Below, piece after piece: positions 1 to 38,420 of a stretch of 38,420 bases of DNA. The stretch spans positions 1 to 38,420 of the forward strand of contig NIUT01000003.1 of assembly GCA_002254365.1 (NCBI GenBank). The letters run 5' to 3'. The notes under the pieces are model-generated. The model made no database searches. It saw only the letters and a program-made list of their open reading frames with translations, and was not told the DNA's origin. Source of the stretch: Nitrospira sp. UW-LDO-01 (GTDB lineage Bacteria > Nitrospirota > Nitrospiria > Nitrospirales > Nitrospiraceae). The first letter of the stretch is position 1, and each line of letters opens with the position of its first letter. The translations under genes were made by a program, and so were the position numbers.

Positions 1-687
1 GTCAGCTTCAGCGGCCTGGTGGCGGGCGATACGGTGACGGCGAGTGGGACCACCGGGACGTTTGCTGATGCGGCGATTGGCCCTGATAAGCCTGTGATTT
101 TAGCCAACACCGTTTATGGTGGAGCCGATGCGGGCAACTATGTTTATACGGATCAGACATCCACGAGCGCATCTATTCTGTCTCTGAATACGTCGACACA
201 AGTTCAGCAACCACTCGGGGGTATCACGCAATTGAGTCAAGGCCTCCAACTCATTTCCGGCTCGCCCTCAACGATGCCGCCACAGAGTGCGCCGCTTGCG
301 GGATCTGCGACTGTTGCCACCGGAAGCAACGGTACGGTGGAACTGGCGAAGCTCTTTTCAGCCGATGGGTTGGTCGTGAATTGGATTCAGGGGCAATCGG
401 ACAATGACACCAGAATTGTTACGGTGTTGATTCCAGAATCCATGATCGCGCGAGGGGACACGATTTCATTCACCCTTCCGGATGACCTCATTAAGACCCT
501 GCATGCCACACCGAATCAGTTCACCCAAACAAATGGGAACCTAATGCCGGCGTGGTTGGCGTATGATCAGACTGCCGGGAGTTTCCGAATCACGGATCCG
601 GCTGCTATTTCTTCCGGGCCCTATGAAGTGGTCGCGAGCGTGAACGATCAACGAGTCTTGGTGAAGATCGATAGACGATCCAACTAA
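1..687 (+). CDS. C-terminal part of a YDG-repeat surface/adhesin-like protein (5' truncated)
   Basis: The reading frame is open from base 1, so the gene begins outside the window; only the last ~228 residues are seen. The first ~60 residues (FSGLVAGDTVTASGT, then an A/G/D-rich stretch ending GNYVYT) match the end of a YDG-type repeat, common in long secreted filamentous-haemagglutinin-like proteins. Residues ~110-225 look like an Ig/cadherin-like (He_PIG or dystroglycan-type) domain, with the typical LMPAWLAYDQTAGSFR strand pair and a final YEVVASVNDQRVLVKI strand. Such proteins usually act outside the cell in adhesion or matrix formation; that role is inferred from the family. No membrane anchor is visible at this C-terminus. 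Next gene on the same strand starts 263 nt downstream. Confidence 0.7.
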   Translation, partial: VSFSGLVAGDTVTASGTTGTFADAAIGPDKPVILANTVYGGADAGNYVYTDQTSTSASILSLNTSTQVQQPLGGITQLSQGLQLISGSPSTMPPQSAPLAGSATVATGSNGTVELAKLFSADGLVVNWIQGQSDNDTRIVTVLIPESMIARGDTISFTLPDDLIKTLHATPNQFTQTNGNLMPAWLAYDQTAGSFRITDPAAISSGPYEVVASVNDQRVLVKIDRRSN

Positions 688-950
688 ATCCTACCGCTCG
701 CTCTTACCGGAGAACACTACGGTTCTACTCTCTGCGCCGAAGCTCACTCCACACAACCATCTGATTGTGGTGTCATGTGGGGTCGCATTTACGTCTGGTA
801 CGATAGTCCGTCTAAGTCGCATGACATTGCAGAAGGCCCGACTATCGTGAACGGTGGGAATAGCATTGTAGAATGCCGCGTTGATGGATTTCATGTAGGT
901 GATTCGGTAAGATGCCGCCGAATTCCTTTCCGGTATCCAAAGGGGGTCGT

Positions 951-3900
951 GTGTCCCGTTTTCGGCTAGCCTTCCTGAGCATACTTGTTCTCATCGTTCT
1001 CGCCGGAACGTTCCTCGCCTTTTCACGAGAGTTGACCGGTCAAGACTATCTCAAGGACTTTGTTCTGGAACAATTGGAGGAGAGTCTTGGTCGGAAAATT
1101 GATGTCCACCGGGTCAAGTTTGTGGTGTTTCCCGGCATTCGCGTGGAGCTTTCAGAAGTCGTCATCCATGACCCGCAATCGGCGCAAGTGGTGCTCACAG
1201 CGAAGCGCGTCGATCTGGTCCTTCGGTTTTTCCCGCTCTTGAAGAAGCAAATTGTCGGAAAACGACTCTTGATTGAGGAGCCCAAGCTGACCCTTCGTCG
1301 GAGTGAACGTGGTCGGTGGAATATCTTGGATGGGGTGAACGGGCAAGCGGATACCGATCAGCAAACCATGGCTCTGATGGCACGGACCTTCATGGTCAAG
1401 CAGGCCAAACTCCTGAATGGAACGATCACGGTGATAGATGCGGCCAGACCGGATGGCATTCGGTCCATTACCCTGGAACATGTTGAGTGTGACCTCACGA
1501 TTCGTCCAGAGCAGGGCGTTGCCGACGTGCATGTGGCGATGTCCCATCAGGGTACGCATGGAGTCTCGAGGGTGTCCCTGGATGGGGCGATCAAACAGGC
1601 GGAACAGCCAGTCGCCTTGTCAGGTGATGATGTGGGGGAACCGGTTCCTGGATTGCAATTCGACGGTCATATTGATGCCGCTGAAATCAAGGTGCGTGAT
1701 GCGGCCGACTTTCTTGGCCCAAGGCCGGTTTCCGATCATCTCCAAGGCTCGTTGAATCTGCGGAGTGCCGTGCGTGTTATGCCGGGCGTTGCCGGCTATG
1801 ACATGGTGTTATCAGAGATGAGTGCACACTTGAACGAGATCAGCCTGACGGGCCACGGTAGTCTTGCCGGCGTCCTGACTCCGCAACCCACCTTTTCCGT
1901 GACCTTTGCCAGTTCTCTTGTGACATTGCCTCAACTGCTGAAAACCATTTCTCCGGAGTGGATCCATCCACAGTTACCGGCCCTGTTGGAAGAACGTCGG
2001 ATCGACGGCAAGGTCCAGGTTGTGAAGGCCACACTGACCGGCTCGACCGCGACCGGCCCCCAGTTGTCGGCGACCGGGGAATTTCATGTGCAAGAAGGTC
2101 ATGCGCTCATCGGTCGTGATCATGTCGCGGCAACAGACTTGGCGGCGGTGATCCTGGTCGAAACCGGGCGGGTGCGTATCTCCAAGATTGCGGGGAACTA
2201 TGGAACGATGCAATTGACCGATGGGAAAGCGGATGTGTCGTTTTTTGACGCAGGGCCGTGGTTGGACCTGGAGATGACGAGTGAGATGGGGGCCACGTCG
2301 TTGATAGAGTTTCTCTCGAGGACGGTCAAAACAGAGCGGATGGCACAGGTATTTGCCGCGGTTCGAGATGCGGAGGGAACGGCGGTTGCGACCTTTCGCC
2401 TCGTTGGTCCCTTGAGTCAACCCGGTGGAATCACATTTGCCGGTGGGGAGATTACCGCCCGTCACATCAGCCTGAATCATCCAGCCTTGCCGGAGCGGAT
2501 GACCGGGGTGCAAGGGCGGTTTGTGTTGGCTGATGGCGCAACTCAACTCGATCAGGTGACGGGGAATCTTGGGGGAATGGCCGTCCAGGTCCAGGGGACG
2601 ATTACCGGGGGATCGACCAGTCAGTTCCAAGATCTGTCCATTCGTACACGTGGCGATGCGGCTCAGATAGTCCGGCTCTTCCGATCTTCCGCCATTGATC
2701 GGGGCGTACTCGAGGGGACTCTGAGCTCAACAGCGACGCTCTCAGGCGTAACGACGAGACCGCATATCCGAGGATCCATCGCACTGGACGAGGCGAAGGT
2801 CGTGCTTGGGGTGATCGATAAACCCATTGGGTCTCGCGCGGCGGTCGAGTTTGAGGGAGTGCTGCCCCAAACTGCGAGCATCAAGTTGGACCGAGTCGCG
2901 CTGGTGCTGCCATCGCTGACGATTCCCGCTAAGGGCACTATGCAGTTTGGGAATGGTTTCCTGGTTGATATGGCGGTGGCAACAGGGATCATCCCGGTTG
3001 CCAGTCTTCCGAGATGGATCTCCAAGGGCGGACTTGAAGTGGGGAACCTCGAGCTCTCGTTGGAGATCAAAGGCCGAGAACCGGACTGGCATGCCTGGCG
3101 AATAACCGGATGGATGGGGTTGACGAATGGGGTGCTGCAGGCTAAGGGAGTCGATGGGCACATTCAGGATCTCTATGCCCGTGTCAGATTTCTCCGCAAC
3201 GAGGCTGAACTCAAACGACTGTCGTTCAAAGTCCAGGGCAGCGATGTCGCTATGGAGGCCACGGTTCGAAATTGGCTGGCGAAGCCATCCATCATTGGAA
3301 GGATTGAGTCTAATCAGCTTGACCTGAGCTTATTGATCCCCAAGGGCGGGCGCTCGCCTGTCCGAGAGTTCCTCGAGACGCTGGCAGCAACCAGTCAGGT
3401 CACGATGACCGCGGCCGTGGCGCGTGGGCATTACCAACATCTGAAATTCAGTTCGCTGTCCGCACGCATCACCATTCAGGATGGGGTGCTTGACGTGGAT
3501 CGCTTATCCGGGGAATCCGGTCATGGGCATGTGGCGGGACGGCTGGTCGTACAGCTTCCACCCAACGCGCCGGCTGACCTTGACCTCTCGTTTCGGGCCA
3601 CGGGTATGGAATTTGATGATGTTTTGAAGCTGGCCAAGGCACAAGCGCATGGGGTGTCGGGAGAGTTGCGGATCAGTGGCGCGATTCGTGGCCATGGACG
3701 AAATCCCCATGGCGTCTATCCCTCGCTGAATGGCAAGGTTGACGTCTTGTTGGAAAACGGACGAATCCTGAAAACAAACGAGCGTGCCGTTTGGAAAATC
3801 ATCAGTCTGTTGAATCTTCCCGCCGTCTTGCAAGGGAAGGTCGAGTTGGAAAAAGAGGGGCTACCCTACGACAGAATTTCCTCAACGATTGCCATCCAAA

Positions 3901-4310
3901 ACGGTCTGTTTCAGACGGAAAATTTGATCATCGACAGTCCAATCCTCAAGATTACCGCGGCGGGAAATTATGATTTGCCCACAGACCAGCTGGATCTCGC
4001 AGTGGCGGTGAGCCCGTTTGGATCCTATTCTCAATTTCTCAAGACGATTCCACTGTTTGGACGAATCATCGCGGGAGATCGCAAAGGCTTAGCCACGGCA
4101 ATGTTTACGGTGAAAGGAGGGCTGGAAGATCCCGAGGTGACCTACCTGCCGGTGAGGTCATTTGCGTCCGGTCTCTCAGGATTGGCACAGCTGGCGGTCG
4201 ATGTGCTTACGAATACCTTGACGCTGCCGATGGACCTGGTGACGCCGGATGAAGAATCCGGTGTGCGATCCAAAGAACTCATGCCATCGCCGCCTCCCGC
4301 CAGGCCATAA
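951..4310 (+). CDS. AsmA-like / YhdP-like envelope protein
   Basis: Protein of about 1,119 residues with one N-terminal membrane segment (about residues 3-25, FRLAFLSILVLIVLAGTFLA) and a very long beta-rich periplasmic body, the architecture of AsmA/TamB/YhdP-type proteins involved in outer-membrane lipid transport. The segment after the anchor (ESLGRKIDVHRVKF, FPGIRVELSEVVIHDP) is a typical AsmA N-terminal pattern. The C-terminal third contains AsmA-like repeats (LLENGRILKTNERAVWKIISLLNLP, split here across ~3740-3830; then LDLAVAVSPFGSYSQ). Start: the GTG at 951 has a strong AAAGGGGG ribosome site 4-5 nt upstream and puts the hydrophobic helix at the N-terminus; the in-frame ATG at 912 would add 13 residues. 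The exact cargo is unknown. Length and single-anchor layout support the family; which subfamily is uncertain. Confidence 0.75.
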   Translation: MSRFRLAFLSILVLIVLAGTFLAFSRELTGQDYLKDFVLEQLEESLGRKIDVHRVKFVVFPGIRVELSEVVIHDPQSAQVVLTAKRVDLVLRFFPLLKKQIVGKRLLIEEPKLTLRRSERGRWNILDGVNGQADTDQQTMALMARTFMVKQAKLLNGTITVIDAARPDGIRSITLEHVECDLTIRPEQGVADVHVAMSHQGTHGVSRVSLDGAIKQAEQPVALSGDDVGEPVPGLQFDGHIDAAEIKVRDAADFLGPRPVSDHLQGSLNLRSAVRVMPGVAGYDMVLSEMSAHLNEISLTGHGSLAGVLTPQPTFSVTFASSLVTLPQLLKTISPEWIHPQLPALLEERRIDGKVQVVKATLTGSTATGPQLSATGEFHVQEGHALIGRDHVAATDLAAVILVETGRVRISKIAGNYGTMQLTDGKADVSFFDAGPWLDLEMTSEMGATSLIEFLSRTVKTERMAQVFAAVRDAEGTAVATFRLVGPLSQPGGITFAGGEITARHISLNHPALPERMTGVQGRFVLADGATQLDQVTGNLGGMAVQVQGTITGGSTSQFQDLSIRTRGDAAQIVRLFRSSAIDRGVLEGTLSSTATLSGVTTRPHIRGSIALDEAKVVLGVIDKPIGSRAAVEFEGVLPQTASIKLDRVALVLPSLTIPAKGTMQFGNGFLVDMAVATGIIPVASLPRWISKGGLEVGNLELSLEIKGREPDWHAWRITGWMGLTNGVLQAKGVDGHIQDLYARVRFLRNEAELKRLSFKVQGSDVAMEATVRNWLAKPSIIGRIESNQLDLSLLIPKGGRSPVREFLETLAATSQVTMTAAVARGHYQHLKFSSLSARITIQDGVLDVDRLSGESGHGHVAGRLVVQLPPNAPADLDLSFRATGMEFDDVLKLAKAQAHGVSGELRISGAIRGHGRNPHGVYPSLNGKVDVLLENGRILKTNERAVWKIISLLNLPAVLQGKVELEKEGLPYDRISSTIAIQNGLFQTENLIIDSPILKITAAGNYDLPTDQLDLAVAVSPFGSYSQFLKTIPLFGRIIAGDRKGLATAMFTVKGGLEDPEVTYLPVRSFASGLSGLAQLAVDVLTNTLTLPMDLVTPDEESGVRSKELMPSPPPARP

Positions 4311-4375
4311 CTGGCGACAGTTTTCGTCCGATCGAATTCTTGACCGACTCACGCCCCCATGCTAGCATCCGACTC

Positions 4376-4497
4376 AAGATGCTGAAAATGCTTGTCGGCT
4401 TCGTTCTCGCGTCGTTTAGTCCCTCAACGTACCGCAGAGGGTACGCCTCGGTCCCTCACTTGCTGCGGCCTCGCCGGGCAACCATTTTAAGCATCTT
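4376..4497. repeat. Long imperfect inverted repeat (possible MITE/REP-like element)
   Basis: A 122-bp stretch with 15-bp outer arms, AAGATGCTGAAAATG at 4376-4390 and its complement CATTTTAAGCATCTT at 4483-4497 (one mismatch). Partial complementarity continues inward, and a central hairpin CGTACC-GCAGAG-GGTACG lies at 4428-4445. It lies between the AsmA-like gene and the M24 peptidase. An open frame across it (4340-4540) has no plausible start and is ignored. The structure suggests a non-autonomous mobile or REP-like intergenic element; it could also fold as a terminator for the upstream gene. No target-site duplication was identified. Confidence 0.6.
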
Positions 4498-4547
4498 GAG
4501 CGTATTCCTCCCGCCTTGCTGGGTGTCCACTGTTAGGTAGTTGATCC

Positions 4548-5696
4548 ATGAAACGCAGTACCGTGTTCCAACCCGACGTAGCTACTTTGTTCATTGCCGC
4601 GAGTGAGCAGGATTCAAATCTCTATTACGCCACGCGCTTCATGGCTCCCGACCCCTTCATCTATCTTGAAATCAGGGGCGAACGAGTGATGGTCATGAGT
4701 GATCTGGAAATGGATCGCGCTCGGTCTGAGGCATCGGTGGATCGAGTGTTGTCATATTCTGAAGTCGAGCAGAAGGCCAAGAAACAGGGCATCAAAGCTC
4801 CGACCGCCGTCGATATCGTGCATGTGGTCTTGAAGGAGTCGAAGATTCGACGCCTCTCCGTGCCGGCGAGTTTTCCGGTCATCCATGCTGCTCGGTTGCA
4901 GGAGCGTGGCTATAGTCTGAAACCGAAGTCGGAACCGTTCTATGAGCAACGTGTCGTAAAGACGCCGGACGAAATCCGCCATATCGAAGCTGCGCAGCGG
5001 GCTACGGAGGAAGCTGTGACCGCTGCCCATGCCTTGTTACGCCGGACCGAAATTAAGGGGACACAACTCTGGCTGGATGGTCAGGTGGTGACCTCGGAGC
5101 GGGTGAAAAAGTTCATCAACGTGAAGCTCATGGAACTGGACTGTATCGCTCAGCATACGATCGTGGCGGGTGGGGAGCAGGCCTGTGATCCCCACAATGA
5201 AGGGAGCGGGCCGTTACCCGCTCATCGCAGTATTATTTTTGACGTATTCCCTCGCTCTGCCACGAGTCGCTACTTCGCCGATATGTCGCGCACGGTAATA
5301 CGGGGGACGGCGAGCCCTGAGCTCAAGCGTCTGTATGGCACGGTGAAAGATGCACAGGAAGAAGCCATCACGAAAATCAAGGATGGCGCCGACGGGATGA
5401 AGATCCATCAAGGTATCTGTACACGGTTCGAGAAGGCAGGTTACAAGACAGGTTTGGTGAACGGACGTATGCAAGGGTATTTTCACGGGACCGGGCATGG
5501 GGTGGGGCTGGATATTCATGAAGCGCCTCGTATCAGCCGAACGGGTTCACTCCTCCAGGAAGGGCATGTGGTCACGGTCGAACCAGGACTGTACTATCCT
5601 GGATTGGGCGCGGTTCGCATCGAAGACATGGTGCTGGTGACGAAGGACGGCTGCCGCAATCTGACAAATTTCCCGAAGCAATTTGTGCTCGACTAG
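4548..5696 (+). CDS. M24-family metallopeptidase (Xaa-Pro aminopeptidase-like)
   Basis: 382-residue cytoplasmic enzyme of the creatinase/aminopeptidase-P fold. Residues 1-~135 form the creatinase-like N-terminal domain and ~140-382 the pita-bread catalytic domain. The five dinuclear metal ligands can be placed: D232 (IIFDVFPR), D245 (FADMSRTV), H317 (HGTGHGVGLDIHE), E345 (VTVEPGLYY) and E359 (VRIEDMVLV). This set supports an active peptidase removing N-terminal residues next to proline, or a dipeptidase; the two cannot be separated from sequence alone. There is no signal peptide. ATG at 4548 has only a weak ribosome site. A short weak hairpin at 5703-5721 follows the stop. The archease-rtcB pair begins 191 nt later. 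Confidence 0.85.
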   Translation: MKRSTVFQPDVATLFIAASEQDSNLYYATRFMAPDPFIYLEIRGERVMVMSDLEMDRARSEASVDRVLSYSEVEQKAKKQGIKAPTAVDIVHVVLKESKIRRLSVPASFPVIHAARLQERGYSLKPKSEPFYEQRVVKTPDEIRHIEAAQRATEEAVTAAHALLRRTEIKGTQLWLDGQVVTSERVKKFINVKLMELDCIAQHTIVAGGEQACDPHNEGSGPLPAHRSIIFDVFPRSATSRYFADMSRTVIRGTASPELKRLYGTVKDAQEEAITKIKDGADGMKIHQGICTRFEKAGYKTGLVNGRMQGYFHGTGHGVGLDIHEAPRISRTGSLLQEGHVVTVEPGLYYPGLGAVRIEDMVLVTKDGCRNLTNFPKQFVLD

Positions 5697-5887
5697 CCTG
5701 CTGTTGGAACACACGTTCAACGGTATTCCTGCCTCGCTCACACACTCCGTCTATCCAGGTCCGGACGATTCTTTGATGTTTGCGAGATCAGTCGAGCCTC
5801 GCCCCAATGGCAGCGTGGTAACCTGAGCGGCCATTTTGAATAGCCAACCCGGTTGCGTCATACTGTCAGCGGGCTCAAGGCAACAGA

Positions 5888-6319
5888 ATGCATTCGTATC
5901 AATTTCTTGACGATATTGCGGTAGCGGACCTGGCCTTCAAAGCGGAAGGCGATTCTGTGGAGGAGTTGTTTCACGCAGCGACTGAAGCGCTGTTGGAAAC
6001 ATTGGCCGATCCTGCAACGGTGGCAATGACATGGGAGCGTAGGATTGAACACGTATGCGGAGCTCTGGACGAGCTGCTCTTTGAGTGGCTGTCGGATCTG
6101 GTGTATTGGAAAGATGCAGCGGGGGTGGTGTTTCACGAAGCAGACCTTTCCGTGGTTCAGAAAGGCACCACATGGACGCTTGCTGCTGTCCTGCGAGGCG
6201 CTCCCGTGGATCAGACAACTCAGATACTCCACAATGATGTGAAGGGTGTGACGAAGCATCTGTATGAAGTGAAACAGCAGGGAATGCGCTGGTATGCTCA
6301 GGTGGTGGTCGACGTATGA
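5888..6319 (+). CDS. Archease (RtcB activator)
   Basis: 143-residue small acidic protein matching archease: N-terminal YQFLDDIAVADLAFKAEG followed by an E/A-rich helix, a central ALDELLFEWLSDLVYW helix, and the C-terminal signature NDVKGVTKHLYEVK. Archease promotes guanylylation and multiple turnover of the RNA ligase RtcB, using acidic metal-binding residues. Its stop codon overlaps the rtcB start by 4 nt (ATGA at 6316-6319), so the two are translationally coupled, which strongly supports the assignment. Length is normal for the family. Confidence 0.92.
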   Translation: MHSYQFLDDIAVADLAFKAEGDSVEELFHAATEALLETLADPATVAMTWERRIEHVCGALDELLFEWLSDLVYWKDAAGVVFHEADLSVVQKGTTWTLAAVLRGAPVDQTTQILHNDVKGVTKHLYEVKQQGMRWYAQVVVDV

Positions 6320-7767
6320 AATTGAATACTGACATGCGGGTCAATCGGGTGACCGATGAGGTGTGGGAGATCCCTGTCACTGAGAAAGCCGGGATGCTGG
6401 TACCGGCGCGGATTTATGCCACGCCGGGTATTTTACAGACGATGGACCGCGGTGTCTTCGATCAAGTCACCAATGTGGCTTGTCTCCCTGGTATTGCGCG
6501 CTATGCGCTCTGCATGCCGGACGGGCATTGGGGCTATGGGTTTCCCATCGGGGGCGTTGCCGCATTTGATACCAGGTCGGGAATTATTTCTCCCGGAGGT
6601 GTCGGGTATGACGTCAATTGTGGGATGCGTCTGATCCGCACGGATTTGACACTGGAAGATGTGCAACCGAAACTGGATCGCCTCATGACCGAATTATTCC
6701 GGCGTGTACCGGCCGGTGTCGGGGCAGCAGGCTTCATCCGATTGAACCGAGGTTCGTTCGAAGGGGTCATGACACGAGGTGCTCGCTGGTGCATTGAAGA
6801 AGGCTATGGCTGGCATCGGGATCTTGCGCACATTGAAGAAGGCGGTTGTATCGCAGGTGCCGACCCGTCCAACGTCAGCGATCATGCGGTGGGGCGGGGG
6901 ATCAATCAGCTGGGGACACTGGGTTCCGGGAATCATTACTTGGAAGTGCAGGTTGTCTCGAACGACCGGGTGTTCGATCCTGAGACGGCCACGGCGTTGG
7001 GCATTACCGGCCAGGATCAGATTGTGGTGATGGTCCACTGTGGGTCCCGTGGGTTTGGCCATCAGGTTGCCAGCGACTATCTCAAAATATTTGAGAAGGC
7101 GATGCGGCGGCATGGGATCTCTGTGAAGGATCCGCAACTCGCGTGCGCTCCGTTTCGTTCGCCAGAAGGGCAGGACTATTTCTCCGCCATGAACTGCGCA
7201 GCCAACACGGCCTTTGCCAACCGACAAGTCATCACCCATCAGATTCGCGAAGCATTCGCGGCTGTGTTTGGGCTGTCGGCTGAGGGGTTGGGCATGGAGT
7301 TGGTCTATGATGTCGCTCATAATATCGCCAAGGTTGAGCGCTATGCAGAAGGAGATCTATTGGTTCACCGCAAGGGATCAACCAGGGCGTTCGGCCCGGG
7401 GAGTCAGGATTTGCCGTGGGATTTTCAGAAAACTGGCCAGCCGGTGATTTGCGGAGGATCGATGGAAACCGGTTCCTATCTTCTGGTCGGTACAGACCGA
7501 GCTGTCACTGAGACATTCGGGTCCACGATGCATGGCTCAGGGCGGACGATGTCGCGGGCACAGGCCAAGAAAGCGATTCGTGGCGAACAGCTTCAGCAGG
7601 AAATGAAACAGCGCGGCATCCTTGTCAAAGCCGTATCAATGTCAGGTTTGGCGGAAGAGGCCGGGTTTGCATACAAGAATATTTCTGACGTCGTCGAGAC
7701 GGTCGACCGTGCAGGCATTACTAAAAAGGTGGCGGAACTGCGTCCAATCGGGAACATAAAGGGGTAA
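6316..7767 (+). CDS. rtcB: RNA-splicing ligase RtcB
   Basis: 483-residue ligase joining 2',3'-cyclic phosphate or 3'-phosphate RNA ends to 5'-OH ends using GTP and Mn2+. All key residues of the archaeal enzyme can be matched by motif: D99 and C102 (GYDVNCGMR), H207 (GSGNHYLE), H241 (VHCGSRGFGHQ), H335 (DVAHNIAKVE) and the guanylylated histidine H406 (STMHGSGRTMSRAQAKK). The length equals the Pyrococcus-type long form rather than the shorter E. coli form, and this long form is the one known to depend on archease. In bacteria the likely role is repair of nuclease-cleaved tRNA or rRNA; substrates here are unknown. No RtcR-type sigma-54 regulator or RtcA cyclase is adjacent. Confidence 0.95.
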   Translation: MKLNTDMRVNRVTDEVWEIPVTEKAGMLVPARIYATPGILQTMDRGVFDQVTNVACLPGIARYALCMPDGHWGYGFPIGGVAAFDTRSGIISPGGVGYDVNCGMRLIRTDLTLEDVQPKLDRLMTELFRRVPAGVGAAGFIRLNRGSFEGVMTRGARWCIEEGYGWHRDLAHIEEGGCIAGADPSNVSDHAVGRGINQLGTLGSGNHYLEVQVVSNDRVFDPETATALGITGQDQIVVMVHCGSRGFGHQVASDYLKIFEKAMRRHGISVKDPQLACAPFRSPEGQDYFSAMNCAANTAFANRQVITHQIREAFAAVFGLSAEGLGMELVYDVAHNIAKVERYAEGDLLVHRKGSTRAFGPGSQDLPWDFQKTGQPVICGGSMETGSYLLVGTDRAVTETFGSTMHGSGRTMSRAQAKKAIRGEQLQQEMKQRGILVKAVSMSGLAEEAGFAYKNISDVVETVDRAGITKKVAELRPIGNIKG

Positions 7768-8211
7768 TCTTCTGGTCTCACGGAAAGCCATACACAATCA
7801 GTTCACGCATCCTGAACCCTGTTTCAAGCCCGCCTTCGTGTTTTAGTCCGAATCTCTACCGGCACGCGCAAAGCCATTACTCCATAGATGGTGTGGTGTT
7901 GAGCATCGAGTTACACAAAAATCGACACTCCTCCTTGGCTGAGCGGGTCCCCTGAGTAACCTGCGTAGCACCGCGAAGCGAATTTTCTCCAAATTCTTTA
8001 CGCATCAAAAATTGCTGGTATCGTCAAGTGTCAGGGCAGAGGGTCGAACGGCCGGATTGGTGCCGTACGCTTGTTCGGCATAGAGTGCACGACATGCGCA
8101 TTCATCTCGTGCGCGTTCCACTGCGTCGTGCGTCGATGCGACGGCTTGGGGTGAAGCAACAGATCAGTCCATCCCCCGAGCGATCAAGGGACTCTCGGAG
8201 ATGCCAACGGT
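7768..8211. other. 444-bp intergenic region without a recognisable gene
   Basis: Lies between rtcB and the GGDEF-EAL gene. Short open frames here (for example 8028-8237) are arginine/serine-rich out-of-frame noise with no ribosome site. A GCAAAGCC string at 7868-7875 recalls part of the GEMM c-di-GMP riboswitch, but the other conserved blocks are missing. A short self-complementary run near 8123-8142 (GCGTCG...CGACGG) could form a hairpin. Nothing else was recognised. Confidence 0.5.
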
Positions 8212-10392
8212 ATGAGTCGTCAAGAGGGCAGGCGTGAGCGTGATATGTCAGGGGTAGATGAGACAAGGGCAGCCGTCGTCCTTGTGGTCGATGATGAGGA
8301 GATGGTCAGATTATTTGTGCGCGAGGCCTTGAAACAGGCTGGGTTCGAGGTGTGCGAAGCATCAAATGGAGTGCAGGCCTTAGAGCAGTTTGCCGTGCGG
8401 CGTCCCGATCTGATTATCATGGACGTGGTCATGCCTGTCATGGATGGATTTGCCGCTTGTATGAAGCTGCGTGAGTCGGTGGAAGGGAAGCGTGTGCCGA
8501 TCCTGGTGATGACGGCGCTGGATGATGAGGACTCGATTGGTCGTGCCTATGCGTACGGCGCCACGGATTTCATCGCCAAACCAACGAATGCGACGATCTT
8601 GGGGCATCGAGTTCGGTATATGCTGCGCGGAAGTCTCACGCTCAACGCACTTCTCCGGAGCGAGGCGCGGCTGGGTTTGGCGCAGCGGATTGCCAAGATC
8701 GGCAATTGGGAATGGCATCCCTCCACGGGCCGGTTTTTGGCGTCTCCGGAACTCTGTCGGTTGATGGGCATTCGATCACAGGATTTTCGAGAAACGAAAG
8801 ACGCATTTCTCGATATGGTGCATGTAGATGATCGCGATCTCGTCGACCGAGCGCTGCAATCGATTCTTGCCGAACGGAAGCCTTGTGATATTGATCACCG
8901 GATCGTCTTTCAACACGGGGGTGAGTTCACGGTGAATCTACAGGCTGAGGCGGTCTTCGACGATCAGCTCAAAGTAATGACGATTGTGGGGACGGCCAAG
9001 GATATCAGTGAACGAAAGCGCTCCGAGCGAGAAATCCACCGGCTGGCCTATTACGACAGTCTCACTGGATTGCCGAATCGTGTCCTATTTAAAGATCGCG
9101 TCACACAAGCGCTTGCTCATGCACGCCGCTATCACTCAACGCTCGCAGTCTTGTTTCTTGATCTGGACCGGTTCAAGGTCATTAACGATACGCTCGGTCA
9201 TAACATTGGTGATCTGTTGTTGAAGCAGGTTGCGGATCGCTTGGCAGAGTCTGTCAGGCACAGCGATTCCATCGGCCGGTCCATCGAGAAGGGCGAGGCC
9301 CATGAATTAGCTCGCTTGGGAGGGGACGAGTTTACGGTCTTGTTGACGAACATCCGACAGGTTCAGGATGCCGGGGTGGTTGCCCGGCGTATCCTAGAAT
9401 CGCTGTCGCAATCGTTCGTGATCGATGGCCATGAGATTTCGGTCACCACCAGTGTGGGGATTGCGATCTTTCCGACCGATGGAGACACCGTGGATCAACT
9501 TCTGAAGAGTTCTGATGTCGCCATGTACCAGGCGAAGGAACGAGGTCGGAACAATGCACAATTTTACTCGGCGACCATGAACTCCATGGCTGCGGAGCGG
9601 CTTGAGATGGAAAATGACTTGCGGAAAGCGTTGGACCATCATGAACTGACCGTGTATTACCAGCCGCAAATAGATATCCGAAGCAACAGAATCGTGGGTG
9701 CCGAAGCATTAGTGCGGTGGCATCATCCTCTGCGTGGCTTGCTGATGCCTGCCGTGTTTCTTCCTGTCGCCAATGAGACGGGCATGATCCGAAAGCTGGA
9801 CGAAGCCGTATTAGGTATGGCCTGCCGGCAGGGAAAGGCCTGGCAAGATGCTGGGTATCTCCCTATTCGAATGTCGGTCAACGTCTCCAATTCTTTCTTT
9901 CATGGGGCCTCGTTGGTGAACGCTGTGTCCCGAGCCTTGGAAGAGACTCGGCTTGGCGCTGAATTTCTTGAGTTGGAGTTGACCGAGTCAATCGCCATGC
10001 GACATGTCGAAACATCCATTGAGATGCTGCAGGAACTGAGGGCGATGGGTATTCGACTGTCGATCGATGATTTTGGAACCGGTTATTCTTCCTTGAGTCA
10101 CTTACAACGGTTTCCCTTGAATATGCTCAAAATCGATCAATCATTCGCGTACGATGTGCCGCACAATGTCGCCAATGTCTCAATCTCCCGCGCGATTATC
10201 TCTCTTGCGCATAGTATGAACCTCACGGTGTTGGTCGAGGGGGTCGAAAACGAAGAGCAGTTGAAGATGTTTCGTGATCAGGGGTGTGATCAAGCGCAAG
10301 GACATTACTTCGGGCGTCCAATGCCGGCAGAAGAATTTGTGCAACGGCTCACTCGGGTTGATACCCGCTCGTCCGGAAGACAGGCTGCATAG
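8212..10392 (+). CDS. Response regulator with REC-PAS-GGDEF-EAL domains (c-di-GMP turnover)
   Basis: 726-residue cytoplasmic protein. Domains in order: receiver (~22-140; VVDDEE, phosphoacceptor D71 in IIMDVVMP, K123 in IAKP), PAS/PAC (~155-272, ending TAKDISERKRSE), GGDEF (~278-455, intact GGDEF at 370-374) and EAL (~465-715, EALVRW at 498-503, ELTES, DDFGTGYSS, KIDQSF, VEGVEN). Both catalytic domains keep their signature residues, so it could make and degrade c-di-GMP. An RHSD sequence (349-352) resembles the product-inhibition I-site, but ~14 extra residues separate it from the ARLGGDEF strand. Start is uncertain: ATG at 8212 or at 8245 (in frame, 11 residues shorter); neither has a strong ribosome site. 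A PilZ gene follows 63 nt downstream. The cognate kinase is unknown; the hybrid kinase at 10826-13636 is a nearby candidate. Confidence 0.93.
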   Translation: MSRQEGRRERDMSGVDETRAAVVLVVDDEEMVRLFVREALKQAGFEVCEASNGVQALEQFAVRRPDLIIMDVVMPVMDGFAACMKLRESVEGKRVPILVMTALDDEDSIGRAYAYGATDFIAKPTNATILGHRVRYMLRGSLTLNALLRSEARLGLAQRIAKIGNWEWHPSTGRFLASPELCRLMGIRSQDFRETKDAFLDMVHVDDRDLVDRALQSILAERKPCDIDHRIVFQHGGEFTVNLQAEAVFDDQLKVMTIVGTAKDISERKRSEREIHRLAYYDSLTGLPNRVLFKDRVTQALAHARRYHSTLAVLFLDLDRFKVINDTLGHNIGDLLLKQVADRLAESVRHSDSIGRSIEKGEAHELARLGGDEFTVLLTNIRQVQDAGVVARRILESLSQSFVIDGHEISVTTSVGIAIFPTDGDTVDQLLKSSDVAMYQAKERGRNNAQFYSATMNSMAAERLEMENDLRKALDHHELTVYYQPQIDIRSNRIVGAEALVRWHHPLRGLLMPAVFLPVANETGMIRKLDEAVLGMACRQGKAWQDAGYLPIRMSVNVSNSFFHGASLVNAVSRALEETRLGAEFLELELTESIAMRHVETSIEMLQELRAMGIRLSIDDFGTGYSSLSHLQRFPLNMLKIDQSFAYDVPHNVANVSISRAIISLAHSMNLTVLVEGVENEEQLKMFRDQGCDQAQGHYFGRPMPAEEFVQRLTRVDTRSSGRQAA

Positions 10393-10455
10393 ATGTCTGT
10401 CACTTCAGGGGGGGATTGACCATGAGGGTTTATGTCTTCGAAGAGAGGGATGCAC

Positions 10456-10806
10456 ATGGAACAACGAAAAGATAACCGATTCCCTGTTGGATTTCGGAGC
10501 TCATTCAGCTCGGCAAACAGTATTTCCGGTGATGGAACATTGAGGGAACTGTCGCTTCGAGGGTGTCGTGTCCAAAGCTTGATTGAGGTGAATCCTGGGA
10601 CGGTGCTTCAGATTCGGGTTCACGTTTCAGATCGTGAATCCCCCATCGTGATCTCTCACGCGATCGTTCGATGGTATCGAGATGGTAGCTTTGGATGCGA
10701 GTTTGTGAATCTCGGGGCGGAGGAATGGGCCCGGCTTCGTGCGGTGACGACGGAGTTGGAGAAAGAACCCTACCAGAAGATGCAAGACGACAACGAGGCT
10801 GCATAA
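10456..10806 (+). CDS. PilZ-domain protein
   Basis: 116-residue single-domain protein. It opens with MEQRKDNRFPV, containing the RxxxR half of the PilZ c-di-GMP site, and the second half appears as LRELSLRGCRV, a variant of the (D/N)xSxxG motif with Glu in first position. The rest is the short beta-barrel (ISHAIVRWYRDGSFGCEFVNL). Single-domain PilZ proteins are c-di-GMP effectors. Start: ATG at 10456 has GAGAGGG 6 nt upstream; in-frame ATGs at 10432 and 10450 are less well placed. It lies just downstream of the GGDEF-EAL gene on the same strand, a plausible enzyme-effector pair, and converges on the hybrid kinase gene with only 19 nt between stops. Confidence 0.85.
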   Translation: MEQRKDNRFPVGFRSSFSSANSISGDGTLRELSLRGCRVQSLIEVNPGTVLQIRVHVSDRESPIVISHAIVRWYRDGSFGCEFVNLGAEEWARLRAVTTELEKEPYQKMQDDNEAA

Positions 10807-10825
10807 TTCCACGAGCACAAAGAAG

Positions 10826-13636
10826 TTATGCCGCTCGCGCCTGGATCTTAGTCCTGAAAATCTTGCAGGCCAGCTCCACGCTTTCATCGAGCGGACCAAG
10901 CAGATCAGCAGCGGCACCCAATTGCCGTTGTCGCGCGAGGCGCTCGATCTCTCCGGCCTGAAAGCTGGCGGCTTGAGCCCCAACTTGTGCACTCGTGGAT
11001 TTCAATTGGTGTGCTCCATCTGTGAGCATAGCGCCATTTCCTTTCTGGATGGCATCACGAATCACTCCAACGAGTCGGCTGGAATCTGAGAGGTAGAGTG
11101 AGAGAATCTTGTGCAGGGAATCCGAACGGCCTGCTCGTTCCATGGCCAGCAGATTCTTCCAGACAGCTTCATCGATCACGGGAATTCCCAATGGTGTCGT
11201 CGAGCCGACCTGTTCATCGAGCGTCAGAGGACTGCGTAGCGAGTCTGTTGGTTTCGGGTCCATCCATCGCCGGATGATGGCTTGCAAACCGTCCTGCGAA
11301 AATGGTTTGGAAAGGTAGTCGTCCATCCCAGCCGCCAAGCACTTCTCCCGGTCACCAGCCATGGCATGTGCGGTGAGAGCGATGATGGGAACACGCCGGT
11401 CAGCCCCGAGTGATCGTTCAGAGTGTCGAATCTGGGCGGTTGCGGCAAACCCATCCAAGACCGGCATCTGACAATCCATCAACACGAGATCGTAGTGGTC
11501 CTTTGAGACAGCCTCCACAGCTTGCCAGCCATTCTCGACCATGTCGACCCGACAGCCCAAGATCTCCAACATTTCCAGTGCGACTTCACGATTGACCGGA
11601 TTGTCCTCAGCGAGCAGGATTCGGCCATGCAATGTGGTGGGTTTGGGCTCCGGACAGCTTCCTAAGGGAGTGGTCTCAGGTGCGCCAAATCGTTGGCGCC
11701 ATAAACATCCTCGCAAGAGGGATTGCCGGGCCGGTTTCCGGAGCCATGCGAAAAAGTGTGATGGTTCCGACTCATCTCCCGATGGCGGTTGGTTGATCGA
11801 GCTGAGAGCAAGCAGCGCAATGTTGCGAAGCGTGGGGTCGGCCTTGATCATTCGCGCCAGCATGATGCCGTCGATGTCAGGCATGTGAATGTCGAGGATT
11901 GCCATATCTACGGGAGTCCCTCCGGTCACGGCCTGTCGCAGTTGCTCCAAGGCATCTATTGCACTGACGGCGCTCATGGTCTTGGCGTCCCAGGCCTTCA
12001 GCTGAGATTCCAGAATAAACCGGTTGGTAGCGTTGTCATCGACGATCAGGACCCTGATGTCGGCAAGGGATTGAGTCGATGTCGTTTCTGAGAACTGGGA
12101 TCGTGGATCGTATCCTAGTTCCATTGCGAACCAGAAGGTGGAGCCTTGGCCGGGCATGCTCTCCACCTCGACCTCACCGCCCATTAACCGCACCAGTTGC
12201 CGGACGATGGCCAAGCCGAGCCCTGTGCCGCCAAACCGTCGAGTCGTCGAGCCGTCTGCCTGGGAAAACGAGGCAAAGAGCCGCTTCTGGGCTTCTTCAG
12301 AAATTCCGACTCCGGTGTCGTGCACCTCGCATTTCAACGTCACCTGTTCGGCTTCCGTGGACAGACAGTGAATCCGCAGCGAGACTTCCCCTCGTTCTGT
12401 AAATTTCACGGCATTGCTCAAGAGGTTCAACAGCACTTGTCTGAGACGCACCGGATCGCCGATCACGGAATCGGGGACCTCCTCCGGAACGAAATAGGTC
12501 AACTCCAATCCCTTTTTACCAGCCGGTTCGGAAAAGAGCTCCACGGCTTCCTCGATCGTTTGGCGGAGGCTAAACATGATCCGTTCGAGCTCCAGCTTGC
12601 CCGCTTCGATTTTTGAAAAATCCAAGATGTCATTGATAATTCCCAGCAGAGCGGTTCCGGATTGGTGAACCGTGTCGACCATGTGCCGCTGGCGTTCAGT
12701 GAGCTGAGTGGTCACTAAAAGTTCAGTCATCCCAAGCACCCCGTTCATCGGGGTGCGAATCTCGTGGCTCATGTTGGCGAGAAACTGCGACTTGGCCACG
12801 CTCGCTGCTTCGGCCGCCTCTTTGGCTGCGACAAGTTCCGCAGTGCGCGCCGACACTTCGAGTTCAAGGTTCTCTCGGTGCTGTTGTAGCTGGACATGTT
12901 GAGACTGGATTTCCACCAACATGGCATTGAGTCCTCCAACCAGCACCCCGACCTCATCCTGGGAGGAAACCGGAATCGCGCGGAGCGAGTAATCTTTGGT
13001 GTCCGATACGGTGCGCATTGTGGAGACCAGACTGAGTAACGGATCGGTAATGGTGCGCTGGAGTCTGCGCGAGACGATGAGGGCTGCCAGTGCAGAGACC
13101 AGGAAGATGGTGAATCCAATCACCACCGACCGTTTTAGCCGCTGGTCCATTTCGATGAGGTCTGCTCGAAGGAGAATCCATCCGATGATCTGTCCATCCA
13201 TGCGGATTGGCGAGGCCAGCTCAAGATACTCCCTTGTCGTGTAGGTTGTTCTCGTGGTGGTCAATTCCACCGAGGGCGTGACGGTAAGGGATTCCGAGCC
13301 GAGCCGAGGCTGATCGGATCGCACATATTTGGCAAATGTCGTTCTGTCCGCGGCAAGTGTCTCTGCATAGAGAACGTGAGGCTCCAGACTCAGCGCGGTC
13401 AACGTGTCGGTGGCGGCCTTTGGATCTCGGAATGTCAGGGCGGCGGTGCTGTTGTTCCCAAGGACATCGACCAATGCCGCCATTCGCGACTCAATGGTGT
13501 CGCGGAACGATAGGATGTCATTGGTGATAAGCGCCACGAGCACCATGGTCAACGCAAGTCCGGTTGAAAACAGGGCCATCCCCGTCAGCTTGTATTGAAT
13601 CGACCAGTGTCGGAAAGGAGTCGTCCGCAACGACAT
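10826..13636 (-). CDS. CHASE8-type sensor hybrid histidine kinase (HAMP-HisKA-HATPase-REC-REC-HPt)
   Basis: About 936 residues, inner membrane. A first membrane helix (~13-40), a periplasmic segment of ~125 residues resembling CHASE8 ([25 protein letters not shown]), a second helix (~171-190) and HAMP. Then HisKA (H291 in [12 protein letters not shown]), HATPase ([25 protein letters not shown]), receiver 1 (D582 in AILDIHMPD), receiver 2 (D721 in VLMDCQMPV) and a C-terminal HPt (H876 in [14 protein letters not shown]). All phosphorelay residues are present, as in BarA-type kinases. The CHASE8 sensor is the type found in YfiN, whose inhibitor is YfiR, and a YfiR-like gene lies immediately upstream. 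Start: ATG at 13636 has AAAAGGA 9 nt upstream and sits 1 nt after the YfiR stop; the in-frame ATG at 13645 directly abuts that ribosome site. Its output regulator is not identifiable here. Confidence 0.92.
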
Positions 13637-13637
13637 C

Positions 13638-14270
13638 TTATTCATTCCTTTTCACAATACGTGTCAGCTTGATCAATTGGGAGCTCACTTTCAGCGGTGT
13701 ATGCTGAACCGCATCAAGATTCATATCCAGTAGGACCCGGTTCTCGACCATCCGCATGTTGAGCATGACGCCCTCTTCTGCGCAGGCTTCGACATCGCAC
13801 ACGGTCAAGACAGGGGATTGCTGGAGGGCGCGAAGAATCTCCGCCGTTTGCGTAAGCTGGTTCCGACTCACATAGAGCATCTGGCAATCTTTCACCTCAT
13901 CAATGGAGCGAAGTCGTTTGATCGCCAAGGCCCGGCCTTTGATAGTCTTTTCAGCGATGGCATCCAGGCTCGATCTAAATGGATCGCTCCCCAGTATGCA
14001 GATCATCAGTGGGGTAGCGCCGGTAGCGAAGACGCTGTCCGGCCATTCGACAAATTTTGCAAAGTTGAAGAGGAATGCAGCTTTGAGCAGATATTCCCCG
14101 CTGGGGTCCTGAGCGTGCGCGCGTGCGGCCGTGCTTGAGATCAGCAGCAGGATGATGACCAGCGTAATCAGGGCGGCGCGGGCGTGGCAAGCCCAGGACG
14201 AGCGTCGCCGGGCTTGCGGAGAGGCGCAAGCGGTTTCAGGCGCGAGCCGCTGATTGCTCAGAAGCGCCAC
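13638..14270 (-). CDS. YfiR-like periplasmic protein (DUF4154)
   Basis: 210 residues with a late hydrophobic signal segment (~32-50, then ARAHAQD) and a YfiR/DUF4154 domain opening with the family pattern [18 protein letters not shown]. Exactly four cysteines occur in the mature part (C91, C129, C158, C163); their spacing resembles the two disulfides of Pseudomonas YfiR, a redox-sensitive periplasmic inhibitor of the diguanylate cyclase YfiN. Here the gene overlaps the end of the TonB-dependent receptor gene by 13 nt and ends 1 nt before the kinase start, so all three should be co-translated. Inference: it binds and restrains the kinase's CHASE8 domain. The long charged N-terminus before the hydrophobic segment is unusual; a later start cannot be excluded. 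Confidence 0.85.
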
Positions 14271-16321
14271 GTGGCCTTTCCATATACGCCGCGTTGAATT
14301 TCCGTCGGCGCGGTGTTCACAATTTGCTCTCGAAATTCAAGCCGATGCTGATCCAATAGATTTTGTCCGACCAGCGACAGCTCCAACTGCGGCAAGGGCT
14401 TCCAGCCGATGCGGGCGTCCAGTGTGACGTAAGACGGAATGTGTATTGCGGACAACTGATGCATGTAGCGGCCCCATAGATCGAGTTCGAGGTGGTGGGG
14501 TAAGGTCATTTGAGAGCGGATCGACACCTGATGCGACGGACTTTCGCCTTGGGCGTTAGCGGCGTTTGGATCAGTGGTACGGTCCGTAAACAGATGCATA
14601 TGGAGATAGGTATAGGACGGTTGCACTCGCCACCATTCTACCGGACGCCATTCCACGACGGCCTCGACTCCGATCGTTTCAGCGCGCAGGCGATTCCCGA
14701 AATCAAGCGGGATCAAAAGATGCGTCGGTGCGGGCACTGGTTCCACAACGGGCGTCGCGGAATCAAACGTTCGAAGGTCTTTATAGTTGTTGTAGAACGC
14801 CGTGAGATCAATCGACAGCCGAGTGGTGATCTGGTTGCGATACCCCAATTCGTAGGCCAAGAGTTTCTCATTTCCATAGCCACGATTTCCGATGGCTGCT
14901 ACTTCGACGGGCAGTCCTCCTGAGAATGGAGTCGGGGCCATCGTGGAAAGGTTGATGCGGGCATCGTCTTCTCCCTGGGCGGGGGTACGAACGGCACGAG
15001 ACACCGAGGCCCAGACGGTTTGCCGGGGCGTGGGCATCCAGAGAAGTCGGGCATTGGGCTGGACTACCATTCCGGTCAGGTCATTATGTTCAACTTTTGT
15101 TCCGAGCGTAAGGATTACCGTCTCAGGGATGAGGGTGATGTTGTCTTGGAGGAAGCCGCTCCAGATATTGAGCTTACGATAGGCCGGATTGAACTGGATT
15201 ATTTGGCTGTTTACTAATTGGCCGTCCGTAAACCGATACCCTACGCCCCAGATGAGATTATGGGTGGAGCCCCAGGCGAAATGATGTTGGAGGTCAAGGT
15301 CAACGATATTGCGTTCCCCTCCGGTAGAATTGGTTCGTTCCGTGCGATCGTAATAGGCCTGCAGGGTCAAGCCGGAGGTGCTGGATGTGGCGTGGGTCCA
15401 TCGCCCCAACACATTCCAGCCCGAGACGGATGTCTTCTGGTCCGTCGTTTGCGCAAAGGGGGCCGTTAAAATCGGCGACGTCAGTCGGTCTCGGGATTGC
15501 CCTGCATAGTAGTCGCCTTGGAGAGTCAGGAAATCTCCATTGCCGGCTGTGTGGTCCAGGCGCAGACCGCCTTGGGATTGGTGCCAGCGGTCATTCGCGG
15601 GATCGCCAGTCGCGGTCGCCTGGTTGTCGCGTGCAAAGAATTTACCGTACGTCCTGATATGCGTGTTCTCCGCCAGGGCGATCCCATACCGTATGCCGGT
15701 GAATCCCCGTTCCTCAGTGCCTGTACCTGCGACGGCCAGTCCGCCCTGCGTGTCTTTAGCTTTTTTCGTGATGATATTGATGACGCCGTTGACGGCATTG
15801 GCTCCCCAGAGTGTGGCCCCCGGTCCTCGAATGACTTCGATACGCTCGATATCTTCCATTAAGGTGTCTTGCACGTCCCAATGCACGCCTGAAAACAACG
15901 GAGTGTAGACGGTGCGGCCGTCGATCAAGACGAGGAGTTTATTGGCGAAGCGACTGTTAAATCCTCGCGAGGAAATCGCCCACTTGTTCGAATCCAGGCG
16001 GGCAACCTGAAGTCCAGGGACCATCCGCAGGGCTTCTGGAATGCTGGTGGCGCCGGACCGACGAATATCTTCCTGGGACACGACGAAGACGGCTGCTGCC
16101 GCTTGTGAGAGCGGTTGAGCGTTTTTGGAAACAGACGTGACTTCGACGTTCAGTAACTGCTCAAGCGTGAGTTCGGTCAACTCAGCTGTCTCCGAGGATG
16201 GGAGTGGCTGGTTGGCTGCGAGTGTAACGGCAGGAAAGGCAAGCCCCAATAGGAGGAGTGGGATACTCCTACGCTGAAAAAATCGTTTTAGAAGGATGCG
16301 AGCCAATACGAGTTTCACCAT
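14258..16321 (-). CDS. TonB-dependent outer-membrane receptor
   Basis: 687 residues. N-terminal signal (basic start, then RSIPLLLLGLAFPAVTLA), a plug domain (~45-170; VFVVSQEDIRRSGATSIPEAL, VLIDGRTVY, IERIEVIRGPGATLWG, NAVNGVINIITK) and a ~510-residue beta-barrel ending in the aromatic WRF typical of outer-membrane insertion. Start ATG at 16321 has an AAGGA ribosome site 4 nt upstream. The plug resembles receptors of the vitamin B12/colicin I/siderophore kind, but substrate cannot be read from sequence. It leads the operon with the YfiR-like gene and the hybrid kinase, so it may supply or sense the signal, in the outer-membrane position that YfiB occupies in the yfiBNR system. It is also possible that it only transports a nutrient whose uptake the kinase monitors. 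Confidence 0.93.
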   Translation of the reverse strand: MVKLVLARILLKRFFQRRSIPLLLLGLAFPAVTLAANQPLPSSETAELTELTLEQLLNVEVTSVSKNAQPLSQAAAAVFVVSQEDIRRSGATSIPEALRMVPGLQVARLDSNKWAISSRGFNSRFANKLLVLIDGRTVYTPLFSGVHWDVQDTLMEDIERIEVIRGPGATLWGANAVNGVINIITKKAKDTQGGLAVAGTGTEERGFTGIRYGIALAENTHIRTYGKFFARDNQATATGDPANDRWHQSQGGLRLDHTAGNGDFLTLQGDYYAGQSRDRLTSPILTAPFAQTTDQKTSVSGWNVLGRWTHATSSTSGLTLQAYYDRTERTNSTGGERNIVDLDLQHHFAWGSTHNLIWGVGYRFTDGQLVNSQIIQFNPAYRKLNIWSGFLQDNITLIPETVILTLGTKVEHNDLTGMVVQPNARLLWMPTPRQTVWASVSRAVRTPAQGEDDARINLSTMAPTPFSGGLPVEVAAIGNRGYGNEKLLAYELGYRNQITTRLSIDLTAFYNNYKDLRTFDSATPVVEPVPAPTHLLIPLDFGNRLRAETIGVEAVVEWRPVEWWRVQPSYTYLHMHLFTDRTTDPNAANAQGESPSHQVSIRSQMTLPHHLELDLWGRYMHQLSAIHIPSYVTLDARIGWKPLPQLELSLVGQNLLDQHRLEFREQIVNTAPTEIQRGVYGKATWRF

Positions 16322-16808
16322 GACTTCCTTATGACCTGAGACAATTTGGCGAGAGATCGCTATCCCTGAACAGATGTACGCATATGGACTATTGTGGGCT
16401 CAGAAACCGACACTCCAGTATCGGAGGAGGTGTGAGATTGCTTAAATGTGTATGGGTGGGGAGCTATAGAACACGTTCAACTTCTAATCCAGGTAGGGGA
16501 TAGCTGGCTTTTCACCGGCTCTCTAGTTTGAGTTCCGAAGGGGCAGGAACAGTTTCTGGTCGGCCGGTCGGTGAACCACAATTGGAAGTGGGTGAGACGA
16601 TGTGGTAGCTGCGGAAAGGACCTACGGGCGATTGGCAAGTTGCGGTCTTGAACTTGAATATTCCCCGTAGCTTGCTACGGGGTTCAGCTCTGTTTCCGAG
16701 AAGTCTTCGAAACTATGTTCTGTGATACCCCGCAGCTTGCTGCGGGGAGCATCATTTGATCGCCGCAGATTGAGTAGGTGTGGCTGAGTTTTGGCGAGGG
16801 GGTGGCGA
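16322..16808. other. 487-bp intergenic region upstream of the TonB-dependent receptor
   Basis: Separates the receptor operon from sthA; both read leftwards, so it contains the receptor's promoter and leader and the 3' flank of sthA. It carries the two palindromes described separately at 16663-16747. A small CTCC-AGTATC-GGAG hairpin near 16412-16425 lies ~95 nt upstream of the receptor start. No gene is seen; an open frame at 16622-17014 is the shadow of the palindromes and of sthA. Confidence 0.5.
16663..16747. repeat. Pair of near-identical 20-bp palindromes (REP/REPIN-like)
   Basis: CCCCGTAGCTTGCTACGGGG at 16663-16682 and CCCCGCAGCTTGCTGCGGGG at 16728-16747: the same hairpin twice, 45 nt apart, with compensating changes that keep the stem paired (T-A in one, C-G in the other). 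Palindromes with this core are known as dispersed repeats in several phyla, in some cases linked to REP-associated tyrosine transposases (RAYT). No such transposase gene is in the window. They may also act as a transcription terminator or mRNA stabiliser after sthA, although no U-tract follows. Confidence 0.75.
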
Positions 16809-18224
16809 TCATGCGGCTTTCGCCGCCTGGCGTTTTGCCACTTGGCCGAGGATATCGAGCGCAGCAATCCGGTAGGCTTCAGCATAGGTGGGGAAGTTAA
16901 AGACGTTATCGATAAACGATTCGACGGTTGCGCCGTTCTGGAGGGCCAATTGTCCCAGGTGGACCAATTCAGTTGCGGAATCCCCAACAACCTGTACCCC
17001 GAGTAGCCGTTCACCTGCTGGGTCGGCGATCATCTTGAGGAGACCTTGACCGGCCCCCGATATCTGCGCGCGGGCAATTTCCTCGAACTTTGCCCGTCCG
17101 ATAAGCGGATCCTTATACCGCTCTCTGGCTCCCATCTCATCCAGGCCAATGCTGGCCATTTCTGGAATGGTATAGATGCCCAGCGGAATCGTGGAGGCGG
17201 CATCGCCGACCGGGAGATTGAGCGCATGCCGGACGGCGCGTCGTCCTTGTTCCATTGCCTTTGATGCGAGCGCTGGTCCACTGACCATGTCTCCGACGGC
17301 GTAGATGTGTTCCATGTTTGTTTGGCAAGATTGATTCACCGGGATGAGTCCCTTGTCTGAGAGAGAGAGGCCGGCTGCCTCAAGATCCAAATCTTCAATG
17401 TTTGCTTGCCGGCCAAGGGCAACCAGCATTTTCTCGCTCTTGATGATCGTGCCGCTCTTGAGTGTGGTGACGACATGCGCCACCCCATCCCATCGGACCT
17501 CAGCGATCTCGCTTTCGCCGAGATAGTGACTGCCATAGTTTCCCAGTCCTTTGACAAACTGCTCGACCAGTTCTTTATCCATGAATTGCAGTGGGTAGGG
17601 TGCACGATCGATGAGTGTGACTTCCACACCCAATAACGCAAAGATGGAAGCATACTCGCAGCCGATGACTCCACCTCCGATCACAGCCAAGGATTGAGGG
17701 AGGTACAGCATCGACAAGAGCGAGTCGCTGTCCAGAATATGCTCATGGTCGACTGGTATTTCTTTCGGATTTCTGGGGCGTGATCCGGTCGCCACAACGA
17801 TCGTGCCTGCCGTGAATAGTTGAGATGCCCCATCGACGGTTTGCATCTCAATGGTGTGGGCGTCGACGAATCGTGCCCGCCCATGAAGCAGGGAGATGCC
17901 GTTTCGGCGAAGTTGCTTACTCATGAACGAATCGTGTGCCTGTACGACTTGCTCAAGCCGGCTTAAGAGAGTAGCGATTTGGGTGTCCGGCTTCAAATTG
18001 AATTGCAACGCTTCTCCCGCCCGTTTGAGCCGATCGAGGTGGAGTGCACTTTCTCGCAACGTTTTACTGGGAATCGTCCCTCGATAGACGCAACTGCCGC
18101 CGATTCCTCGTTCCCGTTCAATGAGGGCGACCCGCTTGCCGGCCTTGGCGCCTTGGACTGCGGCTTTCTGGCCGGCCGGGCCGGCACCGATCACGATGAT
18201 GTCGTAGGTGCTTGGTGTGCTCAT
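16809..18224 (-). CDS. sthA: Soluble pyridine nucleotide transhydrogenase
   Basis: 471-residue FAD-dependent cytoplasmic enzyme of the dihydrolipoamide-dehydrogenase-like family that exchanges reducing equivalents between NADPH and NAD+. The N-terminal FAD dinucleotide site is IIVIGAGPAGQKAA; the second Rossmann site is SLAVIGGGVIGCEYASIF. The usual redox pair CxxxxC is replaced by one cysteine in GGSCVYRGTIPSK, which separates SthA from lipoamide dehydrogenase and mercuric reductase. Other motifs: YAVGDM and the C-terminal dimerisation region with FNFPTYAEAYR. Its ATG overlaps the stop of the upstream HDOD gene by 4 nt, so the two are co-translated. Confidence 0.88.
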   Translation of the reverse strand: MSTPSTYDIIVIGAGPAGQKAAVQGAKAGKRVALIERERGIGGSCVYRGTIPSKTLRESALHLDRLKRAGEALQFNLKPDTQIATLLSRLEQVVQAHDSFMSKQLRRNGISLLHGRARFVDAHTIEMQTVDGASQLFTAGTIVVATGSRPRNPKEIPVDHEHILDSDSLLSMLYLPQSLAVIGGGVIGCEYASIFALLGVEVTLIDRAPYPLQFMDKELVEQFVKGLGNYGSHYLGESEIAEVRWDGVAHVVTTLKSGTIIKSEKMLVALGRQANIEDLDLEAAGLSLSDKGLIPVNQSCQTNMEHIYAVGDMVSGPALASKAMEQGRRAVRHALNLPVGDAASTIPLGIYTIPEMASIGLDEMGARERYKDPLIGRAKFEEIARAQISGAGQGLLKMIADPAGERLLGVQVVGDSATELVHLGQLALQNGATVESFIDNVFNFPTYAEAYRIAALDILGQVAKRQAAKAA

Positions 18225-19111
18225 AGGTTTATCGCATTCACAATGGTTAAGACCTGCTCTTTGGTTGTCAGCAGTTTATCGACGTCTTGAGGGTACAGGT
18301 TCAACTCTGCGAATACCGGATGATCGCGGAGACTGTCTTCTGGCATTTCTTCAGGCGTGAGGAGGTGGCTCGCTAATCGATCCGCAATAAAGGTGAGCAT
18401 GCATTCCTGGCGGAAGGCAGTGGCATGCTCGTAATCCCCGTAATATTGGATCGCCTCCGCCACTTGTTTGGGCAGACTCCATTTTTCGGCGACCAGAATG
18501 CCCACACGGGTATGGTAGCCCTCGATCAGTGTTTTAACGTGAGATTTGTTATCCAGTATCGTGGCCAGTGCTTTGACCCATTTATTGCTTTGTTCTTGAG
18601 CAATCAGCGTGGTTGCCCGCAGGACGACGGGTTTCCCGATTTCATGCAAGAGCCCGCAGAGATACGCGCTTTCAATATTCATACGTTTCGCCCGGGCGAC
18701 TTCTTTTGCAAAGGCCCCTGTGGCCAGCGAATGCCACCAGAGCTGCTTGACTTCATCTTCATATCCTGCCACCTGGAACGCACCGACTTTCAATGAGGCG
18801 GTAAAGGCGATTTCCGATAGCAGGGTGATCCCCAACATGGCGACCGCGTGCTGGAGCGAAACGACCGGACTCCTGGGCATGTAGGCCGGTGAATTGGCAA
18901 TCTTCAAAACATGAGCGGCGAGGGCTTGGTCTTGGTGGATCAACGCTGAGAGCTTCGCCGCATCGGCATTTGGGTCTGAGGCGAGTGCCATCACTCTACT
19001 GGCGGCTTGTGGCAAGAGTGGGAGCTCAATATCCCCAGTCTCGATTTTCTGTATGAGAGTCTGTTCAAGCTGTTCGAGTGGAGTTCCCGCGGGCTGAGCG
19101 TCAGAGGGCAT
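18221..19111 (-). CDS. HDOD-domain signalling protein
   Basis: 296 residues. The HDOD domain covers ~25-225 (LPLLPQAASRVMALASDPNA, then LIHQDQALAAHVLKIANSPAY, VVSLQHAVAMLGI). A partly preserved HD-type stretch, LWWHSLATGAFAKEVA and CGLLHEIGKPVVL, occurs in the middle; the full metal-binding HD set is not evident, as usual for HDOD proteins, which are thought to act as regulators or scaffolds in signalling, motility and stress. ATG at 19111 has GGGAG about 7 nt upstream. The coupling with sthA suggests a shared condition of expression, but no direct functional link is established. Confidence 0.88.
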   Translation of the reverse strand: MPSDAQPAGTPLEQLEQTLIQKIETGDIELPLLPQAASRVMALASDPNADAAKLSALIHQDQALAAHVLKIANSPAYMPRSPVVSLQHAVAMLGITLLSEIAFTASLKVGAFQVAGYEDEVKQLWWHSLATGAFAKEVARAKRMNIESAYLCGLLHEIGKPVVLRATTLIAQEQSNKWVKALATILDNKSHVKTLIEGYHTRVGILVAEKWSLPKQVAEAIQYYGDYEHATAFRQECMLTFIADRLASHLLTPEEMPEDSLRDHPVFAELNLYPQDVDKLLTTKEQVLTIVNAINL

Positions 19112-19188
19112 GGAGAGGCTCCCAGGTTGTGACCCTGCTGTTCACGACAGTGCTTTGTCGGTTGCTCTCCCCAGAAAGTTTAGCAGTC

Positions 19189-19218
19189 GTGACTTTGCCC
19201 CTAGGTCCTGACTATACT
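19189..19218 (+). promoter_or_regulatory. Candidate sigma-70 promoter for the coiled-coil exported protein
   Basis: GTGACT at 19189-19194 (4 of 6 to TTGACA), an 18-nt spacer and TATACT at 19213-19218 (5 of 6 to TATAAT). The expected start of transcription is ~25 nt before the ATG at 19244, leaving room for the GAGGAAGAGG ribosome site. It lies in the divergent gap shared with the HDOD gene. Confidence 0.4.
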
Positions 19219-19243
19219 GAGGCATTCCAGGGAGGAAGAGGCG

Positions 19244-19678
19244 ATGCGATGTCGATGGCTGAGCGGAGTACTCTGGGTTTTGGTGCCCGGTTTGATCGTC
19301 TGTCAGAACGTTGGCGCTGAGTCGACGGCCGGGGCGGACAAGATCGTCAAAGAAGCTCGTGAAACCATCGAGGCAACGAAGGAGTATACGGATCAGCAAA
19401 AAGCGGCGTTCCAACGGAAAGCGCAGGATGAACTGGCGGCGCTTCAGCAGCAGATCGTCGCATTGCGTGGAAAAGTGGTAGATGCGTCGACGTCCACTCG
19501 AGCGGAGCTGCAAAAGTCGCTCAACGAGTTAGAGAAAAAGAAAGACGGTGTACGAGAACAGCTCGATGCGTTGAAGCAGACCACTGATAAGAAATGGCAG
19601 GATGTACAGGACGGGATGAACAGTGCGTTGCACGAGCTCAAACAGTCCTATCAGAAGCTGTTATCGCGTATGCCGTAA
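19244..19678 (+). CDS. Small exported coiled-coil protein of unknown function
   Basis: 144 residues: an N-terminal signal peptide (basic MRCRW, hydrophobic LSGVLWVLVPGLIV, cleavage probably after GAE or NVGA) followed by an almost uninterrupted charged helix (~30-144) rich in K, E, Q and A with heptad-like spacing (AELQKSLNELEKKKDGVREQ, DALKQTTDKKW). This predicts a periplasmic coiled coil, perhaps an apolipoprotein-like or ExoT/LEA-like helical protein. The SD GAGGAAGAGG sits just before the ATG. A cysteine at position 20 is preceded by IV rather than a clean lipobox, so a lipoprotein is possible but not well supported. No family was recognised. Confidence 0.7.
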   Translation: MRCRWLSGVLWVLVPGLIVCQNVGAESTAGADKIVKEARETIEATKEYTDQQKAAFQRKAQDELAALQQQIVALRGKVVDASTSTRAELQKSLNELEKKKDGVREQLDALKQTTDKKWQDVQDGMNSALHELKQSYQKLLSRMP

Positions 19679-19718
19679 CATTTGATTTATCTGTCCGCGT
19701 GACGTCAATGGAGTGCGT

Positions 19719-20042
19719 ATGATGAAGGTGATCACCCTAGCAGACTGTCAACAGTTTGCCAGCGATAAAATGAAGAAGAACAACCTATTCCAAACAGAAC
19801 GGTTGTTCTGCGATATCTATTGCTTCGAGCCTGGCCAGGAACAAAAGGGGCATGTCCATGGCCATCAGGACAAGATCTATATTGTTCTGGAAGGGCAGGG
19901 AATGTTTCAGGTCGGTACGGAACAGCGAGTCCTTGTGGTAGGGGAGGGCACGATGGCTCCAGCCGGGCAGGAGCATGGTGTGAAAAACCATACAAGCGAG
20001 CGGCTCAAGGTGCTGGTGTTTGTTGCTCCTAATCCGGTCTGA
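19719..20042 (+). CDS. Cupin-domain protein
   Basis: 107-residue single cupin barrel. Motif 1 appears as GQEQKGHVHGHQDKIYIVLE, with two or three metal-binding histidines and a glutamate, followed by the conserved turn EGQGMFQVG; motif 2 is MAPAGQEHGVKN with the last histidine. Small cupins of this kind bind a divalent metal and have diverse or unknown roles. The ATG at 19719 has GGAG 5 nt upstream and is preferred over the GTG at 19713. The following hairpin at 20070-20105 probably ends the transcript. Confidence 0.82.
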   Translation: MMKVITLADCQQFASDKMKKNNLFQTERLFCDIYCFEPGQEQKGHVHGHQDKIYIVLEGQGMFQVGTEQRVLVVGEGTMAPAGQEHGVKNHTSERLKVLVFVAPNPV

Positions 20043-20069
20043 CAAAGTTGCACTATGCCTTTCAATAGC

Positions 20070-20105
20070 AAAGGGGGAAAGGGCGTTAAACCCTTTCCCC
20101 CCTTT
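20070..20105. terminator. Strong hairpin between convergent cupin and cytochrome genes
   Basis: AAAGGGGGAAAGGG (20070-20083), loop CGTTAAA, and CCCTTTCCCCCCTTT (20091-20105) form a near-perfect 14-15-bp stem. It lies between two converging genes, where a bidirectional terminator would be expected. Neither side has a clear run of T after the stem, so intrinsic termination is likely but not certain. Confidence 0.6.
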
Positions 20106-20152
20106 GCGAGCACGAGGCTAACAAGAACCTATTTAACCTCAGAGTGTTCTCC

Positions 20153-20614
20153 TCATGGCTTGTAACAGGATCGGTCAGCCGGTTTCCCATCATGCGAGAA
20201 TTGGTTCTCGTACGCCATCACCTGCCAGATTTGCTCTTCAGACAGAAGCCCTTTATTGCCCTTCATCTTGGTCTTTGGGATTCCTTCTGAAACGCGCCAG
20301 AACCAGTATGCGTCTGAATAACGGCAGACAATGTTCGGATCACGAAGGTCTCGTGCGCCTTTTTTCGCTGGTTTGCCATCTTTCCCATGGCAGCTGCTAC
20401 AGTTAACATCGGTCTTGAATTCGCCGTTGTAGATCTTCCCACCTTCTGCGATAGCCTTTGGATCGGTCCACCCACCTGCCGGCATCTTCTTATCAGCATA
20501 CTCGGGTGGAACCGGGGCCAATGGGGGCAAATCTTCCGCTGAGGCTAACCCTCCAGAAAGAAACAGGGCACACCCCAAGACCAACATTGAGACACTTACA
20601 TTCCTCCTCGTCAT
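20153..20614 (-). CDS. Periplasmic monoheme c-type cytochrome
   Basis: 153 residues. Signal peptide of ~26 residues (MTRRN, hydrophobic SMLVLGCALFLSGGLASAED). One haem-binding CSSCH (C72, C75, H76) in a class I-like fold; M117 (PKTKMKGNKGLLSEEQIWQV) is the probable sixth haem ligand, with M133 as the alternative. A YWFWRVSEG helix is typical of such soluble electron carriers. Likely role: electron transfer between periplasmic oxidoreductases and a terminal oxidase; the partner is not in the window. Start: ATG at 20614 has AGAGGAGGT 5-6 nt upstream and yields a clean signal peptide, so the 18-residue upstream extension is rejected. A TATAGT at 20709-20704 (minus) is a possible -10 element ~90 nt upstream. 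Confidence 0.88.
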   Translation of the reverse strand: MTRRNVSVSMLVLGCALFLSGGLASAEDLPPLAPVPPEYADKKMPAGGWTDPKAIAEGGKIYNGEFKTDVNCSSCHGKDGKPAKKGARDLRDPNIVCRYSDAYWFWRVSEGIPKTKMKGNKGLLSEEQIWQVMAYENQFSHDGKPADRSCYKP

Positions 20615-20903
20615 TCGTACCTCCTCTTGAGTTGTAAGGTGATCGACTGTCTTCTGTGTTGACCTCAATCGATGTATTCAAGGTATTGATTCATTCGGCA
20701 TAAACTATACCACAGTTTTTTCTGGAAATTGTGAAAACGTCATACGGCTGGGAGCCGCTCTGTGGTCGAATAATTGGGTGTCGCCCAATCGCGAGGAACA
20801 GCGCGTCGTACGTATCACGTGCTGCCGAACAATCGGAGAAACCATGATGCTTCACGCCGATGAAATGAGGAGAATCGGGTATATGCTCGGAAGCCATAAC
20901 GTA

Positions 20904-22769
20904 TTATTTGACGATGGCTTTTGCCGCTTCCACGATGGACCGGACCCCGATCCCATAATGGTCGATGAGTTCATCGGGTTTTCCACTGTGCGGAATGTCA
21001 CGAACGGCGAGTTTATGTACGGACATCCCTTCGGTGCTCACGGCATTGAGGACGGCGTCGCCCAAGCCTCCATGGGAATAGTGATCCTCCACCGTAAGGA
21101 TCCGACGCTGGGTCGCTTGTCCGCTCTCCAGCAAAGTTGCTCGATCGATCGGGGCGATGCTATAGAGATCAATCACGCGAACGGCTATGCCGGCTGCCTT
21201 CAGTTGGTCATAGGCCTTCAAGGCTTCGAACAGCGTCACACCAGCCGCGATGATCGTCAGTACATCCGAGGTGCTTTGTCTGAGGACTTTGCTGCCGCCG
21301 ATCTGAAAGCGTTCTTCTGGCCCATAAATCACTGAATTCTTCGGGCGTCCGGCACGGACATAGACCATACCTTTATGGTGTGCAGCGGCTTCGATCAACC
21401 GATAGGCTGAGTTGCCGTCAGAAGGGTAGAGAACCGTCACGTTCGGTTGCGCCGCCATCATCGCGATGTCTTCCAACCCCATTTGAGATGGGCCGTCTTC
21501 ACCGATGCTGACGCCGACGTGCGTGCCGACGAGTTTAATATTCGAGCCACTGACGGCCGCCATGCGAATGAAATCATAGGCGCGACTCAAGAAACAGGCA
21601 AAGGTTGCCGCAAAGGGGATCTTGCCGCAGGCGGCCAGACCGGCGGCGGCACCGACCATATTTTGTTCCGCGATGAAATTCTCGAAGAACCGCCCTGGGT
21701 ACTTTTTGCCGAATTTATCGGTATAGGTCGAGTTTTTAACGTCCGCATCGAGTGCAACCACCGAGGAATTGATGGACCCTAAGGCTTCCAGTGCGGCCCC
21801 AAAGGCTTCGCGTGTTGCGACGGAGTCACCGATTTTGTAAGGAGGCGCCGGCATCGTGCCGATGACAGCTGAGGCGACAGCGGGTGCGGACGGTTTGGGA
21901 ATCTGAATGACGGCGCCGTTTGGGCGTAATTGTTTCGTGAGCTCGTCGATCGCCTTCTGAGTCTCCTCACCTTTCTTCAGCGGTTTTCCATGCCAGTCTG
22001 CTTTATTCTCGATGAAGGAAATGCCTTTGCCTTTGTAGGTTTTGGCTAAGAGTACCGTCGGACGGCCTTTCGTCTGAGCGGCCTCGGTAAAGGCCTTGAG
22101 AATAGCCGAAAGATCGTGGCCGTCGACCACGATGGTGTGCCAGCCAAATCCGGCCCAGCGGGAGCGATAGCTCTCCATGTCGTGCTGCAGCATGGTGGGG
22201 TCGCTTTGTCCCAAACGATTGATGTCGACAATGGCACACAAATTATCCAGGTTGTATTGGCGGCCGATTTCAGCGGCTTCCCAAACCGATCCCTCGACAG
22301 ACTCTCCATCTCCCATGAGGACGTAGGTGCGGTGGTCGAGTATATCGACGAATTTTGCGTTCAATGCAATGCCGACACCGACAGCGAGCCCTTGGCCCAG
22401 TGAACCGGTGGCCATGTCGACAAATGACAATCGGGGAGTCGGGTGTCCTTCGAGATCAGACGTTAAGGTGCGCAATTTTAAAAGATCACTGGTGGGAAAG
22501 AGCCCGGCTTCTGCCCAGGCCGCGTACAGCAGCGGAGCGGCATGGCCTTTGGATAGGATGAATCGGTCACTGTTAGGTGCCTTTGGATTGTGTGGGTCGT
22601 ATCGCATGACGGAAAAAAACAAGGCCGCGACGAGATCCGCTGCCGAGGCACAGCTCGAAGGATGCCCGCTGCCGGCCTCGCTGGTGGCCCGAACACTATT
22701 GATGCGGAGCTGGGTTGCCTTGTTGTGTAAGGCGGTGAGGAGTTCGGACGAAGCCACTGAACCGGCCAT
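20904..22769 (-). CDS. Transketolase (short, animal-like type)
   Basis: 621-residue thiamine-diphosphate enzyme moving two-carbon units in the pentose phosphate pathway. The ThDP-binding motif is GDGESVEGSVWEAAEIGRQY, followed by DINRLGQSDPTMLQHDMESY. The pyrimidine-binding domain has FIAEQNMVGAAAGLAACG with the catalytic glutamate, and the C-terminal domain starts near RFQIGGSKVLRQ. Length and the GQSDPTMLQH and DWHGKPL segments resemble vertebrate-type transketolases (~620 residues) more than the ~660-residue E. coli TktA type. ATG at 22769 has AAAGGA 7 nt upstream. No other pentose pathway gene is adjacent. Confidence 0.93.
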   Translation of the reverse strand: MAGSVASSELLTALHNKATQLRINSVRATSEAGSGHPSSCASAADLVAALFFSVMRYDPHNPKAPNSDRFILSKGHAAPLLYAAWAEAGLFPTSDLLKLRTLTSDLEGHPTPRLSFVDMATGSLGQGLAVGVGIALNAKFVDILDHRTYVLMGDGESVEGSVWEAAEIGRQYNLDNLCAIVDINRLGQSDPTMLQHDMESYRSRWAGFGWHTIVVDGHDLSAILKAFTEAAQTKGRPTVLLAKTYKGKGISFIENKADWHGKPLKKGEETQKAIDELTKQLRPNGAVIQIPKPSAPAVASAVIGTMPAPPYKIGDSVATREAFGAALEALGSINSSVVALDADVKNSTYTDKFGKKYPGRFFENFIAEQNMVGAAAGLAACGKIPFAATFACFLSRAYDFIRMAAVSGSNIKLVGTHVGVSIGEDGPSQMGLEDIAMMAAQPNVTVLYPSDGNSAYRLIEAAAHHKGMVYVRAGRPKNSVIYGPEERFQIGGSKVLRQSTSDVLTIIAAGVTLFEALKAYDQLKAAGIAVRVIDLYSIAPIDRATLLESGQATQRRILTVEDHYSHGGLGDAVLNAVSTEGMSVHKLAVRDIPHSGKPDELIDHYGIGVRSIVEAAKAIVK

Positions 22770-22936
22770 AACGAAATCCTTTCAGCTAGAGATAGCAGCC
22801 AAACCGCGTACGCTGAGTGTTACGCTCTCTTGGAAACTCAAAACGACGTGAAGTTAGCAAATCGCTTGATAGAGGTCAATGAAGTGACGTGGGCCGATCT
22901 CTCGATGAACCTGTGAGCGGCGATCAGCTGCCATAA

Positions 22937-23785
22937 CTATGGCGGAGGGGTAGTGGGATCACCGCGATCTCGAAAGAAGCGAAAGAGGAGGTAGCCATTG
23001 ATCAAGATCACGATGGACAAGATGCCGTATGTGGTCGTCGGTGAGGCAAGATCTAATTCCCCCAAGACGCGAGAGAGGCCGAATCCCACGATCAGCCCAT
23101 CGAATGCCATGCAGATTCGTCTGAAGGTCTCGGGATCCATCAGCCGTATCACATATGTCCCAAGTGGAATTCCAAGCATAATGCTCGGAATAATGTACGG
23201 AATAATTTCCATGCTGCCTGCGCTATAGAAGCCGATAAATACATAGGCGATTGCCGTCAGCGACGATTCCGCTAAGCGAATGATTCCCAGTGCCGCACGG
23301 AAGTCTTGCTTGGGATATCCCTGGTTGTTGAAGAGAAGCGCCAAGGGTGGGCCAGAAATTGTCGTGACGGAATACAGGGTACCCAGTCCAAGTCCGAATG
23401 GAACGGCGATGGCTTTTTCCGCACGGATGGGCTTCCGAATACCTGCAGCCTGCAGAAGAATCAAGGGCAACAGGAACATATAGGTAACGAACTTGATCCA
23501 AGCCGGTTGTACTAAAAAGAGGAGGTAGCTACCGACACCGACTCCCACTGCGAGGCCACCCAAAATTGGAGCGACGCGCCAGAAGACGTTCGGAATACTC
23601 TGTCGGTTCACGAACAGCACATAGGCATTGATGACCAGTTCAACCAAGACAAGGGCGGGGTTGAGGATCCGATTGGTATAAAACAGCAGGGCAATCGGCA
23701 CCGTAATAGAGGAGAAGCCATAGCCCAGTGCGCCATTGACCGTGGCTGCGACAAACGTAATCAGGACCAGGACGACCGTATCCAT
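22937..23785 (-). CDS. TSUP-family (TauE/SafE) membrane permease
   Basis: 282 residues with about eight hydrophobic segments spaced through the chain (VLVLITFVAATVNGALGYGFSS; VLVELVINAYVLFV; PILGGLAVGVGVGSYLLF; FVTYMFLLPLILLQAAG; LYSVTTISGPPLALLF; IPYIIPSIMLGIPLG; a final LSIVILINGYLLFRF). The opening GALGYGFSS and the internal TISGPPLALLFNNQG are TSUP signatures. Members export sulfite, sulfoacetate or other organic or sulfur anions, or import sulfate. Its start lies 6 nt after the stop of the Rrf2 gene, with GGGAGAGGG as ribosome site inside the end of that gene, so they form an operon; this favours a sulfur-related substrate. Confidence 0.85.
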   Translation of the reverse strand: MDTVVLVLITFVAATVNGALGYGFSSITVPIALLFYTNRILNPALVLVELVINAYVLFVNRQSIPNVFWRVAPILGGLAVGVGVGSYLLFLVQPAWIKFVTYMFLLPLILLQAAGIRKPIRAEKAIAVPFGLGLGTLYSVTTISGPPLALLFNNQGYPKQDFRAALGIIRLAESSLTAIAYVFIGFYSAGSMEIIPYIIPSIMLGIPLGTYVIRLMDPETFRRICMAFDGLIVGFGLSRVLGELDLASPTTTYGILSIVILINGYLLFRFFRDRGDPTTPPP

Positions 23786-23791
23786 GAGCGA

Positions 23792-24226
23792 TTACCCTCT
23801 CCCGTCGCCTGCGGCAAAGTCGGCCAGTGAATAGTGATCGAGTATCCCAGCGATGGCATCACGGACGGTGCCCATGGCCTGCTGCACGGGGCAGCGAGGT
23901 TTATTCGCGTAGGGACAATCATTGCATTTCTGATAGGCGGTTTTGCTGACACAACTGATCGGGGCGAGTGGGCCATCGAGGATCCGAATGACTTGGCCCA
24001 AGGTGATGTCTTTAGGCTGCTTGATGAGTGCGTATCCGCCTTTCATTCCCCGTCGGCTTGAAACCAGTCCGGCACGTTTGAGCATGAGAAGGATCTGCTC
24101 CAGGAATTCGACGGGAATATGTTGGCGGGCCGCGATCTCCTGTCGTTGAAGGGTGGCCTTTCCATGAGCCAATGCGAGCTCGAGCAGTGCTCGAAGACCA
24201 TATTCGCTTTTCTTAGAAAGCTTCAT
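23792..24226 (-). CDS. Rrf2-family transcriptional regulator with four clustered cysteines
   Basis: 144-residue winged-helix regulator: MKLSKKSEYGLRALLELALAH, wing region SSRRGMKGGYALIKQP and a dimer helix. Cysteines occur as C-x9-C-x2-C-x7-C in the segment after ILDGPLAPIS, the region where IscR- and NsrR-like members bind an Fe-S cluster with three cysteines; here four are present, so a cluster, or redox or cysteine sensing, is plausible. The ATG follows ~30 nt after a predicted start of transcription. The downstream gene is a TSUP permease, so it probably controls its own operon in response to sulfur, redox or nitrogen-oxide state. Which of these cannot be told. Confidence 0.88.
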   Translation of the reverse strand: MKLSKKSEYGLRALLELALAHGKATLQRQEIAARQHIPVEFLEQILLMLKRAGLVSSRRGMKGGYALIKQPKDITLGQVIRILDGPLAPISCVSKTAYQKCNDCPYANKPRCPVQQAMGTVRDAIAGILDHYSLADFAAGDGRG

Positions 24227-24239
24227 GTCGGTGAAATAA

Positions 24240-24292
24240 GAGTAAGTTGGTCAACATCTTCTACAATAGGAGAAACCTCTTACTCACGTCAA
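24240..24292 (-). promoter_or_regulatory. Candidate promoter and operator of the Rrf2-TSUP operon
   Basis: On the minus strand TTGACG (24292-24287), an 18-nt spacer and TATTGT (24268-24263; 4 of 6) form a plausible sigma-70 promoter. A 7-bp inverted repeat, GAGTAAG at 24240-24246 and CTTACTC at 24279-24285, brackets the -10 element and could bind the Rrf2 dimer for autoregulation. The arms are 32 nt apart, long for a single dimer site, so they may be separate half-sites. Confidence 0.4.
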
Positions 24293-24386
24293 TCTCCAAA
24301 TTCTCGAGGAAACGCTGCTGAGTCTATCTCGTCATGGGCTCACGTCGGCTTAGATCCCGGATCTTCAATCGGAAACGGCTTGTTCC

Positions 24387-24444
24387 TTGACAGGGTAAAA
24401 GCGTTCTTGCTAGCTTGACGTCCTATCTCACAGGCAAGTATCAG
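24387..24444 (+). promoter_or_regulatory. Candidate promoter region for glyQ
   Basis: Two weak sigma-70-like arrangements: a perfect TTGACA at 24387-24392 with a poor -10 (TAGCTT at 24411), and TTGACG at 24415-24420 with TATCAG at 24439-24444 after 18 nt. The second gives a start of transcription ~25 nt before the GTG of glyQ. No T-box antiterminator or riboswitch was recognised in the leader. Confidence 0.35.
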
Positions 24445-24474
24445 ATCATCTCCCCTGGCCAGGCTGTAGACTGA

Positions 24475-25410
24475 GTGACGTTCCAAGAACTGATCCTGAC
24501 CCTCCATCGTTTCTGGGCCGATCAAGGTTGTGTCATTCACCAACCGTACGATATGGAGATGGGGGCTGGGACGTTTCATCCTGCCACCTTTCTTCGCTCA
24601 TTGGGTCCGGAACCGTGGCGTGCTGCCTACGCACAGCCTTGTCGTCGTCCAACGGACGGTCGCTATGGGGAAAACCCCAATCGCATGCAGCACTATTATC
24701 AGTATCAGGTCGTCCTGAAACCGGCTCCCGACAATATTCAAGAGCTGTATCTGGAAAGTCTGGCCCGGCTGGGAATCAATCCGAAGCACCACGATATCCG
24801 TTTCATGCAGGATGATTGGGAGTCGCCGACCTTAGGCGCGTGGGGTTTGGGGTGGGAAGTACGGTTGGACGGGATGGAAATCACCCAATTCACCTACTTT
24901 CAAGAGATCGGAGGGGTCGAGCTGAGCCCTATTACGGGAGAAATTACGTATGGGACCGAGCGGATCGCCATGTACCTGCAGCAAGTGAACAATGTGTTCG
25001 ATCTGGCCTGGACGGACTCGATCAGGTATGGCGATATTCATCATGAGACCGAGGTGCAGGGATCGCGATACAACTTTGAACAAGGCAATGTGCCGATGCT
25101 GATGCAGCTCTTTCAATCGTATGAAGCGGAATGCAAGCGGCTGTTGGCACAGACCGACCAGCGGTTGACGTTGCCCGCCTACGACTACTGCATCAAGTCA
25201 TCCCATGCCTTCAACCTCTTAGACGCGCGCGGGGCCATCAGTGTGGCGGAACGGACTGGTTACATCGCCAGAGTGCGGGCACTGGCCAGGCAGTGCGCTG
25301 AGCGCTATATCGAGGAACGATCTGCGATGGGGCATCCGCTGTTGAACCGTGAAGAGAAAACAGTCAAGTCCGGCAGGTCTCGCTCGAAGCCTGGAGCAGG
25401 ACGAATCTAA
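24475..25410 (+). CDS. glyQ: Glycyl-tRNA synthetase alpha subunit
   Basis: 311-residue class II catalytic subunit of the bacterial alpha2beta2 GlyRS. Family motifs run from the start: [72 protein letters not shown], and [19 protein letters not shown]. Length is about 20 residues longer than usual, because the C-terminus carries a basic, low-complexity tail ([19 protein letters not shown]). The GTG at 24475 is chosen because it places the conserved TFQELI at the N-terminus. glyS follows 7 nt after the stop. Confidence 0.96.
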
Positions 25411-25417
25411 TTTCGTT

Positions 25418-27607
25418 ATGACGACACGAAAAACCGCGGGATTACGAGACACCAGCGCGAAGAAAGGGAAGAAGACTCCCGTGCCTTCTGTCGCTGAGCT
25501 GCTGCTGGAAATCGGCGTCGAAGAACTGCCGTATCAGGTTATCGCTCCGGCGCTGGGATCACTCAAGGAATCCGCTGAACGTCTGTTTTCCGATCAACGA
25601 CTGACCCTTCAGTCGATCCATACTATGGGTACGCCACGTCGCCTGACGATTGTGGTGAATGGCTTGGCCGCGAGGCAGACGTCCATGACGAAGGAAGCGA
25701 TGGGACCATCGAAAACAGTTGCCTTCGACCAATCTGGTCAACCGACCAAGGCGGCTGTTGGGTTTGCCGCCGGCCAGGGTGTCGCAGTCCAAGAATTACA
25801 AGTGAGACAAACGCCCAAGGGGGAATACTTGTTTGCGGTGAAACATGAAGCAGGTCGCTCAACGGCTGCGGTGCTGGTCGATCTGCTTCCGCAACTCGTG
25901 TCAGCCCTCTCGTTTCCCAAGGCGATGAAGTGGAATGAGACCGGTGTGCGGTTTGCCCGTCCCGTGCGGTGGGTGGTTGCGGTCTACGGGGGGGCGGTCT
26001 TGCCGATCAAGGCAGCCGGGGTGACCGCATCGAATCAGACGAAAGGGCATCGGGTTCTGGGCGGAGGCAAGTGGGGGTCGGTTCGTGATGCCGCCTCCTA
26101 TCTCAGTACATTGGAGCGTCAGGGGGTCATTGCCGATACTCAGCGCCGTCGCCAGGTGATTGAGGAACAGATCGCCACTGTTTGTCACAAGGCCGGATTG
26201 CAGTTGAATCAAGACGAAGCCTTGCTCGACCAAGCGGTGTACTCGACCGAGCAACCGACCGCCATCATGGGGTCGTTCAAGGAGGCCTATTTGGATGTGC
26301 CGGAGGAGATCCTCATCACCTCCATGAAAGAACATCAGGGATTTTTCTCATTACGACACAAGCACACCAGGAAGTTGGCACCCCATTTCATCACCGTCGC
26401 GAACAACCGGGCCAAGGATATGTCCCTGATCCGTGAGGGCAACGAGCGGGTGCTGGCTGCACGATTGGCCGATGCCAAGTTCTTTTTTGACGAAGATCGG
26501 AAGGTCCGCCTTGAAGAGCGGGCGAAGAGGTTGGGTGGGGTCACATTCCACCAGAAGCTCGGCACGATGGCTCAGAAACAGGAACGAGTCAGAAAACTAG
26601 CAGGGTTTGTTGCCGAGCAGGTCCTGTCCAGCCAGACTGAGTTACGACAGATTGCGGAGCGGGCGGCCTCCCTATCCAAAGCCGATCTCCTGACCGGCAT
26701 TGTGGGGGAGTTTCCAGAGCTTCAAGGTATCATGGGAGGCGAATATGCCCGACATGACGGAGAATCGACGGCAGTCGCGCAGGCGATTCGGGAACAGTAT
26801 CTCCCTAAGGCCATTGAGGGGGAGTTGCCGGAAACCGAGGCGGGTCAGGTGCTCTCGCTCGCAGACCGACTGGATTCCATCGCGGCATTTTTTCATGTGG
26901 GCGTGGTTCCGACAGGGTCGGAGGATCCGTTTGCGCTTCGGCGGCATGCCACGGCGATTGTGCGCATCATACTGGAACGAACGCTACGGCTGAATCTTGC
27001 CGACCTCATTGATCAAGCAACAAGCCTGGTTGTCGGTGACGGCTTCAAAGGGGGGGCAGATCTGCCGCAGGTAGGACAGCGACGAATCATGGACTTCCTC
27101 TTCGAACGGGTTCGACACTATGTTCGACTCGTGCATGAGTTACGCGACGATGTGATTGAGTCGGTGTTGAAACCAACCCACGGTCCGATGATCGATCTCG
27201 TCGATCTTGTCCAGAAGATGAGGGCGATCGAAGCCGTCACGACAAAACCGGATTTTGATCCCTTGATCGTCGGTTTCAAGCGGGCGCATCGGCTTGTCGA
27301 GAAAGAGCAATGGACCAGAGAGCCGGTGGATGCCGCACGGTTTCAACATCCGTCGGAGTCAGCACTCCATCAGGCAACGATGGGCGAGCATCAACAGATC
27401 GAGACTTCCATTCAAGCCGGTGCGTATGATCGGGCACTCGATGCGCTGGTCCGCCTCAAGCCGGCCGTCGACGATTTTTTTGCCGGTGTGATGGTCAATG
27501 CTGATGATCAGGCGGTTCGTAGCAATCGGTTGTCCTTACTCAAGGAAGTCGATGATCTGTTTATGTCATTCGCAGACTTTTCCCAGATTGTGGTACAAGG
27601 GCGGTAG
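25418..27607 (+). CDS. glyS: Glycyl-tRNA synthetase beta subunit
   Basis: About 729 residues, close to the usual ~690 plus a short basic N-terminal extension. The conserved start region is ELLLEIGVEELPYQVIAPAL; further features are GTPRRLTI, PKAMKWNETGVRFARPVRW, ITSMKEHQGFFSL, and an HD-like segment around YARHDGESTAVAQAIREQY with DRLDSIAAFFHVG; the end resembles a DALR anticodon-binding domain (VMVNADDQAVRSNRLSLL). It recognises tRNA-Gly for the GlyQ catalytic subunit. Start is uncertain: ATG at 25418 gives an extra KK-rich leader, while GTG at 25481, with GGGAAGAAG upstream, would begin just before ELLLEIGVEELP and gives a more standard length. An earlier ATG at 25349 inside glyQ is rejected. 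Confidence 0.95.
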   Translation: MTTRKTAGLRDTSAKKGKKTPVPSVAELLLEIGVEELPYQVIAPALGSLKESAERLFSDQRLTLQSIHTMGTPRRLTIVVNGLAARQTSMTKEAMGPSKTVAFDQSGQPTKAAVGFAAGQGVAVQELQVRQTPKGEYLFAVKHEAGRSTAAVLVDLLPQLVSALSFPKAMKWNETGVRFARPVRWVVAVYGGAVLPIKAAGVTASNQTKGHRVLGGGKWGSVRDAASYLSTLERQGVIADTQRRRQVIEEQIATVCHKAGLQLNQDEALLDQAVYSTEQPTAIMGSFKEAYLDVPEEILITSMKEHQGFFSLRHKHTRKLAPHFITVANNRAKDMSLIREGNERVLAARLADAKFFFDEDRKVRLEERAKRLGGVTFHQKLGTMAQKQERVRKLAGFVAEQVLSSQTELRQIAERAASLSKADLLTGIVGEFPELQGIMGGEYARHDGESTAVAQAIREQYLPKAIEGELPETEAGQVLSLADRLDSIAAFFHVGVVPTGSEDPFALRRHATAIVRIILERTLRLNLADLIDQATSLVVGDGFKGGADLPQVGQRRIMDFLFERVRHYVRLVHELRDDVIESVLKPTHGPMIDLVDLVQKMRAIEAVTTKPDFDPLIVGFKRAHRLVEKEQWTREPVDAARFQHPSESALHQATMGEHQQIETSIQAGAYDRALDALVRLKPAVDDFFAGVMVNADDQAVRSNRLSLLKEVDDLFMSFADFSQIVVQGR

Positions 27608-27669
27608 GTAGGTCGAATCGGGCGAACCACGGACGATCTGTACTGAGGGTCGTATTCCCCGGAGTTGTG

Positions 27670-28161
27670 ATGGATCAGCCGGTGACGGGTGAGTGCCGTC
27701 GGGCGGTGAAGATCCGGCGATTTTCTTTGGTGGTCTCCCTGGCTCTGATTGTCGGCTGTAATGCTGTTCTTTTCGTTGGGTTCAGAATGAGCGGCATCAA
27801 CTTGGATGACCTGGTTAAAACCCCCGATCTGTTCGACGCCAAACACGATGTCTGCCTTCGGCTGTCGTGGCAGTCATTGCCCGGGGCGAGCGAACCGGTC
27901 AGGCTTTGTTCGGAATGGCTGAATCTGTCTGATCCGAGCGGCACGACCCACTCCCTCCAGCCCGACACGAAAATCAAGAAGGGGCCTGATGGCCAGTACT
28001 ATGTCGATCACGCGGTGCAAGCCGACTATCGATTGTTGTTGCTGCTGTTGTTTGTCACCGCCATTATCATTGGGGGCGTCCGCGCGAAGTGGTTCTTGGT
28101 GAATCGCTACCGCATGCGTCTGGAATCAAACGACGGTCATCGCGCGTCGCCTGTTCGTTGA
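27670..28161 (+). CDS. Small membrane protein of unknown function
   Basis: About 163 residues with two predicted membrane segments, near the N-terminus (SLVVSLALIVGCNAVLFVGF) and near the C-terminus (YRLLLLLLFVTAIIIGGV), separated by a ~85-residue extracytoplasmic loop containing two cysteines (DVCLRLSW and VRLCSEW) that could form a disulfide. The C-terminus is basic (KWFLVNRYRMRLE). ATG at 27670 has GGAG 5 nt upstream. It lies 62 nt after glyS and 29 nt before ppdK, in the same operon. No family was recognised. Confidence 0.7.
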   Translation: MDQPVTGECRRAVKIRRFSLVVSLALIVGCNAVLFVGFRMSGINLDDLVKTPDLFDAKHDVCLRLSWQSLPGASEPVRLCSEWLNLSDPSGTTHSLQPDTKIKKGPDGQYYVDHAVQADYRLLLLLLFVTAIIIGGVRAKWFLVNRYRMRLESNDGHRASPVR

Positions 28162-28190
28162 TACGCAAGCTTCCTGGAAGGAGAAGTCAC

Positions 28191-31028
28191 GTGGCAAAAA
28201 AATACGTCTATTACTTTGGAGACGGGAAAGCTGAGGGCACCTCCAATATGAAGGAGTTGCTCGGTGGAAAAGGCGCGGGGTTGGCCGAGATGACCAATCT
28301 TGGTATCTCCGTTCCGCCAGGCTTCACGATCACGACCGAGGCCTGCATTGAATATTACAAGCAGGGGAAGAAATATCCTCCTGGGATGTGGGAGGCGACG
28401 TTGGCCGCGCTCAAGCGCGTGGAACGGTCGATGGGCATGGGGTTCGGCAATCCGGAGAAACCGTTGTTGGTGTCCGTGCGATCCGGTGCCCGCGCCTCAA
28501 TGCCGGGCATGATGGACACAGTGCTCAACGTGGGCCTCACGTTGAAGACGGTTGAAGGGCTAGCTGCCAAGACGAAGAACGAGCGGTTTGCTCAGGACAG
28601 CTATCGTCGTTTTGTGACGATGTTTGGCAGCATCGTCATGGGAGTGCCTCGAGAACATTTCGAAGCGATTCTGAACCATAAGAAAGAAGAGATGAGCGTC
28701 TCCCATGAGACACAATTGGACGCACGTGCCTTGCGGGACCTCGTCGACCGATTCAAGTCGTTGATCAAGGAAGAAACCGGAAAGGAATTTCCGGACGATC
28801 CAAATGAGCAGCTGCGGATGGCAATCAACGCGGTGTTTTCATCATGGAATGGTGCGCGCGCCATCACCTATCGGCGATTGAACGGTATTCCGGAACATTG
28901 GGGTACTGCGATCAACGTCGTTGCCATGGTGTTCGGCAACATGGGCGACACCAGTGGGACCGGTGTGGCGTTCACCCGTGATCCAAATACCGGTGAACAT
29001 ACATTCTTCGGCGAATGTCTGATGAATGCGCAGGGCGAAGATGTCGTAGCTGGTATTAGAACGCCGTTGCCGGTCAACGCGTTAGCGAAGAATGTCCCTG
29101 CCGCATACAAGGAACTCGAACACACCTATAAGAAGCTTGAAAAACATTATCGAGACATGCTCGACCTGGAATTTACGATCCAGGAGGGCAAACTCTATAT
29201 GCTGCAAACGCGAGTCGGAAAGCGGACCGGGATCTCGGCGGTGCGTATCGCTGTTGAAATGGTGAAAGAAGGCTTGATCACGAAGCGTGAAGCGGTGCAG
29301 CGGGTTGGTCCGGATCAGCTCGCGCAGTATCTCTATCCGATCTTCGATACCCAAGCTGAAGCGGGGGCAACCCCATTAGGCAAGGGATTGCCGGCCGGAC
29401 CTGGAGCGGCGGCGGGGAAAATTGCCTTGACGCCGGATCGTGCGGTCGAGATGAAGACAGCTGGGCAACGGGTTGTTCTCGTTCGTGATGAAACCAGCCC
29501 CGATGATATTCATGGCATGAACGCCGCATCTGGGTTTGTGACGGCGCGAGGCGGAATGACGTCTCATGCTGCGGTGGTGGCAAGGCAGATGGGCAAAGTC
29601 TGCGTGGCTGGGTGCGAAGCAGTCGAGGTCATCGATGCTCAATCGGTACGGATCGGCTCAAAGGTGTTCCGGGAAGGCGACTACCTGTCCGTGAATGGAT
29701 CGACCGGTAACGTGTACGACGGCGACATCCCTGTTATGGAATCCGAGATCATTCAGGTGGTGCAGGGAAAGCTGGATGCCAAGAAGTCACAAAAATATCA
29801 GCTCTTTTCCACCATTCTCTCATGGGCCGACAGTGTACGGGCGATGAAAGTGCGAGCGAATGCCGATGTGCCGGACCAGGCCAAGATCGCCAGAGGGTTC
29901 GGGGCTGAAGGGATCGGGCTCTGCCGCACGGAACATATGTTCTTTGCCGAAGACCGTATTCCGATCATGCAGAAGATGATTCTGGCCCGGACGAAAGAGG
30001 ATCGGGAACGGTATCTGGAACAGTTGTTGCCGCTGCAGAAGCAGGACTTCATCGGGCTGTACCGTGAGATGGAAGGGTTTCCCGTCACCATTCGCCTGCT
30101 CGATCCGCCCTTGCATGAGTTTTTGCCGAAGCGTGAAGAATTAATGGTAGAGATTGCGCAGCTCGAGTTGACTGGGAATGATGGGGCCAAGCTCGAGGAG
30201 CAACGTCGCTTGTTGGCTCGCGTGGAAGAGCTACATGAGTTTAACCCCATGCTTGGGCTGCGGGGATGCCGGTTGGGAATTACAATGCCGGAGATTACGC
30301 GTATGCAGGCGCGGGCCATTATCGAGGCGGCCTGCGAGCTGGCAAAAGAAGGCAAGAAAATCGTTCCGGAAATCATGATTCCGCTCGTGGGCATGGTGGC
30401 GGAAATGAAGTCGCAGAAGGATCTCATCCGCGAAGTCGCGCAAGAGACGATGAAGCGCTACAATGTGAAACTCTCATATCTTGTTGGGACGATGATCGAA
30501 TTGCCACGCGCGGCGGTGACCGCCGAACGGATAGCGGAAGAGGCCGAGTTCTTCTCATTCGGGACGAACGATCTGACACAGACGACGTTCGGTTTCTCAC
30601 GCGATGATGCCGCCAAGTTTATCGACCACTATCGGACGGTGAAGATCATGGATGCGGATCCGTTCGCCACGCTCGATCGTGAGGGTGTCGGCTCATTGAT
30701 GAAGACGGCCATTGCTGGCGGGCGCAAGTCACGGCCAGGGATCAAGCTTGGGATCTGTGGCGAGCATGGCGGTGATCCAAGTTCCGTTGAGTTCTGCAAT
30801 CAATTGGGGTTGGATTATGTCAGCTGCTCACCCTTCCGTGTCGCGATTGCGCGATTGGCGGCGGCACAGGCAGCGATTGCAGCAGCAGACGCCAAGTCAC
30901 CAGCAGCACCCAAGAAAATCGCGAAAGTGTCAGCCAAGGCGGCGGTGAAATCCGCAAAGGTATCAAAATCTTTAAAGCTATCCAAGCCGGCGCCCAAGCG
31001 GCCTTCAGGCAGCCGCAAGAAACGGTGA
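28191..31028 (+). CDS. ppdK: Pyruvate, phosphate dikinase with lysine-rich C-terminal tail
   Basis: 945 residues; interconverts pyruvate + ATP + Pi and PEP + AMP + PPi. Domains: N-terminal ATP-grasp (KKYVYYFGDGKAEGTSNM, VSVRSGARASMPGMMDTVLN, TGEHTFFGECLMNAQGEDVV), central phosphohistidine domain with H459 in GGMTSHAAVVARQMGKVC, and PEP/pyruvate barrel (IGLCRTEHMFF, FFSFGTNDLTQTTFGFSRDD, catalytic C856 in GICGEHGGDPSS). The known enzymes are ~875 residues; the extra ~50-60 C-terminal residues are Ala/Lys/Ser-rich (KKIAKVSAKAAVKSAKVSKS), like a histone H1 tail. GTG at 28191 has GGAAGGAGAA about 7 nt upstream, so the longer upstream reading frame from 28089 is rejected. Likely gluconeogenic or anaplerotic role in a CO2-fixing metabolism. 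The ribD start overlaps its stop. Confidence 0.96.
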   Translation: MAKKYVYYFGDGKAEGTSNMKELLGGKGAGLAEMTNLGISVPPGFTITTEACIEYYKQGKKYPPGMWEATLAALKRVERSMGMGFGNPEKPLLVSVRSGARASMPGMMDTVLNVGLTLKTVEGLAAKTKNERFAQDSYRRFVTMFGSIVMGVPREHFEAILNHKKEEMSVSHETQLDARALRDLVDRFKSLIKEETGKEFPDDPNEQLRMAINAVFSSWNGARAITYRRLNGIPEHWGTAINVVAMVFGNMGDTSGTGVAFTRDPNTGEHTFFGECLMNAQGEDVVAGIRTPLPVNALAKNVPAAYKELEHTYKKLEKHYRDMLDLEFTIQEGKLYMLQTRVGKRTGISAVRIAVEMVKEGLITKREAVQRVGPDQLAQYLYPIFDTQAEAGATPLGKGLPAGPGAAAGKIALTPDRAVEMKTAGQRVVLVRDETSPDDIHGMNAASGFVTARGGMTSHAAVVARQMGKVCVAGCEAVEVIDAQSVRIGSKVFREGDYLSVNGSTGNVYDGDIPVMESEIIQVVQGKLDAKKSQKYQLFSTILSWADSVRAMKVRANADVPDQAKIARGFGAEGIGLCRTEHMFFAEDRIPIMQKMILARTKEDRERYLEQLLPLQKQDFIGLYREMEGFPVTIRLLDPPLHEFLPKREELMVEIAQLELTGNDGAKLEEQRRLLARVEELHEFNPMLGLRGCRLGITMPEITRMQARAIIEAACELAKEGKKIVPEIMIPLVGMVAEMKSQKDLIREVAQETMKRYNVKLSYLVGTMIELPRAAVTAERIAEEAEFFSFGTNDLTQTTFGFSRDDAAKFIDHYRTVKIMDADPFATLDREGVGSLMKTAIAGGRKSRPGIKLGICGEHGGDPSSVEFCNQLGLDYVSCSPFRVAIARLAAAQAAIAAADAKSPAAPKKIAKVSAKAAVKSAKVSKSLKLSKPAPKRPSGSRKKR

Positions 31029-32143
31029 CCGACCGTACACGAGATCTCCACTATATGACCCTAGCCCTTCGCCTGGCGGCGAAGGGCCAGGGCACGACGA
31101 GCCCGAATCCGATGGTCGGTGCCGTCGTCGTCAAACAGGGCCGGATCGTCGGCCGGGGTTTTCATCTCCGACCCGGAACTCCTCACGCAGAAATACTCGC
31201 CTTGCAACGAGCCGGAACGCAGGCACGAGGCGCCACACTCTATGTGACGCTTGAGCCCTGCTGCCATCTCAAGAAACGCACTCCACCTTGCGTGCCTGAC
31301 ATCCTGCGCTCCGGCGTGAGCCGTGTCGTGATGGCGATGCAAGACCCCAATCCATCAGTACAGGGGAAGGGAACCGCTGCGCTTCGTCGAGCCGGACTCT
31401 CCGTCATGGTGGGAGTAGCCCGACCCGAAGCGGAGAATTTGAACAAGGCCTATTGCCATTGGATGAAGACGGGCCGTCCCTATGTGACGCTCAAGGCCGG
31501 GATGACGCTCGATGGACAACTGGCGACAGCCTCCGGTGAATCTCGGTGGATTACCGGAGAATTGTCCCGGCGGGAGGTTCACCTGCTCCGCAAGAGCGTG
31601 GATGCAGTACTCGTGGGGGTAGGGACGGTCTTGATGGATAATCCTGCGTTGACGGTGAGGACCGGAGTAGGGTTAGAAAAACTGACATCACGAGAACCGC
31701 TTCGCATTGTCGTCGATAGCAGACTGCGAATTCCCTTGAAGGCACAGATCCTGGCCTTACAGGACAAGGCGAGAACCCTGCTTGCCACTACTGCTGCCGC
31801 GCCAGTAGCTCGACGGTTGGCCCTGCAAAAGAAAGGCATTGAGGTGCTGATCGTACCGGCGGTTCACGATCAGGTCTCATTGCCTGCGCTGCTCAAGGAG
31901 CTTGGCCGGCGTGGGATCACCTCTCTCCTCGTGGAGGGAGGAGGTGAGGTGAATGCCGCGATGCTGAGGGCCAAGTTGGTCGATCATGTACGCCTCTACA
32001 TGGCACCGCTGCTACTCGGTGGCCAGAATGCCAAAGGAGTGATCGGGGGGGTGAGTCCAACGGGGTTGAAGGGAGCGATCCAGTTGTGCCATGTGACGAC
32101 ACGTCTCGTGGGGAATGATTTGGTGGTCGAAGGGGATCTGTGA
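31025..32143 (+). CDS. ribD: Bifunctional riboflavin deaminase/reductase RibD
   Basis: 372 residues carrying out the second and third steps of riboflavin synthesis. The N-terminal deaminase domain (~5-145) has the zinc site H54-A-E56 and C79...C89 (LEPCCHLKKRTPPC) and the SPNPMVGAVVV motif; the reductase domain (~150-372) has VTLKAGMTLDGQLAT, ESRWITG and LLVEGGGEVNAAML. The GTG at 31025 overlaps the ppdK stop (GTGA), so no separate ribosome site is needed. ribE is 3.4 kb downstream in the same direction; ribA/ribB and ribH are not in the window. Confidence 0.95.
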   Translation: MTDRTRDLHYMTLALRLAAKGQGTTSPNPMVGAVVVKQGRIVGRGFHLRPGTPHAEILALQRAGTQARGATLYVTLEPCCHLKKRTPPCVPDILRSGVSRVVMAMQDPNPSVQGKGTAALRRAGLSVMVGVARPEAENLNKAYCHWMKTGRPYVTLKAGMTLDGQLATASGESRWITGELSRREVHLLRKSVDAVLVGVGTVLMDNPALTVRTGVGLEKLTSREPLRIVVDSRLRIPLKAQILALQDKARTLLATTAAAPVARRLALQKKGIEVLIVPAVHDQVSLPALLKELGRRGITSLLVEGGGEVNAAMLRAKLVDHVRLYMAPLLLGGQNAKGVIGGVSPTGLKGAIQLCHVTTRLVGNDLVVEGDL

Positions 32144-33429
32144 TTGTCTTTGTCCGAAGCCTCATCCTGTTGGTAGTTCTGATTGGCGCGTCTGCTCCAG
32201 CGGGTGCGGAAGAGGCAGGACCGGTTGTTCCGGACCTCGGGTCCCGTGTCATGCACTATCTCGATGCTGTTGATGGTGATGTAGCTGAACGGCTGCTGCG
32301 GGATATTCTCTCTGACGAAAGCGCGTCCATCGACATCGTCTCTCAGTTGATAAGGACCGGTCGAACCTACCAGAGCCAGCCGGTCGGGGATCGTCCACGT
32401 GAACAGATCGTGATTCGTGGGCAGACCTATCCGCTGTCTCTGCTCATCCCACAGACGTATCACGCGTCGAAAACCTATGCCCTTGTCGTCTGTCTGCATG
32501 GATTCGGTTTTACCGGCGAAGAATATCTGGAGCGGTGGCGAGCCAGGTTGGGCGAAGACTATCTCTTGGCTTGTCCGACCTATCCGTCTGGTGCCTGGTT
32601 TACCAGACCTGCGGAAGAATTAGTCTTAGCAACGATTCGGGATCTTCGCACACGCTATCATGTCGACCCCGACCGGATTTTCCTGACCGGCATGTCAAAC
32701 GGTGGGATCGGAGCGTGGCTCATCGGGATGCACCATGCGCCCCTCTTTGCCGGGATCGCACCGATGGCGAGCGGACTGGACAATGTGCTCATGCCGTTTC
32801 TGGGGAATCTTCGTCAGACACCCATCTATATGATTCACGGAGTCAAAGATCAGGTGATGCCGGTGGATTTGAGTCGTTCGATAGCCCGAGAGCTTGACAC
32901 GCTTGGCTATCCCTATGTGTATCGCGAGCATGAACGAGAGCATCCCATGGCTGGGGGGCACTATTTCCCCAAGGAAGAGTTGCCGGACCTTCTGGCCTGG
33001 TTCAATAGTCATCGCCGTGAGCCTTTGCCCACAAGGCTCACCGTTGTGCGTGATGGGAGTCATTTCCAACCGTTCAACTGGGTGCGCCTGGATTCGACTG
33101 ATCCGATCGCGGCGTTTTCAGATGATTTGGTCGATAAGCGCGACGAGCGAATCAAGCATCGAGTCTATGCAAAGCTGGATGCTTCCGTTCAAGAAGGGAA
33201 TCGGGTCGAGGTACGGACGCACCATGTTCGACGGTACAGTCTGTTTTTGAATGGGTCGCTGATTGATCCGGCCAAGCCGCTGACCGTGATCACGAACGGT
33301 CAGGTATCTTTTACAGGGACCGTCACGCCATCGCTGGAAATCTTGCTGCGCCAAGCCAGACTCAGGCAGGATCCACAGCGGCTTTTTCCTATCCATCTCT
33401 CCATTTCCGTCCCAACACCGGATCCATGA
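32140..33429 (+). CDS. Exported alpha/beta-hydrolase (esterase/PHB-depolymerase-like)
   Basis: 429 residues with a signal peptide (MIVFVRSLILLVVLIGASAPAG, split; cleavage near AGA-EE). The hydrolase domain covers ~85-290: oxyanion region LVVCLHGFGFTGEEY, nucleophile S186 in FLTGMSNGGIGAW, a probable acid D237 in MIHGVKDQVMP, and histidine H274 in HPMAGGHYFP. The residues after ~290 form an extra beta-rich domain of unknown role (WVRLDSTDPIAAF; VITNGQVSFTGTVTPSL). Esterase or depolymerase activity is inferred from the catalytic triad; substrate unknown. The GTG at 32140 overlaps the ribD stop by 4 nt. Confidence 0.8.
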   Translation: MIVFVRSLILLVVLIGASAPAGAEEAGPVVPDLGSRVMHYLDAVDGDVAERLLRDILSDESASIDIVSQLIRTGRTYQSQPVGDRPREQIVIRGQTYPLSLLIPQTYHASKTYALVVCLHGFGFTGEEYLERWRARLGEDYLLACPTYPSGAWFTRPAEELVLATIRDLRTRYHVDPDRIFLTGMSNGGIGAWLIGMHHAPLFAGIAPMASGLDNVLMPFLGNLRQTPIYMIHGVKDQVMPVDLSRSIARELDTLGYPYVYREHEREHPMAGGHYFPKEELPDLLAWFNSHRREPLPTRLTVVRDGSHFQPFNWVRLDSTDPIAAFSDDLVDKRDERIKHRVYAKLDASVQEGNRVEVRTHHVRRYSLFLNGSLIDPAKPLTVITNGQVSFTGTVTPSLEILLRQARLRQDPQRLFPIHLSISVPTPDP

Positions 33430-34241
33430 ACGTGATGAGGGACGTCACTCGCGAACAGGGTGCATGCCGCTGGGCTATTCTACTGGGAGTCTTTCTCGTG
33501 CTCTTCGCCGGTACGGCACGAGCAGAGAGCTGCCGCCTCTCGCCTGTTCACGGAGACCTGACGTTTCCGGTCGAGCGGATTCCTTCGGACTGGACATGTA
33601 AACTGCACACGATTATTAAATCGCATACGACCCTCACCCGGGTTGGTCCCATCCGGGTAGCCATGTCAGAGCCACTCTATCGGTACTTGCTTGGTGAACC
33701 ACCGTTTGCCGCCACGTTGATTCGTCGCCTTGGCCTCGGGTCGTATCGTTCTCAAGCCTGGGGGGAAAGACGATTTTGGGGCGACGACGGTGAGGGAACG
33801 AAGGGGCTCGTGCAGCTGGTCTACGAGGATGCGGAGTCTCGTATTTATTTATTGGACGGTTCTCATGACAGTCGGTTGCTTCCGCATATCACAGGGAAAG
33901 CCGTCGTGTTTCTTCGGATGGCGGTGATGCGAGATCAGCAGGGGAACGAAGATATGGACAGTAACATGGTGGTCTACACCAAATTGGACAATCGCTTTTT
34001 GTCAGGACTGGTGTCTTTTCTGCATCCGTTGATTCGCGGCATGGTGACGAGCAAACTTCAGAAGGGAGTTGAGACCGTTCATCGGTTAGGCGTAGCCATG
34101 CGACAGCAACCTTCCCGTGTGTTGCGAGAGGCGGAACAGCCCCCGCCGTTGCCTGAGCAGCATCTGGTGTTTTTGAGAACCGTGCTTGGTCCTTCACTCG
34201 GCTCCACCCAGGCGATCTCGCCTGCCAACACCATCCCATGA
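33426..34241 (+). CDS. Exported protein of unknown function
   Basis: 271 residues. After a charged leader there is a signal sequence (RWAILLGVFLVLFAGTARAE), so the product is periplasmic or outer-membrane. The mature part has two nearby cysteines (ESCRL and DWTCKL) that could pair, a beta-rich centre (GLVQLVYEDAESRIYLLDG) and a C-terminal helical and proline-rich region. Its ATG overlaps the upstream hydrolase stop (ATGA) and its stop overlaps the MFS start (ATGA). No family was recognised; the coupling suggests it works with the hydrolase or the transporter. Confidence 0.65.
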   Translation: MNVMRDVTREQGACRWAILLGVFLVLFAGTARAESCRLSPVHGDLTFPVERIPSDWTCKLHTIIKSHTTLTRVGPIRVAMSEPLYRYLLGEPPFAATLIRRLGLGSYRSQAWGERRFWGDDGEGTKGLVQLVYEDAESRIYLLDGSHDSRLLPHITGKAVVFLRMAVMRDQQGNEDMDSNMVVYTKLDNRFLSGLVSFLHPLIRGMVTSKLQKGVETVHRLGVAMRQQPSRVLREAEQPPPLPEQHLVFLRTVLGPSLGSTQAISPANTIP

Positions 34242-35422
34242 CGACCTCACGCAGTTTCGCACTGATCTGCACGGTCGGTATTTTTTCCTTCATCAGCTAC
34301 AACATGGTGCGGATGCCGGCACTCTCCTTGTTTGCCGAATCGCTCGGCGCGAGTCCTGAGCGGATCGGTCTGATCGTGTCGGTGTCCACTCTCACGGGTG
34401 TGCTGCTGAAGCTTCCGTCCGGCGCCCTGTCCGATATCTATGGACGGCGTCTGTTGCTCAAGATTGGTGTGGTGGCCTTTGGCTTGCCACCGTTTCTCTA
34501 TCTTTTCGTTACGGATCTGAATGCATTGACGGCGCTTCGGTTTCTGCACGGCCTTGCGACGGCCATTTTCGCGCCAAGCGCCCTGGCCACGGTAGCAGAA
34601 CTCTATCGTGAGCGGCGTGGTGCGGCACTCGGGACCTATACGGCCTGTACACAGTCCGGTTCGCTCTTAGGTCCCTTTCTCGGTGGCTATCTGATCCATG
34701 CGGCAGGGTTTTCAGCCGCGTTCACCACATCCGGCATCTTCGGCTGTATCGGCATGCTGTTGTTCTATAGCTTGCATCTTGACGTTGCGGTGCCGCAACG
34801 GAAGGAACAGGGGATGGCCGTCGTGTTGTCTGAAATGTGGAAGGGGTTTACCGCCGTTGCGAAAAATCGCAAGGTACTGATTACCAGTATCACGGATGCC
34901 GCCAAGATGATTGCGAACGGCGCCTTGATGGCATTCCTCCCGCTCTATGGCGTCGCGGCCGGTTTGAACCCGGGAGAAGTTGGTCTCTTGTTTACCGTGC
35001 AAGCCGGTACCTCCTTCTTCTCGAAGCCGATTATGGGTCGGGTATCCGACCGGGTCGGGCGTCAGCCACTGATCATTCTTGGGCTCTGTATTTGCGCGGC
35101 AACCTTCGTCTGTATTCCACAGGTTTCGATGTTCCCAATCCTGCTCCTGCTGTCTGCTGGGTTTGGTTTTGGCGAAGCCGTGGTTTCGTCCTCTTCGTCA
35201 GCGCTTGTCGCGGACAGTTCGGAATTCAAGCGGCTTGGCGCCGGCATGGGCATGCAGGGGACCATCATGGATATCGGCCATGCTTGCGGCCCGCTGCTGG
35301 CTGGTCTGTTGATTGCGAATCTCAGTTATCCCATGGCCTTCGCCATCATCGCCGGGATCCAATTGATCGCGGCCGGCATATTTTGGGTGACGATCACTCG
35401 GATGGAGGCCGTACCATCGTGA
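34238..35422 (+). CDS. MFS transporter
   Basis: 394 residues with about 12 hydrophobic segments in two halves. The MFS A-loop signature appears as GALSDIYGRRLLLKIG after helix 2 and again in the second half as GRVSDRVGRQPLIILG. A central cytoplasmic loop (VPQRKEQGMAVVLSEMWKGF) separates the halves. Sequence style is of drug/metabolite efflux-type MFS proteins; substrate cannot be inferred. Because it lies between ribD and ribE, export or uptake of a flavin or its precursor is a speculation only. It starts at the ATGA overlap with the preceding gene; a 38-residue peptide gene begins 27 nt after its stop. Confidence 0.88.
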   Translation: MTTSRSFALICTVGIFSFISYNMVRMPALSLFAESLGASPERIGLIVSVSTLTGVLLKLPSGALSDIYGRRLLLKIGVVAFGLPPFLYLFVTDLNALTALRFLHGLATAIFAPSALATVAELYRERRGAALGTYTACTQSGSLLGPFLGGYLIHAAGFSAAFTTSGIFGCIGMLLFYSLHLDVAVPQRKEQGMAVVLSEMWKGFTAVAKNRKVLITSITDAAKMIANGALMAFLPLYGVAAGLNPGEVGLLFTVQAGTSFFSKPIMGRVSDRVGRQPLIILGLCICAATFVCIPQVSMFPILLLLSAGFGFGEAVVSSSSSALVADSSEFKRLGAGMGMQGTIMDIGHACGPLLAGLLIANLSYPMAFAIIAGIQLIAAGIFWVTITRMEAVPS

Positions 35423-35449
35423 GGGTGGATGGGCTATAATCGAAAAACT

Positions 35450-35566
35450 ATGAAAGAAATTGCGACGGAAAATCTTGTGATAGGTGGGTTAGCCGGTTTG
35501 GGTGTGCTGGTATTGCTTGTGCTGTTTATCTATGTGGTGAAACAGATCATCATGAGGAAAGACTGA
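35450..35566 (+). CDS. 38-residue single-span membrane peptide
   Basis: A short frame: MKEIATENLVIGGLAGLGVL at the start, then a hydrophobic VLLVLFIYVV and a basic end KQIIMRKD. One membrane helix with an acidic N-side and basic C-side, so N-out/C-in by the positive-inside rule. Its TGA overlaps the ATG of ribE by 1 nt (TGATG at 35564-35568), as expected for a translated upstream gene coupled to ribE. A TATAAT at 35435-35440 lies 10 nt before its ATG but has no good -35 partner, and the upstream ribosome site is weak. Function unknown. Confidence 0.6.
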   Translation: MKEIATENLVIGGLAGLGVLVLLVLFIYVVKQIIMRKD

Positions 35567-36219
35567 TGTTTACTGGTATTGTTGAAGAAATGGGCGGGAT
35601 TACGGTCATGAACAAGTCGCTGGCTGGAGCCAAGCTGACGATTTTGGCTTCGACGGTGATGAGTGATCTGAAAATCGGCGATAGTGTGAGTGTGAATGGA
35701 ATCTGTCTGACGGTCGTCTCGCGAAGCGAACGCGACTTTTCGGTGGAAGTCTCACCTGAAACGCTCTCAGTCACGACGCTCGGTAGTTTCGCTGTGGGCA
35801 TGCCGGTCAATCTTGAACGGGCCATGAAGTTGAATGAACGCATCGGCGGGCATCTGGTGGCTGGTCATGTGGATGGGGTGGGGGTGATCCGCAGCCGGCA
35901 GCAAGACGCCAATGCCATCGTGTTTACCATCGGAGCACCTCCGGAGATTCTGCGCTATTGCGTCGCAAAGGGCTCCATTACCGTCGATGGCATCAGCCTC
36001 ACGATCAATGCCGTGAGCGAGCAAGGATTCAGCGTCGCCATCATTCCACACACGGCAAAGGTGACAATCCTGGGCCTTAAGCAGGTGAATGATACTGTGA
36101 ATCTCGAATCCGACCTCATCGGCAAGTACGTCGAGCGATTGCTTCAAGAACGTGGCCAGCTTTCTAAACCCACCATTAGCATTGATACAGAGTACCTGCA
36201 GAAACGCGGATTGATCTAA
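35566..36219 (+). CDS. ribE: Riboflavin synthase alpha chain
   Basis: 217 residues with the two lumazine-binding repeats typical of the enzyme, roughly 1-97 (MFTGIVEEMG, VSVNGICLTVV, FSVEVSPETL, NLERAMKLNERIGGHLVAGH) and 98-195 (VDGVGVI, GSITVDGISLTIN, FSVAIIPHTA, VNLESDLIGKYVER). The second copy of ...GHVDGVG is intact. It converts two 6,7-dimethyl-8-ribityllumazine molecules into riboflavin. It is read from the TGATG junction with the 38-residue peptide gene. No FMN riboswitch was seen upstream. Confidence 0.95.
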   Translation: MFTGIVEEMGGITVMNKSLAGAKLTILASTVMSDLKIGDSVSVNGICLTVVSRSERDFSVEVSPETLSVTTLGSFAVGMPVNLERAMKLNERIGGHLVAGHVDGVGVIRSRQQDANAIVFTIGAPPEILRYCVAKGSITVDGISLTINAVSEQGFSVAIIPHTAKVTILGLKQVNDTVNLESDLIGKYVERLLQERGQLSKPTISIDTEYLQKRGLI

Positions 36220-36314
36220 ATGGTAGCAGTCAGTATAGGCGGAGCTTGATGGAGTTTTCTGAACGGTAGATGAGTCCGCCTTAACTTTTGGTATCCACAT
36301 TTAGAGAATACTTC

Positions 36315-36872
36315 ATGGCGGAGACGCCATCTTCACCTCGGACTTTTGTCAGTTTCAGCAGTGCGGATAAAGGCCGATATGATCTGATGTGCGCCTGGAA
36401 GGCCCACGAGCATATCGACTTTAACTTCGCCGACTTTCAGCTCGATGAGGCGATCAACTCGCAGAGACCGTCCTACATCAAGTCTGTGTGTGCCGCGAAG
36501 ATCGGACGCGTCGATACCTTTATCCTTCTGATCGGAAACGACACGTACACGAAGACTGTCTTTGTGAAGGACGAGGTCGAGGCCGCAGTTGAGAAGGGAT
36601 GTCGATTGATCGGTGTGAATCTGGACAACTGTAGGTTCAGAGATGAACTGTGTCCAGCCTTCTTTGCAAACGTCGGGGCGCTGTTCGTTCCTTTCTCATC
36701 ACGCATTATCGCTGAAGCGCTCAAGTGGCAGAAGCAGGGTGTTTCACCTTCTTACTACTTTTTCAACGAGGTCTATACACGACTTGGGTATCAGTTTGTT
36801 GGTAACACCGCTGTGTTGCCACCGCCACCCAACCCATTTGGCGGAGGGAACAGGCCGCCATGGGCGAGGTAA
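36315..36872 (+). CDS. TIR-like domain protein (ThsB/DUF1863-type)
   Basis: 185 residues. The N-terminal ~140 residues resemble the ThsB-like TIR family (DUF1863): first strand FVSFSSADKGRYDLM, a helix with AWKA, DFNFADFQLDEA, then TFILLIGNDTYTKTVFVKDEVEAAVEKGCRLIGVNL, the family's LIGxxTxxxxFVxxEI-like core with E87. The C-terminus is low-complexity (PPPPNPFGGG). ThsB proteins sense phage and make cyclic ADP-ribose-type signals that activate ThsA; no ThsA, SMC/CD-NTase or other effector gene is adjacent, so this appears orphan. Start: ATG at 36315 gives the family N-terminus; the longer TTG-started frame is rejected. Flanking gaps are long. Confidence 0.7.
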   Translation: MAETPSSPRTFVSFSSADKGRYDLMCAWKAHEHIDFNFADFQLDEAINSQRPSYIKSVCAAKIGRVDTFILLIGNDTYTKTVFVKDEVEAAVEKGCRLIGVNLDNCRFRDELCPAFFANVGALFVPFSSRIIAEALKWQKQGVSPSYYFFNEVYTRLGYQFVGNTAVLPPPPNPFGGGNRPPWAR

Positions 36873-37185
36873 GAACCTGGGCTTGATCGGGGCCCCAGAA
36901 TGGGAATAGGTATCAGAGAGCTATTTCGTTGCAGGAGGCAATTGGCGGGAAAGTCGGACGGCGATTAATCAGGGGAACGTGGGGACGACCAAAACGACCA
37001 TGTCAGACAAAAGTGCTTTGCCCACATTCTTCTCCGCACTGACTGTATAAGACGACGAGCTGAAAGCGATATTAGAGCAAAACTTGCCTTGTTCCAATGG
37101 AATAGAGTGGACAATCGGTGTGTAGCCACCGATTTAGGCAGATGTGGACGAGCTGCCCAAACATTGTGCGACTAGGAAGGTCAGG
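36873..37185. other. 313-bp intergenic region with a perfect hairpin
   Basis: Between the TIR-like and HEAT-repeat genes. A perfect 8-bp stem, AATCGGTG-TGTAGC-CACCGATT, lies at 37113-37134, ~50 nt before the HEAT start; no T-run follows. A TATAAG at 37046-37051 is a possible -10 without a clear -35. No gene or attC-like GTTRRRY motif was found here. Confidence 0.5.
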
Positions 37186-38031
37186 ATGAGAAACGACGCC
37201 CGATATGAGAACGATGTGACGCCTAGTCGGATGGTAGTGGAGCGATACCGCTCGAAAGTTCACGATGACGAAGGCGATGCGAGCCTCGCACTCGTGCATT
37301 ATCGTGGCGGCCGTGAAGAGTTTGAGTTAGGGATCGAGTGCTTGAGTAGTTCCGATCCGTTGGATCGCGTAACTGGGGCTGACATCTTGGCTCAGTTGGG
37401 TTGGGCAGACCGGAGTTTCCTAGACGAATCGGTTACAGCACTTGTTCGACTGCTCGAAGATGAGAATGAGGAGGTTGTCGCAGCGGCGGCTGTGGCATTG
37501 GGCCATCGCGGACAACCAAACGTAATACCGTCACTCCTCCGGTTCGCAGATCACCTCAGCGCCGTTATTCGGCTTGGCGTCGTACACGGTCTGACAGGAC
37601 ATAGCCATCCTGACGCGATACGCGCCATGATCCGACTATCTTCAGACATCAACCATGATGTCCGCAACTGGGCGACATTTGGACTCGGGTCACAGATCAA
37701 AGATGACACACCCGAGATTCGCGAGGCGTTTCGCGCCAATTTTGGAGATCCCGATCACGAAATCCTGGGCGAGGCGATCGTCGGACTTGCAGAATGGAAA
37801 GATCCAGAGGTTGCAGACATCCTAATTCGCGAATGGGAATCGAGTGAGACTGTGAGTCTGCTCAGTATTGATGCAGCGGGGATTGCGGCGGACGCACGGT
37901 TAATCGAGCATCTGGAGCGGTTCAGAGCCGATCTGTCATTAGAAGAGGACGCATCGTTCAAATCAGCGTTAGATGATGCGATCAGAGCATGCAGAGGAAA
38001 GGCCGAACAAGCCGGCGGACACGTACGGTGA
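37186..38031 (+). CDS. HEAT-repeat protein
   Basis: 281 residues. From ~65 to ~240 there are repeated pairs of helices with the HEAT/PBS-lyase-like pattern: ALVRLLEDENEEVVAAAAVA-LGHRGQ, ALGHRGQPNVIPSLLRFADH, AVIRLGVVHGLTGHSHPDAIRAMIRLSSD, VRNWATFGLGSQIKDD and ILGEAIVGLAEWKDPEVADIL (quoted in segments). Such proteins bind other proteins; function here unknown. ATG at 37186 has TAGGAAGG five nt upstream; the in-frame GTG at 37144 is less well placed. The last codons (GGHVR and stop) lie inside the attC-like hairpin, as in gene-cassette ORFs. Confidence 0.72.
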   Translation: MRNDARYENDVTPSRMVVERYRSKVHDDEGDASLALVHYRGGREEFELGIECLSSSDPLDRVTGADILAQLGWADRSFLDESVTALVRLLEDENEEVVAAAAVALGHRGQPNVIPSLLRFADHLSAVIRLGVVHGLTGHSHPDAIRAMIRLSSDINHDVRNWATFGLGSQIKDDTPEIREAFRANFGDPDHEILGEAIVGLAEWKDPEVADILIREWESSETVSLLSIDAAGIAADARLIEHLERFRADLSLEEDASFKSALDDAIRACRGKAEQAGGHVR

Positions 38032-38070
38032 ACCCTGCGGGTTCACCGACGGTTATCTCCGCCGTTAGGC
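38002..38070 (+). other. attC-like recombination site (candidate)
   Basis: A 69-bp structure: left box GCCGAAC at 38002-38008 and right box GTTAGGC at 38064-38070. The right box fits the attC R' consensus GTTRRRY exactly; the left differs from its complement at one base. Inside are paired blocks GGCGGA/TCCGCC and a long terminal stem CGGTGAACCC/GGGTTCACCG... around a TGC loop (38027-38049). The right flank CGGTTATCTCCGCCGTTAGGC (38050-38070) has the L'-spacer-R' layout seen in cassette attC sites. No integrase gene is in the window, and only one such site was found. A terminator is the alternative reading. Confidence 0.45.
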
Positions 38071-38420
38071 GTTCCCGGTCAACAGAGTGAAAGGGGTCGC
38101 CCATCTCGAAGGCTCCGGTCAAGAGGGCACAGCCGATCATGCCCTCCGTATCCTACAAACGGGGCGAGGTCTCCGACGACGTCTTCCCTCGCCATGGTGG
38201 TCGCGTGACTCCGTCGCATCCCGGTTGTCGTCGTCAGCAGTGTCAGCTCGGATTTGAGCCGCACCAGTCACCCATCAGGATCAAGGCGTGGGAGCGAGCC
38301 CCGTCGGGGATCCACTCCAGCCCCTGGCACCTCGTGCCCCAGACAACCGTCGGTTCCCGGCCGTGTCCAGCATACCTACGCACAGGACGTCTGGCTACCA
38401 GCGGGCTGGCGCCAACCCCA
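38071..38420. other. Terminal 350 bp with no recognised gene
   Basis: One plus-strand frame stays open from ~38090 to the window edge (ATG at 38140, reading MPSVSYKRGEVSDDVFPRHG and onward), but it is arginine/proline/serine-rich and matches nothing known. Short hairpins are present (AGGGCA...TGCCCT at ~38124-38145; CCCCGTCGGGG at ~38299-38309). If the attC-like site is real, this would be the start of the next cassette. Confidence 0.35.

Follow-up and report, generated by a model that had tools for sequence, protein, structure and literature searches.

The DNA analyzed here (the window, 38,420 nucleotides) is the entire contig C3 of the 230-contig, 3.9-Mb draft genome of Nitrospira sp. UW-LDO-01 (G000 among our genomes), and the contig ends at position 38420. 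The features in the last 3 kb of the window are as follows.

35566–36219, + strand: ribE, riboflavin synthase (Pfam Lum_binding, 2.3e-48; 70 of 76 congeneric genomes have a homologue; synteny)
36315–36872, + strand: ThsB-like TIR-domain gene (Pfam ThsB_TIR, 1.7e-13; PADLOC ThsB, 1.5e-27)
36900–37037, + strand: repeat that is dispersed in the genus (blastn finds copies in G036, G068, G004, G067 and G056)
37038–37166, + strand: attI remnant (homology to the DNA after intI in the relatives G023 and G018; junction)
37167–38064, + strand: gene cassette of 898 bp, from the attI crossover to the attC crossover
37186–38031, + strand: gene for a HEAT-repeat protein of 281 aa (Pfam HEAT_2, 1.9e-17)
38002–38070, + strand: attC site (covariance model R1, 33.3 bits, E 5.4e-6; fold z -4.5)
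38090–38420, - strand: right end (a long non-coding region) of an IS110/IS1111-type element, 99–100% identical to copies in the relative G075

A preliminary description of this DNA had reported an attC-like hairpin with GCCGAAC...GTTAGGC boxes where the HEAT gene ends, and the hairpin is present at 38002–38070. The R'' box GCCGAAC (38002–38008) is a near-perfect RYYYAAC and the R' box GTTAGGC (38064–38070) is a perfect GTTRRRY. The two boxes are complementary at six of seven positions; the sole departure, a G at position 4, is shared with training attCs of L054, L154 and L158. The HEAT stop codon, said to lie inside the hairpin, is indeed the TGA at 38029–38031, between the boxes and within the site. 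A simple R/L-box hairpin scan of the 38-kb window picked out this one place only. The 69-base site folds as single-stranded DNA with -21.8 kcal/mol on the + strand and -22.3 on the - strand (z approximately -4.5 against dinucleotide shuffles). The fold has a long terminal stem with one extra-helical base and an asymmetric central spacer. The minimum-energy fold is untypical in that the R' side carries no spacer and the extra-helical base stands about 3 pairs from the next interruption, rather than 6. The homologous site in G075 differs at 3 of 69 bases, two of which together replace a G-C pair of the stem by A-T, a compensatory change, and scores 28.4 bits. A search of the window against Rfam at gathering thresholds gave no match.

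For the model search we made an attC covariance model, R1, which is distinct from IntegronFinder's own model. It was trained on 25 attCs of 58 to 81 bases that point away from intI in other integrase-bearing genomes; the window and G075 sites were excluded. The training sites were gathered by our hairpin scans, which are specific but insensitive and served solely as seed for the covariance model, and they align well with each other. The integrase loci came from congeners and, with the help of alignment A1, from 80 named genomes that span many phyla. The finished R1 model comprises 61 positions and 22 pairs. With filters off, it matched the window at exactly 38002–38070 (+) with 33.3 bits (E 5.4e-6), and the runner-up reached 11.4 bits. 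At 28.5 bits or more in the 80 named intI loci, all 102 matches agree in side and strand with what a cassette array predicts (19 of them are training sites). The best match in 217 kb of control DNA scored 19.8 bits. The score of the window site is in the middle of the R1 range, below the top scores. It was concluded that 38002–38070 is a genuine integron cassette recombination site. The second site that the preliminary description had proposed to look for was not found: in an R1 search of the whole 3.9-Mb genome, 38002–38070 is the sole match (E 5.5e-4).

On the 5' side of the HEAT gene there is homology to attI. Window positions 37038–37157 are 85% identical to DNA of G023 that begins 14 bp after the intI stop codon (E 3e-35) and 80% identical to the same place after intI in G018 (its contig C3). 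G075 has a full-form attI with 89% identity to G023 across 113 bp. The conserved stretch terminates at CATTG^TT or a near match to it in eight loci; mean pairwise identity, taken over five of the eight, is 0.74 in the 16 bases left of G^TT and 0.23–0.25 to the right. Such a collapse of similarity at G^TT among relatives is the pattern of an attI followed by different first cassettes. In other genomes the same attI is followed by different cassettes with R1-positive attCs (L058:3920–3978, 40.2 bits; L109:6670–6736, 39.3 bits). By sequence comparison, then, the start of the array is marked by an attI at 37038–37166, in decayed form. The core of the window attI reads G^TG in place of G^TT, and a deletion has removed about 23 bp before the crossover. 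Because of these two changes the window attI is probably inactive. The attC model match together with a recognizable attI at the start of the cassette identifies the HEAT gene as an integron cassette. The 281-aa gene is on the + strand, the strand that reads R''...R' as the attC, and it stops inside the attC. Its ATG at 37186, with AGGAAGG upstream, is located 19 bases into the cassette; a longer open frame from GTG 37144 would start inside attI.

The HEAT protein was searched for at E 1e-15 in 395 genomes of the phylum and found in this genome and G075 only, with the exception of one relative at 30%. The gene is intact in the window and broken in G075 by a TGA at codon 48. The two HEAT genes are 97% identical (dN 0.022, dS 0.072), and the ribE genes 90% (dS 0.42). 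Identity between the window and G075 is 97–98% from about 37300 to the attC, 89% in the 5' end of the cassette and 87% in attI. Since the highly similar tract starts within the HEAT gene and not at the attI junction, the exchange with G075 looks like homologous recombination, which by itself would be no sign of cassette movement. We considered the higher similarity of HEAT than of ribE to G075 as proof of IntI-mediated transfer and rejected it, as the breakpoint is well inside the cassette. A recombination tract that begins inside the gene also means that the cassette was probably at this attI before the window and G075 lineages parted, and that the later exchange was homologous. HEAT-type repeats usually serve as a protein-binding scaffold. 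The HEAT cassette is a further example of an integron-delivered accessory gene of unknown function.

In the relatives G018 and G023, intI is downstream of ribE and in the same orientation. In G023 it follows ribE directly; in G018 the two are separated by about 1 kb and by a second copy of the ribE end. In both, intI is followed by attI and attCs, so that intI reads towards the array. The intI region of another Nitrospira sp. (L130, nzgw278) shows 81–84% DNA identity to G023 and G051. The integrase that the preliminary description had proposed to look for is missing here: a genome-wide search gave no TIGR02249 match above cut-off and only weak Xer-like matches, and a search of 36200–38420 found no intI remnant. 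The place of intI in the relatives is filled by the TIR-domain gene (open frame from 36288, ATG at 36315). Its DNA has no match in the 76 congeneric genomes. The gene appears to be solo; no ThsA was seen among its immediate neighbors. The idea of the TIR gene as another cassette found no support, as R1 finds no attC in 36220–37166. The G075 interval between ribE and attI homology is also free of intI and measures about 80 bp.

Several side observations concern the DNA between ribE and attI. The dispersed repeat (window 36900–37037; L106, L108, L110, L117 and L118) borders attI, at the expected end of intI, in this genome and in G068, G004, G036 and G067. One of its frames ends in QEAIGGKVGRRLIRGTWGRPK, which recalls the tail of a REP-associated transposase; no confirmation of such a tail was obtained for 36900–37037. 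The last ~165 bp of ribE (window 36056–36227) are duplicated in at least 11 congeners, mostly 0.4–1.4 kb downstream (L050, L106, L111–L116 and L122–L124). The inserts that were checked carry genes of toxin-antitoxin type (ParE, HigA-like HTH, MntA/HepT, PemK and DUF5615 PIN). The 3' end of ribE is an apparent hotspot for insertions.

On the other side, the distance from the attC to the start of the IS110/IS1111-type element is 20 bp in the window and about 43 bp in G075. The window copy is cut by the contig end after about 330 bp, and its transposase lies beyond. In G075, nine IS copies are listed at 99–100% identity, one of them with a 375-aa transposase. In this genome the element is also present at the ends of contigs C163 and C206, and an 86% copy is found in C50; three contig ends of the assembly are due to the element. 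The copies (window 38090–38420; L066, L105 and L205–L217) occupy unrelated sites that have in common a short AAAGG-like flank. Downstream of the attC in G075, the order is IS, IS30-like transposase, toxin-antitoxin-like genes and acs.

Could the resemblance to attC be fortuitous, the hairpin being a transcription terminator or some other stem-loop at the end of HEAT? A strong inner hairpin (GGTGAACCC-TGC-GGGTTCACC) does stand near the stop codon. However, a U run is absent, the R' box is perfect and the R'' box nearly so, the R1 match is unique in the genome, and the gene is preceded by an attI whose G^TT junction is exact. We regard this explanation as very unlikely. The neighboring IS invites another account, in which the site is a target or product of an element of the IS1111-attC type, or of another element that targets folded DNA, and owes its association to that. 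Targeting of attC is on record for some IS1111 elements (PMC11187229), and the short distances in the window and G075 would fit. But the attC here is whole and not part of the IS, and eight other fetched G075 copies and five elsewhere follow unrelated DNA with no attC boxes, at loci where R1 gives 10.3 bits or less. With most IS copies away from attC, targeting of the IS1111-attC kind was rejected, and the account as a whole is extremely improbable.

The integron could also be complete in the living organism, with intI and further cassettes missed in a 230-contig draft. The contig does end in a repeat just past the attC, and such breaks hide arrays (PMC9024848). Against this, the expected place of intI, from ribE to attI, reads gap-free and holds neither the gene nor a remnant, and the genome is 99% complete yet lacks intI. 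G075, in which the ribE–attI interval is likewise without intI, shows no further attC by R1 in about 16 kb read past the HEAT attC. A complete integron is thus improbable, with only a small chance of being correct.

The HEAT gene is best explained as the first and only remaining cassette of an intI-less chromosomal integron beside ribE (probability approximately 0.93). The order ribE, lost intI, attI, HEAT cassette and attC is that of a relic chromosomal integron. The locus is of a known kind, an established type of gene-capture system in a state of decay, in a genus for which integrons have hardly been reported. Of the earlier proposal that HEAT is a mobile cassette, the cassette part holds, by its attC and attI; mobility by its own integron has probably been lost. 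The ancestral order would have been ribE, intI, attI and cassettes, with intI transcribed towards the array. From established integron biology, we infer that the integrase of the lineage recombined attI with the attC of the HEAT cassette, the latter as a folded bottom strand. Then intI would have been lost, its former place now being taken by the dispersed repeat and the TIR gene. Decay of the attI and arrival of the insertion sequence, 20 bp after the attC, would have followed. The HEAT gene is left intact, yet would be fixed in place unless an outside integrase is supplied.

Three known systems are comparable. In the Treponema chromosomal integron, intI is transcribed towards attI, and the T. 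phagedenis remnant is integrase-less (PMC3607928). The intact Nitrospira relatives share the intI orientation, an attI directly after intI and attC-ended cassettes, and the window resembles the T. phagedenis remnant in having lost intI with an attC left behind. It differs from the Treponema type in the phylum, the position beside ribE, the single cassette and the IS after the attC. Two CALINs, the IntegronFinder category for attC clusters that have no integrase, are known from Candidatus Nitrospira inopinata (PMC9024848), which belongs to the same or a related genus. The window is like a CALIN in having attC without intI; unlike one, it has a single attC in the genome, under the IntegronFinder 2 default of at least two, and it keeps a recognizable attI, which the CALIN definition does not require. 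The IS1111-attC insertion sequences, such as ISKpn4 and ISPst6 (PMC11187229), adjoin attCs as the IS110/IS1111-type element does here, but this element starts outside the attC and its other copies are away from attC sites.

Across the congeneric set, 66 of 77 genomes contain at least one R1 match, counted here as a candidate site, and a single genome has as many as 14. This compares with the two CALINs reported for Nitrospira (PMC9024848). Many of these sites are solitary and far apart, and most of the genomes have no detected intI. Downstream of ribE, R1 matches with no intI found are seen in G012 (L111, 46.8 bits), G053 (L122, 43.8 bits) and G030 (L123, 24.3 bits), which suggests that these sites are further relics of the same ribE-side integron. 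The stages of one integron at ribE, intact, half-lost and lost, can be followed across congeners and give a stepwise view of its decay. The wider genus pattern is more interesting than the single locus. Tentatively, and at slightly less than even odds, Nitrospira may carry a genus-wide, mostly broken legacy of an ancestral ribE-side integron whose intI faced its array, surviving as attI–cassette relics that lack an integrase and as many solitary attCs scattered over the chromosomes, which the integrases remaining in some members could move. If true, Nitrospira would exemplify how integrons decay and their cassettes disperse.
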